Assembly (NCBI RefSeq): GCF_028869115.1
Contig: NZ_CP079800.1
Location: 930,001 to 994,000 of the forward strand
Direction of reading: 5' to 3'
DNA: 64,000 bases
Source of the DNA: Pseudemcibacter aquimaris
GTDB lineage: Bacteria; Pseudomonadota; Alphaproteobacteria; Sphingomonadales; Emcibacteraceae
A program made the position numbers and the translations under genes. Shown piece after piece: positions 1-64,000 of the stretch. Position 1 is the first letter of the stretch. Every line of letters begins with the position of its first letter. The notes below the pieces were generated by a model. That model saw only the letters and a program-made list of their open reading frames with translations, did not search any database and was not told the origin of the DNA.

Positions 1-1
1 T

Positions 2-1306
2 TTTCAGGGGCGACGTAAGGTTTTTCTTGTGAGCACACCAACACTGAAAGGAGTTTCGCGCATTGCCAGAGAATTTGAGCATTCAGATCAGCGCTATTTC
101 CATGTGCCATGCCCGCATTGTGGACATGAGCAACCGCTAAGATTCACTCAGCTGCGTTGGGAAGAAGGTTACCCGTCGAATGTGTCGTACCAGTGCGAGT
201 CCTGCGACAAGCTGATTGCTGAGCATCATAAAACAGAAATGCTGGAAAATGGTCGCTGGGTTTCCAGCAGTGACGGCGACGGCATTACGGTTGGCTATCA
301 TCTTTCCTCGCTTTATAGCCCCGTTGGCTGGTTTAGCTGGTCTGATGCGGCGGCCATGTTCGAGCAAGCCAAAGAACATCCGGAGTTGATGAAGAGTTTT
401 GTCAACACGGTGCTGGGCGAGCCGTTTGAAGAAGATCACGATGCCCCCGAATGGGAGCGTTTATATGAACGCTCCGAAGACTATGCCATCGGCACAGTGC
501 CGGAAGGTGGATTGTTTTTAACCGCTGGCGTTGATGTGCAGCGCGACCGGATTGAGGCTGAGATTGTTGCGTGGGGCTTGGATAAACATAGCTGGTCTGT
601 TGATTATCGTATTTTTTATGGTGATATCGCTGATCCCGCCTTTCGGGAAAAGGTTTACGGCGAGATCACAGGCAAGCAATACCGCCATGCGTCAGGCGCG
701 AGTTTAAGTGTTCTGATGACGGCGGTGGATTCCGGCTATGCCACGCAGGAAGTCTATGACTGGGTGCGTAAAAAGCCTGTCTCTCGCATCATGGCAATTA
801 AAGGACAGGACCGCTCTGTTGCGCCGCTTGGCACGCCGAGCAAAGTTGATGTGACCAGTAAGGGTAAGAAGCTGCGCCGTGGCGTGCGCGTCTGGCCTGT
901 GGGCGTATCATTGCTGAAATCCGAGCTTTATAACTGGCTGAATTTGACACTGAATGAGGATGGTAGTCTGCCCAATGGTTACTGCCATTTTCCCAAATAC
1001 GATATGGAGTTTTTCAAACAGCTCACCGCCGAGCAGTTGGTGACACGTATTGTCAAAGGCTATCCGAAACGGGAATGGCAAAAAACGCGTGATCGTAACG
1101 AAGCGCTGGATTGCCGGATATATGCGCGTGCAGCCGCTATTGCGCTGGGTGTGGAACTGTGGAGTGACAGCCGCTGGCAGAAACTGCAGGCGCAGGTGAT
1201 GGGTGAAACCAAAATATCCAACACTGTTAGACCTCAGTCCGCACCGTCAAAATCAATCACGCGAAATACGCGAAGACGTAAATCGCGCAGTAGCATTATG
1301 GGATAA
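2..1306 (+). CDS. Phage terminase large subunit, GpA family (5' partial)
   Basis: This is the DNA-packaging motor subunit that cuts concatemeric phage DNA and pumps it into the prohead. The frame is open from base 2, so the GTG at 29 is internal and the N-terminal ATPase with its Walker motifs lies outside the window. Counting from the first visible codon, there is a zinc-knuckle-like pair (C37-x2-C40 and C65-x2-C68), typical of lambda GpA relatives. The C-terminal nuclease follows, with an acidic strand AGVDVQRDRIE (Asp about 178), a second acidic site in VDSGYATQEVYDW and the late ALDCRIYARAAA helix. The C-terminus is a basic tail. It is followed after 5 bp by the gpW-like gene, as in lambda head clusters. 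Family assignment is firm; the product is seen only in part. Confidence 0.93.
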   Translation, partial: FQGRRKVFLVSTPTLKGVSRIAREFEHSDQRYFHVPCPHCGHEQPLRFTQLRWEEGYPSNVSYQCESCDKLIAEHHKTEMLENGRWVSSSDGDGITVGYHLSSLYSPVGWFSWSDAAAMFEQAKEHPELMKSFVNTVLGEPFEEDHDAPEWERLYERSEDYAIGTVPEGGLFLTAGVDVQRDRIEAEIVAWGLDKHSWSVDYRIFYGDIADPAFREKVYGEITGKQYRHASGASLSVLMTAVDSGYATQEVYDWVRKKPVSRIMAIKGQDRSVAPLGTPSKVDVTSKGKKLRRGVRVWPVGVSLLKSELYNWLNLTLNEDGSLPNGYCHFPKYDMEFFKQLTAEQLVTRIVKGYPKREWQKTRDRNEALDCRIYARAAAIALGVELWSDSRWQKLQAQVMGETKISNTVRPQSAPSKSITRNTRRRKSRSSIMG

Positions 1307-1311
1307 CAGGA

Positions 1312-1536
1312 ATGGCTTACACCGAAGACGATTTACAGCAGGTCAATGACGCGCTGGCCAAATTGGTGGCAGGCGAACGCGTTGTGCAGGTCGCCCATGA
1401 CGGCCATGTGGTCAAATACAAAGATATTGAGCTGAGCGATCTGGTTGCCTTGCGCGACCGGATCAACGCGCAAGTGAAAGGCAGAAAGGCTGGAAAGAAA
1501 CGCCGGATACAGATCATCTCAAATAAAGGAACCTAA
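1312..1536 (+). CDS. gpW-like head-tail joining protein
   Basis: A 74-residue protein with the size, position and layout of lambda gpW, which plugs the portal after packaging and helps recruit the tail. It has an N-terminal helix (residues 4-19), a short beta hairpin around VVQVAHDGHVVKYK, a second helix (about 40-56) and a very basic tail (KGRKAGKKRR). It sits between terminase and portal, exactly where gpW lies in lambda-type head modules, and starts 5 bp after the terminase stop. Sequence similarity to lambda gpW itself is modest, so the call rests mostly on size, fold pattern and synteny. Confidence 0.85.
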   Translation: MAYTEDDLQQVNDALAKLVAGERVVQVAHDGHVVKYKDIELSDLVALRDRINAQVKGRKAGKKRRIQIISNKGT

Positions 1537-1541
1537 CGCCT

Positions 1542-2978
1542 ATGGCATTGTTACAGACAGTCAAAAAGATGATGCCGCGCTTTAGAAGCCGCAAGCCTGA
1601 TATTCTGGGCAATGCATGGGATGCTGCGGGTCATGGGAAACGCCTAAAAAACTGGTGGCCCAGTAGTGAGTCCGTGAACAGCCTGCTTGCTGCCAGTCTT
1701 GCCATCTTGCGGACCCGTTCACGCAATGCAGTACGAAACAATCCGGTTGCCAGCAACGCCATTGAGGCAATGGTTGTTAATTGCATCGGCACTGGCATCA
1801 AACCGCAATCCAAAGCGCCAGACTCTGCCTTTAAGGAAGAGTTACAGGAGCTATGGCTGGAATGGAAGGATGAGGCTGATATTACAGGCACCTGTGATTT
1901 TTATGGCCTGCAAGCGCTGGTTTGCCAATCCATGATGGAAGGCGGTGAATGTTTTGTGCGGATGCGCGTGCGGCCAGATAAGAATTTATCGGTGCCGTTA
2001 CAGTTACAAGCCCTTGAATCTGAACATTTGAATGACACGCTTAATCAGCGTTTATCCAATGGTAATGTGATTAAAAGCGGGATTGAGTTTACCCCTGATA
2101 ATGAACGAGCAGCGTATCACCTTTATCAGGAACATCCCGGAGAACAGAGCCTGTTTTCCAAAGGCGAAACGATCCGTGTGCCTGCCGATGAGATATTACA
2201 CATCTATAAACCGCTGCGAGTTGGACAAATTCGCGGTGTGCCGTGGCTGTCAAAGGTACTGTTAAAGCTCTATGAGCTGGAACAATATGATGATGCAGAG
2301 CTGGTAAGAAAGAAAACGGCGGCGCTGTTTGCTGCCTTTATCACAAGGCTTGATCCAGAGGGAAACCTGATGGGTGAAGGCCCGGAGGATGAAGCAGGTC
2401 TGGCCTTGGCTGAGCTGGAACCGGGAACGGTGCAGCTGCTGGAGCCCGGTGAGGATATTAAATTTTCTGCGCCGTCAGATGTTGGCTCATCCTATGAGAC
2501 GTTCATGCGCCAGCAACTGCGTTTTATCGCGATTGGCATGGGACTGACATATGAACAGCTGAGCGGTGATCTTACAGGCGTAAATTATTCTTCCATCCGC
2601 GCTGGCATGATCGAATTTCGCAGACGTTGTGAAATGCTACAACGTCATACGATGGTATTTCAGCTCTGCCGCCCTGTATGGAATAAGTGGTTTCAATTAG
2701 CACTCCTCTCGGGCCGCATCAGTTTGCCGGATAACAGTTTCAAATATCGCAGCGTGAAATGGATACCGCAGGGATTTGAATGGGTTGACCCACTCAAAGA
2801 CCAACAAGCAGATCAAATGGCTATGAAGAACGGCGTTAAAAGTCGCTCTCAGGTAGTCTCTGAGCTCGGTTTTGATGTGGAAGAAGTGGATAAAGAAATC
2901 GCGGCTGATAATGCCCGCGCAGATAGTTTGGGACTGAAATATGACTCAGACCCGCGCTACGGCAAAACAGCCCGCTAA
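1542..2978 (+). CDS. Phage portal protein, lambda family
   Basis: This protein forms the dodecameric channel at the unique capsid vertex through which DNA enters and to which the connector and tail attach. The 478-residue length fits the lambda gpB family. Recognisable blocks include the early arginine-rich helix (RTRSRNAVRNNPVASNAIE), the GTGIKPQS segment, the EGGECFVRMRVR strand, and the late GVNYSSIRAGMIEFRR block followed by a tryptophan-rich clip/crown region. It lies 5 bp after the gpW-like gene and 18 bp before the S49 protease, so it belongs to the same late transcript. Confidence 0.95.
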   Translation: MALLQTVKKMMPRFRSRKPDILGNAWDAAGHGKRLKNWWPSSESVNSLLAASLAILRTRSRNAVRNNPVASNAIEAMVVNCIGTGIKPQSKAPDSAFKEELQELWLEWKDEADITGTCDFYGLQALVCQSMMEGGECFVRMRVRPDKNLSVPLQLQALESEHLNDTLNQRLSNGNVIKSGIEFTPDNERAAYHLYQEHPGEQSLFSKGETIRVPADEILHIYKPLRVGQIRGVPWLSKVLLKLYELEQYDDAELVRKKTAALFAAFITRLDPEGNLMGEGPEDEAGLALAELEPGTVQLLEPGEDIKFSAPSDVGSSYETFMRQQLRFIAIGMGLTYEQLSGDLTGVNYSSIRAGMIEFRRRCEMLQRHTMVFQLCRPVWNKWFQLALLSGRISLPDNSFKYRSVKWIPQGFEWVDPLKDQQADQMAMKNGVKSRSQVVSELGFDVEEVDKEIAADNARADSLGLKYDSDPRYGKTAR

Positions 2979-2996
2979 AATTTAAAGGATACTTAC

Positions 2997-4250
2997 ATGG
3001 ACATTACTCACCCTTACGGTGGCCTAATGACAGGCCGTCCGATGTGCCTTGAGCGAAAAGCGTTTGAACATTTACAAAAGCTGAGTGCTCAATCCATATC
3101 GGAACGACAACTCCTCAATGCAAAGCCGCCTGATCATGGGCGGCTTTTTGCTATGCAGGACTCGATTGCCATCATTGATGTGCATGGGGCGCTATCTAAA
3201 CGTGCTGGTCCTTTTGATGCCTTTTTTGGCATCGGCAGCTACGAAGTATTGGAAGAGCAGTTTTTAAGCGCTGTCGATGATCCGGATGTCACTGGCATTT
3301 TGCTGGATATTGATAGTCCCGGTGGCGAAGTCTCCGGACTGTTTGATCTTGCAGATCTGATTTACGCAGCCCGCGATGACAAACCGATCTGGGCTGTTGC
3401 CAATGATGATGCATTTTCTGCTGCGTATGCTCTTGCCTCGGCGGCGGAGAAGGTTTTTGTCACGCGCACAGGCGGTGTTGGGAGTATTGGCGTGATTGCA
3501 AGCCATGTGGATCAGTCAGCTTTCGATGAAAAACTCGGAGTCAAATACACCACGGTCTTTGCCGGGGGACGAAAAAATGACTTTGACCCCCATAACGAGC
3601 TGACCAGCGAAGCCGCAGCACTGCTGCAGAGTGAGATCAATCGGCTTTATCAGCTATTCACCAGAACAGTCGCCCGCAATCGCGGTTTGCCTGAAGCCAA
3701 GGTAACAGGCACCGAAGCCGGGCTGTTTTTTGGCAATGATGCGGTGAATGCCGGGCTTGCCGATGGCGTGATGACATTCAGCGACGCCTTACAAGAAATG
3801 GCCGCCAAAAACTCCAAAGCTGTTCAACCCAAACGAATGAGGAAAACCATGACACAGGAAACCCAAAAAACAGAAGCACAAGCTGCTGAGACACAAGAAC
3901 CTGATACGCGAGTAACGCAAGCGAGCGCATCAGAAACCATCCTGAGTGATCAGGAAAAAGACGCGTTGATGGCGCAGGCGCAAAGCAATGCCAAGGAAGC
4001 CTTGCGTGCTGAAATCACCGCGATATCCAAAGCCTGCGAGATTGCAGGCATGCCCGAGAAGCTTGGCGCATTTATCGAACAAGGTTTGAGCGCCGATCAG
4101 GCCAAAGATGAGCTCATGAAGCTGATGGCTGCAAAAAACAATCAGCAGCCTGAAATTCATACGCAAACACTGCCAGCCAAGCTGAGCGAAAGCGAAGAAA
4201 GCCCGGTGGTTAAAGCTGCCAAGGCACGCGCTCAAATCAGCCAATCATAA
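2997..4250 (+). CDS. S49-family prohead protease fused to scaffold domain
   Basis: A serine protease of the SppA/ClpP-like S49 clan, equivalent to lambda gpC, which processes the prohead. Residues 55-265 form the protease, with the oxyanion-type DIDSPGGEV segment, the nucleophile Ser141 in DAFSAAYALAS and the general base Lys193 in AGGRKNDFDP. The C-terminal 135 residues are charged, Ala/Gln/Glu-rich and low in complexity, as expected of a scaffolding domain removed by proteolysis. An internal start at 3849 is annotated separately. Upstream is the portal, downstream the gpD-like decoration protein, matching the lambda order B-C-Nu3-D-E. Confidence 0.93.
   Translation: MDITHPYGGLMTGRPMCLERKAFEHLQKLSAQSISERQLLNAKPPDHGRLFAMQDSIAIIDVHGALSKRAGPFDAFFGIGSYEVLEEQFLSAVDDPDVTGILLDIDSPGGEVSGLFDLADLIYAARDDKPIWAVANDDAFSAAYALASAAEKVFVTRTGGVGSIGVIASHVDQSAFDEKLGVKYTTVFAGGRKNDFDPHNELTSEAAALLQSEINRLYQLFTRTVARNRGLPEAKVTGTEAGLFFGNDAVNAGLADGVMTFSDALQEMAAKNSKAVQPKRMRKTMTQETQKTEAQAAETQEPDTRVTQASASETILSDQEKDALMAQAQSNAKEALRAEITAISKACEIAGMPEKLGAFIEQGLSADQAKDELMKLMAAKNNQQPEIHTQTLPAKLSESEESPVVKAAKARAQISQS
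3849..4250 (+). CDS. Nested scaffold protein (Nu3-like) by internal initiation
   Basis: Within the protease gene, in the same frame, an ATG at 3849 is preceded by GAGGA at 3839-3843 with a 5-nt spacer, a much better ribosome-binding site than expected by chance inside a coding region. Initiation here would yield a 133-residue Gln/Glu/Ala-rich protein equal to the protease's C-terminal domain. Lambda makes its scaffold Nu3 in this way from gene C. The architecture is therefore expected from the family, but expression of this particular product is inference. A second ATG at 3837 is also available. Confidence 0.6.
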   Translation: MTQETQKTEAQAAETQEPDTRVTQASASETILSDQEKDALMAQAQSNAKEALRAEITAISKACEIAGMPEKLGAFIEQGLSADQAKDELMKLMAAKNNQQPEIHTQTLPAKLSESEESPVVKAAKARAQISQS

Positions 4251-4269
4251 CCCATAAGGAGATTTCATC

Positions 4270-4644
4270 ATGACCACACTTACTGAGCCCGCTCGCTTGG
4301 GCGATATTCTAAAATATGAGGCAGATCAGCTCTATTCCCGTGAGGAAGTCACTATTGCCAGCGGCCAAAACCTATCCATCGGTACGGTTATTGGGCGCGT
4401 AAGCGCAGATGGCAAAGTCGTGCAGTTCGACCCGTCTGCCAGTGATGGCAGCGAAACGCCAGCAGGCATTCTTTGTGAAAGCATAGATGCAACTGCCGCA
4501 GATACCGCCAGCTGGATTGCGGCTCGCCATGCCATTGTTTCGGAAGATGCACTTGTCTGGCCGGAAGGCATCACTGCCGGACAATTATCCGCTGCCACCG
4601 TCACTCTCAAAAATCTTGGAATTCTAGTTAGAAAAGGAGCTTAA
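4270..4644 (+). CDS. Head decoration protein, lambda gpD-like
   Basis: A small 124-residue protein of the gpD family that binds the three-fold axes of the expanded capsid and stabilises it against DNA pressure. The N-terminal TEPARLGDILKYE segment and the REEVTIASGQNLSIGTVIG block, followed by a beta-rich core with AGILCESID, are characteristic. It has a strong Shine-Dalgarno (AAGGAG near 4256) and lies directly before the major capsid gene, as gpD does in lambda. Confidence 0.92.
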   Translation: MTTLTEPARLGDILKYEADQLYSREEVTIASGQNLSIGTVIGRVSADGKVVQFDPSASDGSETPAGILCESIDATAADTASWIAARHAIVSEDALVWPEGITAGQLSAATVTLKNLGILVRKGA

Positions 4645-4647
4645 CCA

Positions 4648-5658
4648 ATGTCTATGAACAACCCTTTTGATGACCCTGCATTCAGCATGGCATCGCTAAC
4701 CGACAGTATCAACATTCTGCCCAATATGTATGGGCGTGCGGGTGAGCTTGGTCTATTTCGCAATAAACCTGTCCGCACGCGTAATATCACCATTGAGGAA
4801 AATAATGGCGTTTTAAATCTGCTGCCAACGCAAGCCCCCGGTACACCCGGAAGTGTTGGTGTTCGTGGCAAACGCAAATTGCGGAGCTTTAATATTCCGC
4901 ATATTCCACATGATGATGTGGTGTTGCCGGAGGAAGTGCAAGGAATCCGCGCCTTTGGTTCTGAAAACGAGCTGCAGGCTTTATCCGATGTTATCACGGA
5001 TCATTTGCAGGATATGCGGAACAAACACGCCATTACCCTTGAGCATCTTCGTATTGGTGCGCTCAAAGGCACAATTCTTGATGCGGACGGCTCTGAATTG
5101 GTCAATCTCTATGATGAATTCGAGATCACCGCCAAGACTATCAATTTTGCCTTGGGGACAGAATCCACCAATGTGAAAAAGAAGTGCTTGGAAGTAAAAC
5201 GGCATATTGAGAAAAGCCTGCGCGGCGAAGTCATGCGGACCATTCACGCATTGGTGAGCCCTGAGTTTTTCGATGCGCTGACCGGGCATGCCAGTGTGAA
5301 AGAGGCATTTGAACGCTGGCAGGAAGGCCGCGCCCTTCGTGATGATATGCGTGATGGCTTTACCTTCGGCGGCATCACCTTTGAAGAATATAATGCAGAG
5401 GCTGGTGATGTCGACGGCAATGTCCGCCGCTTTATCGCTGAGGGCGAAGGTCATGCTTTCCCGATGGGAACGCTGAATACCTTCCGCACCTATTTTGCCC
5501 CTGCTGATTTTAACGAAACAGTGAATACGCTGGGTCGTGAAATCTATGCCAAACAGGAATCGCGTAAATTTGAGCGTGGTACGGACCTACACACGCAGTC
5601 AAATCCGTTGCCGTTATGTTTACGTCCGGCGGTTCTGGTCAAAATCAAGGCATCATAA
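4648..5658 (+). CDS. Major capsid protein, lambda gpE family
   Basis: This is the HK97-fold shell protein that builds the icosahedral head. The 336-residue length matches lambda gpE (341). Typical landmarks are the N-terminal helix with NILPNMYGRAGELGLF, the KRKLRSFNIPHIPHDD segment, a conserved E-loop to P-domain transition around TLEHLRIGALKGTILDADG, and the C-terminal FAPADFNETVNTLGREIYAK block. It begins 3 bp after the gpD-like gene, so the two most abundant head proteins are probably translated at coupled, high levels. Confidence 0.95.
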   Translation: MSMNNPFDDPAFSMASLTDSINILPNMYGRAGELGLFRNKPVRTRNITIEENNGVLNLLPTQAPGTPGSVGVRGKRKLRSFNIPHIPHDDVVLPEEVQGIRAFGSENELQALSDVITDHLQDMRNKHAITLEHLRIGALKGTILDADGSELVNLYDEFEITAKTINFALGTESTNVKKKCLEVKRHIEKSLRGEVMRTIHALVSPEFFDALTGHASVKEAFERWQEGRALRDDMRDGFTFGGITFEEYNAEAGDVDGNVRRFIAEGEGHAFPMGTLNTFRTYFAPADFNETVNTLGREIYAKQESRKFERGTDLHTQSNPLPLCLRPAVLVKIKAS

Positions 5659-5677
5659 ATGATGAAATGGAGGCGCT

Positions 5678-5995
5678 ATGACAGCTCGAGAGGTTTTATC
5701 TCGCGCCACGCGTGATTGTTTCAAACACTTAGGTGTGGATGCAACCTATCAATCCAGCGGAGGCGCTTCACTTTCTCTCCGTGTCCTGAAATTTGCCAGC
5801 GATACAGAATATGAGCTGGGATCAGGACAGATGGTTGGCAATGTCGCTCGCTTTGAGCTGCTTGCTGATGATGTGGAGCGCCCTTTGCCGGGGCATATCA
5901 TAGCCATAGACAGCTTGCGCTATAAAATTATGGGCGAACCTGTTCGTAATTATGAGCGCAATACTTGGGATGTGGAGGCATTGGAGGAATCATGA
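5678..5995 (+). CDS. Head-tail joining protein (lambda FII-like)
   Basis: A 105-residue protein occupying the slot of lambda FII/head completion proteins between capsid and tail-completion genes. It is predicted to be mostly beta strands, with a PLPGHIIAIDSLRYKI-type hairpin near the C-terminus that resembles the RRGDTL...F.V hairpin of head-tail stopper proteins. It has a strong Shine-Dalgarno (TGGAGG at 5668-5673). Its TGA stop overlaps the ATG of the next gene by two bases, so translation is probably coupled. Similarity is weak and the call leans on size and order. Confidence 0.7.
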   Translation: MTAREVLSRATRDCFKHLGVDATYQSSGGASLSLRVLKFASDTEYELGSGQMVGNVARFELLADDVERPLPGHIIAIDSLRYKIMGEPVRNYERNTWDVEALEES

Positions 5996-6534
5996 GTGTA
6001 TTTTCAATAGACGCACATGATGGCGGCAGCATTGAACATGCGCTACTGAGCTTAGATGTTCAGGAAAAGCTGGTGCAAATCGCTGCGTACCGCGCCCTGA
6101 ACAAGACAGCACGCTGGCTAAAAACTCAAACCATTCGCCACATCAGTGGTGAAACGGGCCTGACACAGAAGCTCATCCGCAAACGCATGCATATGCTGCA
6201 TGCTAATCGGAGAAACTTAAGAGCCATGCTAACCAGTCGCAATCAGCATATCCCTGCCAGTGAGCTGGGTCGTATGCGTGAAAGCGGCAAAGGCGCACGA
6301 GCTGGCAAGTTCTATTTTGAAGGCGGGTTTGTTGGTCACATGCCTTCTACGGGGAAGACCAGCATTTACCGCCGCAAACAGAAGGCTCGCCTGCCGATCC
6401 GTGAGCTTGGTTTTTACTATGGCGGCTTTACCAGCCGCGCATGGGAAGATGCCAGCAAAGGAGATGAAGTCATGCAGCGTTTTGGGCGCTTTTTTGAACA
6501 TGAGCTGAATTTCATCAGCCGCAAACATAATTAG
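5992..6534 (+). CDS. Minor tail protein, gpZ-like
   Basis: A 180-residue basic protein similar to the lambda gpZ/prophage minor tail Z family, which acts at the head-proximal end of the tail during joining. The start chosen is ATG 5992 with GGAGGA at 5983-5988; the open frame extends upstream to a TTG at 5965, but that lacks a ribosome site. Recognisable parts are the N-terminal AAYRALNKTARWLKTQTIRH helix and the later GRFFEHELN helix. The central region is rich in Arg and Lys. Confidence 0.75.
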   Translation: MSVFSIDAHDGGSIEHALLSLDVQEKLVQIAAYRALNKTARWLKTQTIRHISGETGLTQKLIRKRMHMLHANRRNLRAMLTSRNQHIPASELGRMRESGKGARAGKFYFEGGFVGHMPSTGKTSIYRRKQKARLPIRELGFYYGGFTSRAWEDASKGDEVMQRFGRFFEHELNFISRKHN

Positions 6535-6545
6535 AAGGTGCATTG

Positions 6546-7094
6546 ATGAGCATTATCACTGATTTGCATCAGGCCATTATTGATACGTTGATGGCTGAAA
6601 TTCCAGGTATAGAAACATCTGGCTTCTATCCCAAACTGCGCGAAGCGGTCAAAGCGCCAGCAATCTTTGTGGACATGGCATCGCTTGAGCCCGGGGATGA
6701 TCCGGGAACCGATGAAATCGCCTACATAGCAAGATTTGAAGCTCGCATCATAGTTGGTGCGGTCGATGATCAAGCAAACGCTCTGCTTCGCGTGCGCGAG
6801 TTAGCGGCAGAAGTTGGACGGATCATTCATAAAAACAGCTTTGGCTTGCCCGTCAAACCAGCGGCTTTAGTGTCGATTGGTAATGACGGCTTTAGCCCTG
6901 ATCTGGATGCTTATGAGGTCTGGATGGTGGAATGGGAGCAAGAATTCCATATTGGCGAGTCTGTTTGGGACGATGATGGCATTGTGCCCTCGGAAATATA
7001 TGTGGGCTTCGCGCCATATATCGGTGCCGCGCATGAAGACAAATATATTCGAGCCGACCATGCACCGGAAACAGAAGCTGAGACAGGCTTATGA
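6546..7094 (+). CDS. Tail terminator/completion protein, gpU-like
   Basis: A roughly 182-residue acidic protein of the tail-terminator type, which caps the growing tail tube and presents the surface for head joining. It opens with a helix ITDLHQAIIDTLMAEIPGI, followed by an alternating strand region (AIFVDMASLEPG, ARFEARIIVG) like lambda gpU and related phage proteins. The start at ATG 6546 has AAGG at 6535-6538; a TTG at 6543 is possible. Its stop overlaps the next gene by 4 bp. The C-terminal 40 residues look disordered and acidic. Confidence 0.65.
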   Translation: MSIITDLHQAIIDTLMAEIPGIETSGFYPKLREAVKAPAIFVDMASLEPGDDPGTDEIAYIARFEARIIVGAVDDQANALLRVRELAAEVGRIIHKNSFGLPVKPAALVSIGNDGFSPDLDAYEVWMVEWEQEFHIGESVWDDDGIVPSEIYVGFAPYIGAAHEDKYIRADHAPETEAETGL

Positions 7095-7609
7095 TGGAGA
7101 CAAATTTTGCATTAACGGAGCTGGATCGGCGTGTTTCTAATCTTATACAAATTGCTGCGATTGTGGAGGCGGACTACGAACAAGCCAAAGTGAAAGTGAA
7201 AATGGGTGACATTATCACGCACTGGCTGCCATGGCTCACCGTTCGAGCTCATGACAATAAAACATGGTGGGCTCCGGAAGTGGGTGAACAAGCGTTGCTT
7301 CTGGCCCCTTCTGGGGAACTAGCGCAAGCCGTGGTGCTGCCTGCCATTTATAGCGCTCACCATGCTCCAGCGCATCAGGACGTAGATATTCATGAAGTCG
7401 CCTACAAAGACGGTTCTATTCTGCGTTATGACCGCAAAGCCCATATTCTCACCGGGAATGTGAATGCAGATGGGCGTATTGAGCTGATCATTGGTGCCTC
7501 TCGCATCACTATGACAGATGATGCCATCAGATTATCCAATGGTGGGTCGGAGCTGGTTGTCACGGATGCTGGAATAAGCGCCCAAGGTGGCCGAATTGAT
7601 TTGAACTAG
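7091..7609 (+). CDS. Baseplate assembly protein V (tail spike)
   Basis: This corresponds to P2 gpV, the trimeric membrane-piercing spike at the baseplate centre, and marks the switch from lambda-like head genes to P2-like contractile tail genes. The N-terminal OB-fold region (about 20-95) shows VEADYEQAKVKVKMG and the WWAPEVGEQALLLAPSGEL block typical of gpV. The C-terminal part (about 115-172) has short regular strands (GASRITMTDDAIRL, GGSELVVTDAGISAQGG) consistent with a triple beta helix. It is coupled by a 4-bp overlap to the gene before and followed by a PAAR protein that would cap it. Confidence 0.92.
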   Translation: MMETNFALTELDRRVSNLIQIAAIVEADYEQAKVKVKMGDIITHWLPWLTVRAHDNKTWWAPEVGEQALLLAPSGELAQAVVLPAIYSAHHAPAHQDVDIHEVAYKDGSILRYDRKAHILTGNVNADGRIELIIGASRITMTDDAIRLSNGGSELVVTDAGISAQGGRIDLN

Positions 7610-7620
7610 AGGATAAAACG

Positions 7621-7908
7621 ATGCCCGCTGTGACAAGATTAGGTGATAATTGCACAGGACATGGCTGCTGGCCGCCAAGACCGAATGTCAGTGCCAGCCC
7701 CAATGTCTATGTGAATGGTATTCCTGTTCATCGCCATGGGGATGCTTGGGCGGTGCATTGTTGTGGTCCGTCTTGTCACGCGGGACAGTTGGCTTCCGGG
7801 TCATCAACCGTCTATATCAACGGCAAGCAGTGTGGCCGGATCGGCGATCCGGTCGATTGCGGTTCCAGTGTCGCGCAAGGAAGCACCAATGTCTTTGCCG
7901 GAGGCTGA
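7621..7908 (+). CDS. PAAR-domain spike tip protein
   Basis: PAAR proteins form a sharp metal-binding cone on the tip of contractile-tail spikes and type VI secretion needles. This 95-residue protein is essentially only a PAAR domain. It has the N-terminal AVTRLGDNCTGHG, a second repeat with VYVNGIPVHRHGDAW, and the third with VYINGKQCGRIGDPVDCGS. Several His and Cys residues could hold the zinc or iron at the apex. No C-terminal effector extension is present, so it is structural. It follows the gpV spike gene by 11 bp. Confidence 0.93.
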   Translation: MPAVTRLGDNCTGHGCWPPRPNVSASPNVYVNGIPVHRHGDAWAVHCCGPSCHAGQLASGSSTVYINGKQCGRIGDPVDCGSSVAQGSTNVFAGG

Positions 7909-7910
7909 AC

Positions 7911-8246
7911 ATGCATGGAATGAACAAACATACAGGTAAACGCCTGAGTGGGATTGATCATCTCAAACAGTCGATCATTGATATTTTAACGACTCCCATC
8001 GGCTCACGGGTGATGCGCCGGGATTATGGATCACGCATATTTGAGCTGGTCGACAATCCAATGGTGGATGATTTTGCCATTGAGCTGTTTGCCGCAACCG
8101 CAGAAGCGCTAGCCAAATGGGAGCATCGGTTCCGATTGGAACGGGTGCAGATTGAACATATCGGAAAAGGCCAAGTAACCCTGCTTTTGCGGGGTTTTTA
8201 TTTGCCAGAAGGTAAGCCGATTACATTGGATGGAATTATTGTATGA
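7911..8246 (+). CDS. Baseplate wedge protein, gpW/gp25-like
   Basis: A 111-residue member of the P2 gpW/T4 gp25 family, part of the baseplate wedge that starts sheath assembly. The start is ATG 7911 with GGAGG just upstream at 7900-7904; the longer open frame back to 7650 overlaps the PAAR gene in another frame and is not used. Diagnostic is IDILTTPIGSRVMRRDYGS, the conserved EPR-like core of gp25 proteins, here with RRDYGS. The end overlaps gpJ by 4 bp. Confidence 0.93.
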   Translation: MHGMNKHTGKRLSGIDHLKQSIIDILTTPIGSRVMRRDYGSRIFELVDNPMVDDFAIELFAATAEALAKWEHRFRLERVQIEHIGKGQVTLLLRGFYLPEGKPITLDGIIV

Positions 8247-9079
8247 CATTAAATACCGCTGCATTGAAGCCGCCAGATATCATTGAGGGCTTGGATTACG
8301 AGGATATTCTGAGCCGTATGGTACAAGATTTGACTGCCCGTGATCCAGAGTTCCAAAATCTGCTTGAGAGCGATCCGGCCATGAAAATATTGGAAGTGGC
8401 AGCATGGCGCGAGCTTCTCATTCGCCAACGGGTGAATGATGCTGCCAGAGCCAACCTTCTGGCTTTTGCAGGCGGCAATGATCTGGAACATCTTGCCGCC
8501 TTTTATGGTGTTGAACGCTTGGAAGCTGAGGATGATACAGCTCTCAAAAAACGCATTCAGGAAAAGATTGTTGGCTGGTCAACCGCAGGCAGTCGCGCCC
8601 ATTATCGCTTCCATGCCTTATCATCAGATGTGCGCGTGCGTGATGCCAGAGCAGATTCACCGACAGCAGGTCTGGTGCGTGTGGCTGTTCTGTCCTCCGA
8701 AGGAAACGGCCTGCCATCCAATGAATTACTGCAGATCGTAAGTAGTAAAGTAAGAGCAGATGATACGCGTGTGCTGACGGATACGGTGGAAGTGGTTCCT
8801 TGTGATGTCGTTCAGGTCGATATCGACGCGGATATTTATCTCTATCCTGAAACGCCAGAGAGTGTGATGGATGAAATACGCCAACGCTTTATTCAAAAAT
8901 TCGATGAAAATCGTGGTCTTGGTTGGGATTTAACCCGCTCATGGATTATCGCCCATCTGTTTTTAGAAGGCGTACAGCGCGTGGAACTTGCCCAGCCAAC
9001 AGACAATGTGATCGCCCCTGAAAACGCTTGTGTAGCTGTTGGGGCTTTGAATTTAAACCTAGCAGGACGTGACAGATAA
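8243..9079 (+). CDS. Baseplate assembly protein J
   Basis: P2 gpJ-like protein that forms the outer part of the baseplate wedge with W and I. It is 278 residues long, close to the P2 protein. Typical features are the N-terminal LPPD-like segment (KPPDIIEGLDYEDIL), the REL-LIRQRVNDAARANLLAFA helix followed by the LEHLAAFYGVERL helix, and the strand region with RDARADSPTAGLVRVAVLS. Four-base overlap with the wedge gene and one-base overlap with gpI point to coupled translation and stoichiometric production. Confidence 0.94.
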   Translation: MTLNTAALKPPDIIEGLDYEDILSRMVQDLTARDPEFQNLLESDPAMKILEVAAWRELLIRQRVNDAARANLLAFAGGNDLEHLAAFYGVERLEAEDDTALKKRIQEKIVGWSTAGSRAHYRFHALSSDVRVRDARADSPTAGLVRVAVLSSEGNGLPSNELLQIVSSKVRADDTRVLTDTVEVVPCDVVQVDIDADIYLYPETPESVMDEIRQRFIQKFDENRGLGWDLTRSWIIAHLFLEGVQRVELAQPTDNVIAPENACVAVGALNLNLAGRDR

Positions 9080-10530
9080 TGACGCTATTGCCTCCCAATA
9101 TTACTGAACCGGAAAAGGATGTAGTAGATTCAATCCATTATCCTATTGACCCGGCAGTAATGCGGGGATTCAAGTTTCATCCTCCTGATAGCTTCTTGGC
9201 AGCATTGATCTGGGAATATGGCCTTGGAGAGTTGCTGCGCTGGTTACCCGATCCGCGCCGCGCTATTGCTGAGGGTGTTCAATGGCAACGTATTCGCGGA
9301 ACGCCGGAATCTCTGAAGATTGCGCTGTCATGGGCGGGACTTGAGGGCGTATATGTCGAAGAAGAAGTACCCGGCGAGCATTTTGCCGAATTTCAGGTCG
9401 GCGCTGAGGGCAATGTCCCGAATGATTTGTTTATTGATGTGGTTATTGAGCTTGCCAAGCTCTCTGCACCCATCCGCACGCGACTGACCAGAATGTATAA
9501 CGACCGCTATGATGTCAGGCGGTTTATTCTGGATCAAAGCCAGTGGGGTGACTTGCTGTCTGATTATTCAGGTAATCGGCTTTCAGACGATGGTCCGGTG
9601 CTATCTTTTGGCCGCTTTAACGCAGCATTTGCAGCAGCGCCAAAAACCGAGCTTTTGGATTACCATGATCATCATTCATGGGCGCTGGCGGTTCTGCCAG
9701 ATACCTACAGACTGGATCGGGTGCAGCTTGGTGAAAGCGAGCCACATGTCATTAATCATCGCGGTGGCTATGGCCGGATATATAGCGCTGCCAATCTGCA
9801 TGGTATATCACTGGCCCTAGACGACATCAGCGATGTTTACCGTTTTGCCAAGGCAGAAATTGTCCTCTCTGACAGTTGGGTGCTTGGTGACATCAATGCC
9901 TGCTTTGCACCTGCTGAAACAATGGAGACAGGTCAAGCATTCACATTGAATGAGAGCCTACTTTCTGAGGAACAGTGGATCATACAATCTATACCGATTG
10001 ATGAGCGTTTCCTGCGAAGCCATGAAGCGAAAACCGAAGGTGCCTTCGATGAGCCTGTGATTGGCGGGTTTTCGGATGTGTTTCGGATCAGTCGCTATGA
10101 CGAACAGATCCGCTGGCCAAAACTTTCAGACAAGCATGCCGTTGCAGATGCGCCGCAGCCTATTATTGTCAAAACCCATGTTGGTAATGGCCAATATCGC
10201 GGTGTAGATGGCTGGCACGATCATCGGCATTTAGATCGCCCGTGGCGCGATATCAGTCATATCATCTCAAGGATGACGTATCGGCAGAGCGTAACGAGTG
10301 ACCCGGAACCATATAGCGACCAGCACATTACATCGCAGGCCGTGAGTGAATATCTGGGTAAAACGCCGATAAGTAACTTGAATGCAAGCGACGTTTTACA
10401 CCACCGTGGCAGCGTCTTTGAAGATGCGGCATATCGCTACGCTGATGGATGGCATGGCTACATGCACCTAAATCAACCTTGGAACGAGACCCAACCCATC
10501 GTTCAAAGCAGGCATACGCAAACCAGTTAA
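9079..10530 (+). CDS. Tail protein I with long C-terminal extension
   Basis: The N-terminal ~190 residues match P2 gpI, the baseplate protein linking the wedge to tail fibres (LPPNITEPEKD, ALIWEYGLGELLRWLPDPRRA, IRGTPESLKIALSWAGL). P2 gpI is about 176 residues, whereas this one is 483. The extra ~290 residues are rich in His, Trp and Tyr and carry a repeated motif DGWHxxxHLxxPW at residues 377-389 and 456-468. I infer the extension carries fibre-attachment or receptor-binding function. A terminator follows directly, so transcription probably ends or drops here. Confidence 0.88.
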   Translation: MTLLPPNITEPEKDVVDSIHYPIDPAVMRGFKFHPPDSFLAALIWEYGLGELLRWLPDPRRAIAEGVQWQRIRGTPESLKIALSWAGLEGVYVEEEVPGEHFAEFQVGAEGNVPNDLFIDVVIELAKLSAPIRTRLTRMYNDRYDVRRFILDQSQWGDLLSDYSGNRLSDDGPVLSFGRFNAAFAAAPKTELLDYHDHHSWALAVLPDTYRLDRVQLGESEPHVINHRGGYGRIYSAANLHGISLALDDISDVYRFAKAEIVLSDSWVLGDINACFAPAETMETGQAFTLNESLLSEEQWIIQSIPIDERFLRSHEAKTEGAFDEPVIGGFSDVFRISRYDEQIRWPKLSDKHAVADAPQPIIVKTHVGNGQYRGVDGWHDHRHLDRPWRDISHIISRMTYRQSVTSDPEPYSDQHITSQAVSEYLGKTPISNLNASDVLHHRGSVFEDAAYRYADGWHGYMHLNQPWNETQPIVQSRHTQTS

Positions 10531-10560
10531 GCGGCTTTTTTAAATCCGCAATCAAACAAC

Positions 10561-10598
10561 AATCCCGCCCGGGCTCCATGCTCGCGGCGGGATTTTTT
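10561..10598 (+). terminator. Rho-independent terminator after gpI
   Basis: AATCCCGCC (10561-10569) pairs perfectly with GGCGGGATT (10586-10594), giving a 9-bp GC-rich stem with a 16-nt loop, followed by a T-run to 10598. It separates the baseplate block from the fibre block. Confidence 0.85.
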
Positions 10599-10626
10599 AT
10601 GCAACCCAAACATATGAGGATCATTC

Positions 10627-11316
10627 ATGGCTATCTTGACGCAATCTGGCCGCGCTGCCATGGCCGCCAGTATCAAAACACAACCCATTCATCTGGCATG
10701 GGGCAATGGAAACCCAGATTGGGAAGATGATAAATCAGCAGAGTTTTCATTTGCAGATGACCAGATTGATCTTGGCCAGACCTATATCAAAGAGCTGGTT
10801 ATCAAAAGTCAGGATGAGCAAACCACCTATACGCAAGGTGTTGATTACAATGCTGACAGCGTCACAGGTCTGATCAGCCGAATTCCTGCAGGTAACATTG
10901 GCTCCAGTGACACGCTGCTTGTTTCTTATGTGGTGGATACTCCCCCTGAAGATATCAGCGCCGGTCAGCTTATTGCAGAGATCGGCAGACGCATGGCTGA
11001 TGAAGTGGTGTTCTGTGTGCCCGATGAGCAAGGCGATCTGGTGACGCCAACAGGCCGATTTACCGCTTCTGAGCAGCCGACCAATAACCTGCATATGCGT
11101 TTTACCTTCGATTTTGAGGACAGCCCCGGCGAGATCATTCGAGAGCTGGGCATCATGGTGAATACGGCATTGGCAGAAAATCTGCCGGAAGGTCAGAAAT
11201 ATTTCCAAGGCGCAGACATTACCGATCCCGGCATCTTGCTGGTGCTGGAGCACACAGTGCCGTTGGTGCGAACGGCAGCCACCCGCGAGACCTTCTCCTT
11301 CGTGGTGACCTTCTGA
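10627..11316 (+). CDS. Tail-collar fibre-type protein
   Basis: A 229-residue protein resembling the N-terminal domain of phage tail-collar/fibre proteins. It opens with MAILTQSGRAAMAASIKTQPIHLAWGNG-type sequence, seen at the start of many fibre genes that dock on the baseplate. It ends with a strand-rich IIRELGIMV and HTVPLVRT segment. It begins the distal-fibre block after the gpI terminator and has a Shine-Dalgarno (TGAGGA at 10615-10620). There is no long fibre shaft in this polypeptide, so it is more likely a baseplate-to-fibre connector than the full receptor-binding protein. Confidence 0.7.
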   Translation: MAILTQSGRAAMAASIKTQPIHLAWGNGNPDWEDDKSAEFSFADDQIDLGQTYIKELVIKSQDEQTTYTQGVDYNADSVTGLISRIPAGNIGSSDTLLVSYVVDTPPEDISAGQLIAEIGRRMADEVVFCVPDEQGDLVTPTGRFTASEQPTNNLHMRFTFDFEDSPGEIIRELGIMVNTALAENLPEGQKYFQGADITDPGILLVLEHTVPLVRTAATRETFSFVVTF

Positions 11317-11386
11317 TGAGCCTTCTTGGGAACTGCGACCTTGTAAAAAGAGACTGGGCAAACACGAATTTTAGGAGATCTGAATT

Positions 11387-13405
11387 ATGACACTGCAAAG
11401 CTATTACAATCGCTTTGATAAAAGCAAAAAATATGACCGCACGCTCTTTTTAGCGGGGCGTGGCCTGCAATCAGCCGAGCTGAATGAAATACAGGAAAAC
11501 GCCCTGCAAAAGCTCAAAAATGTGGGGGATGCCATTTTTGGTGATGGTGACGTTGTCGAAGGCACTGCAATTGTTGCCAACCCAGATACCGGAACCGTGA
11601 CCATTGAAAGCGGCAAGATTTATCTGCGCGGCACTGTGCGTGATGTGGATGGCGATCAATTCACCATTCCCACGGACACCACTGTGCGTATTGGGGTGTA
11701 TTACAAAGAAATCACCGTGACTGAGCTGGAAGACCCGGGGCTACGTGATCCTGCTGTTGGAACGCGCAACTATCAGGAGCCCGGCGCTGCGCGTTTAAAA
11801 ATCCAACTGGAATGGGGATATGAGGCCGACGGCTATGAAACCCAAGGCACTGGTGAATTCTACCCCGTCTATAATGTTGAAAATGGCGTGCTGATTATCA
11901 GTTCCCCACCACCACAGCTTGATGCCGTTACGGCTGGACTGGCGCGATATGACCGTGAAGCAAACGGATCATATGTGGTGTCAGGCTTCAAAGTTCGCTT
12001 TTTGGAAGTGGATAATGGCGAACAGGTCTTTGTCATCACTGAAGGAAAAGCGCACGTCAATGGCTATGAAATCGAGCTTCCTCACGGTCTGCGGGTGCGT
12101 TTCGCGGAAGACCCGGATATTGATGAGATTGAATCCGAGCCACATACGTTTCAGGCGGATGAAAACGGCGTGATGCGTTTGACGCTCAATAATACGCCAA
12201 TCCATGAAGTTGATAAAATCGACATTACTGCTGAAAAAAGCGTAACGATTACCCATGGCTCTTTCACGGGTGCGACCGATCCGCTACCGGATGAAGCCGT
12301 CCTTGAGATTGTCGAAATCACGCAAGGTGGTACCACCTATGAAGCCGGAACCGATTATCGGCTGACAGCAGGTGATGTGGACTGGTCACCAAGCGGTGCA
12401 GAGCCTGCACCGGGCAGCAGCTATGATGTGACATACCGCTACCGTAAGCAGCTCCAGCCTGCCAATCTGGATGATACAGGCTTTGACGTCGAAGGCGCTG
12501 TCGAAGGCTCACTGATATTGGTGGATTACAAATGGAAAATGCCACGCTTTGATTTGGTCAGCATTGACGCATCCGGTAATGTTCGCCGGGTAAAAGGTCT
12601 GGCGCACCAGTGGCGGCCCTCTATTCCTCGCTCGCCGGAAGGCCAGCTGGATATCGCCCTGATTGAGCAAACATGGGAAAACGATACCCCCGTTAAGACC
12701 ACCAGCACCGCTGTGCATGCCATTCCGATGAGCGATATTGAGGCAATGCGTGAGTCTATTCACGATCTCTACAGCCTCGTCGCGCAAGAACGCCTGAGAA
12801 ACGATGCAAACTCTCAGGAACCATCAGCCAAGCTGGGGATTTTTGTCGATCCGTTTTTCGATGACGATATGCGCGATCAGGGCATGGAACAAACCGCAGC
12901 TATTGTTGATGGTGAGCTTACATTGCCGATTGCGGCAGATATTGCGGAAACAGGCCGTGAAAGTGATGCCTTTACCCTAAGCTATGAGCTGGAGCCTGTG
13001 CTGGAGCAATTGCTCCGCACAACAGATATGAAGGTTAATCCCTATCAGGCCTTTGAGCCTGTTCCGGCAAAAGTCACGCTTAATCTGGCGGTAGATCGCT
13101 GGACTGAGGTGAACACATCATGGTCAAGCCCGATTACCCGGCGCTTTAGCCAATTCACAAGCCCACTGACACGAACCAGTATTGTTGGGAGTGGCAATCG
13201 CTCAGTGGTGCAATCGCGCACAATAAGCAATGTGCTGTTACGTGTGCAGCGCTCTGAATCAAGTGAGCTTTTATCCTCAACGTCAGTGAATGCCGAATTC
13301 ATGCGGCAAATTACCCAGCGCTTTGACATTGAAGGGTTTGATCCCGGAGAAGAGCTGGAAACGCTGCTGTTTGACGGCATCGAAATCGAACCCTTAGAAG
13401 CATAG
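11387..13405 (+). CDS. DUF4815-type phage structural protein
   Basis: A 672-residue protein whose start (YYNRFDKSKKYDRTLFLAG, then GLQSAELNEIQE) is characteristic of the DUF4815 family found in contractile-tail phages. The pattern resembles baseplate or fibre proteins that begin by binding the wedge. The rest is beta-rich, with hairpins such as TGTVTIESGKIYLRGTVRD. The function is not established for the family; a structural role in the baseplate/fibre apparatus is inferred from position. It is preceded by TAGGAG at 11371-11376 and is followed after 10 bp by another large structural gene, with which it may form a complex. Confidence 0.75.
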   Translation: MTLQSYYNRFDKSKKYDRTLFLAGRGLQSAELNEIQENALQKLKNVGDAIFGDGDVVEGTAIVANPDTGTVTIESGKIYLRGTVRDVDGDQFTIPTDTTVRIGVYYKEITVTELEDPGLRDPAVGTRNYQEPGAARLKIQLEWGYEADGYETQGTGEFYPVYNVENGVLIISSPPPQLDAVTAGLARYDREANGSYVVSGFKVRFLEVDNGEQVFVITEGKAHVNGYEIELPHGLRVRFAEDPDIDEIESEPHTFQADENGVMRLTLNNTPIHEVDKIDITAEKSVTITHGSFTGATDPLPDEAVLEIVEITQGGTTYEAGTDYRLTAGDVDWSPSGAEPAPGSSYDVTYRYRKQLQPANLDDTGFDVEGAVEGSLILVDYKWKMPRFDLVSIDASGNVRRVKGLAHQWRPSIPRSPEGQLDIALIEQTWENDTPVKTTSTAVHAIPMSDIEAMRESIHDLYSLVAQERLRNDANSQEPSAKLGIFVDPFFDDDMRDQGMEQTAAIVDGELTLPIAADIAETGRESDAFTLSYELEPVLEQLLRTTDMKVNPYQAFEPVPAKVTLNLAVDRWTEVNTSWSSPITRRFSQFTSPLTRTSIVGSGNRSVVQSRTISNVLLRVQRSESSELLSSTSVNAEFMRQITQRFDIEGFDPGEELETLLFDGIEIEPLEA

Positions 13406-13415
13406 GAGAACGCAT

Positions 13416-14651
13416 ATGGCACAATTAGTTGCAGATAGTGACGGTAAAATCAGTGGACGATTTACCGTCCCACCCAATATCCCCGTGGGCACCAAGCTCA
13501 TGCAGTTTGTTGGGAGTGAGGGTAATTACGGCGAAGCCTCCTATACCGCGCGTGGTATTATCACGACTGAGGAGCGCCGCCGGGTTACAACCCTGACAGA
13601 TATTCGCCAACAACAAACGACCGTGGTTGTCCGGCGATTTCGTTCCGATCCGCTTGCCCAGACCTTTACCCTCAATCAAGGCCGTCATATCGGCGGTGTC
13701 GATTTATGGTTTACGGAGAAAGGCACGCGCCGTGTCATTGCTCAGATCAGGGAAACCACAACAGGCATCCCCAATCAAACCATTCTCGCCGAAGCTCATG
13801 TTCAGGCAGAAGACATCAATCTGAGCGGTGGCCATACACGCATTGAATGGGCTCCGGTCTGGCTGGATGCAGGTACAGAATACGCCATTGTAATTCTGAC
13901 CGATGATGCTGAACCTGCGGTTCGCGTGGCTGAACTTGGCAAATATGATGCGGTTCATGAGCGATGGGTCACCAGCCAGCCTTATCAGGTTGGTGTGCTG
14001 CTCTCTTCATCAAATGCCAGCACATGGACACCGCATCAGGATCGGGATTTAACCTTCCGCTTGCTTGGTGCCCGTTTTACAGCAACCACACGCACCATTG
14101 ATCTGGGCAATATCACGGTCTCTGACGTGTCTGATGTCATTGCACTGGCCAATATTGAACGCCCCGCAACCGACACAGATGTGGAAATCGTCTTAACCGA
14201 TGAGCAAGGCAAGGAAATCCGTATCGCTGATGATAGACCGCTTGCCTTGCGTGATCGCTTGAATGGCGATGTGAACGTGAAAGCGGTACTGCGTGGTTCC
14301 GACTTGCGAAGCCCTGTCATGTTTCCCGGATTGCAGGCAATTTTGGGCAATATGTCTGAAAGCGCCAATTACATCACGCGGGCCTTACCTGCTGGCGTAA
14401 ATAGCAAGGTGACGGTGACCTATGAGTCTTTGTTGCCGGGGCTCGCGAATGTGGCCGTTGATGTGCAGGACAGTAATGGTGACTGGCAGAATATCCCACT
14501 GTCTTCAGGCAGCCCGGTTGGGGACGATTGGGAAGAACGCACGCATATTTTAGAAAATTTCACTGCCGATGAAACCCGCGTGCGGATCACGATTACCGGA
14601 AACCCGCTCTACCGTCCGCGTCTGCGGGCGCTACGGGTCATTATCACTTAA
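13416..14651 (+). CDS. Phage tail/fibre structural protein of unknown role
   Basis: A 411-residue beta-rich protein I cannot assign to a named family. After a glycine-rich N-terminal strand (GKISGRFTVPPNIPVGTKLM) there is an arginine-rich stretch and the segment SDPLAQTFTLNQGRHIGGVDLWF. The sequence around 95-175, with LDAGTEYAIVILTDD, resembles a carbohydrate-binding-like jelly roll, as seen in phage tip proteins. It starts 10 bp after the DUF4815 gene and looks like a continuation of the same structure. In related phages the two regions may be one protein, which is an inference only. Confidence 0.6.
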   Translation: MAQLVADSDGKISGRFTVPPNIPVGTKLMQFVGSEGNYGEASYTARGIITTEERRRVTTLTDIRQQQTTVVVRRFRSDPLAQTFTLNQGRHIGGVDLWFTEKGTRRVIAQIRETTTGIPNQTILAEAHVQAEDINLSGGHTRIEWAPVWLDAGTEYAIVILTDDAEPAVRVAELGKYDAVHERWVTSQPYQVGVLLSSSNASTWTPHQDRDLTFRLLGARFTATTRTIDLGNITVSDVSDVIALANIERPATDTDVEIVLTDEQGKEIRIADDRPLALRDRLNGDVNVKAVLRGSDLRSPVMFPGLQAILGNMSESANYITRALPAGVNSKVTVTYESLLPGLANVAVDVQDSNGDWQNIPLSSGSPVGDDWEERTHILENFTADETRVRITITGNPLYRPRLRALRVIIT

Positions 14652-14673
14652 CCACAAATGCAAGGAGGCCATC

Positions 14674-14847
14674 ATGCCCAATGATCAATCACCACGCGGC
14701 TATGAATTGCCGCACCCGGACAATGTGGCGTCAAGCGATGTTGTGCGTATCCGCAATGCTCTCGTCTCCATTGATGACGACATTGAGGAAGTCTGGGACT
14801 TTGAGGCCCGGCAGAAACTTGAAACCACAATTGAACTATGGAGCTAA
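14674..14847 (+). CDS. Small phage protein, 57 aa
   Basis: An acidic 57-residue protein starting at ATG 14674 with a very strong Shine-Dalgarno (AAGGAGG at 14662-14668). The open frame extends further upstream but overlaps the preceding gene and has no ribosome site there. It contains a likely helix VVRIRNALVSIDDDIEEVWDF. The gap to the next coding region is only 3 bp, so the two are probably co-translated. I do not recognise a family; small proteins here often help oligomerise or fold the fibre encoded next. Confidence 0.65.
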   Translation: MPNDQSPRGYELPHPDNVASSDVVRIRNALVSIDDDIEEVWDFEARQKLETTIELWS

Positions 14848-14850
14848 ATC

Positions 14851-16107
14851 ATGACCACACCCACATTGCTTAAATCGGCTGTTGAAGCCTTAAATGCCAG
14901 ACTGGAAGAGCTGACACCAGAAGCCTCCCCAGAGCAGCTGGCCTATTTATCAAAATCTGTGCAAAATATGGCCGGGCAAGGCACGATCCTTGATATCGTT
15001 GCTCTGACGGATGACAAATTGCAGGAGCTAGTGGATGCGGCTACCGCGCATCTGGCAGACATTGAAACTGCAGAGACCAGTGCTCTGAGCGCTATTGATA
15101 CCGCGCAAACGGATGCCTTGGATGAAATTGCAACGACCAAGGTCAATGCACTGGCTGATATGCTCAGTGACAAGGATGATCATATCGCCGCGCTGGATTC
15201 GGCCAAAACATCCCATCTGACAGCCATTCAAACCGAAGGCGCAGCACAGCTGGCACCGCTGAGCGCACTCGCCAGTGATTTTGAGCTGGTGAATGATGTG
15301 CCTGATGGCTCCAGCATTATGGGTGAGATTGGCAATGTACAAACTGATCTGGAAAGCCAGCTACAGGCAACCATGGCGCTTGATCCAAACTCTATTCCAT
15401 TCCTGTTTGGTATTTTAAGCCGCTATCAGGCATATAAATACGGCCCCGGTGAATGGACATCTGAACTTGGACAATGGTACACCAATAATGAAGATTGGCC
15501 CTTCCGTTTGATCACAGGTGCACATGGCGAAAGTACGTCTTATTCAGGATTTATGAGGCCTCCGGCACTTCAATTCTTGGAAGGAAGTAATGGCCGCTTC
15601 AATTATAAGCGTCAATTCCACAGCTATGCCAATACATCCAATATTTATAACTATCCTGCAGCGTTGGTCGGCATTTTCTTTGTCAAAAACACCACGGGCT
15701 CAAATATCAGCCGAACGTTCTATTTCGGTGGCTCGTCCTATTGGGGCTCTGGTTATGAAGGCGCGTCTTTGAATGTGGGCGTTCCCAATGAGGTGGATGC
15801 CAATAAGGAAAATATCACGGGTGTATCGTGGAATACGGTTTATTCTTACTCAAGCAGTACGCATGATTTTGGCGGTCAATCAGCCACGGTTGAAATCCCG
15901 GCGGGCAAAACGGTTGCGATTATGCTCTATACATCGGCCTATTATTTCGCCAGTCCATCCAGCCAATATGCCTCTTTTATGGGGTGGTATGTCTACAATT
16001 TCCGAAGCAACTTCATGACCACAGGGCTTGAGATTGATTTTGAGCGCACCTTGAAAGCATGGCAGCAAGGCGTTGGCACATCCAATACCCACCAAATCTG
16101 GCTCTAA
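14851..16107 (+). CDS. Probable tail fibre / receptor-binding protein
   Basis: A 418-residue protein with a long helical N-terminal half (about 1-175). It includes an Ala/Thr/Asp-rich regular stretch (DIETAETSALSAIDTAQTD and repeats of the same character) expected to form a trimeric coiled-coil shaft. The C-terminal half (about 190-418) is aromatic and glycine rich (YSGFMRPPALQFLEG, YFGGSSYWGSGYEG) and probably forms the receptor-binding tip. No named family is recognised. Location between the structural fibre genes and a possible assembly protein supports the call. Confidence 0.65.
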   Translation: MTTPTLLKSAVEALNARLEELTPEASPEQLAYLSKSVQNMAGQGTILDIVALTDDKLQELVDAATAHLADIETAETSALSAIDTAQTDALDEIATTKVNALADMLSDKDDHIAALDSAKTSHLTAIQTEGAAQLAPLSALASDFELVNDVPDGSSIMGEIGNVQTDLESQLQATMALDPNSIPFLFGILSRYQAYKYGPGEWTSELGQWYTNNEDWPFRLITGAHGESTSYSGFMRPPALQFLEGSNGRFNYKRQFHSYANTSNIYNYPAALVGIFFVKNTTGSNISRTFYFGGSSYWGSGYEGASLNVGVPNEVDANKENITGVSWNTVYSYSSSTHDFGGQSATVEIPAGKTVAIMLYTSAYYFASPSSQYASFMGWYVYNFRSNFMTTGLEIDFERTLKAWQQGVGTSNTHQIWL

Positions 16108-16130
16108 CCGCAACATAAGGAGATAACTCT

Positions 16131-16709
16131 ATGCCAACCTATTTGAAATTTGATGATCAAGGCGTACAGACCGAGACGGTCTTTCGCAAAACCCAACCAT
16201 CCGGTGATTGGCACAAAGCGCCTGATGATTTTGATAAAGTCAAGCGCTATCGCAAAGAGGCAGACGATACCATTCGTCTGGAAACCGAAGAAGAAAACGA
16301 AAGCAATTTCTTGGCACTGGCTCGTATCAAGGCAGCAGATGAAGTCCGCATTGAACTGGAGCAATGCCGCCAGAAATTCTCAGGCTATTCCGCTGGAAAA
16401 AACAAAGCCTATGAAACGCAAGCCAGATCGGCACTGCGTGTCTTGGAAGCGGATGCGTCGGGTCAGGAGATTGATCCACTGGATGAGCAAATTCTTGGGG
16501 AGCTCGCCAAAGTGCGTGAAATCACCGTTGTCGAAATGGCGAGTTTGATCAAAACAAAGATGGATGAGCGTGATGTCGCATTAGCGCTCATTGAAGCCTA
16601 TGAGGATAAAGCGGCCAGAGTGATTGAGGCTGCCACATCTCGTGATGATTTACGCACCAGTCTGGAAGCCATGCAAGCGGAGCTGCGAAGCGCCATTACA
16701 GCACTGTAA
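16131..16709 (+). CDS. Hypothetical phage protein, possible fibre assembly factor
   Basis: A 192-residue, charged, largely helical protein. The N-terminus (PTYLKFDDQGVQTETVF) is a short beta motif, and the remainder is predicted coiled coil with many Glu, Lys and Arg residues. It directly follows the putative fibre and precedes a terminator, the usual place for a tail-fibre chaperone, but I see no diagnostic sequence for a known chaperone family. The function is therefore left open. Confidence 0.55.
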   Translation: MPTYLKFDDQGVQTETVFRKTQPSGDWHKAPDDFDKVKRYRKEADDTIRLETEEENESNFLALARIKAADEVRIELEQCRQKFSGYSAGKNKAYETQARSALRVLEADASGQEIDPLDEQILGELAKVREITVVEMASLIKTKMDERDVALALIEAYEDKAARVIEAATSRDDLRTSLEAMQAELRSAITAL

Positions 16710-16734
16710 CGCTATAGACCATAGGCCAGAACCG

Positions 16735-16767
16735 ATCTCGCTGGGAATGCCCATGCGGGATTTTTTT
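16735..16767 (+). terminator. Rho-independent terminator before the sheath gene
   Basis: ATCTCGC (16735-16741) pairs with GCGGGAT (16755-16761) with one T-G wobble; the loop contains a further GGG/CCC pairing, and seven T residues follow. It closes the fibre block, so the sheath gene probably has its own promoter or relies on read-through. Confidence 0.75.
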
Positions 16768-16802
16768 GTGCCTGAATTTCACCAAACAATAAGGAAAACA
16801 CT

Positions 16803-17984
16803 ATGCCTGAACAATTTTTACATGGCGTGGAAGTGGTCGAGATTGATACCGGACCACGCCCCATACGCACCGTTCGCTCCAGCATTATTGGATTGATCGG
16901 CACAGCACCAGATGCAGATGCATCTCTCTTTCCAGAAAATACTCCGGTATTAATTGCCGGGAACCAAACAGAAGCCGCTCAATTAGGAGCTGGCGGCACA
17001 CTGCCTCCTGCTATTGACGCTATCTTTGATCAGGCAGGCGCGATGGTCGTCGTTGTCCGTGTTGCTGAAGGTGCTGATGAGGCTGAAACCTTGAGCAATA
17101 TTATCGGCGGCATAGACATCGACACAGGTCAATATGAAGGTGTTCACGCCTTTTTAGGTGCAGAAAGCGTGGTGCATGTTAGTCCGCGTTTATTGATCGC
17201 GCCGGGTTTTACCCACATCAAACCTGAAGGCAATGCCAACCCTGTTGTCGCTGAATTGCTCGGTATTGCTGAGCGTCTCAGAGCGGTCATTATCGCAGAT
17301 GGCCCTAACAGCAATGACGCTGATGCAATTGCCTATCGTAACGATTGGGGCAGCCCGCGTGTCTATGTGGTCGATCCGTTCGTCAAAATCTGGGATAGCG
17401 AAGCCTCTGCCTCGTCTTTGGCTCCGGCCAGTGCGCGTGTGGCAGGTTTGATTGCCAAGAGTGACAATGATCGTGGCTTTTGGTGGTCACCGTCAAACCA
17501 GAATATTAACGGCATTATTGGCACCGCACGCCCGGTCGACTTCACCCTTGGCGATGCCAATGCACGCGCCAATCATCTCAATGAAAATGAGGTGGCGACG
17601 ATTATTCGCCAAGATGGTTACAGGCTGTGGGGAAACCGTACCTGTTCCAGTGACCCTAAATGGGCCTTCCTGTCTGTGCGCCGTACCGCTGATATTATCA
17701 ATGACAGTCTGCTCAGAGCGCATTTATGGGCGGTCGATAGAAACATCACCAAAACCTACATCGAAGATGTGACGGAGGCAGTGAATGGCTATCTCGCCTC
17801 ATTGACAGCGCAAGGGGCCATTTTGGGCGGGCGTTGTTACGCTGATCCGGAGCTGAATACCCCAGCCAATATCACGCAGGGCAAGGTCTATTTCGATTTT
17901 GATTTCACCCCGCCATATCCGGCGGAGCACATCACCTTCCGCAGCCATCTGGTCAACGATTACATTGAGGAGATTTTGTCATGA
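16803..17984 (+). CDS. Contractile tail sheath protein (FI-like)
   Basis: This is the P2 FI-type sheath subunit that contracts around the tube during injection. It is 393 residues, close to P2 FI (396). Characteristic are the N-terminal HGVEVVEIDTGPRPIRTVRSSIIGLIGTAP-type strand region, APGFTH in the middle domain, FWWSPSNQNINGIIG, and the C-terminal FDFDFTPPYPAEHITF block that forms the interlocking strand with neighbouring subunits. Stop and next start overlap by 4 bp, as with P2 FI/FII. Confidence 0.96.
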   Translation: MPEQFLHGVEVVEIDTGPRPIRTVRSSIIGLIGTAPDADASLFPENTPVLIAGNQTEAAQLGAGGTLPPAIDAIFDQAGAMVVVVRVAEGADEAETLSNIIGGIDIDTGQYEGVHAFLGAESVVHVSPRLLIAPGFTHIKPEGNANPVVAELLGIAERLRAVIIADGPNSNDADAIAYRNDWGSPRVYVVDPFVKIWDSEASASSLAPASARVAGLIAKSDNDRGFWWSPSNQNINGIIGTARPVDFTLGDANARANHLNENEVATIIRQDGYRLWGNRTCSSDPKWAFLSVRRTADIINDSLLRAHLWAVDRNITKTYIEDVTEAVNGYLASLTAQGAILGGRCYADPELNTPANITQGKVYFDFDFTPPYPAEHITFRSHLVNDYIEEILS

Positions 17985-18481
17985 TTCCGAAAATACTGAA
18001 AAACTTTAACGTTACCGTTGATGGGCGGGGCTATGCCGGGCGCGTCGATGAATGTGTGCTGCCAAAACTCACCATCCAGACGGAAGAACATCGCGCTGGC
18101 GGGATGGATGCCCCGGTCGAGATTGATATGGGCATGGAAAAGCTGGAGGCAGAGCTTACCTTTGCTGAATATGACCATGAACTCTTCCGATTGTTCGGGC
18201 TTGTTGATGGCAATGCTGTGGCAATTACCCTGCGCGGTGCCATTCAAGCTGGCGGTGAAGCTGAGGCCGTTGTGGTGAATTTGCGCGGCTCATTCAAAGA
18301 GCTGGATGCTGGCACATGGAAGGCCGGAGATAAGGCCACGCTCAAATGCATGATTGCTGCGCGGTATTACAAACTCACCGTCAATGGCGATGAACTCATC
18401 GAAATTGATGCCGAAAATATGGTTCGGGTCATCAATGGCACTGATCAATTGGCATCCATCCGTACCGCCATTGGCATTTAA
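17981..18481 (+). CDS. Major tail tube protein (FII-like)
   Basis: P2 FII-type tube subunit that stacks into the inner DNA-conducting tube inside the sheath. It is 166 residues. The opening MIPKILKNFNVTVDGRGYAGR and the PVEIDMGMEKLEAELTFAEYD segment are typical of the family. It overlaps the sheath gene by 4 bp, keeping the expected near 1:1 production of sheath and tube. Confidence 0.95.
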   Translation: MIPKILKNFNVTVDGRGYAGRVDECVLPKLTIQTEEHRAGGMDAPVEIDMGMEKLEAELTFAEYDHELFRLFGLVDGNAVAITLRGAIQAGGEAEAVVVNLRGSFKELDAGTWKAGDKATLKCMIAARYYKLTVNGDELIEIDAENMVRVINGTDQLASIRTAIGI

Positions 18482-18502
18482 CATCAAACGCAGGAGACCC
18501 CC

Positions 18503-18910
18503 ATGAAAGGACTATTTTCACTACAAAACGATACGGTTCAGATTGAAGAATTCTCATATCCGCTAGAGGAGTTTCTTCTGGATGAGCCAGATTTCAAGGC
18601 CCCTAAAAACGGTGAGCTCACTTATCACCGTGGCCAAGGTTCGATCTTGATCATTGAAGGCAAACACAGCGAGGTTGAGAAGGATTATCCCAGCGAAGAT
18701 ATTGAACTCTATATCGGTCGCAAATCCATGTATCGCAGCGCCCACAAGGCACGTCGCAGCGCCGTAAAGCCATCCAAGACAAAGCGACCCACCAAAAAAG
18801 CGGCCAAGCCTACAGCAGAGAAACCTGCTGCCTCTCCAAAGGAGGACAAGCCAAAAACCACTCAGGCCAGCAAACCCGTAACCGAGGAGAAAAACAATGC
18901 AGACCATTAA
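18503..18910 (+). CDS. Hypothetical phage protein with H1-like basic tail
   Basis: A 135-residue protein with no recognised family. The first ~75 residues are acidic and mixed (EEFSYPLEEFLLDEPDF). The last ~55 are almost only Lys, Ala, Pro, Thr and Ser, with histone-H1-like runs (KTKRPTKKAAKPTAEKP), probably disordered. It lies between the tail tube and the gpE-like gene and overlaps gpE by 14 bp. A role in tail assembly or in tube/tape-measure interaction is possible, but this is inference. Confidence 0.6.
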   Translation: MKGLFSLQNDTVQIEEFSYPLEEFLLDEPDFKAPKNGELTYHRGQGSILIIEGKHSEVEKDYPSEDIELYIGRKSMYRSAHKARRSAVKPSKTKRPTKKAAKPTAEKPAASPKEDKPKTTQASKPVTEEKNNADH

Positions 18911-19157
18911 GCTACAAGACCCGATCACCATTGATAATGTTACCTATGATGAGCTGAATATCAGGCGGCCTAAAGTGCGTGATCGTCTGGCAGTCGAGCG
19001 CATGAAAAAGACCGATGCAGAAAAAGAAATCGCCATGATTGCCAATCTGGCCGAAGTTGATATCCGCGTGATTGAAGAGCTGGACTTGGCTGATTACGGC
19101 AAAATCCAACAGAGTTTTGCTGATTTTTTTCCCTCGACGCCGGAGACATCCGACTAG
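18897..19157 (+). CDS. Tail assembly chaperone, gpE-like (zero frame product)
   Basis: A P2 gpE-like protein of 86 residues that, with its frameshifted form, coats the tape measure during tail assembly. It begins MQTIKLQDPITIDNVTYDEL and carries the conserved helix RPKVRDRLAVERMKK. The zero-frame stop is at 19155-19157. A T-run near the 3' end (19124-19130) allows a -1 shift that makes the longer E-E' protein, annotated separately. The tape measure gene follows, as required. Confidence 0.92.
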   Translation: MQTIKLQDPITIDNVTYDELNIRRPKVRDRLAVERMKKTDAEKEIAMIANLAEVDIRVIEELDLADYGKIQQSFADFFPSTPETSD

Positions 19158-19267
19158 CCGTTCTGACCTTGGCTTCTCACGTCGGCGGCATTGAGCTTTG
19201 GCTTAACATGGAGGTCGATGAGTTTTTGCTTTGGCATCAAGACGCATCATCACTGATGAAACCCTAA
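18897..19267 (+). CDS. E-E' fusion by programmed -1 frameshift
   Basis: Reading 18897-19130 in the zero frame and then re-reading T19130 in the -1 frame gives a 45-codon extension ending at TAA 19265-19267. The added residues include AVLTLASHVGGIELWLN and VDEFLLWHQDASSLMKP, which have the composition and length of the P2 E' extension. The total is about 123 residues. This explains the 140-bp gap before the tape measure gene, which otherwise would contain no coding sequence. The fusion itself is inferred from sequence and from the conserved mechanism in P2-like phages. Confidence 0.88.
19124..19130 (+). promoter_or_regulatory. -1 frameshift slippery heptamer T TTT TTT
   Basis: Seven T residues lie in register as T-TTT-TTT relative to the gpE frame (GAT TTT TTT CCC), a perfect X-XXY-YYZ site. 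The -1 frame stays open for 45 codons beyond it. P2 uses T TTT TTG in the same place. Confidence 0.88.
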
Positions 19268-19297
19268 ATATTCACCCACAATCACAGGACATGCATC

Positions 19298-21616
19298 ATG
19301 GCACAGAATAACGCTGTATCCATTACCATCGGCGCTGCCCTGAAGAGCAGCTTTGGCACTGCTTTAGGTGGTGGACGCAAGCAGCTCATGCAAATGGGCC
19401 AAGCCCTGAAATCTCTTGATGCCAGTGGCAAGCGCATCCAAAGCTTCCAAAAGCTGAAAACGGATGTCATGGGCGCGAAAAACGCTTGGCAGGCTGCGGA
19501 AACGCAAGTGCGTGAATTGGCTCTGGCCATGAAACAAACAGCTAACCCGACGGCTAAAATGAGGTCGGAGTTTGAAAAAGCCAAAAACGTCGCCGGGCGG
19601 GCCAAAGCGGCCTATGAGAAAAAACAGGAATCGCTGCGCCAAGTACGGCTGGAAATGAAGACCGCAGGGCAAAGCACACGCAATCTGGCCGCCCAACAGA
19701 CAAAGCTTGGCGCGTCAGTAGATCGTCTCAAATCCAAATATAATGCTTTGGATCAGGCGCTAAAACGCGGTGATGGCATCAAATCCAGACGTGCCGCCTT
19801 GCGCGGTCAAATTCTGGATATGGTGGCACTCGGCGCTGCTATGGGCGCACCGCTAAAAGCAGCGATTGATTTTGAAAGCGAGATGGCTGATGTCCGCAAA
19901 GTCGTTGATTTCAAGGATCAGGAAAACGGCCTTCGAGCTTTTGGCAATCAGCTCAAGGCCATGTCACGCACAATCCCTCTTTCTGCTGCAGGTCTGGCTC
20001 AGATTGCTGCCGCTGGTGGACAGCTGGGTGTGTCAGAAGATGCCTTACCGGATTTTGTCAAGATTGCATCCCAGATGGCCGTGGCTTTTGACATCATGCC
20101 CGATCAGGCAGGTGAATCCATGGCCAAACTCTCTAATATCTTCGGTATTCCAATCACTGAGATGAGCCAGTTGGGTGATGCGCTCAATCACTTATCCGAT
20201 AACACGGCGGCCAAAGCCAGCGAGATTGTACAAGTGATTACGCGTGCGGGCGCACAAGCCAGAGATTTCGGCCTTTCTGCGGAGCAAACCGCTGCACTTG
20301 GAGATACGTTTGTCGCGCTGGGTAAAAAGCCCGAAGTGGCTGCCACGGCGATGAATGCATTGCTGTTGAAACTGAATACGGCAGACAAACAAAGCGCCAA
20401 ATTCCAGTCCGGCCTCAGTGCTCTTGGTATTGAGGCGCAGGGTTTGAAAGATGCCATCAGAGATGATGCTCAAGGAGCGTTGCTCTCTTTCCTGCAAACC
20501 GTTTCACAGGTTGAAAAACAGGAGCGTGCCGGGATTTTGTCTGATCTGTTCGGGCTTGAATATGCGGATGATATTTCACTGCTTGCGGGCCAAGTGCAGA
20601 CCTACCAGAAAACCTTGGATTTACTGGGCGATAGTAAAAAGCATAATTCCATGCAGCGCGAGTTTGCCAATCGCTCCAATACGACCAAGAACAGTCTGCA
20701 GCTGCTGAGCAATCAAATCACTGAAATCGGCATGAATATCGGCACGACTTTGCTGCCGCCGCTTAATTTCTTGGTGAACAATGTACTACGCCCAATGAGC
20801 GGTATGGTAGCTGATCTGGCAGAGCGTTTTCCGCTGCTCACGAGTGTTGTATTTGGGGCTACATTCGCCCTGATCGGCATCAAGATCGCAGCGATTGGTC
20901 TGGGCTATGCTTGGACATTTGTGTTGGGAGGAGCCAACGCACTTGTGGTTGGTTTCCGTGGATTGCAATCCGCCTTGGCACTTGCGTCTCTTCGCATGGG
21001 GGCCTTCAACATCAGCGCTGCTATTACAGCAGTACGTCTGAAAGCACTTGCCTTTGGGGGCATGATTAAAGCCTTTGCTGCCAGTCTGATTGGGTTGGCG
21101 TCACGCGCTATTCCCGTTGTTATTGGCGGTATGCGTGCGCTAACCGTAGCGATCATGACCAATCCCATTGGGCTGATTGTAGGCGGCATTGCTTTGGCTG
21201 CCGGACTGCTGATTACGAATTGGAACAAGGTAAAGACATTCTTTTCCGGTATCTGGGACAGTGTAAAGCCTGTCTGGGAAGCGTTTGCTGACTGGATTGG
21301 TGGTTTTTGGAAAATCATCAGCGCCCCCATTCGAGCCATTGGTAAAGTCTGGGACGCCATTTTTGGCAGCAAGGAACCGTCTGTTGAAGCCACAATAACC
21401 AACAAGGATGAACATAGTGCCTTGCAGCGTTCTGTTCAGGATGCAGCGCGTGGTGGCATCCGTCAATCAACTGAGCACACGCATAACAACGCTTTCAACA
21501 TCACAGTTCAAGCCGCGCCCGGCCAAGACGTGAATCGCATTGCTGACGAAGTCATGCGCCGCATTAAAGAGCAAACCCGTGGCGCATTATTTGATACTGC
21601 AGGAGCCGTATTATGA
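19298..21616 (+). CDS. Tail tape measure protein
   Basis: Sets tail length and is injected with the DNA. It is 772 residues. The N-terminal ~160 residues are coiled coil (KAAYEKKQESLRQVRLEMK), followed by the TP901-type core with DFESEMADVRKVVDF, LAQIAAAGGQLGVS and the MAVAFDIMPDQAGESMAKLSNIFG segment. Hydrophobic helices around 500-660 are probably membrane-active, and a Trp-rich segment (FFSGIWDSVKPVWEAFADWIGGFW, not quoted in full run) precedes the C-terminal domain. It follows the E/E' chaperone genes and overlaps gpU by 4 bp. Confidence 0.95.
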   Translation: MAQNNAVSITIGAALKSSFGTALGGGRKQLMQMGQALKSLDASGKRIQSFQKLKTDVMGAKNAWQAAETQVRELALAMKQTANPTAKMRSEFEKAKNVAGRAKAAYEKKQESLRQVRLEMKTAGQSTRNLAAQQTKLGASVDRLKSKYNALDQALKRGDGIKSRRAALRGQILDMVALGAAMGAPLKAAIDFESEMADVRKVVDFKDQENGLRAFGNQLKAMSRTIPLSAAGLAQIAAAGGQLGVSEDALPDFVKIASQMAVAFDIMPDQAGESMAKLSNIFGIPITEMSQLGDALNHLSDNTAAKASEIVQVITRAGAQARDFGLSAEQTAALGDTFVALGKKPEVAATAMNALLLKLNTADKQSAKFQSGLSALGIEAQGLKDAIRDDAQGALLSFLQTVSQVEKQERAGILSDLFGLEYADDISLLAGQVQTYQKTLDLLGDSKKHNSMQREFANRSNTTKNSLQLLSNQITEIGMNIGTTLLPPLNFLVNNVLRPMSGMVADLAERFPLLTSVVFGATFALIGIKIAAIGLGYAWTFVLGGANALVVGFRGLQSALALASLRMGAFNISAAITAVRLKALAFGGMIKAFAASLIGLASRAIPVVIGGMRALTVAIMTNPIGLIVGGIALAAGLLITNWNKVKTFFSGIWDSVKPVWEAFADWIGGFWKIISAPIRAIGKVWDAIFGSKEPSVEATITNKDEHSALQRSVQDAARGGIRQSTEHTHNNAFNITVQAAPGQDVNRIADEVMRRIKEQTRGALFDTAGAVL

Positions 21617-21996
21617 GCACCATGATGGGATTAGGAAACTATCGGTTTTCACTCAATACCAGCGCATATCAGCAATTTAGGCGCTCTATTGAGTATCGAT
21701 GGCAAGGTCAGGAACGGCTGCAAAATAATCCTGCTATGCAATATCTCGGGCATGGCATGGAGCAGATTCATCTGGAAGGCACGATCTACCCTGAATTCAG
21801 AGGTGGGCTTGATCAAATTGAAGATATGAAAGGAGCGGCTGACAAAGGTGAGCCGCTCCTTTTGATTGATGGCATGGGCGGCATCTGGGGCCGATGGGTT
21901 ATTACCCGGCTTGAAGAAAATCGTCAGATTTTCTTAAAAGGCGGCGTTCCCCGCAAGATCAGTTTTCGCATGTCCATTAGCAAATATGGAGACTGA
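21613..21996 (+). CDS. Tail protein gpU
   Basis: P2 gpU-like tail protein of 127 residues, involved in tail completion at the baseplate end with X and D. Diagnostic are the opening MMGLGNYRFSLNTSAYQ, the EYRWQGQERL segment and the GRWVITRLEENRQIFLKGG strand with C-terminal RKISFRMSISKYGD. It overlaps the tape measure gene by 4 bp. Confidence 0.94.
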   Translation: MSTMMGLGNYRFSLNTSAYQQFRRSIEYRWQGQERLQNNPAMQYLGHGMEQIHLEGTIYPEFRGGLDQIEDMKGAADKGEPLLLIDGMGGIWGRWVITRLEENRQIFLKGGVPRKISFRMSISKYGD

Positions 21997-22054
21997 CGAC
22001 TGGTTTGCGTTAAGCAAATCAAATGATCCAGTGAATCATTTGAAAGGAGGAAGG

Positions 22055-22264
22055 ATGAGTGCAATTTATCGCACCCGTGAGGGCGACGTGTTGGACTGGA
22101 TATGCTGGAAACACTACCGAGCCCAAAGCGGTGCCGTTGAAGCAGTCTTGGAAGCCAATAATGGGCTTGCTGATTTAGGTGATGTTTTGCCCGCAGGTGT
22201 TGAGATCGTCTTACCCGAGTTATCGCTACCTGAAACGGACGAGGTTATTCGCCTCTGGGATTAA
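22055..22264 (+). CDS. Tail protein X (LysM-like hub protein)
   Basis: P2 gpX-like protein of 69 residues with a LysM-like fold. The sequence IYRTREGDVLDWICWKHY and the final AGVEIVLPEL block are typical. The start is ATG 22055, which has AAAGGAGG at 22043-22050; an in-frame ATG at 21986 would overlap gpU and lacks a ribosome site. The chosen length matches P2 gpX (67). It sits between gpU and gpD as in P2. Confidence 0.93.
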   Translation: MSAIYRTREGDVLDWICWKHYRAQSGAVEAVLEANNGLADLGDVLPAGVEIVLPELSLPETDEVIRLWD

Positions 22265-22281
22265 GTAATAAGGATAAGAAA

Positions 22282-23259
22282 ATGAGTACACCGGATTTCC
22301 GCGTTATTGCTGATAGCACCGATATTACTGCTGCTATTAAGCGTGGTCTATTATCCTTGCGGGTGACTGACGAGGCTGGTGTCGGTAGCGATAAGGTTGA
22401 AATCAAGCTGGATGATCGTGATGGCAAAATCGCTTTGCCGCGCACAGGAGCGGAACTGGATATTGCCTTGGGCTATCAGGAAACAGGTCTTGTGCGGATG
22501 GGGCTTTATATTGTTGATGAAGTCAGTATCGCCAGCCCCCCGCAAAGCATGACTATTCGTGCCCATGCCGCTGATATGCGCCAAGTGCTTAAAGCCCCCA
22601 GAACAAAAACATGGGGCGAAGTCACATTGGTGGATGTTGTGAATGAGATCGCGGCAGCTCATGGCTTGGAGCCTAAAATATCAAGCGATATGTCGTCCAT
22701 TCAGCTGCCATATCTGACACAGACTGAGGAAAGTGACCTGCATTTGCTGACGCGTCTTGCCAGAAACCACGGCGCAATCACCAAACCTGTCCATGGCAAA
22801 TTGCTCTTCGTGCCGAAAGGTCAGGCCAAATCTGTCAGTGGCATATTAATAGAACCAGTTGCTATTGCAGGGCATCAGCTTACCAGTTGGGAGGCAAGTT
22901 TTACAGATCGGGATAAATACGGATCAGTTCAGGCCAGCTTCCACAATAAGCAAACCGCTGAAAAAGAAACCATCAAGATTGGTGATGCTGAGCCAGTTTA
23001 TACGCTGCGTCACACCTATGATGGCGCAGATCAGGCAACACAAAATGCCCGATCAGCATTAGAGCGCCTGAAACGCGGCACAGGTACGCTGAATATCAGC
23101 TTGCCCGGCAATACACGATTGATGAGCGAAGGCAAAATAACGCTTTCTGGCATCCGCGCAGGTGTCGATGGTGAATGGATCGCCACCCGTGTTGAGCATG
23201 TTTTGGATAATAGCGGCTATCAATGCCGCCTAGATGCTGAGACGCCGTCTCAGCCATAA
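22282..23259 (+). CDS. Late control protein D / baseplate hub
   Basis: P2 gpD-like, 325 residues, the hub protein that connects tube and spike (gp27-like fold). The N-terminal strand region (FRVIADSTDITAAIKRGLLS) and ELDIALGYQETGLVRMGLY are typical. The central segment with MRQVLKAPRTKTW and LLTRLARNHGAITKPVHGKL follows, and the end is beta-rich (LDNSGYQCRLDAE). In P2 it is also named for late gene control. It is the last tail gene before the lysis cassette. Confidence 0.95.
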   Translation: MSTPDFRVIADSTDITAAIKRGLLSLRVTDEAGVGSDKVEIKLDDRDGKIALPRTGAELDIALGYQETGLVRMGLYIVDEVSIASPPQSMTIRAHAADMRQVLKAPRTKTWGEVTLVDVVNEIAAAHGLEPKISSDMSSIQLPYLTQTEESDLHLLTRLARNHGAITKPVHGKLLFVPKGQAKSVSGILIEPVAIAGHQLTSWEASFTDRDKYGSVQASFHNKQTAEKETIKIGDAEPVYTLRHTYDGADQATQNARSALERLKRGTGTLNISLPGNTRLMSEGKITLSGIRAGVDGEWIATRVEHVLDNSGYQCRLDAETPSQP

Positions 23260-23295
23260 CCCACCGCATTTAACTCTGAAGTAAGGAACGTAATC

Positions 23296-23589
23296 ATGAC
23301 CGCTGATAACCATCAGCGGCAGGACGATATGGTGTGCCTGCCGCGTACAGAATTTGAGGCTCTGCTGGAGCAAGCTGCCTGCCGAGGAGCCAGAAAAGCC
23401 CTAAAGGAAGTGGGCTTAGCAGATGAAGAAGCTGTTCACGATATCCACGATTTACGCGATCTGGTCAGTTCAATCAAAGCTATGCAACGCACCTTTCTGC
23501 AAACCGTTGTGCGCTGGATCACCATTGGTGTTCTGGCGCTCTTGGTCGCAGGCGTGGCTGCAAAACTTGGACCCTTCACCCCCAAATAA
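23296..23589 (+). CDS. DUF6127-like small membrane protein
   Basis: A 97-residue protein with a charged N-terminal helix (LPRTEFEALLEQAACRGARKA), a second amphipathic part (HDIHDLRDLVSSIKAM) and one membrane segment near the C-terminus (WITIGVLALLVAGVAAKLG). This matches a family (DUF6127) that I associate with alphaproteobacterial prophage lysis regions. It precedes the 3-TM holin by 14 bp and may modulate holin or act as a spanin-like partner; the function is not known. Confidence 0.75.
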   Translation: MTADNHQRQDDMVCLPRTEFEALLEQAACRGARKALKEVGLADEEAVHDIHDLRDLVSSIKAMQRTFLQTVVRWITIGVLALLVAGVAAKLGPFTPK

Positions 23590-23603
23590 ACAGGAGAAAA
23601 ACT

Positions 23604-24062
23604 ATGCTGACATTACTTGGAAGCCTGCTGGGCTTTTTATCATCCGCGTTTCCGGATTTCTTAAAACTCTGGCGTGATCATGCCGACCGTAAACATGAGC
23701 TGGCCATTCTGGATCGGCAGATGGAAGCGCAACGCCAAGGCCACACACAACGTCTTGAAGAAATACAGGTGCAGGCCGATATCGCCGAAAGCAAGGCGCT
23801 CTATGCTCATGCCAGCCAGCCCAGCGGTGTGAAATGGGTTGAGGCTTTGCGTGCCTCTGTGCGCCCGATTATCACCTACGCGTTTTTTATTCTGTTTGCC
23901 ACCGTCAAAACCGCTGCACTGTTCAAGCTATTGGATCAGGGTGTCGGGATTACCGACGGACTGATCGCCGTATGGGACGCTGAAACGCAGGCGTTATTTG
24001 CCGCTGTCATGTCCTTCTGGTTCGGGCAACGCGCCTTGGCCAAGTTCCGCTCAAATCCTTGA
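23604..24062 (+). CDS. Holin, 3-TM gene-transfer-agent type
   Basis: A 152-residue protein resembling the GTA_holin_3TM family. It has an N-terminal hydrophobic segment (LLGSLLGFLSSAFPDFL), a basic helical linker (HADRKHELAILDRQMEAQRQ), then two hydrophobic segments (PIITYAFFILFATVKTAALF and LFAAVMSFWFGQRAL). Such proteins open the inner membrane to release the endolysin. It lies in the lysis cassette ahead of the lysozyme. Confidence 0.82.
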   Translation: MLTLLGSLLGFLSSAFPDFLKLWRDHADRKHELAILDRQMEAQRQGHTQRLEEIQVQADIAESKALYAHASQPSGVKWVEALRASVRPIITYAFFILFATVKTAALFKLLDQGVGITDGLIAVWDAETQALFAAVMSFWFGQRALAKFRSNP

Positions 24063-24149
24063 AAAACATGATCTTATTCACTTGATAAGCGCCCGGAATG
24101 AAGCGTTACTGTAAGTGTAAAAAGCAATTGAAAACAAGGAGATAACGCC

Positions 24150-24443
24150 ATGAGCAAACTATTTTGCAAAGCCATGATTGAGGATGTTCAAAACGAAAAA
24201 TGCACCGATGCCGAACTGGAAGCGCTGCTCAATGCTTTTGAATACACAGTCAAAAAAATGGCGACCACGCTAGCCCGTAAAGCTTGGTACGCGCTGGAAG
24301 ATTACGCCACTGCCAAACAATACGGCATTGACCGCTTTACGCTAATGATTGAGCGCAAAGAAGTCCTCGGGCAAGAGCAATGGCATGGCGTTTTTGAATA
24401 TGGCAGCAAAAACCTTAAAGTTATAGGAACACTGGAAAAATGA
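24150..24443 (+). CDS. Hypothetical protein in lysis cassette
   Basis: A 97-residue mixed-charge soluble protein with no membrane segment or signal peptide. It opens MSKLFCKAMIEDVQNEKC and continues with a helical part (LEALLNAFEYTVKKMA). Strong Shine-Dalgarno (AAGGAG near 24138) and a 4-bp overlap with the lysozyme gene support it as a real gene in the same transcript. No family recognised. The 87-bp space upstream of it holds no evident gene. Confidence 0.6.
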   Translation: MSKLFCKAMIEDVQNEKCTDAELEALLNAFEYTVKKMATTLARKAWYALEDYATAKQYGIDRFTLMIERKEVLGQEQWHGVFEYGSKNLKVIGTLEK

Positions 24444-24877
24444 GACATATCACACAAAATGGATTGGACCTGATCAAACGGTTCGAGGGCTTCTCTCGGA
24501 CCGTTTATTTTTGCCCGGCTGGTTATCCCACCATCGGCTATGGCCACGTTGTCAAAGACGACGAGGACTTTTCGTCAGGCATTGATGAGGTACAAGCCGA
24601 GGAATTATTGCGCCAAGATGCCCAGATTGCAGAACGTGCTGTTTTGCGCCTGATCAATGTGCCGCTGACAGATGGTCAGTTCGATGCGCTGGTCTCATTC
24701 ACCTATAATCTTGGTGGCGGGGCGCTTCAACGCTCCACACTGCGCCGTAAAATCAACCGTGAGGAACACGCCGAAGTACCAGAGCAATTCATGCGCTGGG
24801 TCTGGGCGGGTGGCCGTAAGCTCAAAGGGCTGGTTAGGCGTCGGGCTGCTGAAAGTGATCTATATGCGTATCAATAA
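24440..24877 (+). CDS. Endolysin, T4-type lysozyme (GH24)
   Basis: Muramidase that cleaves the MurNAc-GlcNAc bond to release phage at lysis. It is 145 residues with the family spacing Glu16-x8-Cys25-x5-Thr31, in FEGFSRTVYFCPAGYPTIGYGH. The middle position is Cys instead of the Asp of T4 lysozyme, a known natural variant of the triad. No signal peptide or signal-anchor is visible, so release depends on the holin. The gene overlaps the last bases of hsdR, transcribed toward it, by 7 bp. Confidence 0.94.
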   Translation: MRHITQNGLDLIKRFEGFSRTVYFCPAGYPTIGYGHVVKDDEDFSSGIDEVQAEELLRQDAQIAERAVLRLINVPLTDGQFDALVSFTYNLGGGALQRSTLRRKINREEHAEVPEQFMRWVWAGGRKLKGLVRRRAAESDLYAYQ

Positions 24878-27800
24878 TGCTCGCTGATATAGCCATAGGC
24901 TTTATCAAACAATTCCGCATCCTTATGTAGCTGATATTTGAGAAGAGTTTTTCTCAATACCTGCTTCATCTCACGATCACCAGCTGTCGTGTTTTGCCAT
25001 CCCGGGAAGCGTGTTGCTTTGACGATTTTATCAATGTCATCAACAATGCGAGAGATGATTTCAGGTGTCTGATCGTTGCGAACTTCCTTAAACAATTCAG
25101 ACAACGCCGTTTTATTATCTTCGACGATTTTTTCATCATGCCCAGAGCCATTGTCTAAATGTACAGTCTCACGGGCAGCGTCGAGAAGTTCTTTGAGCCA
25201 GTTGATAGAGCTTAATACACCAGATTCATATTTTTCGCGGAGTTTTTCAAGGCGCTCACCAAGCTCAACATATCTGGGATCACCAGACTTCTTGCGAACT
25301 TTAGCCATCAAACTGATTTCCAGTGTTTTGGCACGTCTCGATTGCTCTGCTTCGGTCAAAGTGAAGATGGAATCCTCATCCATTACCAACTCGTCGAGAT
25401 CACCACGAATTTGGTCAATATCTGTGTGCTGGTGGATCAAGCGAATAGTTTCTGGCCCAAGCGACTGCCAAATCAATGAGCCTAAACCACCAACTGGACG
25501 CACAGAGTCATAGACTTGCGCCAACCAGCGATAATCTTTCTGGAATGGCTGTAAGAATGGATCGGGTGTTAAAGCCTCCCACAATTTTTTCAAAACATTG
25601 AACTGCGCCGCAAATTGGTCACGCACCTCATTTGAGGCAAGGCAATCCTGCGCCGCAATCAAGCCCTCATACCCACCAACGGTGCGATCAACGCCGTTAA
25701 AAAAGGCCAAGCATTTTTCAATCGCAACAGGCACTTCGTCTTTATATTTGCCCAGCTGATCCACAACGCCTTCAATCTCTTTCGGATCATAGGCGAGTGC
25801 TTTTGCCAGGTTTTCAAACACGCCCAAATAATCAATGATAAGGCCATGCTGCTTGGTTTCATCATACAGGCGGTTCGTCCGGCACATGGCCTGCAGCAAT
25901 GTGTGGTCGCGCAGAGGCTTATCCAAATACATGCAATAGCAAATCGGCGCGTCGAATCCGGTCAGGAGCTTAGCAGTCACAATCAGGATTTTCAGTGGAT
26001 CGGTGGAGTCACGATATTGATCGAGCACTTTTTCCTGATTGGTTGAGCTGGCATCAATAGACTGCCAGCGCTTAAAGGCTTCCTTATCTAGCGGCAGGCC
26101 CAGCTTTTCCCATTTGACCCAATCGGCAGCCTTTTTCTTTGGATTGCCGTTTTCGTCCTTTTCATCATCAATCGCCCCTTGGGAGAGGTTCATCACCACT
26201 TCGCAGATGCCTTCGCCGAAACGCTTGGTCAGAAGATCATACATCAAAACACAGGCTTCGCGGTCATAGACCACCACCATGGCTTTCAGCCCTTTAGGCT
26301 CAACATGGCTGGTGAAGTGTTCTTGAATATCATTGGCGATGGCTTCCATACGCTTAGGAGCTTTAAGCAAATGCGCGAGCTTCCCGGCCTTTTGTGAGAG
26401 CTGTGTTTTTTCCTCTTCCGTCAGGTTATTAGCCTCGGCCAGCGCATCGAATTCTTTATCGATAGCCTCTTGATCAACACGCAGCTCAGCCAAACGCGGT
26501 TCAAACTTAACTGGAAGTGTAGCCTCATCACGAATGGACTGTTTATATGAATAGCGGTTCATATATCGCCCTTGGTCTTGATCAGCACCGAAGAGACGGA
26601 AGGTGTTACGCTCAATGCCAGAGATCGGCGTGCCTGTCAGGCCAAAGAAATAAGCATTCGGCAACGCCCAACGCATTTTTTCGCCCAGCATACCTTCTTG
26701 AGTGCGGTGCGCTTCATCGACCAGAACAATGATATTTTCGCGTGGGTTCAGGCCGTCCTTATTGTTCTCGTCAATTTCCACGTCATCAAATTTGAAGACA
26801 GTGGTCACAAGGATATTGCGGCTATCATGCTCCAGCTCTTTAGAAAGCTGTTTGCAGGATTTCACCGGGGTGACGTTTTTCACATCCGCATTGTCAAAGG
26901 TAGTGTTGATTTGGCTGTCTAGATCAACGCGATCCACCACAACCACCACGGTTGGGTTTTTCAAATCCGGATCAGCTTTCAGCATCTTCGCGGCATAGAG
27001 CATCAGCAAGGATTTACCGGAGCCTTGGAAATGCCAGATCAACCCTTTGCGGATTTCACCGCTTTTTACACGATCCACGATTTGTTTGGCCGCTTCATAT
27101 TGCGGATAACGGGGCAGCAGCTTGATACGCTTGATCACATTGGTGTTAGGCAGCTTGGTGGCTGAATACAGCGCAAACGATTGCAGCAGTTCCAACAGTG
27201 TTTGCGGCTCCAACAGGCGCTCGGCACTGGTCAGGACCGTATTCATGTTCTGCGGAATCTCATCGCCATCTGTGGTTTTGTGCCATGGCATCCAGTGTTT
27301 GAACCCGGCATTCACCGCGCCATAGGCAAAGGTTTTGCCTTCCGTGGCGAAACATAAAAGGTTCGGTACAAAAAAACTGCTCTGATTAGCCCAGTAATGC
27401 TTGTCACCGCCCATAAAATCAGAGGCACCATCTTGCCAGCTGATCGCCATGCGGACAGGTGTTTTAACTTCTCCAACCACCAACGGTATACCGTTCACAT
27501 ACAGCACCAGATCAAAGAAGGCGTTTTTCGCGCCCATGGAGGGCACTTGCTGTGAGACCACATACTGGTTTTTGGAATGGTCGTGATAATCAATCAGGTT
27601 GATAGTGATATGCTCGCCATCTTTGCCTAGCGGCATGGATTTTTCACCGCGCAACCATTCGGTAAACAGCTCATTGGCGCGAACAAGGCCGCTATGGCTG
27701 GCCTCCAGCAAGACACCGCGCAGCTTGTAAATCACCTCATCGGCTTTTTCGGAGTCTTTGGCAATATCGGGATTCAAACGGCACAGCGCATCTTTCAGCC

Positions 27801-27936
27801 AGCATTCAATCAGCACATCCTGCGGCTCACGCGGCAACTCGGTCCCGTGGATGAATGTCCAGTTATCACCCGGTAACGCAGCAAGGCGGTCGCGGATGGC
27901 TTCTTCGATGGTATTGGCTTCGTTAAATCCGCTCAT
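24871..27936 (-). CDS. hsdR: Type I restriction endonuclease R subunit
   Basis: The motor and nuclease subunit of a type I restriction enzyme: it translocates DNA with ATP and cuts far from the recognition site when it meets unmethylated DNA. It is 1021 residues. The N-terminal nuclease shows Asp142...Glu156-Val-Lys158 (PLVVGEVKTP), followed by Walker A QGSGKS at 304-309, the DEAH box at 407-410 and further helicase motifs (FGLTGTPI, TNRLYDETKQHG). It overlaps hsdS by 4 bp, as the last gene of the operon. It looks intact. Confidence 0.97.
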   Translation of the reverse strand: MSGFNEANTIEEAIRDRLAALPGDNWTFIHGTELPREPQDVLIECWLKDALCRLNPDIAKDSEKADEVIYKLRGVLLEASHSGLVRANELFTEWLRGEKSMPLGKDGEHITINLIDYHDHSKNQYVVSQQVPSMGAKNAFFDLVLYVNGIPLVVGEVKTPVRMAISWQDGASDFMGGDKHYWANQSSFFVPNLLCFATEGKTFAYGAVNAGFKHWMPWHKTTDGDEIPQNMNTVLTSAERLLEPQTLLELLQSFALYSATKLPNTNVIKRIKLLPRYPQYEAAKQIVDRVKSGEIRKGLIWHFQGSGKSLLMLYAAKMLKADPDLKNPTVVVVVDRVDLDSQINTTFDNADVKNVTPVKSCKQLSKELEHDSRNILVTTVFKFDDVEIDENNKDGLNPRENIIVLVDEAHRTQEGMLGEKMRWALPNAYFFGLTGTPISGIERNTFRLFGADQDQGRYMNRYSYKQSIRDEATLPVKFEPRLAELRVDQEAIDKEFDALAEANNLTEEEKTQLSQKAGKLAHLLKAPKRMEAIANDIQEHFTSHVEPKGLKAMVVVYDREACVLMYDLLTKRFGEGICEVVMNLSQGAIDDEKDENGNPKKKAADWVKWEKLGLPLDKEAFKRWQSIDASSTNQEKVLDQYRDSTDPLKILIVTAKLLTGFDAPICYCMYLDKPLRDHTLLQAMCRTNRLYDETKQHGLIIDYLGVFENLAKALAYDPKEIEGVVDQLGKYKDEVPVAIEKCLAFFNGVDRTVGGYEGLIAAQDCLASNEVRDQFAAQFNVLKKLWEALTPDPFLQPFQKDYRWLAQVYDSVRPVGGLGSLIWQSLGPETIRLIHQHTDIDQIRGDLDELVMDEDSIFTLTEAEQSRRAKTLEISLMAKVRKKSGDPRYVELGERLEKLREKYESGVLSSINWLKELLDAARETVHLDNGSGHDEKIVEDNKTALSELFKEVRNDQTPEIISRIVDDIDKIVKATRFPGWQNTTAGDREMKQVLRKTLLKYQLHKDAELFDKAYGYISEHY

Positions 27937-29096
27937 GCTGCCTCCTCGAGAGTATTTTTAATTAATAATTTTCGAATATTTAGTGTTTTATCTTTCTTTT
28001 CTTCAAGTAAATCAATTGATGCTTCAAAACCATTCAGTGTCTCAGAGATTGATTCTTGTTTCTCTAAATCAGGAAGGTTGATTTTGACTGAAGCCATGTC
28101 TGACTGATTAACCGAGGGAACAGCGCCCTGCCTTACGAAGGTTGCAAAGTCAATCGTGTTTAAGAAGTGGTATAGATACTCAGTTGAAATCTCTCCGCTT
28201 GGTAAGGCTGCCATCATGTTATTATCAATAATTGTTGAATGCTTCAAAATGCGCCTTCTATTTAATAAAAGAGCTGCGCCAACTTTTGCGAATACAACAC
28301 TGCCAGCAGGAAATTCTGTGGCTTTCATTATTTTCTTCTCTTCGCCACTTATCCAATTATCAGACTTGATAATATATTTGCTATTCTCGCCGTGATTCAT
28401 GTCTGCAACCTTGATGAAGGGTATTTCTCCTTGCTTATTTCCTTGGTATTTAGGTTTAAAACCAGATCCACCCTTAAATTTGACGATGTCGCCTAAGTTG
28501 ATTTTTTTATATTCATCATCATGAACGGACTCCGCCCTTATTTTACCCAATAAAAAATCAGTTCTTTTCAGGAGTTCATCAATTTGAAAAAGTTTATCTT
28601 CAATCTTCTCAAAGATCTCCAGCATCTCCTCCTGTCGTGGGCGGGGCGGCAGTGGGAATTCTTGGTTGGCCAGTGTTTTCCATTTGATGGTTGGTGAGAG
28701 TGAACCTTCGGAGATTGCAACGGCTCGCTCCATGAACATATCTGATTGCATAAAAAATGGCAGATATTCAGGCACCACTGCTTCTGGGATCGCTTCCAGC
28801 ACCATTGCATGCGCCGAACAAATGCCCTCAAAATCAGCAACGGCCACTTTGCGTTGATAAGCGCGACGTTTGCCAAAGATGATTTGGCCGGGCTTCACCA
28901 GAAGCTTCTGGCCCTTCACATCACTCGGTACGCCTCTGCGGGTAATGCGTAAATTGTCAGGATCAAGGTGCTCAAGTCCAACATACACTTCCAAGTCTGT
29001 ATCCGCAGGATCAACACGCTTGCTCACGCTTTTGGCAATCTCGCCAAACTTAACGATGCGCCAGCCTTCTGATTTTTGTTTCTCCGTTAATTGCAT
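27933..29096 (-). CDS. hsdS: Type I specificity subunit S
   Basis: The DNA-recognition subunit of the M-S-R complex: two target-recognition domains, each reading one half of a bipartite site, joined by conserved helices. It is 387 residues. TRD1 spans about 10-160 with LPPRPRQEEMLEIFEKIED-type helix after it; TRD2 spans about 200-345 and ends in the second helix (KQESISETLNGFEASIDLL). The DNA for the TRD2 half (27.95-28.55 kb) is much more AT-rich than the TRD1 half and the rest of the operon, suggesting TRD exchange. The gene overlaps hsdR by 4 bp and follows hsdM2 after 6 bp. Confidence 0.95.
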   Translation of the reverse strand: MQLTEKQKSEGWRIVKFGEIAKSVSKRVDPADTDLEVYVGLEHLDPDNLRITRRGVPSDVKGQKLLVKPGQIIFGKRRAYQRKVAVADFEGICSAHAMVLEAIPEAVVPEYLPFFMQSDMFMERAVAISEGSLSPTIKWKTLANQEFPLPPRPRQEEMLEIFEKIEDKLFQIDELLKRTDFLLGKIRAESVHDDEYKKINLGDIVKFKGGSGFKPKYQGNKQGEIPFIKVADMNHGENSKYIIKSDNWISGEEKKIMKATEFPAGSVVFAKVGAALLLNRRRILKHSTIIDNNMMAALPSGEISTEYLYHFLNTIDFATFVRQGAVPSVNQSDMASVKINLPDLEKQESISETLNGFEASIDLLEEKKDKTLNIRKLLIKNTLEEAA

Positions 29097-29102
29097 CGCT
29101 GT

Positions 29103-30590
29103 TTACGCCTCATATCCCAATTCTTTCAAGCTATCGAACAGCTTGTTTGTTTGCTTTTTGAGAAGGGTGCGAGAGATTTTCCAATCTTCAATGGCACCTT
29201 CTAAATCCTGTTCTTCCTCGTGACTGCCATTGCCGTTTTTGGCGGTGACATAGAGTGGAATGGACAGGTTGAATAAATTGTCTTTGACCTCATCCAGATC
29301 GACTAATCGCGCTATATCTGGGTGATCTTCTGGCTCGTAATAGGCTTCGACCAGCTTTTCCAAATTGTCGTCGGATAAAAAGCTGGTGGCGCGTTCACGG
29401 GTGACTTCATGCACGCCATTCACAAAGACAATCTTGTTTTTGCGGTCGGCGGTTTTGTTATGGCGCAGGACCACCACGCAAGATTCCATAGGACTGTTGT
29501 AAAACAGGTTTGGCCCCAAGCCGATGACGGCCTCAACCAAGTCACTGGCGATCACGCCTTTGCGGATATCTTCTTCCTGATCACGGAACAACACGCCATG
29601 CGGCCAAAGCATTGCAGCGCGGCCTGTTTTCGGGTTCAGGCTTTTCATGATATGCTGGAAAAACGCATAATCGGCGCAGCCCTGTGGGGGGACGCCATGC
29701 ATGTTACGGCCATATAGGTCCGATCCGAATGCCTCTCGGTCCCATTTCTTGATGGAGTATGGTGGGTTAGCAAAGATCACATCGAATTGCTGGAGCTTGT
29801 CGCCTTTGGTAAATTTCGGCTCTTTGAGTGTATCGCCACGGGCAATATCAAATTCCTCAATATCGTGGAGCAGCATGTTCATCTTGGCAATCGCTGAGGT
29901 CAGAAGATTGACCTCTTGCCCATAGAGTTTGACGGTGCGCCATTCGCGGTCGTCTTTGCGTAAATCCATGACGGCGTTCAGCAACATCCCTCCGGTACCG
30001 CAGGTGGGGTCATAGGCCGTTTCACCCGGTTGCAAGCCAAGGATACGTGTCATCAAATGCACAACGGTGCGGTTGGTGTAAAACTCGGCTGCGGTATGAC
30101 CTGAATCATCGGCGAATTGCTTGATCAGATATTCGTAGGCATTACCCAGATCATCCTGATCAATGTCCTTCACGCCGAGCGGGATTTGGCTAAAATGATT
30201 GATCAGCGACACCAGTAGGTGGTCCGGCAAGCGCTCTTTATTCGTCCAGACGGCATCGCCGAACACGCCATATAAGCGCGGATTGGCTTTTTCGATGGCT
30301 CGCAGGGCATCTTTCAGGACTTTGCCGACATCCTTGGTGGTGGATTGGACCACGCTCCAGCGGGCATTATCGGGAATGACAAAGCGGTGCTGCTCAGGCT
30401 TTTTGGCAAGCTCATCATCCTCATAAAGCTCAAGCGCTTGGATATATTCTTCCTGATAGACATCATCCATGCGTTTATAAAACAGCAGCGGGAAGATGTA
30501 TTGTTTATAATCTGATGCTTCGATTTGACCGCGCAGCAAAACAGCCGCACCCCAGAGCAAATCTTCCAGTTGTTTTTGTGTGATGCTCAT
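29103..30590 (-). CDS. hsdM: Type I methyltransferase M subunit, second copy
   Basis: N6-adenine DNA methyltransferase subunit of the type I system. It is 495 residues with the N-terminal helical domain (MSITQKQLEDLLWGAAVLL), the SAM-binding motif I DPTCGTGG (194-201) and the catalytic motif IV NPPY (275-278). It is clearly related to the preceding hsdM but is not a recent identical copy; differences run throughout. Its start overlaps the stop of the upstream hsdM by 4 bp. Both copies keep the catalytic motifs. Confidence 0.96.
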   Translation of the reverse strand: MSITQKQLEDLLWGAAVLLRGQIEASDYKQYIFPLLFYKRMDDVYQEEYIQALELYEDDELAKKPEQHRFVIPDNARWSVVQSTTKDVGKVLKDALRAIEKANPRLYGVFGDAVWTNKERLPDHLLVSLINHFSQIPLGVKDIDQDDLGNAYEYLIKQFADDSGHTAAEFYTNRTVVHLMTRILGLQPGETAYDPTCGTGGMLLNAVMDLRKDDREWRTVKLYGQEVNLLTSAIAKMNMLLHDIEEFDIARGDTLKEPKFTKGDKLQQFDVIFANPPYSIKKWDREAFGSDLYGRNMHGVPPQGCADYAFFQHIMKSLNPKTGRAAMLWPHGVLFRDQEEDIRKGVIASDLVEAVIGLGPNLFYNSPMESCVVVLRHNKTADRKNKIVFVNGVHEVTRERATSFLSDDNLEKLVEAYYEPEDHPDIARLVDLDEVKDNLFNLSIPLYVTAKNGNGSHEEEQDLEGAIEDWKISRTLLKKQTNKLFDSLKELGYEA

Positions 30591-32083
30591 AGCTCGAAAC
30601 CCTCCTTGGCCAGCAGGGCCTCTAATTCATCTTCTGCCTGTTCAAGATTGGCGAGTTTCTGTTTAAAATCTTTCAGGGCTTCTTCCACCGTGATGGTTTC
30701 TTCCTCAAGCGGCTTTTGCACATATCGCGCAATGTTGAGGTTAAAGTCGTTTTCTTCGATCTCCTTGATCGGCACCCAGCGACTTACGCCTTCGATTTCT
30801 TCCGCTGCTTCATGCTGGCGTTTGTAGATGTCGTAGATTTCATCGGCTTGGCCTTCGCTCATGGTGTTTTGAGCGCGGCCTTTGGTGTAAATCTCATCAG
30901 CGTTGATGAAGAGGACTTCTTTTCGGTTCAGCGTTTTCTTGTCTTTTCGCAGGACAAGCACACAAGCGGAAATACCAGTGCCATAAAACAGGTTCTCTGC
31001 AAGGCCAATCACACATTCCAAAGCGCCATTTTTGATAAGCGCCTCACGGATTTTGGCCTCAGAGCTTCCTCTGAATAGAACGCCATGTGGCACAACAACA
31101 GCCATCCGGCCTGTATCATCACGCATGGACGCATACATGTGCATGACCCAAGCAAAGTCGCCGTTCTTTTTTGGTGCGATGCCGTAGGCATTACGGTTAT
31201 ATTGATCAGCACTCCAGCTATCATGACCCCAGTCTTCAAGGCTGAATGGTGGGTTAGCGATCACGCAGTCAAAGGTTTCCAGCTTGTCACCATCGGTAAA
31301 TTTGGGATCGCGCAGTGTATCACCGCGAATGATCTGAAAATCCTCCATGCCATGCAGAAACAGGTTCATGCGGGCAATAGCTTCGGTGGTCAGGTTTTTC
31401 TCTTGGCCTTTGAGCGTCAAAAGCCGTGGGTCTTCGCCACGCTCCTGAACATGGTGGATTGTTTCAAGCAGCATGCCGCCTGTACCGCAAGCCGGGTCAT
31501 AGACAACTTCACCCGCTTTTGGGTCAAGGACATTGACCATCAGCCTTACAACAGTGCGCGGTGTATAGAACTCACCTGCTTTTTTATTGGCCTTGTCAGC
31601 AAACTTCTTGATTAGAAATTCGTAGGCGCGACCCATGTCATCATCACGGACATCCTTCACGCCCATCGGGATTTGATGGAAATGATTGAGCAGTTCTGTG
31701 ATTAAGCTGTCAGGCAAGCGATCTTTGTTGGTCCACGGCGCATCACCAAATATGCCATAAAGATGCGGATTGGCTTTTTCAACACAGCGGAAAGCACCTT
31801 GCAGGGCTTTACCGACATCCTTTGTGGTTGAAAGCACATCGCTCCAGCGGCAGCCTTTTGGAATTTGAATGCGGTGTTGCTCAGCAGCGTTGGCGAGGTC
31901 CTCATCACCGTAAAGCTCCATCGCCGTTTCAAATTCTTCATTATAGACATCGTTGATGCGTTTGAAGAAAAGGATCGGGAAGATGTAGGTCTTGTAATCA
32001 GACGCATCGATAGGCCCGGTGATAATATGCGCGGCCATCCAGAGCTGGTGCTCTAATTCTTTCAGCGTTAGCTTTTTACTCAC
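30587..32083 (-). CDS. hsdM: Type I methyltransferase M subunit, first copy
   Basis: A second type I adenine methyltransferase subunit. Taken from GTG 32083, it is 498 residues, with motif I DPACGTGG (196-203) and NPPF (277-280), and homologous along its length to the other hsdM. The GTG has AAGGTG upstream and overlaps the regulator's stop by 8 bp; ATG 32104 (with AGGAAAG) is an alternative. The longer frame to 32224 mostly overlaps the small upstream gene in another frame and is not used. The phenylalanine in motif IV (NPPF) is found in many active HsdM proteins. Confidence 0.94.
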   Translation of the reverse strand: MSKKLTLKELEHQLWMAAHIITGPIDASDYKTYIFPILFFKRINDVYNEEFETAMELYGDEDLANAAEQHRIQIPKGCRWSDVLSTTKDVGKALQGAFRCVEKANPHLYGIFGDAPWTNKDRLPDSLITELLNHFHQIPMGVKDVRDDDMGRAYEFLIKKFADKANKKAGEFYTPRTVVRLMVNVLDPKAGEVVYDPACGTGGMLLETIHHVQERGEDPRLLTLKGQEKNLTTEAIARMNLFLHGMEDFQIIRGDTLRDPKFTDGDKLETFDCVIANPPFSLEDWGHDSWSADQYNRNAYGIAPKKNGDFAWVMHMYASMRDDTGRMAVVVPHGVLFRGSSEAKIREALIKNGALECVIGLAENLFYGTGISACVLVLRKDKKTLNRKEVLFINADEIYTKGRAQNTMSEGQADEIYDIYKRQHEAAEEIEGVSRWVPIKEIEENDFNLNIARYVQKPLEEETITVEEALKDFKQKLANLEQAEDELEALLAKEGFEL

Positions 32084-32276
32084 CAGCTTCACCTTTTGTT
32101 TCATTTCTTTCCTGTTCACTGATCCAACGGTCAATCTCGCTTTTGCGAAATCGCCACGCGCTTCCCACTTTGAAGCCCGGAACCTTGCCCTCAGATGCAA
32201 ATCGATAGGCCGTCTTCTCAGCAATCTTGAGGTAATCGGCGAGTTCCTTCACGGTCATAATGTCATCATTGGGCAT
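32076..32276 (-). CDS. Excisionase-family helix-turn-helix protein
   Basis: A 66-residue MerR-like/excisionase-type DNA-binding protein: IMTVKELADYLKIAEKTAYRF is the helix-turn-helix and the wing follows as GFKVGSAWRFRKSEIDRWI. It is the first gene of the hsd operon and overlaps hsdM by 8 bp. Such small proteins are often found at the head of type I restriction operons and may set their expression; alternatively it is a recombination directionality factor left from a mobile element. I favour the regulator role because no integrase is nearby. Confidence 0.85.
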   Translation of the reverse strand: MPNDDIMTVKELADYLKIAEKTAYRFASEGKVPGFKVGSAWRFRKSEIDRWISEQERNETKGEAGE

Positions 32277-32348
32277 AGCTTTAATGTCCTTCTCGGGATA
32301 TATGGATTGAAAATAGTAGAAAATAGATGAATATGCAAGCGTTGACCC

Positions 32349-32391
32349 TTGACATTATACCCCACTGGGGTATATACCCATACTGGGTATA
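32349..32391 (+). promoter_or_regulatory. Copper-operon promoter with two tandem CsoR-type operators
   Basis: A TTGACA -35 at 32349-32354 and a TATATA -10 at 32371-32376 (16-bp spacer) are overlaid by two palindromes. Site 1 is TATACCCC-act-GGGGTATA (32356-32374, perfect 8-bp arms). Site 2 is TATACCC-atact-GGGTATA (32373-32391, perfect 7-bp arms), overlapping the first by 2 bp. G-tract inverted repeats of this kind are the usual operators of CsoR/RcnR-family repressors. The csoR-like gene begins at 32411. Copper-relieved autoregulation is inferred. Confidence 0.85.
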
Positions 32392-32410
32392 TTAAGATAG
32401 GTATAAAGCG

Positions 32411-32677
32411 ATGCATCCATCACACAAAGATCATTTAGGAAAATTAAACCGCGTTTCCGGGCAGGTTGAGGCGGTTAAAAGAATGATTGATGAAGGAAAA
32501 TACTGCGTTGATATCATGACACAGATACGTGCGGCTCGAAGCGCTCTGAAGGCAGTAGAGCTGGCCGTTCTTGAAACGCACATGAAGTCTTGTCTCGATC
32601 AGGCCTGTTGTCACAGCGCAGATGAACAAAATAAAAAAATTGAGGAGATCGTCACGCTCCTTAAAAAATATGAATAG
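32411..32677 (+). CDS. csoR: CsoR-family copper-sensing repressor
   Basis: An 88-residue all-helical DUF156 repressor. The copper(I) ligand set Cys32-x24-His57-x3-Cys61 has the spacing of CsoR (Cys-His-Cys) rather than that of RcnR or FrmR. The characteristic HKDHLGKLNRVSGQVEAVKRM helix forms the DNA-binding face. It lies 20 bp after twin palindromes that overlap its promoter. It is the first gene of the copper-related operon, so it most likely represses the operon until Cu(I) binds. Confidence 0.95.
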   Translation: MHPSHKDHLGKLNRVSGQVEAVKRMIDEGKYCVDIMTQIRAARSALKAVELAVLETHMKSCLDQACCHSADEQNKKIEEIVTLLKKYE

Positions 32678-32740
32678 ATCGGAAAGGTTCTACGTGATCC
32701 AAAGTGAAAGAAAATATAATTTGAAAGGCATGATATAAGC

Positions 32741-33466
32741 ATGACAGCACATTTATATCGAATGGAATTGCCAGACCATCTTTGCCCCTCCGGCGTAAAG
32801 TTGAAAAGCTATCTGGAAAAGAAGCGTATTAAATTCACAGACCATCCTCTTAAAAGCAGAAATGAGGTGGAGGCGTTGAAAGATGAGTTAGGTGTAAAAA
32901 CAACCCCACAGCTGGTGATAGATAATCAAGTTGTTGGTGGATATGAGGCTTCTCTTGAGCATTTTGGTGACCAAGCAGGTAATGACAAAACCTATATGCC
33001 AGTTATCGCGCTGTTTTCCATTGCTGCTTTAAGTGCAGTATCAGTGACTTGGTTGGTCTCAACATCGGTTTTTTCAAATATGACCCTCCCGTGGTTTATA
33101 GCCATTTCGATGATCCTGCTTGGTTTGCAAAAGCTGAAAGATATTCAATCATTTGCTGACATGTTTTTGAATTATGATTTGTTAGCACGCGCATGGCCTC
33201 CCTATGGAAAAATTTATCCGTTTCTGGAAGCGGGTGCTGGTTTGCTGATGTTCGCAGGCATTTTGACTTGGCTATCTGCGCCAGTCGCTTTGGTGTTTGG
33301 GTCGATTGGGGCCGTCAGCGTATTCAAGGCGGTTTATATTGATAAACGAGACCTTACTTGTGCCTGTGTCGGAGGTAATACAAATGTTCCGCTCGGATTT
33401 ATCTCATTGCTAGAAAATTTGATGATGGTCGGCATGGCTGTCTGGATATTGTTCAAAATCATTTAA
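32741..33466 (+). CDS. Glutaredoxin-MauE fusion membrane protein
   Basis: A 241-residue fusion. Residues 1-75 form a glutaredoxin-like domain with a monothiol active site Cys15-Pro-Ser-Gly, the cis-proline in KTTPQLVI and GGYEASLEHF. Residues 84-240 form a four-helix membrane domain of the MauE/DoxX redox type (LTWLSAPVALVFGSIGAV), with a Cys207-Ala-Cys209 pair. Such proteins are associated with disulfide or electron transfer across the inner membrane. In this copper operon it may supply reductant or handle disulfides damaged by copper. The domains are clear; the role is inferred. Confidence 0.8.
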   Translation: MTAHLYRMELPDHLCPSGVKLKSYLEKKRIKFTDHPLKSRNEVEALKDELGVKTTPQLVIDNQVVGGYEASLEHFGDQAGNDKTYMPVIALFSIAALSAVSVTWLVSTSVFSNMTLPWFIAISMILLGLQKLKDIQSFADMFLNYDLLARAWPPYGKIYPFLEAGAGLLMFAGILTWLSAPVALVFGSIGAVSVFKAVYIDKRDLTCACVGGNTNVPLGFISLLENLMMVGMAVWILFKII

Positions 33467-33493
33467 TGAATAATTTAGAGGTTAAATCGATTT

Positions 33494-33928
33494 ATGACTC
33501 GTAATATTGTAATACTTCTTATTATCGCCCTTATCGGCGGCGTTTACTTTTGGCTGTCAAATAATGATGAGCAGAATGCCAAAGTTTCTGACGGCACAAA
33601 GTCAAACAGCGCCTTGGTGTCTGTTACATTGCCTGAACAGCTTTCCGATAATGCCATCGTAGGTAAGCGCATTTTTGAAGCAAAATGCGCTTCGTGTCAT
33701 GGTCAAAACGCTGCGGGGCAAAAGGGCGTAGCTCCACCTTTGATACACAAAATCTACGAACCATCTCACCACGGGGACGAGAGCTTCCAGCGTGCGGCTG
33801 CGCTTGGGGTTCGTGCTCACCATTGGCCATTTGGCAATATGCCGCCAGTTGATGGGCTCACTCGGGCTGAGGTGTCTACCATTATAACCTATGTTCGCGA
33901 GCTACAGCGGGCAAATGGAATTAACTAA
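33494..33928 (+). CDS. Membrane-anchored cytochrome c
   Basis: A 144-residue class I cytochrome c. An uncleaved N-terminal helix (IVILLIIALIGGVYFWL) anchors it in the inner membrane. The haem motif is Cys65-Ala-Ser-Cys68-His69 and the probable distal ligand is Met116 in FGNMPPVDGL. It could carry electrons from the multicopper oxidase reaction or to a terminal oxidase. It sits between the glutaredoxin-MauE gene and copC in the same operon. Confidence 0.9.
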   Translation: MTRNIVILLIIALIGGVYFWLSNNDEQNAKVSDGTKSNSALVSVTLPEQLSDNAIVGKRIFEAKCASCHGQNAAGQKGVAPPLIHKIYEPSHHGDESFQRAAALGVRAHHWPFGNMPPVDGLTRAEVSTIITYVRELQRANGIN

Positions 33929-33950
33929 CGCACCAAACAAAGAGGAAAAA

Positions 33951-34307
33951 ATGAACCGCATTCTTAACCTAGTAACGATAGTCGCATTTTCAGCTGTTTT
34001 AACTTCACAGGCTCTAGCACATTCCGATACTAAAATGACCGTACCCGATAATGAAGCGATATTAGATGAAGTCCCCGAAACGATTTCAATCCATATGGCC
34101 AAAAAAATTCGTTTGACTAAAGTAGAAATGCAACATGAAGATCATGAAATCCTTGAAATTGATACTTCCGAATATAAGAGCTTTCAAACGGAATTCACAT
34201 TGCCAATCGAACCCATGGGTACGGGGATTTATAATATAACCTGGCGTGCCCTTGGACAGGATGGTCATCCGATTGAGGGTGCATTCCAGTTTACTGTGAT
34301 GGAATAG
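33951..34307 (+). CDS. copC: Copper resistance protein CopC
   Basis: A periplasmic copper-binding protein of 118 residues. The start is ATG 33951 with AGAGGAAAAA upstream; the longer frame from 33891 overlaps the cytochrome. A signal peptide ends at ...SQALA and leaves His24 as the first mature residue, the N-terminal His of the CopC copper brace, with Asp104 and His106 in GQDGHPIEG completing the site. A small beta-barrel follows. copD comes next, giving the usual C-D pair for copper uptake or storage. Confidence 0.92.
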   Translation: MNRILNLVTIVAFSAVLTSQALAHSDTKMTVPDNEAILDEVPETISIHMAKKIRLTKVEMQHEDHEILEIDTSEYKSFQTEFTLPIEPMGTGIYNITWRALGQDGHPIEGAFQFTVME

Positions 34308-34313
34308 CGGCAG

Positions 34314-35186
34314 ATGGACTTGTTGAGCCTCTTTTCAATCATATCGAAACTTATGCTTTACATAGGTGCTTTGTTTGCATCAGGCACCATTATATATCTG
34401 ATAGTTTTTGAAACAAATAAAGCAAAATCAAGTTTCAATGGTCGTCCAATAACGGGTTTGTTTGCTATTGTTGGGTTGATTTCTGCGTTGACCAGCTATG
34501 CCTTGGCTGCTGCAAGGTTAACCGGCGAAGTAGCTGGCGCAGTCGATCCAGAAATGCTCGGCATTCTATGGCAAACTCCAGTTGGAACGGCATTGCTTTT
34601 ACGTGCTTTGGGATTCTTCCTCATAATTGTTGGACTTTTTTCTGGTAAAGTTAGCAAGAGCTTAATGGCTATTGGCTGTTTGGTCGTTCTAGGATCATTC
34701 ACTCAAATAGGTCATGTAGCAGATATACCGAATTTTCTTTTTCAGGCTTTACTGCTCACCCATTTGATGGGAATTGCCATCTGGGTCGGGATTTTGTTCC
34801 CCTTATACCGATTAAGTTCAGATCCTGCACAAATTAAAACAACCGAAGAGATCGCACATCGGTTTGGTCGGTTGGCAGTGCTCTTCGTACCTATATTATT
34901 TATTGCGGGCGGGTGGCTTGCTTATGAACTGGTAAATTCACTCACAAATTTATTCACCACAGGATACGGACAGACTCTGCTTATCAAGATTTTCCTTGTA
35001 ACTGGGCTGCTGGGCTTGGCAGCTGCCAACAAGCTACGGTTTGTCCCTGCTTTAAGGGGTGGAGATTCGGATGCTCTGAAACATCTTAAACATTCAGTAC
35101 TGGTCGAGATTAACTTGGTGGCTTTCATATTGTTTGCAACTGCGGTTCTAACAAGTGTTCTCACCTTGCCGGAGGCTCATTCATGA
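34314..35186 (+). CDS. copD: Copper resistance protein CopD
   Basis: An inner-membrane protein of 290 residues with about eight hydrophobic helices and the CopD signature at LLTHLMGIAIWVG, where the histidine is a likely copper ligand. It works with CopC to move copper across the inner membrane. It starts 6 bp after copC and its stop overlaps the multicopper oxidase start by 4 bp. Length and helix number fit the family. Confidence 0.92.
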   Translation: MDLLSLFSIISKLMLYIGALFASGTIIYLIVFETNKAKSSFNGRPITGLFAIVGLISALTSYALAAARLTGEVAGAVDPEMLGILWQTPVGTALLLRALGFFLIIVGLFSGKVSKSLMAIGCLVVLGSFTQIGHVADIPNFLFQALLLTHLMGIAIWVGILFPLYRLSSDPAQIKTTEEIAHRFGRLAVLFVPILFIAGGWLAYELVNSLTNLFTTGYGQTLLIKIFLVTGLLGLAAANKLRFVPALRGGDSDALKHLKHSVLVEINLVAFILFATAVLTSVLTLPEAHS

Positions 35187-36502
35187 TCACTCGTCGACAT
35201 TTTTTGGCCTCGACCGCCGCTAGCCTGTGCATACCCTCTCTGGCTTTTGCAGATGAAGCCATGAGGCTACGCGCCGAGCCAGTTAAACTTGACTTGCTGC
35301 CAGACCAAGACCAGACTTCACTTTGGGGGTTCAACGGCTCCACTCCTGGCCCTACCATTCGGACCCGCAAAGGTGGGCGCGTAAAGGTTCGGTTCGAGAA
35401 TGCTTTGAAGCAATCTTCTGCGGTACATTGGCACGGAATTCGTATTGATAATAAGATGGATGGCGTGCCAGGGTTAACGCAATCGCAGGTTTCCTCTGGG
35501 AATGATTTTCTCTACGACTTTGTTGCACCGGATGCTGGAACTTACTGGTATCATTCTCATGATAGATCGTGGGAACAAGTTGCACGTGGTTTGTATGGTG
35601 CGCTGATTGTTGAAGAGGAAAATCCACCTCTTGTCGACCATGACATCATTGTTTTTGTCGATGACTGGCGTCTCAACCGAGATGGTTCGCAGGCCGGTGA
35701 TTTTGAGAATATGCACGATCAAGCTCATGCTGGCAGAATGGGTAATTTTGCTAAGGCAATCTTTCAAGGTGTAACCTCTCCAATCAAACTTAACCAAAGA
35801 ATTCGTTTGCGCTTCATAAATGTTGCAACAGACCGAATATTCCCGCTCCAGCTTACTGGTGTAGACGGGAAAATCATCGCTTATGATGGAATGCCACTCG
35901 AAAAACCAGAGGATATGGACAATATTATTCTCGCACCAGCGCAACGTGCCGATATCATCGCGGATGTAACCGGTGAAACAATTGAAGTCAATTTTACGGC
36001 TCGTGATGGTTTGTTCCGATTGGGAGGATTTACGGTTCAAGGCCTGATCGAACCAACAGCGAAAGCCGAAGTCATTCTACCGATGATAAATCGCTATGAA
36101 ATGCCTGATTTGAAAAACGCTGTGCAATTAACTCTTCAAATGGAAGGTGGAGCCATGAGCCGCCGCATGATGATGGGGGGCATGATGAACGGTGATGTCT
36201 GGGCTTTCAATGGTGTATCAGGCATGACAGATACACCATTCCATAAGTTCAAAGCGGGTCAGACTGGTGTCATCGAACTCGTCAATGATACCAGATTTCC
36301 ACACGCGATTCACCTGCATGGGCATCATTTTCAGGCGATCGTATCAGGAGGCATGTCGCCATTGCGAGATACCATCCTTGTTGATGCTGGGAAAACCACA
36401 AAAATTGCCTGTGTTTTCGATAATCCAGGAAAGTGGTTACTTCACTGCCATATGTTGGCTCACCAAGCTGCAGGAATGAAAACCTGGGTTGAAGTTGCAT
36501 AA
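35183..36502 (+). CDS. Tat-exported multicopper oxidase
   Basis: A laccase-like oxidase that oxidises Cu(I) (and possibly phenols) in the periplasm. It is 439 residues with a Tat signal (TRRHFLASTAASL). Copper motifs are HWHG (82-85), WYHSH (122-126), HAIHLHGHHF and the C-terminal His421-Cys422-His423...His427...Met432. A methionine-rich insertion near 320-332 (MSRRMMMGGMMNGD) resembles the cuprous-oxidase Met-rich region of CueO/CopA. Coupled to copD by a 4-bp overlap, it is the core detoxifying enzyme of this operon. Confidence 0.95.
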   Translation: MITRRHFLASTAASLCIPSLAFADEAMRLRAEPVKLDLLPDQDQTSLWGFNGSTPGPTIRTRKGGRVKVRFENALKQSSAVHWHGIRIDNKMDGVPGLTQSQVSSGNDFLYDFVAPDAGTYWYHSHDRSWEQVARGLYGALIVEEENPPLVDHDIIVFVDDWRLNRDGSQAGDFENMHDQAHAGRMGNFAKAIFQGVTSPIKLNQRIRLRFINVATDRIFPLQLTGVDGKIIAYDGMPLEKPEDMDNIILAPAQRADIIADVTGETIEVNFTARDGLFRLGGFTVQGLIEPTAKAEVILPMINRYEMPDLKNAVQLTLQMEGGAMSRRMMMGGMMNGDVWAFNGVSGMTDTPFHKFKAGQTGVIELVNDTRFPHAIHLHGHHFQAIVSGGMSPLRDTILVDAGKTTKIACVFDNPGKWLLHCHMLAHQAAGMKTWVEVA

Positions 36503-36542
36503 AAGATATTTAGCGATCCCATACGAAAGGAAAGTAATTATT

Positions 36543-36806
36543 ATGAATGTGCTCATGTCAAGGATAGCAACAAACATCAAATCTCATACAATGATGTGGT
36601 TATGCTGCATCGTGATGATTGTACCGCTCTTTAGCTTTCTGTTATTCAACAGATCTGATTTTGATGTCGTTGAGCTGGCTTTTCAAGCCAGTCCGTTGTT
36701 GTTATGCGTAGGAGCGCACTTAGTTCTGCATAAATTTATGGGAAAATCTTGCCATTCTGAGACCAAGACTTCTAATAATGACGATGTTTTGCAAAAAAAT
36801 GAATAA
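36543..36806 (+). CDS. Small membrane protein, DUF2933-like
   Basis: An 87-residue membrane protein with two hydrophobic helices (MWLCCIVMIVPLFSFLLF and ASPLLLCVGAHLVLHKF) and a Cys-His-containing end (GKSCHSE). It resembles DUF2933 proteins often found beside copper-resistance genes. The start is ATG 36543; AAGGAAAG lies about 10 bp upstream. The in-frame extension to 36489 overlaps the oxidase and is less likely. Role unknown; its Cys and His residues may bind metal. Confidence 0.7.
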   Translation: MNVLMSRIATNIKSHTMMWLCCIVMIVPLFSFLLFNRSDFDVVELAFQASPLLLCVGAHLVLHKFMGKSCHSETKTSNNDDVLQKNE

Positions 36807-37263
36807 GACCACCATCATTTTGATATTTATTATTATCATTGTTGGAGCTTTTGGTGGTGCCATTTTCATAAAGAACAAGCCAACAATACTTGTTTCAAAC
36901 AATCAAGTTCGGTCCATTGCAACTGGCAAGCTGTTGTATCAACAAAATTGTGCCAGTTGTCACGGGGCAAATCTAGAAGGTCAGCCGAATTGGCGTTCAT
37001 CAAATACTGATGGCAGTTTTCCTGCCCCGCCCCATGACGAAACAGGACACACATGGCATCATGATGATGAAACGTTATTTAATTATACGAAACTTGGGGG
37101 CAAGGGCATAGCCAAGCTGTTGGGTTATGAAAACCCAAATAGTGGCATGCCAGCTTATGAAGATAGCCTGAGTGATGCAGAAATAGCTGCAATATTAAAC
37201 TACATTAAATCGACATGGCCGCAGAAAATACGCGATATTCAATCTGCCAGAAATACTAAGTGA
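36799..37263 (+). CDS. Second membrane-anchored cytochrome c
   Basis: A 154-residue cytochrome c anchored by an N-terminal helix (TTIILIFIIIIVGAFGGAI). The haem motif is Cys51-Ala-Ser-Cys54-His55, with Met117 in NSGMPAYEDS as probable distal ligand. The start is uncertain: ATG 36799 gives an 8-bp overlap with the gene before; ATG 36778 is also in frame, and neither has a clear ribosome site. Last gene of the operon. Related to, but clearly different from, the cytochrome at 33.5 kb, so not a recent duplicate. Confidence 0.88.
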   Translation: MNKTTIILIFIIIIVGAFGGAIFIKNKPTILVSNNQVRSIATGKLLYQQNCASCHGANLEGQPNWRSSNTDGSFPAPPHDETGHTWHHDDETLFNYTKLGGKGIAKLLGYENPNSGMPAYEDSLSDAEIAAILNYIKSTWPQKIRDIQSARNTK

Positions 37264-37480
37264 CTTTAAATTCCAATGAATCCCAAACAGGGATTCGAAC
37301 GCATGATTGGTACGGTACTTTCATCGCTATGATTGAGGCCATACCAAGAACGGAAATCAAAGCAGCACAAGGTGTTGCAACATAAAACTTGCTTTCTATT
37401 GTTTTCAGGGCGATTATTTGTTGCAACACAATGGTGAGTGTAGAGGATTCGAACTCAAAGGGGTTCAATACACCGCCATT
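37264..37480. other. Non-coding stretch with tRNA-like fragments and inverted repeats
   Basis: No credible gene lies here. It holds a hairpin GAATCCC-aaaca-GGGATTC (37278-37296), the 10-mer GGATTCGAAC twice (37291-37300 and 37445-37454) and an 11-bp inverted repeat GTGTTGCAACA / TGTTGCAACAC (37372-37382 and 37419-37429). On the minus strand, 37431-37458 resembles the 3' end of a tRNA, with GTTCGAATCC and a final ACCA, but no full cloverleaf can be folded. The stretch may be a relic attachment site at the border of an acquired block; this is inference. Confidence 0.45.
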
Positions 37481-37510
37481 AAAAAAGGGTCCCTTTTGGG
37501 ACCCTTTTTT
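37481..37510. terminator. Strong bidirectional terminator
   Basis: AAAAAAGGGTCCC (37481-37493), loop TTTT, then GGGACCCTTTTTT (37498-37510): a perfect 13-bp stem with A-run and T-run on both sides. It can end transcription from the copper operon on the plus strand and from the flavoprotein gene on the minus strand. Confidence 0.9.
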
Positions 37511-37581
37511 AATGTCTGCATTTGATCTTGGTATTTCTGATCCTTAATCTAAGATGGCTATTCATCACTTAATATTTAAAG

Positions 37582-39015
37582 TCAAGCCCCTGGGCCGCAG
37601 TCTAGGCATCGTTTTACAGGGATGGGGCCTAATTGGAGCTTACTGTTAAGATCTCTCAACGCTGTTCTTAAGCCTTCTTCTATTACTGGATGATAGAATG
37701 GCATTTCCAAGATTTCTGGTATTGTCATTTTTTGTTGATGACACCATGCGAGCAAATGCGCAAGATGTTCTGCGCGTGGTCCAAAAATTTCAGCACCTAG
37801 TAATAAGCCTGTACCTAGTTCACCATAAACATTCATCAATCCTTTATTCACAAGCATGGTACGGCTTCTGCCTTGTCCTTCGAAGGATACAGTGCCTGTT
37901 TCAAAGCAACCTTCAGTCAGGGATGCGAATGAGCTACCGACTGTTGCGAGTTGCGGGTCAGAAAAAACCACACCAATTGGGCTTGTACGTTTACCTGCGC
38001 TAATTTTTGGGAATTGGGCGGCATTTTTGCCTGCGATTTTACCTTCATCAGCGGCTTCATGCAGCAGGGGTTTATCATTATTTGCATCACCGGCAATAAA
38101 AACGGGATGATCCCCGATTTGCATTGTGTATTGATTGAACAGCGGAACACCACGATCATCAAGTGGCAAGGTAGTGTTTTCAAGACCAAGATTTCTTACA
38201 TTTGGTGTGCGACCAGTGGTTGCCAATACATAATCAAAACCTTCAGTAATAGAATTTCCATCGAAATGCTTATAAGTAATGTTAACTTTATCATCCTTTT
38301 GGACAATAGAAGTAACATCTGCATCAGGGTTTAAATAGAACTCACCTTGAAAGGCATCTGTCGCATATTCGAGTATTTCAGGATCACTAAGTGGACCAAC
38401 GAACCCGCCACGGCCAAAGATCTTAATTTTAACACCAAGTCTATGTAGAGCTTGACCAAGTTCCAGGCCAATCACACCGGGACCAAACAGCGCAACAGAT
38501 TCTGGCAAATCATCCCAATCAAATACATCATCATTAATGATCAGGCGATCTGTCACTTTTTGAAATATCGGTGGTATGGCAGGCGAGGACCCCGTGGCGA
38601 TTACGATGGTTTTTGCTTTTATTTCAATTTTATTATCAATGATCAAGGTATTGTCGTTAACAAATTTTGCATACCCTTTAATTAAGTGATCTGGATTAAA
38701 ACCATCGACAGATTCCAAAACAAAACCAACAAATCGATCGCGCTCGGATTTGACGCGTTCCATTACTTTGCGACCATCAATATCATTTATTTGTGCGTTA
38801 ACACCAAATTGAGGGGCTTTTTCAACATTATGGGCAGCTTCTGCTGCGGCAATGAGTAGTTTGCTAGGCATGCATCCAACACGTGCGCATGTTGTGCCAT
38901 ATTTGTTACCCTCTATTAATGCAATGCTGTCTGTTGTTTTAGCCGCTTCACGATATGCACCCATGCCAGATGTTCCTGTGCCGATAATTGCAACATCTAC
39001 TGTTCTTTTTTCCAT
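37582..39015 (-). CDS. Dihydrolipoamide dehydrogenase / mercuric reductase-like flavoprotein
   Basis: A class I FAD-dependent pyridine nucleotide-disulfide oxidoreductase, 477 residues from ATG 39015 (AAAGGA upstream). The FAD motif G12-T-G-T-S-G17, redox disulfide Cys43-x4-Cys48 (GTTCARVGCMPSK) and the C-terminal dimerisation His-Pro-Val of YHPVIEEGL are visible. No acyltransferase genes of a 2-oxoacid complex are near, so a stand-alone reductase is likely. The C-terminus has an extra Cys470-x2-Cys473 (RCLDCGPGA), which could be a second thiol pair. Divergent from a TetR regulator sharing its control region. Confidence 0.88.
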   Translation of the reverse strand: MEKRTVDVAIIGTGTSGMGAYREAAKTTDSIALIEGNKYGTTCARVGCMPSKLLIAAAEAAHNVEKAPQFGVNAQINDIDGRKVMERVKSERDRFVGFVLESVDGFNPDHLIKGYAKFVNDNTLIIDNKIEIKAKTIVIATGSSPAIPPIFQKVTDRLIINDDVFDWDDLPESVALFGPGVIGLELGQALHRLGVKIKIFGRGGFVGPLSDPEILEYATDAFQGEFYLNPDADVTSIVQKDDKVNITYKHFDGNSITEGFDYVLATTGRTPNVRNLGLENTTLPLDDRGVPLFNQYTMQIGDHPVFIAGDANNDKPLLHEAADEGKIAGKNAAQFPKISAGKRTSPIGVVFSDPQLATVGSSFASLTEGCFETGTVSFEGQGRSRTMLVNKGLMNVYGELGTGLLLGAEIFGPRAEHLAHLLAWCHQQKMTIPEILEMPFYHPVIEEGLRTALRDLNSKLQLGPIPVKRCLDCGPGA

Positions 39016-39043
39016 AATAATTCCTTTGGAGAATATAATTATA

Positions 39044-39059
39044 TTGACCAATCGGTCAA
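39044..39059. promoter_or_regulatory. TetR-type operator, site 1
   Basis: TTGACC-AATC-GGTCAA is a near-perfect inverted repeat just upstream of the flavoprotein ATG, differing from site 2 at one core base. It belongs to the GACCGATCGGTC operator type used by many TetR regulators. Confidence 0.8.
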
Positions 39060-39116
39060 AAATAGGTTAAAAAATTTACGACATATTTGTCGTTTAGAAT
39101 TGTTATAAATAATATG

Positions 39117-39128
39117 GACCGATCGGTC
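39117..39128. promoter_or_regulatory. TetR-type operator, site 2
   Basis: GACCGATCGGTC is a perfect 12-bp palindrome 20 bp before the tetR-like ATG. Together with site 1 it suggests repression of both divergent genes by the TetR protein. Confidence 0.82.
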
Positions 39129-39147
39129 AATAATTAAATGGATAAAA

Positions 39148-39750
39148 ATGACTAAAAACAAATTAGCAGGCCGCCCACGAGAGTTTGATAAGGATAACGT
39201 GTTGAAAAACATCACGGAACTGTTTTGGAAGAATGGTTATGAAGGCACTTCTCTTTCGCACATTATTGCCGCGACTGGATTAAAAAAAGGTAGTTTATAT
39301 GCGACCTTTGGCGATAAACATTCCATGTATATTGCTGCATTTGAAAGTTATGAAAGTGAAATAGTCAATCAGACTTATCAGTTTTTAACAAATGGTGAGG
39401 GGGATGCTTTTTCTCGTATTCAAACTTTTTTATTCGCGCCAATTGAGGCGGTAGGTACTTTAAATGACCGAAGCGGATGTTTTTTATGCAATGCGTCATC
39501 GGATCGCGCATCATTAAATCCAGAAACATCCGAAATGGTGCAGCGAGCTTTTAACAAATTGGAACAGGGACTGGTAAATGCTTTGTACGAGATTAAGCCA
39601 ACCATAGATAAACAAGAGCTTGCCGATAAAGCGCGCTGGATTCTTGCTGCATATTCTGGTTTTCGTGTAATGGTCCGTAGTGGCCTTCCGGTTGAAAGCT
39701 TAACCTTGGCGCATAAGGAATTAATGATAAGCATTAAGAATAGTATGTGA
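39148..39750 (+). CDS. TetR/AcrR-family regulator
   Basis: A 200-residue repressor with an N-terminal helix-turn-helix (about 12-58: ITELFWKNGYEGTSLSHII, then ATGLKKGSLYATFGDK). The C-terminal ligand domain contains Cys111 and Cys114 in RSGCFLCNAS, where NemR-like regulators sense electrophiles or oxidants by cysteine modification. It is divergent from the flavoprotein reductase, with two matching palindromes between them, so it probably controls that gene and itself. The ligand is unknown. Confidence 0.9.
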   Translation: MTKNKLAGRPREFDKDNVLKNITELFWKNGYEGTSLSHIIAATGLKKGSLYATFGDKHSMYIAAFESYESEIVNQTYQFLTNGEGDAFSRIQTFLFAPIEAVGTLNDRSGCFLCNASSDRASLNPETSEMVQRAFNKLEQGLVNALYEIKPTIDKQELADKARWILAAYSGFRVMVRSGLPVESLTLAHKELMISIKNSM

Positions 39751-39755
39751 AAGAT

Positions 39756-40118
39756 TTAGGAATAAGCCCTAATCATCGCTGCTATTTGCTCTTCAAAATT
39801 ATCTTTAATAGGTTTTACGATAACAGCGTTGCATCCTGCATCTAATGCTATTTTCTCATCAGCCGGTTTTACGGCCGCTGTAAGTGCGATAATGGGAGTT
39901 GTGTACCCAAGCATACGTAGCTCTCTTGTAACGTCACTACCATCCATTTTAGGCATAAACATGTCCATTAGAATGAAGTCAGGTTTATGATGTCTGGCTT
40001 TGCCTAACCCATCTAGGCCATCATTGGCAGTGATAATTTGATAGCCGATTGAACCAAGACGATTTTCGATTAATGATCTTGTGTCATCATCGTCATCAAC
40101 AATTAGAATTGTGCTCAT
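39756..40118 (-). CDS. Stand-alone response-regulator receiver domain
   Basis: A single CheY-like receiver domain of 120 residues with no output domain. Asp8/Asp9 (acidic pocket), phospho-acceptor Asp52 (LMDMFMPKMDG), Thr80 and Lys102 are all present, so it should be phosphorylatable. No histidine kinase is nearby, so it may receive phosphate from a distant hybrid kinase. A 6-bp space separates it from the convergent TetR gene. Confidence 0.92.
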   Translation of the reverse strand: MSTILIVDDDDDTRSLIENRLGSIGYQIITANDGLDGLGKARHHKPDFILMDMFMPKMDGSDVTRELRMLGYTTPIIALTAAVKPADEKIALDAGCNAVIVKPIKDNFEEQIAAMIRAYS

Positions 40119-40155
40119 AATTCCGCCCTCCTTTGAAAGATGAGCTGATATAATA

Positions 40156-40461
40156 CTATTTTTTATTTAAGAAGAGTAAATATTTCTGTGTAGACGATTC
40201 TATTTTTGACAAAAAACGATAATAGTCATTTTGTTCTGTAGGGGATAAAAAATCATAAACAACAGCCAGGTGCTCGTCTTCTTCGTTGATGACGCTGCCA
40301 ACCTGTTCTTTAATGCCAAGGATATAATCGTGAAGATCATTAGCGACTTGATAATTGATATGCTCGGATTTTAGTTTTTCAAATAGGCAATAATCATCAT
40401 AGATATTGAAATCCAATGGCGAAAGTTCATTGAAATGATGATCAATTTTATCGTCTAACAC
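40156..40461 (-). CDS. Hypothetical protein, 101 aa
   Basis: An acidic 101-residue protein, largely helical, with no signal peptide or membrane segment. It has no family that I recognise. It lies between the response regulator and the VOC gene on the same strand. Its AT-rich codon use agrees with the surroundings, which supports it as real. A role as a partner of the receiver domain is possible but unsupported. Confidence 0.55.
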   Translation of the reverse strand: MLDDKIDHHFNELSPLDFNIYDDYCLFEKLKSEHINYQVANDLHDYILGIKEQVGSVINEEDEHLAVVYDFLSPTEQNDYYRFLSKIESSTQKYLLFLNKK

Positions 40462-40482
40462 TGTGAAAATCCAATTAGAGTA

Positions 40483-40863
40483 CTATGCCTGATATAACTG
40501 TATCCAATTACCGCAAGTGTCATCGAAAGCTGCAACCATTACACCACCCATATCTTGAGGTTCAGATTTGAACTTTACGCCTTTAGAAGTTAATTCTTTA
40601 TAAGTTTCTTCCATATTATCAACCGCAAGTGCAGTTGCAGGAATACCTTTTTCATAAAGGTCAGCGTAGAAAACTTTGGCAGAATCAAGAGCGTTGGGTT
40701 CGAGCACAAATTCTAAATCATCATCAAGATGGCCAACAGTTAGCCATCTAAACTCACCCATTGGAATATCTTGTTTCTTTGCGAAACCGATTTTCTCAGT
40801 ATAAAATTCAAGAGCCTTTGCTTGATCATCAACACAAATACCATTTAGCTTTATTCTGATCAT
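40483..40863 (-). CDS. VOC-family (glyoxalase-like) protein
   Basis: A 126-residue vicinal-oxygen-chelate protein with the paired beta-alpha-beta-beta-beta modules: RIKLNGICVDDQAKALEFYT, with KIGFAKKQDIP following, and the C-terminal GVMVAAFDDTCGNWIQLYQ. Members bind a metal and act as glyoxalase, dioxygenase or antibiotic-binding proteins; here the metal residues cannot be assigned with confidence, so the substrate is open. Confidence 0.88.
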   Translation of the reverse strand: MIRIKLNGICVDDQAKALEFYTEKIGFAKKQDIPMGEFRWLTVGHLDDDLEFVLEPNALDSAKVFYADLYEKGIPATALAVDNMEETYKELTSKGVKFKSEPQDMGGVMVAAFDDTCGNWIQLYQA

Positions 40864-40876
40864 ATCGATATCCTTT

Positions 40877-43800
40877 CTAGAACCTTACACGGAAACTCAT
40901 AGTTGCTGTGTGGGCCATATAGTTTTCTTTCCAATTGGCATCATAGGTAATACTAAAGTTAGTAATTTCAGTTTTAAATGATAAGCCCATTCCAGCCTGG
41001 AATCCATTAGGGTCAAGCGGTGTGGATTGTAACGTAAACGATGAATTATTATAACCAGCAAAGCGTGCTGTAAGTGGATTAATTGTCTCATTTAGTTCTT
41101 TTGTCCAACCGCCATATACGCCAATTGATAATTGGCCAATGGTATCTTCATCTGTAGAAAGATCAGTGTTATACGCAAATTCCATTTTCAAGTTACCAAG
41201 CATGGAATTGGTTCTGTACTCGTTTACAACAAGATCAACACCAGCACCGCCACCTGTTTCCGTGTAGCCATCTTGTTTGATGTTATTATAACTGATGCTA
41301 CCGCTTGGGGTCGCAGTAAATTTGCCCATATTAAGTTGGTAGCCGGCTTTTAAATGCGATGAATAATGTAAGCCGTCCCAATTTGCTGTAGAGGTTCTGT
41401 CAAAATTTGTGAATTCAACGTAACGGTCACTTTCGAAATCGAGAAGGCCAACATTTGCCTGACCTTCAATGAAGAAATCACGTAGCCAAATACCGCCATA
41501 AACGCCAAGTTGCGTGTTTTCCATACCCATACGGCTAGCGCCAGCATCATCAAATTTAATGTCTGCAAAATGTCTGGCCAGACTGATACCGAATGCACCT
41601 CGTTTGGTTAATGCAAATTCATAACCAACCGCAATGCCGAATGTGAAGCCATCGGCGCCTTTTTCGTCCATAGTAGTGTCAAGATTATACATACTACCAT
41701 ATTGTTGTGCCCATAACCCCTGGCCAGATTGTAATGGATCATCCGCGACATATTTCAGATTTCTTAAGTTGTCCAAGTGACTTGAAACTGCACCAAAAGC
41801 AAGGTTGTTGCTATTGATCAAAATTTGTCTACTTGCCTGTGTAAGGTTATTAGGCATCATTTGTCTATATGTTCTATTGAAGTCATCTGCAGTGGTTATG
41901 CTGCTGATTTCACCACCAATATCACTTGTAGATTCCAAAGCTGGAACCGATGCTTCATACAACCGTCCAATATTTTCTGAAAGTCCTAGTTCTTCAGCCG
42001 TTTTACGTCTTAGGGATACGCTTAAGGAATTTGAAGTAGTCGTGGTTTCAATATCATAGATAAATACTTGATCAGATTCATTAAGTAGGTTGTCTTCACT
42101 GTTTATTACCAAATTATCTGCTGAGATAATTTCATATGTGTTTTCTATGCCAATAAGAGAATCGATTTCAATTTTAAGTTTACTATCAGGAGCGAATATT
42201 ACGTCTCCTGTTGCGTTAACACCACCTGCTAGATCATCTTGACCCGACACGCCAATGGTTAATTGCGCAGTATCATTGATAGAAATATTTTCCACATTGA
42301 GTGGGATTGTTGCAGGTACAACCAATTCTGACTGGTCATTTAAAGTCACATTTAATTGACCATTTGGTGAAAAGATGCCGCCTGTTAATCGGGCATTGTC
42401 GAACATGTCTAGTGTGGCTGTGCCGCCCTCTAAAGTAATGCCGCCGTCAATATGTCTTTCTAATAATGGTCTATAGATTGATTCAATTGCGCCATCATCA
42501 ATGAAGGCTTGCTCTAATTCGGCATATTCTGTTTCAGATAAACCTTCCATTGTAATGGAATTGGTTCCGCTGCCCAAAAGAACATCACCATTAATACGAC
42601 CACTATTGAAAAAATCGATTGATGTGGTGTTTTCTGATAAATCCACTGCGATGCGATCACCCGTGTTTTCAGAATTTAGTGTCAAATCAATCAATCTAGT
42701 ATTTGTAAATGAAGAAATTGTGCCTGATCTATCAATAATACCGTAAGCGGATGTGTTATTACCTTCTGCTTCGATTGTGATTAGGCCGTCGTTATTAAAC
42801 GTTGTAAGTGATGCATTTTCATTTACAAGTAATGCATATGCGTCACCGCCAGTTCCAACAATCTCATCATCATCATTATAGGTGACAGCAGCTTTCACAT
42901 TTATTTCGCCGTTATTGCGAAATTCGGGTGCACTAGCGTGATCGCCGATCTCAACTGCTATTGCTGTAGCATCAATTGATTCAGATTTAATTTCGCCCCA
43001 AAGGCCGTTATAAATTCCGTGGGTGAGGGTGGTCGTATAAGTATCAGGGCCATCAACTGCACCAGTAATATATACTGCAGTTGTAGCAGCACCTGAATTT
43101 GCACCCGAAACATTAATGTTTCCTTGGTTTAGGACGGAATAATCGCCATAGAATGAGCCAGTATTACCGATAGTGATATTGGTCATAGGTGCGGCGTCAA
43201 TTTTTTCTGGCGTTATATAAACACCATATCCACCACCAAAGGCTTGAACAGAACTTGTATCTGATGAAAAGCCTGATATTGAATCACCTTCTGCGATATT
43301 TACAGGGTCGCCATCTCCATTGAAATATGTGATTTTATTTTCAAAACCACCACTTAAATTGCCACTGATTTGAACAGCTGCGATGCCGCTAACCGCAGGA
43401 ATATCTTCTTGTGTGGAAAAGTTAAACGCAGCATCCCTACCTGTGCTTAAAGCGCCAGTATTATCATATCCACCGTCAACATCACCGCCGATATACACGC
43501 CTATTGTTCCGGCATCACGATTTACAATATTTTGTGTTGTTAAAATGTCACCAGTTAGATTGCCGAGGATTTCAACACCTCTACTGTTTTCCCCTGTAAT
43601 ACCAACATTATCAAATGTGATATCACCAACCATGTCTGATTGAAGAGAGAAACCGGCGGAATTATCACCAAAAACAATAATATCACCATTTCCTGAAAAG
43701 GTAACATCCCCTTCTAAAGTACCATCGCCATCAATAAGAACGCCATAGTTATTTGAGCCGACATTATTATCATTATCTTCGGCACTGCTCTCAATACGAG

Positions 43801-44173
43801 AAGTAATATTGATATCTGAAGTCAGCGTACCTGCACCTTGTGTATCAACATGAATTGCAATGGCATTATCGAATGATTCAGCGATAATGCCACCTTCTGA
43901 TGTTAGGTTGTTGTCGCTATTTACCGTAACTGCTGCACCAGTGCTAACAGTGATACTACCATCGGAATCAATAACAATATCTGCCGGGCTGCCGCTATCA
44001 ATTGTGGCCGTATCAACTGCAGATGTCCGGTCATCAGAAATTGTTACTTCCTGTGCATAAGCAGAAACACTAGCGAAAGTTCCAAGTTGAAGCGCGATCA
44101 GAAATGATTTGCTGATTTTTGCAGGATTGACATGTCGGTGAATTTTATTTGAAATGCTTGAGTTGATACTCAT
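40877..44173 (-). CDS. Autotransporter, type V secretion
   Basis: A 1098-residue outer-membrane protein. It has an extended signal region (positions 20-41, ending ...FASVSAYAQ), a long passenger (about 42-830) rich in Asn, Gly, Thr and Asp with many short strands, typical of a beta-helix with internal imperfect repeats (ITISDDR, GDVTFSGNGDIIVFGDNSAG), and a C-terminal beta-barrel (about 840-1098) with alternating aromatic strands ending in FRVRF. The terminal aromatic residue is the Bam recognition signal. The passenger has no protease or lipase motif that I can see, so an adhesin or surface-coat role is likely. Confidence 0.9.
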   Translation of the reverse strand: MSINSSISNKIHRHVNPAKISKSFLIALQLGTFASVSAYAQEVTISDDRTSAVDTATIDSGSPADIVIDSDGSITVSTGAAVTVNSDNNLTSEGGIIAESFDNAIAIHVDTQGAGTLTSDINITSRIESSAEDNDNNVGSNNYGVLIDGDGTLEGDVTFSGNGDIIVFGDNSAGFSLQSDMVGDITFDNVGITGENSRGVEILGNLTGDILTTQNIVNRDAGTIGVYIGGDVDGGYDNTGALSTGRDAAFNFSTQEDIPAVSGIAAVQISGNLSGGFENKITYFNGDGDPVNIAEGDSISGFSSDTSSVQAFGGGYGVYITPEKIDAAPMTNITIGNTGSFYGDYSVLNQGNINVSGANSGAATTAVYITGAVDGPDTYTTTLTHGIYNGLWGEIKSESIDATAIAVEIGDHASAPEFRNNGEINVKAAVTYNDDDEIVGTGGDAYALLVNENASLTTFNNDGLITIEAEGNNTSAYGIIDRSGTISSFTNTRLIDLTLNSENTGDRIAVDLSENTTSIDFFNSGRINGDVLLGSGTNSITMEGLSETEYAELEQAFIDDGAIESIYRPLLERHIDGGITLEGGTATLDMFDNARLTGGIFSPNGQLNVTLNDQSELVVPATIPLNVENISINDTAQLTIGVSGQDDLAGGVNATGDVIFAPDSKLKIEIDSLIGIENTYEIISADNLVINSEDNLLNESDQVFIYDIETTTTSNSLSVSLRRKTAEELGLSENIGRLYEASVPALESTSDIGGEISSITTADDFNRTYRQMMPNNLTQASRQILINSNNLAFGAVSSHLDNLRNLKYVADDPLQSGQGLWAQQYGSMYNLDTTMDEKGADGFTFGIAVGYEFALTKRGAFGISLARHFADIKFDDAGASRMGMENTQLGVYGGIWLRDFFIEGQANVGLLDFESDRYVEFTNFDRTSTANWDGLHYSSHLKAGYQLNMGKFTATPSGSISYNNIKQDGYTETGGGAGVDLVVNEYRTNSMLGNLKMEFAYNTDLSTDEDTIGQLSIGVYGGWTKELNETINPLTARFAGYNNSSFTLQSTPLDPNGFQAGMGLSFKTEITNFSITYDANWKENYMAHTATMSFRVRF

Positions 44174-44422
44174 AAAAATGCCTTTTAGATAATCGGAAAC
44201 TAATTATAAAATTGCTTCCTGTTAATTTCTCAAAATAATAATCGGTATGTATAATACGTTTACGGGGAAATTGCCCGCTTTTTTTCAGTTTTCATCATTC
44301 AATATCACAAAATTGGATTTTTCAAAATAAAGAATAATTCTCTTCACATGAATGCCAAATTAACTGATGCATTTATTTTTCCACTGTTATAAAGTCAGCA
44401 TAATTAATTCAAAAGGGAAAAT

Positions 44423-45154
44423 ATGGACAATATTCAGGAAATATCACTTTTAAACCTTGCGCTCGCATTTGTTCCTGTATCGGTTGTTCTTTTTATTTTG
44501 TTTAAATGGAAAAGTGATGGCAAAGAGGCCATGCTTGGCATTTCAAGAATGCTAATCCAGCTTTTGATTGTTGGTTATTTTCTGACGTTTTTATTCGAAG
44601 CAGAAAGCGCATGGATAGTAATTGTAGTGCTTTGTGTAATGCTTACGGTATCCAGTTGGATATCTTTAAGGACCGTGAAAACGGAGCGTCGAACATTATA
44701 TTCCTATGCCATCGTTTCAATATTTATTGGTGGTGGAAGCGTATTATTTATGATTACTCAAGGTGTACTTGGGCTAGACCCTTGGTATGAGCCAAGATAC
44801 CTTATTCCGCTCGCAGGTATGATTTTTTCCAGCTCTATGAATAGTATCAGCCTATCTGCTGAACGCATAAACGCTGAAATGGCGCGTGGTGAAACTTATG
44901 AACAAGCAAGAAGTATTGCATTACGTGCAGCACTCATCCCAATTGTAAATGCATTATTTGGCGTTGGACTCGTATCGCTTCCCGGTATGATGACAGGGCA
45001 GATTTTATCAGGGGTTTCGCCATTAATTGCCGTTAGATATCAAATCATGGTGATGTGTATGTTATTTTCAGCATCAGGAATATCGGCTGCTATTTTTATG
45101 AGCCTTTTAAAAAATCATTTGAAACGTGATAGAGAAATGCCATTCGATGAATAA
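44423..45154 (+). CDS. fetB: FetB-like (UPF0014) membrane permease
   Basis: A 243-residue protein with about seven membrane helices, of the UPF0014 family, in which E. coli FetB pairs with the ATPase FetA in iron export. Typical are GKEAMLGISRMLIQLLIVGYF-like start, the conserved LIPLAGMIFSSSMNSISLSAER block and GVSPLIAVRYQIMVM. No fetA-type ATPase gene lies next to it, unlike E. coli, so the partner would be encoded elsewhere. Its stop overlaps the next gene by 8 bp. Confidence 0.88.
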   Translation: MDNIQEISLLNLALAFVPVSVVLFILFKWKSDGKEAMLGISRMLIQLLIVGYFLTFLFEAESAWIVIVVLCVMLTVSSWISLRTVKTERRTLYSYAIVSIFIGGGSVLFMITQGVLGLDPWYEPRYLIPLAGMIFSSSMNSISLSAERINAEMARGETYEQARSIALRAALIPIVNALFGVGLVSLPGMMTGQILSGVSPLIAVRYQIMVMCMLFSASGISAAIFMSLLKNHLKRDREMPFDE

Positions 45155-46649
45155 AGCAGCGAGGGTTTATTTAAAGCAAGGCAAGAAGCTAGAGGCACAA
45201 GGTAAAAATGCCGAAGCCATTTCAGTTTATGAAACTGCTTTAAATGAAAATCCAGGTAATCCAGAAATTTTATTTGCGCTGGGCAATGTTGCTAAAAAAA
45301 TGGGTATGTATTCAATAGCGGAACAAATGTTCAGGGCTGTTTATGGCATAAAACCAGATTCAATTGAGGCAGCAACAAATCTTGCGATTGTAATTAATGA
45401 ACAAGACCGCCCCGATGAAGCGATTGATATTTATCAGGCATTACTCGCATTAAATCCTGAACATGTTCCTACATGGATTAACGTTGGAAATAGTGTGCTG
45501 TTAAAAGATGACCTTGAAACCGCAGAAATTTTTTACAACGAGGCGTTAAGGTTAAAGTCAGGCTCTGTCGAAGCGATGACAAACCTTGCGGATATTTATT
45601 TGCAGAAAAAACGTTATGAAGAGGCGCTTACTTTACTTGATAAAGCTCTTAAACGAGATAAAAGGAATGCACTGATACGTCATACCCGTGGCGATGCATT
45701 ATTCCTTCTGGGGCGTTTGGAAGAAGGATGGAAAGAACATGATTTTTCATCATGGAACAGGAAAGATAAGCAAAAAAAATATCATCACCAATTAAAAAGA
45801 TGGAAAGGCGAAGATCTTACGAATAAGAGAATTCTTCTGACGTGCGAGCAGGGGATCGGTGACCAAATGCGTTATCTAAGTGCGTTAGAAGACATCATAT
45901 CTACTGCTAAAGAGGTTGTTGTTGAGATCGATGAGCGACTAGTAGAAATTTTCGCGCGTACCTATCCGGAAATCACGGTGAAGTCGCTGAATGTAAAATT
46001 GATAGCGAATGTAAGTCATTTTCATTACGACTGGGACGTCAATGAACTTGATTATGCGGATTCAATGCTGGGAGCCTGTCGAATTTTAAAGAATGATATC
46101 AATGATTTTTCAGAAGTTGATAGACAGTTCGTTACCAATGAGGCTCTTGATCAAAAGTGGAAAGAGAGGCTAACGCCATATAGCGACAAGTTGAAAGTCG
46201 GTATTTGCTGGCGAAGTGGAAAACAGTCATTAAAAAGAAATATCAATTATCCATCACTTGAAGAGTGGGGGCCTATTATTAAAGCAAAAGATGTTCATTT
46301 CTTTAATCTTATGTATGACGACTGCGCTGAAGAAATAGAAATAATTAAGAATGAAATGGGTGTAGAGATCATAACATTTGATGATGTTGATTATAAAAAT
46401 GATCTTGAAGATGTTTTTTCATTAATTGGACAGCTGGATTTGACGATCGGGGTAATGAGTGCGCCAGCAAACATGGCGTGTGTTTTGGGTAAAGAAGCAT
46501 TGGTGCCATTTAGGTGCCCTGGATGGGAAACATTTGGAAAGAATAAATTTACGATTACTCCATCCATACAACCTTTCTTTCAAAATGAACTTGGTAAGTG
46601 GGAAGATGTGATGGCCGAGATTGCAAATAGTCTGAATTCCCGAATTTAA
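45147..46649 (+). CDS. TPR protein with glycosyltransferase-like C-terminal domain
   Basis: A 500-residue cytosolic protein. The N-terminal 190 residues hold about five tetratricopeptide repeats (NPGNPEILFALGNVAKKMG and similar). The C-terminal part (about 220-500) resembles the GT-B fold of O-GlcNAc transferase-like or heptosyltransferase-like proteins (CWRSGKQSLKRNINYPSLEEW, and LIGQLDLTIGVMSAPANMACVL). Start ATG 45147 overlaps the FetB stop; GTG 45126 is a poorer alternative. The substrate cannot be predicted; such genes often modify flagellin or surface proteins. Confidence 0.78.
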   Translation: MNKAARVYLKQGKKLEAQGKNAEAISVYETALNENPGNPEILFALGNVAKKMGMYSIAEQMFRAVYGIKPDSIEAATNLAIVINEQDRPDEAIDIYQALLALNPEHVPTWINVGNSVLLKDDLETAEIFYNEALRLKSGSVEAMTNLADIYLQKKRYEEALTLLDKALKRDKRNALIRHTRGDALFLLGRLEEGWKEHDFSSWNRKDKQKKYHHQLKRWKGEDLTNKRILLTCEQGIGDQMRYLSALEDIISTAKEVVVEIDERLVEIFARTYPEITVKSLNVKLIANVSHFHYDWDVNELDYADSMLGACRILKNDINDFSEVDRQFVTNEALDQKWKERLTPYSDKLKVGICWRSGKQSLKRNINYPSLEEWGPIIKAKDVHFFNLMYDDCAEEIEIIKNEMGVEIITFDDVDYKNDLEDVFSLIGQLDLTIGVMSAPANMACVLGKEALVPFRCPGWETFGKNKFTITPSIQPFFQNELGKWEDVMAEIANSLNSRI

Positions 46650-46716
46650 GCAAAGTTGCTTTTCATCTTCATGATGTTATAGTTCATAAAGGGAGTATGG
46701 AAATTGCCATTTTTAA

Positions 46717-47703
46717 ATGACAGTTGACATCATGAAATATTTCAAAATTATCTTACTTTCAATCATGGCAATCATATTGCCCATTTTTGCGCATGCGCAA
46801 ACACCACAAGAGCTGGCACAAACTCTTGAAGAAAAGAAGTTTGAATATCCATGGGAAGTGAAGGTTTTTGATTTGCCCACATCATCAAATGGTGTCGGCT
46901 ATCGGTTATATGTACGGCCACCTATTGAACCACCTGAAGAAGGGCAAAAATCATCCACAATATATTTCCTTGATCCGTTAGCGCTTTTTACCCCCGCCGC
47001 AGCCATGAGTTACAATTACGAATATTTCAATTATATGCCCAGTAGTTATTTTGTTGGAATAGGATATCAGGATGAGGCTGATGGAAAATGGAAAGAGGAA
47101 AATCGCACTCGTGATTATACGCCAACATCGTTTGCTCCGCCGGATGATAGTCATTTCTTATCCGGAAATCCTGTAGATTATGAAAATTCAGGGGGTGCTG
47201 ATGCATTTTTCGATGTCGTTCAGAACGAAGTCATCCCATTTATCGAAGCAAAATATGATGTTGATGATAAAGAACGCGTATTAGTCGGTAAATCTATGAG
47301 CGGTTTGGCGGCATCCTACGCTGTTATGACAAGACCAGGATTATTTAAGCGGTATTTGATTGTTAGCCCATCAATTTGGTGGGATGATTTTTTGTATCCC
47401 CGAATGGACCGCGCAATTATGAAGGTTGCAGAAAATACAAAGGATACGAAATATCCGTTTGAAACACGTGTTTATTTTGCCGTCGGGGATGCGGAAGAAC
47501 GTATGAGCCTAGTGACGGATTTATATGTGTTGTTTAATTCATTGCAGCGACGGTTTGATCCAAATTTGAAATTGAATATTGAAGTGCTGCCGGATGAGTT
47601 ACATGAGGGGGTGTTTCCAAATGCTTTTATGCGCGGCATTGTTGGTCTTTATGCGGATGAAGAGGGGCGTCGTTCATCCGCATCAAAACTGAAATGGGAT
47701 TAG
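46717..47703 (+). CDS. Secreted esterase of the Fes/IroE-like type
   Basis: A 328-residue alpha/beta hydrolase with a signal peptide (FKIILLSIMAIILPIFAHAQ). The nucleophile is probably Ser193 in VGKSMSGLAAS, with the acid in AVGDAEERM and the histidine in PDELHEGVFPN. The layout is that of putative esterases (PF00756) that includes siderophore esterases and S-formylglutathione hydrolases. Starting codon may be ATG 46717 or 46732; neither has a clear ribosome site. It converges on the DUF1080 gene with a 4-bp overlap at the stops. Confidence 0.8.
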   Translation: MTVDIMKYFKIILLSIMAIILPIFAHAQTPQELAQTLEEKKFEYPWEVKVFDLPTSSNGVGYRLYVRPPIEPPEEGQKSSTIYFLDPLALFTPAAAMSYNYEYFNYMPSSYFVGIGYQDEADGKWKEENRTRDYTPTSFAPPDDSHFLSGNPVDYENSGGADAFFDVVQNEVIPFIEAKYDVDDKERVLVGKSMSGLAASYAVMTRPGLFKRYLIVSPSIWWDDFLYPRMDRAIMKVAENTKDTKYPFETRVYFAVGDAEERMSLVTDLYVLFNSLQRRFDPNLKLNIEVLPDELHEGVFPNAFMRGIVGLYADEEGRRSSASKLKWD

Positions 47704-48410
47704 TCTAATTTTCTAACCTTGATGTTTTTATACCATACTGGGTCACCATGATCTTGTAAGGCAAAGTGGCCAGTCTTTGCTTTGCCGAAACCCGGCCAAG
47801 TTTCAAATTTGCTGTCTTTAATCAGTGCGGCCCAGTTGTCGTCCCACATGGTGGTTTTAATGACCAATTCACCGTTTTGCCAATGTTCAAGGTTGTTGCC
47901 TTCTACCTTGATTAGAACCTTGTTCCATTCGCCAACGGGCTTTACATTTTCAACACGGCTTTCCATCAGATCATAAAGATCACCTGCGCGATGTGACTTG
48001 ATTTTTCCGTCGCCGTGTCTTGTGTTATCAAGCACTTGCATTTCCGGTGCGGTTTCATATGGATGTTTATAATCATCACTTTCAACAGCAAGATAAAAAA
48101 TACCACTGTTTGATGCTGGTGCCACTTTCCATTCCAGTGAAAATTCAAATTCACTATATTGATTGCGACTGATGATATCGCCACCTGTGCCGTAATTATT
48201 TGGGTTAAAGAAAATAGCGCCATCTTCGACTTCCCATTTTGTCGGGCTGGTTTCCATTTTATAGCCACGCCAATCTTTATTAAGATCTTTGCCGTCGAAA
48301 AGAAGTTCCCAACCGGCTGCTTTTTCCTCAGCGGTTAGTTCGTTATCAGCAGCATGGGCCGTAATTGACATACATGCAGCCAGAGTTAATCCAATGATTG
48401 TTTTATTCAT
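47700..48410 (-). CDS. Secreted DUF1080 protein (3-keto-disaccharide hydrolase-like)
   Basis: A 236-residue secreted protein with signal peptide ending near residue 20 (SITAHAA). It is a DUF1080 jelly-roll domain with WELLFDGKDLNKDWRGY at the start, EFSLEWKVAPASNSGIFYL, and the C-terminal FALQDHGDPVWYKNIKVRKL, all typical. The family includes 3-keto-glycoside hydrolases. Its neighbours upstream on the same strand encode Tat-exported PLP enzymes, so all are periplasmic or outside. Confidence 0.9.
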   Translation of the reverse strand: MNKTIIGLTLAACMSITAHAADNELTAEEKAAGWELLFDGKDLNKDWRGYKMETSPTKWEVEDGAIFFNPNNYGTGGDIISRNQYSEFEFSLEWKVAPASNSGIFYLAVESDDYKHPYETAPEMQVLDNTRHGDGKIKSHRAGDLYDLMESRVENVKPVGEWNKVLIKVEGNNLEHWQNGELVIKTTMWDDNWAALIKDSKFETWPGFGKAKTGHFALQDHGDPVWYKNIKVRKLD

Positions 48411-48422
48411 TAATTTTTATCC

Positions 48423-49715
48423 TTATATCGATAATGAAATATAATTAGCAACGCGTTCCATTTGTTCCATGGAATTATAAATATGTGGGCAGAGCCGGAC
48501 GCGAAGAACGCTATCATTGCCGCCGATGGCACCTGCGATACGATAATTATCATAAATTTTCTGTGCGGCTTTTGGGGCGTCCGTGTTTGAAATTAATGCC
48601 ACGATAATGCCGCTGTTATAGCCCGAAGCTTGCTCGGTCAGGAAATCAATATCACGTATTTTTTCCTGCATGTGTCCTCGAAGCGCGGCGGCAAGATCAT
48701 TTATGCGGTTTTCAATGCGTTTTTGTCCGATCATTTGATGAAATTCGACGGCTCGCCCCAATGCCCATAGACGGCCATCGTCGCGTTGGCCGAGACTTTC
48801 ATATTTTTTAGCCCCTTGCTCTTTAACACGTTCCCAGCCAACCGTTACGATATTTGGCCAGAGTTCCTCTTGTGCATCTCTGCGTACATAAACAAAGCTG
48901 GCTTCACGCGGGCCAAGAATCCATTTTTGACCGCTTGAGGTGTAAAAATCGCATCCCATATCATGTAAATCAATTTCCATATACCCAAATGTCTGTGCAC
49001 CATCTACAAGGCTTTTGGCGCCATGCGCGTGGGCAAGTTCCGTCATTTCTTTGCCCGGCAAAGACGTCCCTGTTTGATTTGAAATATGGCTGAATGCCAG
49101 TACTTTTGTTCTTGAATTAATGGCTTCTTTAAATGGGCGCAGCAGGTCTTCAGTTGTGTTTAGAATAGGGGGCGTTGAAACTGTAACCACCTTAAATCCA
49201 AGTCTTTCTGCACGTTGATGCCATGCTATGTTGTTGCAGGGATGATTTTGATCCCAGATTAAAACTTCATCGTCGGGACCAAGATCAAGGCCATTAATCA
49301 CTGTGTTATTTGCTTCTGAAGTGTTGCGCACGAAACCAATTTCATCCGTATCGGCGCCCAGGAAACCGGCGATAAATTCACGCGACTTTTCCGTTAAGTC
49401 ACGATACTTGGCGCGGTTTTGAAAGGAACAATTCCTTTCCATATCAAGTGTGTGTTCAATTACCGTGTCATGTACCACTTTTGGTGTCGGCGTCATGTTT
49501 GCCGCGTTTAAAATATTAAGGTCTTTTTCAATTACAAATTCTTCGCGGATTTTATCCCAAAATAATTCTGTACCGGAAGTTCCGTTTTGGGCTGCGGCAA
49601 GAGCGCGAACATCAGCGCCAGCAAGCGCGGTCGAATGACTGCCGGATAAATAAAGTGCACTCATTCCCGCAGCCCCCCCAACAGCTCTCAGGAAATTCCG
49701 TCTCGCATTGCTCAT
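48423..49715 (-). CDS. Tat-exported class V aminotransferase (isopenicillin-N epimerase-like)
   Basis: A 430-residue PLP enzyme with a Tat signal (NARRNFLRAVGGAAG). The fold-type I core shows Asp in SLVDGAQTFGYMEIDL and the PLP-binding Lys264 in SSGQKWILGPREA. It belongs to the CsdB/isopenicillin-N epimerase branch. Export of a folded PLP enzyme to the periplasm suggests racemisation, epimerisation or deamination of amino acids or peptides there. It lies head to tail with the alanine racemase gene, 95 bp away, on the same strand. Confidence 0.88.
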   Translation of the reverse strand: MSNARRNFLRAVGGAAGMSALYLSGSHSTALAGADVRALAAAQNGTSGTELFWDKIREEFVIEKDLNILNAANMTPTPKVVHDTVIEHTLDMERNCSFQNRAKYRDLTEKSREFIAGFLGADTDEIGFVRNTSEANNTVINGLDLGPDDEVLIWDQNHPCNNIAWHQRAERLGFKVVTVSTPPILNTTEDLLRPFKEAINSRTKVLAFSHISNQTGTSLPGKEMTELAHAHGAKSLVDGAQTFGYMEIDLHDMGCDFYTSSGQKWILGPREASFVYVRRDAQEELWPNIVTVGWERVKEQGAKKYESLGQRDDGRLWALGRAVEFHQMIGQKRIENRINDLAAALRGHMQEKIRDIDFLTEQASGYNSGIIVALISNTDAPKAAQKIYDNYRIAGAIGGNDSVLRVRLCPHIYNSMEQMERVANYISLSI

Positions 49716-49810
49716 TGATTGTCTCCCAATATCTATATTTTGAAAATATAGTAAACCTTTGCGGCAAAATCATGCAACGATTTTTATATTAAATTGGGAG
49801 ACGAGAATAT

Positions 49811-51019
49811 TTAAACGATCCGTTTTGGTAAAGTCGGGTTTAAATGCATGATCATATCATATACTGAAGCACCCGATGCTGCGCTTGCATCTTCCGGTCT
49901 AGAGCCATCACGCCAATCAAAGAAAGTGGCTTCGTCACCAGCTTTCACGGCTTCTTCCGGTCCGATTTCAACCAGAGTGTGACTTGCGGAAACGCTGGCG
50001 ATAACAGGATAATTGGTGTCACCAATTCTTACCCAACCACCATTGGCTGCAGCGCGCGGAACGCCGTCCACATGACCGGCTGGAATTGTTGCAATCCAAG
50101 TATCTTTGTCGGCGGTGTAGGCTTTTTCATAACCGGCGCTTTCACCTTTTAATAGTTTTTTGACGTATACGACGCGTGCTTTAAGTGCCATGGTTGGCTT
50201 TAAATCCATTAAACCTTGTTCTTTGAATTTTGGGCTGGAATATTGTCCAAAAATGGCCATTCCCGGGCGAACCATATCCAGATATGAATAAGGACTTTGG
50301 AATAAACTGTAACTCGAGGCCGCATGGATAAGTCCAAGTGAAATGCCATCACTTTCCAGTTCGCTTTGAATATCGCGAAGTCGGGCAATTTGCATTTTTT
50401 CATAATCCGGAATTTCATTAAGACCGGTCATCGTTGAAACTATTTCAATGGATGGTCTTGATGCAAGGTCGCGGATTAAGTCCGCCGCTTCACGAAACGG
50501 CACGCCAACCCGGCCCATACCCGTATCAACGCATATGGTAATTTTTACTGAAGTTCCTTTTTTTGCAGCAATGCGTTCCAGTGCGTCACCGACAGGGGTA
50601 TAAATCATCGGCGTAATATCACGCATGATTAATTCTTCAAGCCCCTTTTCGTCAAAAGTCCCCATTAATAAAATCGGTTTTTTGACTCCGGCGTCACGCA
50701 GTTCTATGGCCTCACTTAATTTGACAACGGCAAGACCAGAAACACTTGCTTCATCATCCAGAATACGTCCCATGTTCACGATGCCCATTCCGTAAGCATT
50801 GTTTTTGATGACAGCCATAATAGGGCGACCCTCAACCAAGCGGCTGATTTCAGCAATATTGTGTTTTACATGATCAGGTCTGATTTCGATCCAGGGATCG
50901 AACGATGAATGAATGGCTTTGTTGGGCGGTGTGTGTGCGTTCGCGGATGATAATGGCAATGTGGTTGCCGCTGTGCCAACAACTGCTGCGTTCAGCAGGT
51001 TTCTTCTGGATATATTCAT
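49811..51019 (-). CDS. Tat-exported alanine racemase
   Basis: A fold-type III PLP racemase of 402 residues. It has a Tat signal (ISRRNLLNAAVVG) with cleavage near ANA. Lys72 in AVIKNNAYGMG is the PLP lysine. The second catalytic Tyr lies in ESAGYEKAY, and GHVDGVPRAA replaces the usual GYADGYPR block. Because it is exported, it is unlikely to be the cytosolic Alr of cell-wall synthesis; a periplasmic broad-specificity racemase is more probable. Control region shared with the divergent DmpA-type gene contains repeated TTGTATATACA boxes. Confidence 0.92.
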   Translation of the reverse strand: MNISRRNLLNAAVVGTAATTLPLSSANAHTPPNKAIHSSFDPWIEIRPDHVKHNIAEISRLVEGRPIMAVIKNNAYGMGIVNMGRILDDEASVSGLAVVKLSEAIELRDAGVKKPILLMGTFDEKGLEELIMRDITPMIYTPVGDALERIAAKKGTSVKITICVDTGMGRVGVPFREAADLIRDLASRPSIEIVSTMTGLNEIPDYEKMQIARLRDIQSELESDGISLGLIHAASSYSLFQSPYSYLDMVRPGMAIFGQYSSPKFKEQGLMDLKPTMALKARVVYVKKLLKGESAGYEKAYTADKDTWIATIPAGHVDGVPRAAANGGWVRIGDTNYPVIASVSASHTLVEIGPEEAVKAGDEATFFDWRDGSRPEDASAASGASVYDMIMHLNPTLPKRIV

Positions 51020-51070
51020 GTTTCCCTCGTATCGTTTTGAATTTTATATATAGGTAGTTTACACAATATG

Positions 51071-51083
51071 GTTGTATATACAA
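51071..51083. promoter_or_regulatory. Operator-like box 1, TTGTATATACAA palindrome
   Basis: TTGTATATACAA (51072-51083) is a perfect 12-bp palindrome in the divergent control region between the racemase and peptidase genes. It resembles GntR-family operators. A second copy follows 84 bp downstream. Confidence 0.6.
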
Positions 51084-51154
51084 GTAAAAATGTTGTATGT
51101 CGATTTTACAAAGTTTTGCTGATAAATTTAATTGAAATTCTCCGTGATATATAG

Positions 51155-51167
51155 GTTGTATATACAT
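51155..51167. promoter_or_regulatory. Operator-like box 2, TTGTATATACAT
   Basis: Shares GGTTGTATATACA with box 1, with one mismatch in the palindrome. The pair suggests one regulator acting on both divergent genes; no GntR gene is present in the window. Confidence 0.55.
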
Positions 51168-51259
51168 CTTTGTGGAAAGACTATTAAATATATCTAGATC
51201 GCCCTTGATTTAAAAATGTTTCCATGCGAGCCTACCCGAAATTATTAAATGAGGAAAAT

Positions 51260-52450
51260 ATGAAAATTACTTCTTTGGCGATTCTGGGGATTATTTTAAG
51301 TGGCACAACTGTATTAGCAGATAACGGGAAACCGCGTGCTCGTGATATTGGACTTGAAATTGGCACGATTGCGCCAGGGAAATATAACGCCATAACGGAC
51401 GTGGAAGGGGTGCGTGTCGGTCACCACACCGTCAATATTGGTGATGATGTTAGAACGGGCATCACGGCCATTATTCCGTCGGATCATGATATGTACCGCT
51501 ATCCGGTTCCGGCGTGGATACATTCTGGTAATGGTTATGGAAAGCTGATCGGAGAAACGCAAGCAAGAGAATTTGGTGAAATTGAAACGCCTATTATTCT
51601 AGGGTGCACGCTTTGTGTCTGGACGGCTGCGGAAAGTATGAAAGATTGGCTACTATCCAAGCCGGGTGAGGGACAACACACGATTAACCCGATTGTTGGC
51701 GAAACTAACGATAGCCGTGTTAACAACATGTGGAATAAAGATGCCATGAAACCGGAATATACGGTTGCGGCGCTTGAAAATGCGAAAACCGGCTCTGTTG
51801 AGGAAGGTTCCGTTGGTGCTGGCCGCGGGACGCAGGCTTTTGGTTGGAAGGGCGGTATCGGAACCAGTTCTCGTGTGCTTCCTGAAAGTATGGGGGGGTA
51901 CACTGTCGGTGTTCTGGTTCAAACCAATTATGGTGGTGAATTAATGATGAATGGGGCACCGGTTGGGCGTGAGCTTGGTCAATATTCATATAAAACCCAA
52001 CTTGAACAGGCGCGCGCTGGTGAGGTGCCGATGGATGGTGGTTCTATCATGATTGTTGTTGCGACCGATGCACCGATTTTATCCCGTAATCTGGACCGCC
52101 TAGCAAAACGAGGCATGATGGGGTTAGCGCGTACAGGATCAATTGCCCATAATAGTTCAGGTGATTATGTGATTGCTTTTTCCACAAATCCGGATGTAAG
52201 ACGTGACCGCGGTGCGCGTGAACCTGTTCCATCAAAAACACTTACAAATTCAGCCATGTCACCGCTATTTCAAGCCGTGGTTGAAGCAACACAGGAAGCC
52301 ATTTTTAACGCAATGTTGAAAGCGGAAACGGTAACCAGCACACAAGGAACACTTGAGGCAATTGATGTTGATAAAGTTAAAGAGATCCTCGAAAAGTATA
52401 ATGTGACAAATTATGATCAGAAATTGTCACCCGTAGGAGGTCAAAATTAA
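51260..52450 (+). CDS. Secreted P1-family aminopeptidase (DmpA-like)
   Basis: A 396-residue peptidase with signal peptide (ITSLAILGIILSGTTVLAD). It belongs to the DmpA/BapA family, which self-cleaves before a serine: here Gly261-Ser262 in GGSIMIVVATDAP, Ser262 being the N-terminal nucleophile of the beta chain. Members cut D-amino-acid or beta-amino-acid amides and peptides. Start ATG 51260 has GAGG at 51251-51254; the frame runs up to 51224 but that is less likely. Next gene starts one base before its stop ends, so they are coupled. Confidence 0.93.
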   Translation: MKITSLAILGIILSGTTVLADNGKPRARDIGLEIGTIAPGKYNAITDVEGVRVGHHTVNIGDDVRTGITAIIPSDHDMYRYPVPAWIHSGNGYGKLIGETQAREFGEIETPIILGCTLCVWTAAESMKDWLLSKPGEGQHTINPIVGETNDSRVNNMWNKDAMKPEYTVAALENAKTGSVEEGSVGAGRGTQAFGWKGGIGTSSRVLPESMGGYTVGVLVQTNYGGELMMNGAPVGRELGQYSYKTQLEQARAGEVPMDGGSIMIVVATDAPILSRNLDRLAKRGMMGLARTGSIAHNSSGDYVIAFSTNPDVRRDRGAREPVPSKTLTNSAMSPLFQAVVEATQEAIFNAMLKAETVTSTQGTLEAIDVDKVKEILEKYNVTNYDQKLSPVGGQN

Positions 52451-53286
52451 TGGTAGTGATGCAAAACTTTTGTCAGAAATTATTTTGCATCCTTGTTGTG
52501 ATTTTATCTGTTTCTGTTGCACAAGCAGAAAACTATATCGCAAAAGATGGAACGAATATTGATTTTGCTGTCAGCGGGGCGGGGGAGCCGCTTGTTATGT
52601 TACACAGCGGCATGATGTCACGTGATGATATGGCCGCGCAGATAGATTATTTTTCCAATAATTATAAAGTCATCGCCATCGATGCGCGCGAACAAGGACG
52701 TAGCGGAAAATCGGAACAGCAAATATCATATGAATTGATGGCATCAGATGTAATTGGTGTTATGGATCACCTTAATATTGAAAAGTTTAATTTGTTTGGA
52801 CAAAGCGATGGTGCAATTACCGCATTAATGGTTACACATATGCACCCACAGCGCGTTGAAAAACAAATCATTCATGGGGCGGTGTATCATTATGATGCTT
52901 ACCCGCAGTCACAACGCGATAGGTGGAAAAGTGTTACGTGGGATAAAGACAGCGAACGTGATAATGATCCAAATGGATTTCCAGGCATGGCGATTGAAAG
53001 TTATTTGTTAGGTCGTAAAGATTTAGCGGACTTTGAAAGCCATTATCAGGAAATGGCAATGATGTGGGCGACGTCCCCAGCACTTAACAAAACGGATTTA
53101 AATAATATTAATATTCCGACACTTGTGATTGTTGGTGATCATTATGATATATCCATTAGCCACACTGTTGAAATGCATGAAGCTTTAGCCAATAGCGAAC
53201 TTTTTGTTGTGCCAGGGGCAACGCACTTCGTTCATCAGGAAAAACCGGATTTATTGCATAGAGTTATGCATGATTTTTTAAATTAA
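52450..53286 (+). CDS. Secreted alpha/beta hydrolase
   Basis: A 278-residue hydrolase with signal peptide (FCILVVILSVSVAQA). Nucleophile Ser119 in FGQSDGA, acid in VGDHYDISI and His in ATHFVHQE are visible. The lid region (about 150-210) is short. It is in the same operon as the DmpA-type peptidase, overlapping it, so it may act on a related amide or ester in the periplasm. GTG or ATG alternatives near 52450 do not change the secreted prediction. Confidence 0.85.
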   Translation: MVVMQNFCQKLFCILVVILSVSVAQAENYIAKDGTNIDFAVSGAGEPLVMLHSGMMSRDDMAAQIDYFSNNYKVIAIDAREQGRSGKSEQQISYELMASDVIGVMDHLNIEKFNLFGQSDGAITALMVTHMHPQRVEKQIIHGAVYHYDAYPQSQRDRWKSVTWDKDSERDNDPNGFPGMAIESYLLGRKDLADFESHYQEMAMMWATSPALNKTDLNNINIPTLVIVGDHYDISISHTVEMHEALANSELFVVPGATHFVHQEKPDLLHRVMHDFLN

Positions 53287-53310
53287 AATTAAATTCAAAG
53301 AGTATAAAGA

Positions 53311-54276
53311 ATGACCAAAAAAATCGGCACAGACCAATTTATTGAAATCGCACGCGCCAGTTCACGCATCAGAAACGTGATTGACCCTACGCCATTAGTG
53401 AAAAGTAAGTCGTTAAGTGATGATGGCACAAGTGTTTATTATAAAATGGAAAATTTAAATCCGACCGGTTCATTCAAGCTGCGTGGCGCAGCAAATAAAA
53501 TTCTTTCCATGTCGCAAGAAGAACGTAAAAAAGGCGTCGTGACCGCATCAACCGGAAATCATGGTGCGGGGGTCGGATATATGTGTCAAAAAACAGGCAC
53601 AAAAGGAACGGTATTTGGTCCAGCTGATATGTCACAAGCGAAATATGACGGAATGGTTTCTTATGGTGTAGAGGTGGTTAAAAATGATGGCGACCCAATT
53701 AACGGAGAAATCAACGCGAGGAAATATGCAAGCGACAATGATATTCCGTTTATATCACCATATAATGACCCATTGATAGTCGGTGGTCAGGGTACAATCG
53801 GTTTTGAATTGTTCGCTGAAATTCAGGACCTTGACGCGGTTTTTATATCGCTTGGTGGTGGCGGGCTAATGTCCGGTATCGCTATTGCATTGGCAAATCT
53901 TTCTCCCAAGACAAAGATCATCGCCTGTTCACCGACCAATTCAAAAGTGATGCAGGAAAGTGTTGCTGCGGGTACAGTTTTGGATTTGCCATCTGAACCA
54001 ACCTTATCAGATGGAACAGCTGGTGGCGTTGAGCAGGGCACAATCACATTTGAATATTGCCGTGATTATGTCGATGAATTTATTGATGTTAGCGAAGATG
54101 AACTTATAACGGGCCTTCGAATATTTATCGATGACACTAACACTATTGGTGAAGGGGCCGTTGGCGTTGCTGTTGCGGGCTATTTACGCCAGAAGGAAAA
54201 ATGGCAAGGTAAAAAGATCGCAATTGTGGCATGTGGCGGTAATATTTCCAGAAATACATTAAAAGAAATCCTTTAA
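53311..54276 (+). CDS. PLP-dependent threonine/serine dehydratase-like enzyme
   Basis: A 321-residue fold-type II PLP enzyme, cytosolic. PLP lysine Lys56 in PTGSFKLRGAAN, substrate loop STGNHGAG and the glycine-rich phosphate loop SLGGGGLMSG are present. The family covers threonine ammonia-lyase, serine racemase and hydroxyectoine/threo-hydroxyaspartate dehydratases; no ACT domain is present, so it is the catabolic short type. It follows the hydrolase by 24 bp and probably uses an amino acid released by the upstream peptidase. Confidence 0.9.
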   Translation: MTKKIGTDQFIEIARASSRIRNVIDPTPLVKSKSLSDDGTSVYYKMENLNPTGSFKLRGAANKILSMSQEERKKGVVTASTGNHGAGVGYMCQKTGTKGTVFGPADMSQAKYDGMVSYGVEVVKNDGDPINGEINARKYASDNDIPFISPYNDPLIVGGQGTIGFELFAEIQDLDAVFISLGGGGLMSGIAIALANLSPKTKIIACSPTNSKVMQESVAAGTVLDLPSEPTLSDGTAGGVEQGTITFEYCRDYVDEFIDVSEDELITGLRIFIDDTNTIGEGAVGVAVAGYLRQKEKWQGKKIAIVACGGNISRNTLKEIL

Positions 54277-54302
54277 CGAAATTCGAGTTGACCTTCGTTT
54301 TC

Positions 54303-54360
54303 TTGACAAATACAGGTATATTTAGTATTTAACCATATGGTTGTTAACAAAATGGTTAAA
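54303..54360 (+). promoter_or_regulatory. Promoter and operator of the arsR-like gene
   Basis: TTGACA at 54303-54308 with TATTTA at 54326-54331 (17-bp spacer) forms a good promoter. AACCATATGGTT (54331-54342) is a perfect palindrome over the start-site region, and TTTAACCAT (54328-54336) with ATGGTTAAA (54352-54360) forms a 9-bp inverted repeat. Autoregulation by the ArsR-like protein at 54364 is inferred. Confidence 0.75.
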
Positions 54361-54363
54361 TAA

Positions 54364-54687
54364 ATGGCTACAGATCAACTCAGTTTAATTTTTGGTGCGC
54401 TTGCTGACCCGACCCGTCGTGGGATATTAGAACGCCTTGCTAAGGGGCGGGCAACTGTTGGGGAACTTTCGGAACCGTATGATATGAGCATGGCAGCAAT
54501 TTCCAAGCATTTAAAGGTGTTGGAAAAGGCAGGGCTTATTACACGAACGAAAGAAGCCCAGTGGCGACATTGCCAGTTCGAAGGCGCATCGCTAAAAGAA
54601 GCGTCCGATTGGGTCGAAAAGTACAAACAATTCTGGGATGGTCAGCTATCAAGTCTTTATGGTTTTTTGAAGAAGCAGGATTATTAA
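54364..54687 (+). CDS. ArsR-family transcriptional regulator
   Basis: A 107-residue winged helix repressor (ILERLAKGRATVGELSEPYD, then MAAISKHLKVLEKAGLIT). No pair of Cys residues for metal sensing is seen, so it is not a classical metal sensor; it belongs to the subgroup usually paired with AHSA1-type proteins. Its stop is followed after 1 bp by the AHSA1 gene, and an inverted-repeat operator lies over its own promoter. Confidence 0.9.
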   Translation: MATDQLSLIFGALADPTRRGILERLAKGRATVGELSEPYDMSMAAISKHLKVLEKAGLITRTKEAQWRHCQFEGASLKEASDWVEKYKQFWDGQLSSLYGFLKKQDY

Positions 54688-54688
54688 T

Positions 54689-55138
54689 ATGGTTGAAAGA
54701 AGAAACATTGAGAAATTATTCATGGTAAAAGTATGCCGTGAATTTGATATTGATATCGAACGCGTTTTTGATGCTTGGATTGATCCTGATAATCTTGGTA
54801 ATTGGTTGTTTGGAACGCCGGATGGGAAAGATAAAACCTCAGAAGTCGATCCGCGTGTTGGTGGAGATTTCAGGATTGGCGAAAGGCGTGGTGATGAAAT
54901 GGCCATGCATGTGGGTACCTATCATGAAATTGATAGGCCGAACAGGATCGTTTTTAGTTACTATATGGAAAATGTAAACGAAGATATGCCATCAAATGTC
55001 ATTGTTGATTTTGAAACAACGGATGAAGGATGCCGCGTATCCGTTACTCATGAAATGGATGATATCTGGTCAGAATATGAAGCTAGCGCCATTGACGGCT
55101 GGAATATGATTTTTGACGGGCTAGAAAAACAGCTTTAA
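54689..55138 (+). CDS. AHSA1/SRPBCC-domain protein
   Basis: A 149-residue START-like domain (SRPBCC) protein: VFDAWIDPDNLGNWLFG, VGGDFRIGERRG and the late SVTHEMDDIWSEY helix match the AHSA1 pattern. It has a hydrophobic cavity that may hold a small ligand. ArsR-AHSA1 pairs are common and their role is not settled. Coupled to arsR by 1 bp. Confidence 0.9.
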   Translation: MVERRNIEKLFMVKVCREFDIDIERVFDAWIDPDNLGNWLFGTPDGKDKTSEVDPRVGGDFRIGERRGDEMAMHVGTYHEIDRPNRIVFSYYMENVNEDMPSNVIVDFETTDEGCRVSVTHEMDDIWSEYEASAIDGWNMIFDGLEKQL

Positions 55139-55405
55139 TCAGTGTGGTTTATTGTTCTGGTCCTCAGTAACAGTTGCTTTTTCAAGCGCAGCTGCCGCTT
55201 CGCCGTAAATACGCCCTTCTAATGATAATTCAAGAAACCTGATATAATCATTTTGATCAGTAATATTGGTTCTGGCCATTTCAATCACTTCAAGTTGTGA
55301 ATTGGCCATAAGATTATATTTCTTGATTAACGTCAGCATTTCCGCGCTAATGACATCGAGTTCTTTTCGGATGTTTGTGATGGTTAATTGGCTTGCTTTA
55401 AGCAT
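55139..55405 (-). CDS. Hypothetical protein, 88 aa
   Basis: A small helical, mostly soluble protein (RKELDVISAEMLTLIKKYNLM, interrupted for quoting), starting ATG 55405 and ending right at the AHSA1 stop. No family recognised. Charged helices suggest coiled coil. It is single and unlinked to a clear operon. Support is only moderate. Confidence 0.5.
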   Translation of the reverse strand: MLKASQLTITNIRKELDVISAEMLTLIKKYNLMANSQLEVIEMARTNITDQNDYIRFLELSLEGRIYGEAAAALEKATVTEDQNNKPH

Positions 55406-55529
55406 GAATAATATCCGTGTTTAAAATGTAATGATATATTAATAAAATACATATATTTATATAAAGAAAAATCAATGGTATTCAGAGCAAAAATCTGGAG
55501 CATGTAAAATAAGTAGTCTCGACAACATA

Positions 55530-57887
55530 TTGAAATCCGAGAGGGTTGAAGATCAAAAAAATCAAATTTTGCCGGAACAATTAAGAATATTATTTTCTCA
55601 TGTTGTTCCAAATACATTTGGCGGTTTTATCGTCATGGCAATCTACTTATGGGCGTTTCACGGTGAATTTAATGCAGGTCTTCAGTATTTATGGCTTATG
55701 GTGATGGTGGTTTTGTACGCTGCTCGCCTTTTTATGATTACGGTTCCAAAACGAGAAAATTTTGAAGATAACGCCAAAAAATGGCTCTATCTCTATGCTG
55801 GGGTAACTTTTGCCATGGGGATAGGTTGGGGAATGATGACTTATATCCCGGCAGACGGAGTTGTCGCAGATAGTACAAATATGGTGATTGTAACAATGCT
55901 ATTAGCATTATGCTGTATTTCAGCCATAAGCAGTAGTGCACATCCATATATGATTTGGACCTTTATGACACCTATTGCCATATTAAGCAGTACAAATCTT
56001 TTAAATGCCGCGACTAATCAATTTGATATGGTGCTTGGGATTGGGGTTTTTGTATTTTGTATTTTTGCGGGGTTTGTCGGTCATAACTTAAGCAATACTT
56101 TGGTTGATGCCCTTTATCTTCAAAAACGAAATTCCGTTCTTATGGATGATGTTGTTGAAATAGCCAGGCAAAACCAAAAATCATACGAAGGATTTCAGCT
56201 TTTACTTGATAATCTTGGCGCTGGTGCGGCCATGTTTGATAAAGATAAAAAGCTTATGTCCTGGAATAAATCTTTTGAAAATATATTCAATTTACCTGCG
56301 GGCATTATTCAGCGTGGTATGACGTTAAAAGAACTGATCCGTAGAATTATCAAACAATCCTGGCAAAATAATATCGATATTGATCACGCGGCTGAAACTC
56401 ATCTGAAAGAAATTCTTGAAGACCGATCAGAAGATAACCTCGTGAAGCTTGTGATGGCGGATGGTCGGAATTTATACAGTAAAGTCATGAAGATCAGTGA
56501 TGATCAGATGGTACTAAACTATACGGATGTCACGTCGCTTGAGCAGGCCAGAACAGAAGATATCATTCATGTTTTGCAACATGACAGTTTAACAGGTCTT
56601 CCTAATCAGGTGCTTCATAAAAAAGAAGTCAGAAAAAGAATTGTTGATTTCAGAAGAGCAGCTACAGCGAATAAAAGCGTCAAAGAAACTCAATTTATGG
56701 CCTTGATTTATCTTGGTCTAAATTCGCTTAATGAAATTTATGAATTTTTGGGGCTAAGTGCGGGTGATCAGGTTGTCACAGAAATCGCAAAAAAATGTCA
56801 GAATTTTTTAAGTGGCGATGTCCACTTATCACATGTTGCATATGATGAATTCCACATAATTACCTGTAATGAAAATAATGTGGGTGAGGTCTTAAAGCTC
56901 GTCAATGAATTGATGGAAGTTCTTTCTGAGCCGATTGAGGTAGGGGAAAATTCAATAACCGTTACCATGTCAATTGGTATCAGTGTTTATCCGGAACATG
57001 CTGATAAAACCGATATCTTAAATAGAAATGCAAAAATTGCGTTTAATAAGGCAAAATCACCGCATACCAGTAATGTGGTTATATATGATCATGGAATGCA
57101 CTCGGAAATTATGGAACGTTCCAATATCTTGTTCGATATCCGTGAAAGCATGAAGAAAAGCGAATTTCTGCTGCATTACCAGCCGCAAATTGATATCGAA
57201 AGCCGTGATGTGCTAGGGGTGGAAGCATTATTGCGATGGGAACACCCGGTCAAGGGATCTATATCACCAGGGCATTTTATCCCGCTTGTTGAACATACGA
57301 AACAGATCATCCCGCTGACTGAACAGTTTCTACCGGAAGCATGCTTGCAAGCAAAGAAATGGCAAGATCAAGGTTTGCCACCTTTAAAAATGTCAGTGAA
57401 TATTTCGCCGTTCCATTTTTATGAAATGAATTTTTCAGCATTTGTGCGCGAATGTTTTGAGGGGGCTGGCCTAGAACCGGAATTTCTTGAACTGGAAATC
57501 ACGGAAGGCGTGATCATGAACCAGACAGAAGAAATAATTAAAATCTTGCAAGAATTATCCGAGATGGGCGTTCAGTTATCCATTGATGATTTCGGAACCG
57601 GATATTCATCGCTCGCATACCTTAGAAGTCTTCCAGTGGATAAATTAAAAATTGATCAGGCGTTTATTAAAGATATGTGCGCTGATAATAATTCCAGATC
57701 ACTCGTAGAAGCGGTTATTAGAATGGGGCATAGTTTTAATCTTGATGTGATTGCAGAAGGGGTTGAAACGGAAGAACAGCTCTTGGACTTGCAAAAGATG
57801 AGATGTGATCAGGCGCAAGGTTTTTATATCCGTAAACCCGCTTCATCGGACGAAATTACAAGCTGGATCAAACAGCATTACGCATAA
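55530..57887 (+). CDS. Membrane GGDEF-EAL protein, probable c-di-GMP phosphodiesterase
   Basis: A 785-residue signalling protein. N-terminal part (about 20-195) has about six membrane helices, followed by a PAS-like domain (about 215-335), a GGDEF domain (about 345-520) and an EAL domain (about 535-780). The GGDEF signature is replaced by A-Y-D-E-F (437-441), so cyclase activity is unlikely. The EAL motif (565-567), ELEITEG and DDFGTG (686-691) are intact. The predicted start is TTG 55530; no good ATG is nearby in frame before 55635. Confidence 0.93.
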   Translation: MKSERVEDQKNQILPEQLRILFSHVVPNTFGGFIVMAIYLWAFHGEFNAGLQYLWLMVMVVLYAARLFMITVPKRENFEDNAKKWLYLYAGVTFAMGIGWGMMTYIPADGVVADSTNMVIVTMLLALCCISAISSSAHPYMIWTFMTPIAILSSTNLLNAATNQFDMVLGIGVFVFCIFAGFVGHNLSNTLVDALYLQKRNSVLMDDVVEIARQNQKSYEGFQLLLDNLGAGAAMFDKDKKLMSWNKSFENIFNLPAGIIQRGMTLKELIRRIIKQSWQNNIDIDHAAETHLKEILEDRSEDNLVKLVMADGRNLYSKVMKISDDQMVLNYTDVTSLEQARTEDIIHVLQHDSLTGLPNQVLHKKEVRKRIVDFRRAATANKSVKETQFMALIYLGLNSLNEIYEFLGLSAGDQVVTEIAKKCQNFLSGDVHLSHVAYDEFHIITCNENNVGEVLKLVNELMEVLSEPIEVGENSITVTMSIGISVYPEHADKTDILNRNAKIAFNKAKSPHTSNVVIYDHGMHSEIMERSNILFDIRESMKKSEFLLHYQPQIDIESRDVLGVEALLRWEHPVKGSISPGHFIPLVEHTKQIIPLTEQFLPEACLQAKKWQDQGLPPLKMSVNISPFHFYEMNFSAFVRECFEGAGLEPEFLELEITEGVIMNQTEEIIKILQELSEMGVQLSIDDFGTGYSSLAYLRSLPVDKLKIDQAFIKDMCADNNSRSLVEAVIRMGHSFNLDVIAEGVETEEQLLDLQKMRCDQAQGFYIRKPASSDEITSWIKQHYA

Positions 57888-57985
57888 TTTTGCCTTCTTT
57901 TTGTTTTATTGACAAAATAAATGGTATTGTTCATATATATGATCAAAATAATACGGAAAATACCCAAAAAAATATAGGCTTCATA

Positions 57986-58924
57986 ATGTATAAAAAAATC
58001 TTGAAATCCGCTGTTTTATTCTCAGCTATCTCAATTACCAGTGTTTTTGCACAAAACCTACCGGAAGTACCGGAAGGGGCAGAGGCCGTATCGCTTCTTG
58101 ATGGTCGCGCGCTAACGATGCCGGATCCAACCAATGAGGCTGTGATTAAAAATCTGGATGAAGCCAGTTACAGATATATGGATTATCCGATGAATCCAGA
58201 AAATGCAATTTGGTATGGTCGTCGTCTTGCCTATGCGGGTGATTTCCGTAAAGCAATTCAGGCGTTTTCCGATGGTATTCTAGATAATCCGAATGATGCA
58301 CGCATGTACCGCCACCGTGGCCACCGTTATATCACAATCCGTGAATTTGACCGTGCTATTGCCGATCTTGAAAAAGCAGCGGAAATGATACAAGGAAAGC
58401 CAAACCAATCGGAACCTGATGGTGCGCCAAATGAATTTGGAATTCCTCTAAGTACATTACATGGCAATATTTATTATCACCTTGGTCTTGCATATTATCT
58501 GAAGCAGGACTGGGAAAATGCAAAACGCGTTTATGATCTTGATCATTCAGTAGCACAAAACGATGATAACAGAGTATCCGTTGCTCATTGGCGTTACATG
58601 ATCCGTCGTCGCATGGGTGATAGTCATGAACAAGCTGTGCATGTACTTGACGAAATTAATGCGGATATGGAAATTCTTGAAAATTATACATATCACAAGC
58701 TAGCTCTATTCTATAAAGGTGAGATTTCCGAAGCTGAAATTTCAGAAGGTATCGATATGGAAGATAGCGCAGATGCGGCAACCGCATATGGCCTTGCAAA
58801 CTGGCATTATTACAATGGTGACGAGGCCAAGGCAAAAGGCATGCTAGAAAGCATGATGAAAGCGAAAGCTTGGGGTTCATTTGGCTATATCGCTGCAGAA
58901 GCTGATCTGGCTGCATTAAAATAA
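57986..58924 (+). CDS. Secreted TPR protein
   Basis: A 312-residue periplasmic or lipid-free exported protein with signal peptide (LKSAVLFSAISITSVFAQN) and repeated TPR-like helices (AGDFRKAIQAFSDGILDNP, FDRAIADLEKAAEMI, LGLAYYLKQDWENAKRVYD). Start ATG 57986; the open frame begins further upstream but gives a poor N-terminus. It is the first gene before the amino acid ABC transporter, with a 3-bp gap, so it may organise or sense substrate binding. Function unknown. Confidence 0.82.
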   Translation: MYKKILKSAVLFSAISITSVFAQNLPEVPEGAEAVSLLDGRALTMPDPTNEAVIKNLDEASYRYMDYPMNPENAIWYGRRLAYAGDFRKAIQAFSDGILDNPNDARMYRHRGHRYITIREFDRAIADLEKAAEMIQGKPNQSEPDGAPNEFGIPLSTLHGNIYYHLGLAYYLKQDWENAKRVYDLDHSVAQNDDNRVSVAHWRYMIRRRMGDSHEQAVHVLDEINADMEILENYTYHKLALFYKGEISEAEISEGIDMEDSADAATAYGLANWHYYNGDEAKAKGMLESMMKAKAWGSFGYIAAEADLAALK

Positions 58925-58927
58925 TAT

Positions 58928-59593
58928 ATGGCTGATTTTTCATCCATGATGGAATATTTCCCTGAGTTTTGGGAAGGTTTTTTGATGACTGCAGAGGTCA
59001 GCATTTATTCGATCATGGGCAGCTTCATTCTTGGAACAATCGTTGCCCTGATGCGTGTGTCAGGGCAATTTTTTATGGATCGATTGGCTCGAATTTATAT
59101 TGATTTGTTCAGAAATATTCCATTTATCGTATTGGTTTTCTTCGGGTTTTATGGCCTTCCGGAAGTGGGTGTTTATATTGATGCCTTCTGGACGGGGGTG
59201 CTGGTGTTAAGTTTCGCGGTTGGCGCATATGTCGCGGAAACACTGCGTGCAGGGATTATGAATATTGATAAAGGTATCATCGAAGCGGCACAATCGTTTG
59301 GATTTTCAAAAATCAAAGTTTACCGAAAAATCATTTTGCCGATTGCACTAACTACATCGGTAAGGCCACTTGGTTCAGTGTTTATTAATTTGATCCTGAC
59401 CACATCTATTCTATCAACAATTACACTGAATGAATTAACCAGCGTTAGCAAAATAATCGCATCGGAAACATTTCGCCCTTTCGAGGTTTATGTGTTCATT
59501 GTTTTCTTTTATGGCGTTTTGACATTTATCCTTTCTGGTTTAATTACAAAATGGCATGTGAGGCTTAACCGCTTTGCCAGTGAGGGGGCATAA
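58928..59593 (+). CDS. Polar amino acid ABC transporter permease 1
   Basis: A 221-residue HisM/GlnP-type permease with about five membrane helices and the EAA-like loop IIEAAQSFGFSKIKVYRKIILP that binds the ATPase. It follows the TPR gene by 3 bp and its stop overlaps the second permease by 1 bp. Together they form the membrane channel of an importer for polar amino acids (His/Glu/Gln/basic family). Confidence 0.93.
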   Translation: MADFSSMMEYFPEFWEGFLMTAEVSIYSIMGSFILGTIVALMRVSGQFFMDRLARIYIDLFRNIPFIVLVFFGFYGLPEVGVYIDAFWTGVLVLSFAVGAYVAETLRAGIMNIDKGIIEAAQSFGFSKIKVYRKIILPIALTTSVRPLGSVFINLILTTSILSTITLNELTSVSKIIASETFRPFEVYVFIVFFYGVLTFILSGLITKWHVRLNRFASEGA

Positions 59594-60270
59594 TGGGATA
59601 CGGCGACGAAGGTTTCACCATTTATGATCTGCAGCTTTGGGCGGAAGGGCTTGGGATAACATTGTGGGTTTTTGCTATATCCATGATTATTGGTATTACC
59701 ATAGGTATCGGCATTGGCTTGGTTCGTTATTACCGTTTGCCATTCATAGGTAAGTTGTTGATGGCGATCAGCGAATTTCTTAAAAATTCACCTGTTCTCG
59801 TGCAATTATTTCTCGTTTATTTTGGTCTTTCGGCATTATTACAAATTGAACTTTCACCAAATCAGGCGGCGATTATCACGCTTGCCGCCAATACCGCGGC
59901 CTTTATTGCGGTCATCGTAATTTCATCAATCGAAGCCATCGATAAAAAACAGCTTGAAGCCGCAAGAAGTTTCGCCATGGATGAAGTTACCATTTTAAAA
60001 CGCATTATATATCCACAAAGCCTTGCGATCGCCATGCCGATGTTAGTGGGCTTGCTGATTAATCAATTGCAGGTAACATCACTTATTTCGGTTATTGGTG
60101 TTTATGATCTGACGAGGGTTGGGGATATTGTTAACCAAAGAACATTTGAGCCGTTTATTGTCTGGCCGGTGGTTGGTTTAACGTATTTTATACTGGCAAA
60201 AATAATCGGGATCATTGGTAGTAAACTTGAAAAGCGTTTCGGCAGCTATAGAATGATGCAGGAAGTATAA
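59593..60270 (+). CDS. Polar amino acid ABC transporter permease 2
   Basis: The second HisQ/GlnP-type permease of 225 residues, with the coupling loop KKQLEAARSFAMDEVTILKR and INQLQVTSLISVIGVYDLTR. It pairs with the first permease as a heterodimer. Starts 1 base inside the previous gene's stop and is followed by the ATPase gene after 9 bp. Confidence 0.93.
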   Translation: MGYGDEGFTIYDLQLWAEGLGITLWVFAISMIIGITIGIGIGLVRYYRLPFIGKLLMAISEFLKNSPVLVQLFLVYFGLSALLQIELSPNQAAIITLAANTAAFIAVIVISSIEAIDKKQLEAARSFAMDEVTILKRIIYPQSLAIAMPMLVGLLINQLQVTSLISVIGVYDLTRVGDIVNQRTFEPFIVWPVVGLTYFILAKIIGIIGSKLEKRFGSYRMMQEV

Positions 60271-60279
60271 GGGGATAGC

Positions 60280-61011
60280 ATGATAGAAATTAAAAACCTA
60301 CATAAAAGCTTTGGCGACTTGCACGTTTTAAAAGGGGTGGATCTTACGATTAAGAGAGGTGAGGTTATTTCCATTCTTGGCGGTTCCGGTTCCGGAAAAA
60401 GCACATTGATGCGCTGTATCAATGGACTTGAAGTCATGACGTCAGGTGATATTACGGTCGACGGCTATAATGTGACCGACAAATCATCGCTGAAAGAAGC
60501 CCGTAAAAAATGCGCAATGGTTTTTCAACAATTCGATCTTTATCCACATTTAACTGTACTTGAAAATATCACCATTGCTCCGATCGAAGTGCTTGGCGTT
60601 TCAAAACAGGATGCAGACATCAACGCAAGAGAACTGCTTGAAAAGGTTGGTTTATCGGATCGTGCGAATTATTTCCCGTCTCAACTATCCGGCGGACAAA
60701 AGCAACGCGTGGGTATATGTCGCGCCCTTGCGATGAAACCTGACTATATTTTACTGGATGAGGTCACAAGCTCGCTTGATCCGGAAATGACGGCGGAAGT
60801 TTTGGATATTCTTAAAAAGTTAGCCCATGATGGTATGACCATGATTTCTGTCACTCATGAAATTGAATTCGCCCGTGAAATATCCGACCGGATCATTTTC
60901 CTAGATCAGGGTGTCGTATTAAAAGATTTGCCGACGGATGATTTTTTCTCTGAAACTGGTGGTAAATCCGAAGAACGCATCGCACGCTTTTTAAGTAAGA
61001 TGGGTGAATGA
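60280..61011 (+). CDS. Polar amino acid ABC transporter ATPase
   Basis: A 243-residue ATP-binding subunit. Walker A GGSGSGKST (34-42), signature LSGGQKQR and Walker B ILLDEVTSSLD are intact, with the D-loop and a switch His in ISVTHEIEFA. Walker B has Glu in the LDEVTSS form. It belongs to the HisP/GlnQ family and powers the two permeases. Stop overlaps the asparaginase-type gene by 4 bp. Confidence 0.96.
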   Translation: MIEIKNLHKSFGDLHVLKGVDLTIKRGEVISILGGSGSGKSTLMRCINGLEVMTSGDITVDGYNVTDKSSLKEARKKCAMVFQQFDLYPHLTVLENITIAPIEVLGVSKQDADINARELLEKVGLSDRANYFPSQLSGGQKQRVGICRALAMKPDYILLDEVTSSLDPEMTAEVLDILKKLAHDGMTMISVTHEIEFAREISDRIIFLDQGVVLKDLPTDDFFSETGGKSEERIARFLSKMGE

Positions 61012-62021
61012 TGGACCGGCGTGATTTTATGAAAACGACGGCGGCTGCAGCTGCCTTTTCAATGGTAGCATCCAAAACAACGGCTCAAGAAAAAGAGGAT
61101 AACATGATACTTTTAACCAATGAAACGGGTGGCCCGGGAATTGAAATAACGGTGAATCAGCTTAAAAGCGGTGCTTACGGCATCGATGCTATGGTTGAAG
61201 GCATTAACAAGGTGGAAGCCGACCCAACCATCCGTAGTGTCGGGTTTGGGGGCTGGCCCAATATTCTTGGTGAAATGGAATTCGATGGTGCCGTGATGGA
61301 CGGTAACACGCGTGAGGTCGGCGCGGTTGGCGCCTTAAAACACACCTATCATTCCGCGCAAGTGGCGCGCGCTGTGATGCAAAAATTAAATCATGTGATG
61401 GTCACTGGTGATGGCGCAGATAGATTGGCTGCGGAAATTGGCCTGCCAAAAGTAAAGACCTTGCTTGAAAATTCGGGGGAGGTCTGGGAACAAAAATTAC
61501 GCGAAGTCTTAAGCGAGGAAGAATTTGAAAAATTCCCCAATATCCCGCTCGCGCCACTGAATAGTACTATTACTGATCCTGAAAAGGTGCGTGATACGAC
61601 CGTTTTTTTAAGTAAGGATGCGGATCAGGGCATCCATGCGGCCACAAGCACGTCCGGCTGGGGATGGAAATATCCAGGACGCCTAGGCGATAGTCCAATT
61701 GCAGGTGGTGGTTATTATGCCGATAGCAGGTTTGGTGCCGCCGCCTGTACCCATACGGGGGAAATGGCAATCCGTTGCAGCACGTCTCGCAGTATTGTCA
61801 TGGCCTTGCAAATGGGTAAGACACTTGATGATGCGGTTAAATTCGCGGTCGAAGAAGTGGATGGTTTAAAAGGCGGCTTTATCGCTGGCCTTGTAATCCA
61901 TGCCATTGACGTATCGGGTAATCACAAGGTTGTTTCATATAATCTGGACGAGCCGGGAAAATACTGGCTCTGGAAACCATCCATGAGCGCACCGGAACTT
62001 CGTGAAAGTGAAATGGTTTAA
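61008..62021 (+). CDS. Tat-exported Ntn-hydrolase, asparaginase/aspartylglucosaminidase type
   Basis: A 337-residue Ntn-hydrolase with a Tat signal (DRRDFMKTTAAAAAFS). The family matures by cleavage before a threonine; the equivalent here is Thr197 in VRDTTVFLSKDADQG, aligning with the HDTIGMVALD of characterised aspartylglucosaminidases. The RLGDSPIAGGGYYAD and AAACTHTGEMAIR segments are conserved. The usual glycine next to the catalytic Thr region is replaced, so activity or specificity may differ. It is in the same operon as the ABC importer, which could take up the aspartate or amide released. Confidence 0.88.
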   Translation: MMDRRDFMKTTAAAAAFSMVASKTTAQEKEDNMILLTNETGGPGIEITVNQLKSGAYGIDAMVEGINKVEADPTIRSVGFGGWPNILGEMEFDGAVMDGNTREVGAVGALKHTYHSAQVARAVMQKLNHVMVTGDGADRLAAEIGLPKVKTLLENSGEVWEQKLREVLSEEEFEKFPNIPLAPLNSTITDPEKVRDTTVFLSKDADQGIHAATSTSGWGWKYPGRLGDSPIAGGGYYADSRFGAAACTHTGEMAIRCSTSRSIVMALQMGKTLDDAVKFAVEEVDGLKGGFIAGLVIHAIDVSGNHKVVSYNLDEPGKYWLWKPSMSAPELRESEMV

Positions 62022-62087
62022 CGCTTGATTTTAATTGTCTCAAATGCGAGCATGCGTGATCACATTAAGTCGAAGAAATAAAAAATA

Positions 62088-62864
62088 ATGAAAACAATAA
62101 TTCTTACCTTTTTTACATTTATTTTCAGCATCATGACCGCGCATGCAGATGTCCTTTCCGATATTAAAGAACGCGGATTTATTAAGGTGGGTATTTCCCT
62201 TGGTGGTATGCCCATGGGCGGGCGTGATGCGCGCAATGAAGCAATTGGTTATGATGTCGATGTAGCGAACATGCTCGCAGAAAAACTGGGTGTAGAGCTA
62301 CGGATTACTGATGTTTATGGTGATGCGCGGGTCAGTATGCTTGGTTCCGGTCAGCTTGATCTGGTGATCGGTAATATGACCATTACCGAAGAACGCGCAA
62401 AAGTGGTTGATTTTTCAAGGCCCTATTACCGCACTGGGTTAAAAATTGCTGTGCAGCGTGGTTCGGGTATTAAATCACTTGATGACTTAAAGGGGAAAAA
62501 AGTTGTTGTCGGGCGTTGAACGAGCGGGGCAATTTTTCTAGGTGAACAAGTGCCGGGTGCGGAACTGGTTTATACTGATAACTTCGCACCAAACGGAATT
62601 TTGCTGCTTCGTCAACGCCGTGTTGATGCGGGGATTGAGGATGGGTCAAATATCGATTTTCTGGTGAAGAATATCAGAAGCCTCGAAGTAATGCCCGGCG
62701 AATTTTTAAGCGGTGATATTGGTATGGGGATGGCAAAAGGGGAAGTGGCCCTCCAAAATTGGACCAATGAATTTATTGCTGATTACATTGCAAGTGGTGA
62801 ATTTGCACGCACTTATCATAAATGGTGGGGTGATGAGAGCACACCACCTGATCTAACTCAATAG
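62088..62864 (+). pseudogene. Amino acid ABC substrate-binding protein, interrupted by TGA
   Basis: Signal peptide (IILTFFTFIFSIMTAHAD) and a full type II periplasmic binding protein fold for polar amino acids (GYDVDVANMLAEKLGVEL, DLVIGNMTITEERAKVVDFS) are seen, then an in-frame TGA at 62517-62519 after KKVVVGR. The same frame continues with TSGAIFLGEQVPGAELVY to a normal end at TAA 62864, including WTNEFIADYIASGEF. So the gene is 258 codons with a single stop where a Gly codon (GGA) would fit. It is most likely a nonsense mutation; readthrough or a sequencing error remain possible. Transporter partners upstream are intact. Confidence 0.88.
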
Positions 62865-62885
62865 AATTTAGTAAAGTATATAACA

Positions 62886-63623
62886 ATGACAAATATTACA
62901 TTCGAAGTATGTGTGGATACCATACAAGGTGCGATTGACGCAGTGAATAACGGTGCTGACCGTATTGAACTTTGTGATGCGCTTGGTATCGGCGGGGCGA
63001 CGCCATCGGCAGGGCTGATGGAACGCGCGTCGAAACTCGGTAAGCCGATATATGCGATGATCCGCCCGCGCGGTGGTGATTTTATTTTCAATTTCGAAGA
63101 TATGGATGTGATGCTGCATGATATTGATACATGCCGTAAATACGGTATGGCGGGGATTGTGGTTGGCATAACCCATGAAAATGGGGCCCTTGATTATCAG
63201 AAATTAAAACGCCTTATTGATCATGCGGATGGCATGGGTGTGACGCTTCACCGTGCATTTGATGTGACACCGGATACAAGTGAGGCCCTCGAAATGGCCA
63301 TTGATCTGGGGATTGAGCGGATCCTTACATCCGGCCAAAAAGAAACGGCCATTCAGGGCGCTTTTAAAATCAAATCTGTGATCGAAGAGGCTGCTGGGCG
63401 TATTTCCATTATGCCATGTTCAAAAATCAATCCGCCAAATTTGGATAACCTGTTTAAAATTTTTAAGACATCAGAAATTCATTCATCTTGCCGTACGTTG
63501 GTCGGCAGTCCCTATACTGAAAATGCACCAAGTATGGCACCTGGTGATGATTTCAGTCGCCATATTACCGACCCGGTGAAGGTAAAAGCCATTCGTAATT
63601 ATTTGGATAACTTAAATGGGTAA
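62886..63623 (+). CDS. cutC: CutC-family protein
   Basis: A 245-residue TIM-barrel protein: FEVCVDTIQGAIDAVNNGAD, then RIELCDALGIGGATPSAGLM, IRPRGGDFIF, GVTLHRAFDV and LTSGQKETA are the typical CutC segments. The family was named for copper homeostasis, but a direct copper role is uncertain. It follows the binding-protein gene by 21 bp and its stop overlaps the next gene by 8 bp, so it belongs to this operon. Confidence 0.94.
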   Translation: MTNITFEVCVDTIQGAIDAVNNGADRIELCDALGIGGATPSAGLMERASKLGKPIYAMIRPRGGDFIFNFEDMDVMLHDIDTCRKYGMAGIVVGITHENGALDYQKLKRLIDHADGMGVTLHRAFDVTPDTSEALEMAIDLGIERILTSGQKETAIQGAFKIKSVIEEAAGRISIMPCSKINPPNLDNLFKIFKTSEIHSSCRTLVGSPYTENAPSMAPGDDFSRHITDPVKVKAIRNYLDNLNG

Positions 63624-64000
63624 GGGGTTATATCAACATCTGATATGTCGCATTCATGATGCGGGTGATAAGGTTTTTATCGCTTCAGAGGTAGGCGATT
63701 ATTTATATTCCGATATTGATGAAAATGCCGCAAAAATCCAGCAAGTGATGATGGGCGTCGGTGTATCAAAAGGAAGCCGCGTATTGGTTCAGGTGAATAA
63801 ATCACCGGAAGCCGTGATGCTTTATCTGGCGTGTTTACGCATGGGCGCGATTTTTGTGCCACTGAATACAGGATATAAACAAGACGAAGTGGAATATTTT
63901 TACGGAAATGCAGAACCGGACCTTTGTGTATGTGAACAAGAAACGAAAGACCGATTTACATGCGCGAAAACAGTCATGGCGATTGATGATCTTTGGCAAA
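63616..64000 (+). CDS. Acyl-CoA synthetase (AMP-forming), 3' partial
   Basis: ATG 63616 opens a frame that runs off the window end after about 128 residues. The start YLYSDIDENAAKIQQVMMGVG and VLVQVNKSPEAVMLYLACLRM, GAIFVPLNTGYKQDEVEYF are typical of the N-terminal domain of AMP-forming ligases, with closest resemblance to malonyl-CoA synthetase (MatB). The AMP-binding core lies beyond the window, so substrate is not fixed. Overlaps cutC by 8 bp. Confidence 0.85.
   Translation, partial: MGKGLYQHLICRIHDAGDKVFIASEVGDYLYSDIDENAAKIQQVMMGVGVSKGSRVLVQVNKSPEAVMLYLACLRMGAIFVPLNTGYKQDEVEYFYGNAEPDLCVCEQETKDRFTCAKTVMAIDDLWQ

What the first reader, a model, noticed from the sequence alone, without database searches (positions are those of the whole stretch)
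32411..37263. Copper operon built on redox chemistry rather than an export ATPase
The operon holds csoR, a glutaredoxin-MauE fusion, two anchored cytochromes c, copC, copD, a Met-rich multicopper oxidase and a small Cys/His membrane protein, but no P-type ATPase (CopA). The two cytochromes flank the CopC-CopD-oxidase core, which suggests that electrons from Cu(I) oxidation, or from thiols via MauE, go to the respiratory chain. The combination is unusual and could be a self-contained copper oxidation and electron-disposal system.
Basis: partly seen in the sequence, partly recalled or inferred. Interest (0 to 1): 0.75.

Follow-up and report, generated by a model that had tools for sequence, protein, structure and literature searches.

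The report
Copper operon with two His-rich cytochromes
This is a real copper-handling operon whose core (cytochrome, CopC, CopD, copper oxidase, cytochrome) recurs in other bacteria, and its two cytochromes carry conserved histidine clusters that suggest, but do not prove, that they exchange electrons with copper directly.

Summary
Eight same-strand genes at 32411-37263 encode CsoR, a glutaredoxin-MauE fusion, cytochrome c, CopC, CopD, a multicopper oxidase (MCO), a DUF2933-like protein and a second cytochrome c. Two CsoR-type palindromes lie just upstream.

No copper ATPase is in the operon; the whole genome shows one heavy-metal ATPase, of FixI/CcoI type by context.

The combination is not a one-off. 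Of 69 CopD loci with enough downstream sequence, 33 have cytochrome-CopCD-MCO-cytochrome in that order and 15 keep both cytochromes without adjacent MCO; elsewhere both cytochromes accompany an MCO without CopCD (L044, L123).

Both cytochromes carry near-invariant His clusters. Of 29 class-wide loci found with the second cytochrome, 21 hold a copper gene, against 2 of 100 control windows. For the first it is 11 of 28.

The MCO resembles Lac15, a marine metagenome laccase, and keeps all copper motifs, so it should need no cytochrome to dispose of electrons.

Verdict: a new variant of a Cop-like copper system. Cytochromes as direct copper redox partners is the best reading, unproven.

The parts
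32358..32389 (+). two CsoR-type palindromes, TACCCCACTGGGGTA (32358-32372) and TACCCATACTGGGTA (32375-32389); the first lies just after a TTGACA (32349-32354)
   Evidence: TACCCN5GGGTA occurs at 3 places in the whole genome, 2 of them here (reversed-pattern control: 7 forward matches); promoter assignment by eye, not listed by the scan
32411..32677 (+). CsoR-type copper-sensing repressor, 88 aa; Cys32-His57-Cys61 align with Cys-His-Cys of known CsoR
   Evidence: PF02583 91.3 bits; PDB 4adz CsoR E 2.5e-16; ligand assignment by eye from that alignment
32741..33466 (+). glutaredoxin-MauE fusion, 241 aa; monothiol-like CPSG site, CAC motif in the MauE part
   Evidence: PF00462 and PF07291 over cut-off; C15, C207, C209 invariant in 44 rows
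33494..33928 (+). cytochrome c no. 1, N-terminal anchor by eye, His cluster H85, H92, H93, H109, H110
   Evidence: PF00034 52.9 bits; these His conserved 0.94-1.00 in 67 rows
33951..34307 (+). CopC, periplasmic copper-binding protein
   Evidence: PF04234 61.3 bits (queried from 33939)
34314..35186 (+). CopD, membrane protein with eight long helices in the model; H134 and H150 conserved, also in E. coli YebZ
   Evidence: PF05425 71.8 bits; AlphaFold2 mean pLDDT 90.8
35183..36502 (+). multicopper oxidase of Lac15 type with a Tat-type signal
   Evidence: three Cu-oxidase Pfam domains; PDB 4f7k E 2.8e-170; motifs
36543..36806 (+). small DUF2933-like membrane protein
   Evidence: 18.7 bits, below the Pfam cut-off of 21 (queried from 36537)
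36778..37263 (+). cytochrome c no. 2, N-terminal anchor by eye, motif HDETGHTWHH (H86, H91, H94, H95); start may be 36799
   Evidence: PF00034 55.2 bits; His conserved 0.96-0.98 in 55 rows; motif in 28 of 29 class-wide loci examined

Best explanation
A CsoR-controlled, copper-induced periplasmic copper-redox module. When cytoplasmic Cu(I) rises, CsoR leaves the two palindromes and the operon is read. The Tat-exported MCO oxidises periplasmic Cu(I) with O2. CopC binds Cu(II) and CopD handles copper at the inner membrane, possibly importing it. The two cytochromes bind copper through their His clusters and exchange electrons with it, most likely taking electrons from Cu(I) and passing them to the respiratory chain, so that copper can be oxidised beside CopCD even where no MCO is adjacent. 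Grx-MauE keeps thiols or copper-thiol adducts in the right redox state. Shown: gene content, recurrent order, conserved His clusters, genomic linkage to copper genes, no CopA-type match in this genome. Inferred: every functional step, above all the direction of electron flow.
For: Order cytochrome-CopCD-MCO-cytochrome in 33 of 69 CopD loci and both cytochromes without adjacent MCO in 15 of 69; both cytochromes with an MCO but no CopCD found in L044 and L123, so copper is the common denominator. His clusters near-invariant in 67 and 55 rows. Second cytochrome: motif in 28 of 29 and copper neighbour in 21 of 29 class-wide loci, against 2 of 100 control windows. First cytochrome: motif in 23 of 28, copper neighbour in 11 of 28, with a CueR match of 52-61% identity in L230, L231, L233, L235, L250, L252. 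CsoR and palindromes. MCO motifs and solved relative. Published field transcripts: IMG genes 2517701225 (cytochrome C family protein), 2517701226 (copC) and 2517701227 (copD) have ratios 0.15, 0.05 and 0.06 and are listed as higher in MBARI-C16 than in HTCC2255 (PMC10203303, passages); that the three are neighbours is inferred from the numbers and from L162, an HTCC2255 locus with cytochrome-copC-copD in that order.
Against: 13 of the 28 first-cytochrome loci carry the His motif without a detected copper neighbour, so the motif need not mean copper. No coordinates were available to see whether the His residues meet in space. Roseobacter litoralis, whose plasmid carries the five genes, was less copper-tolerant than R. 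denitrificans (PMC3141670, passages). CopD homologues are proposed importers (PMC13344008, passages), which fits reduction as well as oxidation. 8 of 69 loci have the upstream cytochrome and CopCD only, and 5 have no cytochrome and no MCO.
Confidence: 0.45

Rival explanations
1. Copper supply, not disposal: the cytochromes pass electrons from the respiratory chain to Cu(II) on CopC, so that CopD can import copper for MCO or cbb3 oxidase metallation. They would be the reductase that is missing from current models of CopCD import.
For: CopD domains are proposed copper importers, and whether copper reduction is enzyme-catalysed is called unknown, in PMC13344008 (passages). In C. [quoted passage not shown] The MCO here has a Tat-type motif. 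Both cytochromes persist with CopCD without adjacent MCO in 15 of 69 loci.
Against: CsoR here, and a CueR/MerR-type match within the fetched stretch in 22 of 55 full-length loci, point to copper excess, when import would be harmful. The genome has a FixI/FixH locus whose adjoining partial ORF resembles the cupric reductase CcoG (by eye). Both cytochromes also occur without CopCD in the stretch examined (L044, L123).
Confidence: 0.27
2. The cytochromes are spare electron carriers, induced to keep respiration running when copper disturbs ordinary cytochrome c maturation; the His motifs are structural.
For: Without the MCO CutO, copper-grown R. capsulatus lacked CcoO and CcoP, and only cytochrome c1 was detected (PMC8456105, passage). 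The first cytochrome keeps its His motif without a detected copper neighbour in 13 of 28 loci.
Against: Linkage of the second cytochrome to copper genes (21 of 29 against 2 of 100) and near-invariant His clusters are more than a generic carrier would need.
Confidence: 0.15
3. An ordinary Cop-like operon in which the MCO and CopC do the work and the cytochromes are minor passengers.
For: CopC, CopD and an MCO are part of the classical Cop set; an MCO alone can oxidise Cu(I) with O2 (established knowledge of CueO-type enzymes).
Against: Both sides keep a cytochrome in 48 of 69 loci, 15 of them without adjacent MCO.
Confidence: 0.13

Closest known systems
Cop/Pco systems (copABCD of Pseudomonas and Cupriavidus)
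   Same: CopC, CopD and a Tat-type MCO, presumably copper-induced
   Different: CsoR instead of CopRS; no CopB match in the operon; two cytochromes c and Grx-MauE added; the MCO is the short Lac15 type (TIGR01480 186 bits against a cut-off of 479)
Lac15 laccase, PDB 4f7k, from a marine metagenome (PMC4103834)
   Same: homologue over the whole mature protein (E 2.8e-170)
   Different: studied as a dye-decolourising laccase; the phrase 'copper resistance' occurs 0 times in that paper's main text (passages seen)
R. capsulatus cutFOG
   Same: alphaproteobacterial MCO operon for periplasmic copper
   Different: three genes, no cytochrome; MCO maturation partly depends on CopA (PMC8456105, passages), for which this genome has no match besides the FixI-type protein
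YcnJ of B. subtilis and YebZ/YobA of E. coli (CopC-CopD)
   Same: CopC-CopD pair; H134 and H150 of this CopD align with His of YebZ
   Different: no cytochrome gene next to yobA-yebZ in K-12; YcnJ acts under copper limitation (PMC13344008, passages)
Plasmid copper islands of marine Rhodobacterales
   Same: R. litoralis pRLO149_83 has the five-gene core, a glutaredoxin (Grx-MauE) and DUF2933; the Marivivens plasmid has the five-gene core; a Roseovarius plasmid has cytochrome-MCO-cytochrome, Grx-MauE and DUF2933
   Different: R. litoralis and Roseovarius stretches also hold an annotated P-type ATPase and CueR; Roseovarius shows no CopCD in the stretch; here CsoR and one compact operon

Membership tests
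Cop/Pco-type copper system | MCO, CopC and CopD encoded together | tested here: met
Cop/Pco-type copper system | CopB-type outer-membrane protein in the operon | tested here: not met
   no CopB among the Pfam and NCBIfam hits of the eight operon proteins; not sought genome-wide. Hence filed as Cop-like variant, not as a member
Cop/Pco-type copper system | CopRS two-component regulator | tested here: not met
   the operon's regulator is CsoR
Cop/Pco-type copper system | confers copper tolerance | not testable with these tools
   needs knock-outs
CsoR copper sensor | Cys-His-Cys copper ligands | tested here: met
   alignment with 4adz and 4m1p; residues by eye
CsoR copper sensor | G-tract palindromic operator upstream | tested here: met
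   2 of the 3 genome sites lie here; binding not tested
three-domain multicopper oxidase | all four copper-ligand motifs | tested here: met
three-domain multicopper oxidase | Cu(I) oxidase activity | not testable with these tools
   biochemistry needed
class I cytochrome c | CxxCH and a distal Met | tested here: met
   C65-H69 with M116 and C58-H62 with M124, conserved; distal role of Met by homology
copper-binding cytochrome | conserved His clusters | tested here: met
copper-binding cytochrome | His residues close in space and binding copper | not testable with these tools
   no model coordinates in /data; no cytochrome model was made
cytochrome b561 / bd-like heme protein (considered for CopD) | significant fold match and His pairs for hemes | tested here: inconclusive
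   best PDB match cytochrome bd 8b4o, E 0.044, TM 0.53; none at E <= 0.001; three His conserved at 0.9 or more

The most novel reading that the evidence does not exclude
Two uncharacterised families of His-rich c-type cytochromes are dedicated copper redox proteins that couple periplasmic copper (on CopC/CopD, an MCO or both) to the respiratory chain. They would be a membrane-linked Cu(I) oxidase or Cu(II) reductase that current copper models lack, recurrent in Alphaproteobacteria, many of them marine.
Probability: 0.35. Interest if true: 0.8.

Novelty: new variant of a known kind. Interest (0 to 1): 0.45.

Why it matters
Whether copper reduction next to a CopC-CopD importer is enzyme-catalysed is described as unknown (PMC13344008, passage). 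A recurrent pair of His-rich cytochromes around CopCD gives concrete candidates that can be deleted or purified. It would also give a biological setting to the Lac15 type of marine laccase, and raises the question of how a complete genome with no CopA-type match handles copper.

Tried and rejected
CopD as a heme b561-type electron conduit: the model is good, but Foldseek gave no match at E <= 0.001; the top three hits are cytochrome bd subunits at E 0.044-0.15. Left as inconclusive.

Operon as replacement of CopA: weakened, because 6 of 11 congeners (G289, G290, G291, G293, G294, G295) show at most one P-type ATPase, and none of 12 congeners has this MCO. Most congener genomes are in many contigs. 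CopA-like family assignment was made only for L142, L143 and L145; other ATPases are judged by size.

CusA-type RND export as backup: the one heavy-metal RND match over the cut-off covers profile positions 419-1040 only in a 592-aa frame with another gene upstream: apparently truncated. Six other RND loci score below the cut-off.

Grx-MauE as a copper marker: 17 neighbourhoods (15 genomes) were fetched; 9 have a copper-set match (two of them only a 35-36% CueR match) and 8 have none. The link is moderate.

MCO-cytochrome pairing counted on 20 fetched MCO loci: 12 have a second-cytochrome match, but I picked several of the 20 because searches already showed the pair. Among the nine best-scoring non-self MCO matches, all fetched, it is 4 of 9 (L107, L108, L109, L114).

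Fold of Grx-MauE: mean pLDDT 66.9, too poor to search. Empty insertion site: in the four congener stretches compared, the long match to the window's surroundings is the dihydrolipoyl-dehydrogenase-like gene alone, so no empty site was shown. No direct tRNA-Ser repeat of 11 nt or more was found at the right side; one inverted 12-mer was.

A first MCO count by motif used a wrong pattern and was replaced.
Full report
What is there. Eight + strand genes at 32411-37263: csoR, glutaredoxin-MauE, cytochrome c, copC, copD, multicopper oxidase, a DUF2933-like small gene and a second cytochrome c. Gaps are short or negative. Two CsoR-type palindromes lie at 32358-32389. The strict pattern TACCCN5GGGTA occurs at three places in the 3.37 Mb genome, two of them here. 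The reversed control pattern gave 7 forward matches, so the third place (2266484) may be chance.

No copper ATPase. PF00122 finds one E1-E2 ATPase in the genome, beside a FixH-like gene, with an HMA motif and CPC; it is of FixI/CcoI type by context. TIGR01511 gives the same protein plus a 21-bit fragment, and a congener's CopA-like protein finds only it. The one heavy-metal RND match over the cut-off is truncated. In the genus, 1 of 13 genomes, this one, has the MCO.

Is it a one-off? No. One genome-collection scan with a CopD alignment confirmed 97 places, of which the best 80 loci were kept; most record titles name Rhodobacteraceae or their genera, with a few others (L170 Arenicellaceae, L190 Neomegalonema, L227 Altererythrobacter). 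69 of the 80 have at least 2.3 kb after copD. Among these: 33 cytochrome-CopCD-MCO-cytochrome; 15 the same without adjacent MCO; 8 upstream cytochrome and CopCD only; 5 no cytochrome and no MCO; 4 upstream cytochrome and MCO without the downstream cytochrome; 2 downstream cytochrome only; 2 MCO and downstream cytochrome only. Of 55 loci longer than 12.7 kb, 25 have all five genes, 13 of these also Grx-MauE; a CueR/MerR-type match is present in 22, csoR in 2, a P-type ATPase match in 2. The set was chosen through CopD, so these figures say how CopD of this type is accompanied, not how common the module is.

Other arrangements. The five genes lie in order on plasmids of Marivivens and Roseobacter litoralis. 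The R. litoralis stretch, and a related plasmid with CopC-CopD-MCO-cytochrome, also carry an annotated P-type ATPase and CueR. On a Roseovarius plasmid (L044) and in G194 (L123) both cytochromes sit with an MCO and no CopCD was detected in the stretch. So neither CopCD nor the MCO is the fixed partner; copper is what these loci share.

View from the cytochromes. In 289 class genomes, this one included, 58 have a match to the second cytochrome and 22 to the first, both at E <= 1e-15. For the second I examined the 29 non-self loci that the call supplied (more matches were listed without loci): 28 carry HxxxGHTWHH and 21 have a match to my copper-gene set within about 1.5 kb. For the first, all 28 non-self loci (two pairs overlap, so 26 places): 23 carry its motif and 11 have a copper-set match. 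A few of these loci are from the same genomes as the CopD set (for example G252). Control: 2 of 100 windows of 3.4 kb from 20 arbitrary stretches of 19 class genomes (Fisher P 1.3e-15 and 5.2e-7, not corrected for relatedness; the control database was larger, so slightly stricter).

Conserved residues. First cytochrome, 67 rows: H85, H92, H93 and M116 1.00, H109, H110 and W111 0.94. Second, 55 rows: H86 and H91 0.98, H94, H95 and M124 0.96. The His lie between the heme motif and the Met. NCBIfam has no family for either above its cut-off, and PDB matches are weak. Grx-MauE: C15, C207 and C209 invariant in 44 rows, with CPxG in the six rows printed and not CPxC. CopD: H134 and H150 also in YebZ; confident model, weak resemblance to cytochrome bd subunits.

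Mechanism. The MCO keeps all copper motifs and resembles Lac15, so it can be expected to reduce O2 itself. The cytochromes occur without it, so their partner is more likely copper on CopCD or copper itself. Two directions are open. Oxidation of Cu(I) fits copper-excess regulation by CsoR or CueR. Reduction of Cu(II) fits the proposed import role of CopD (PMC13344008, passages) and the idea that CopCD supplies the MCO (PMC10304878, passage). I put oxidation first. Against a strong resistance role: R. litoralis was inhibited at 0.04 mM copper while R. denitrificans grew at 0.1 mM (PMC3141670, passages). For co-expression: PMC10203303 (passages).

Literature. In the listed results of searches (10 to 20 rows each or fewer, often of more papers) I saw no paper on cytochromes as part of a CopCD module; only those listings and the passages named were seen, and subscription journals are mostly missing. 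PMC10203303 names a copper-related operon with copC and copD and lists the cytochrome separately; PMC3141670 lists the R. litoralis plasmid's copper genes, and 'cytochrome c' occurs 0 times in its main text.

Setting. Left of the operon lie a type I restriction-modification system and a prophage; GC falls from about 0.49 to 0.40 across the operon. Together with the genus distribution this suggests acquisition, which was not proven.

Noticed in passing
window 1-24877: Prophage: terminase GpA, lambda-type portal, capsid E, P2-type tail proteins, DUF4815 protein, lysozyme.
   Followed up: partly
window 24871-32276: Type I restriction-modification genes (HsdR, an HsdS-like ORF, two HsdM-like ORFs in tandem) and a small HTH_17 protein, between prophage and copper operon (the ORFs at 27933-30590 judged by eye).
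   Followed up: partly
L286:19375-19464 (genome 909375-909464): tRNA-Ser(GCT) about 20.5 kb left of the window, where GC starts to rise: possible left edge of an island.
   Followed up: partly
window 37263-37560: Two stretches resembling tRNA T-arm ends and a GGGTCCC hairpin after the operon; origin unexplained.
   Followed up: partly
L141:5102-6880 (genome near 2081100-2082900): Heavy-metal RND pump gene apparently reduced to its C-terminal part, with another gene where the first half should be.
   Followed up: partly
window 35183-36502: The marine laccase Lac15 (4f7k), studied for dye decolourising, is the closest solved relative of this copper-operon oxidase.
   Followed up: yes
L156, L169, L171, L174, L175 and ten others: Ruegeria and relatives keep cytochrome-CopC-CopD-cytochrome without an adjacent oxidase.
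   Followed up: partly
L219, L225, L226, L227: A variant with DUF411, second-type cytochrome, CopC, CopD, then inverted csoR and Grx-MauE.
   Followed up: no
L162 (alpha proteobacterium HTCC2255): The Grx-MauE match lies in two pieces in different frames or positions, possibly a broken gene.
   Followed up: no
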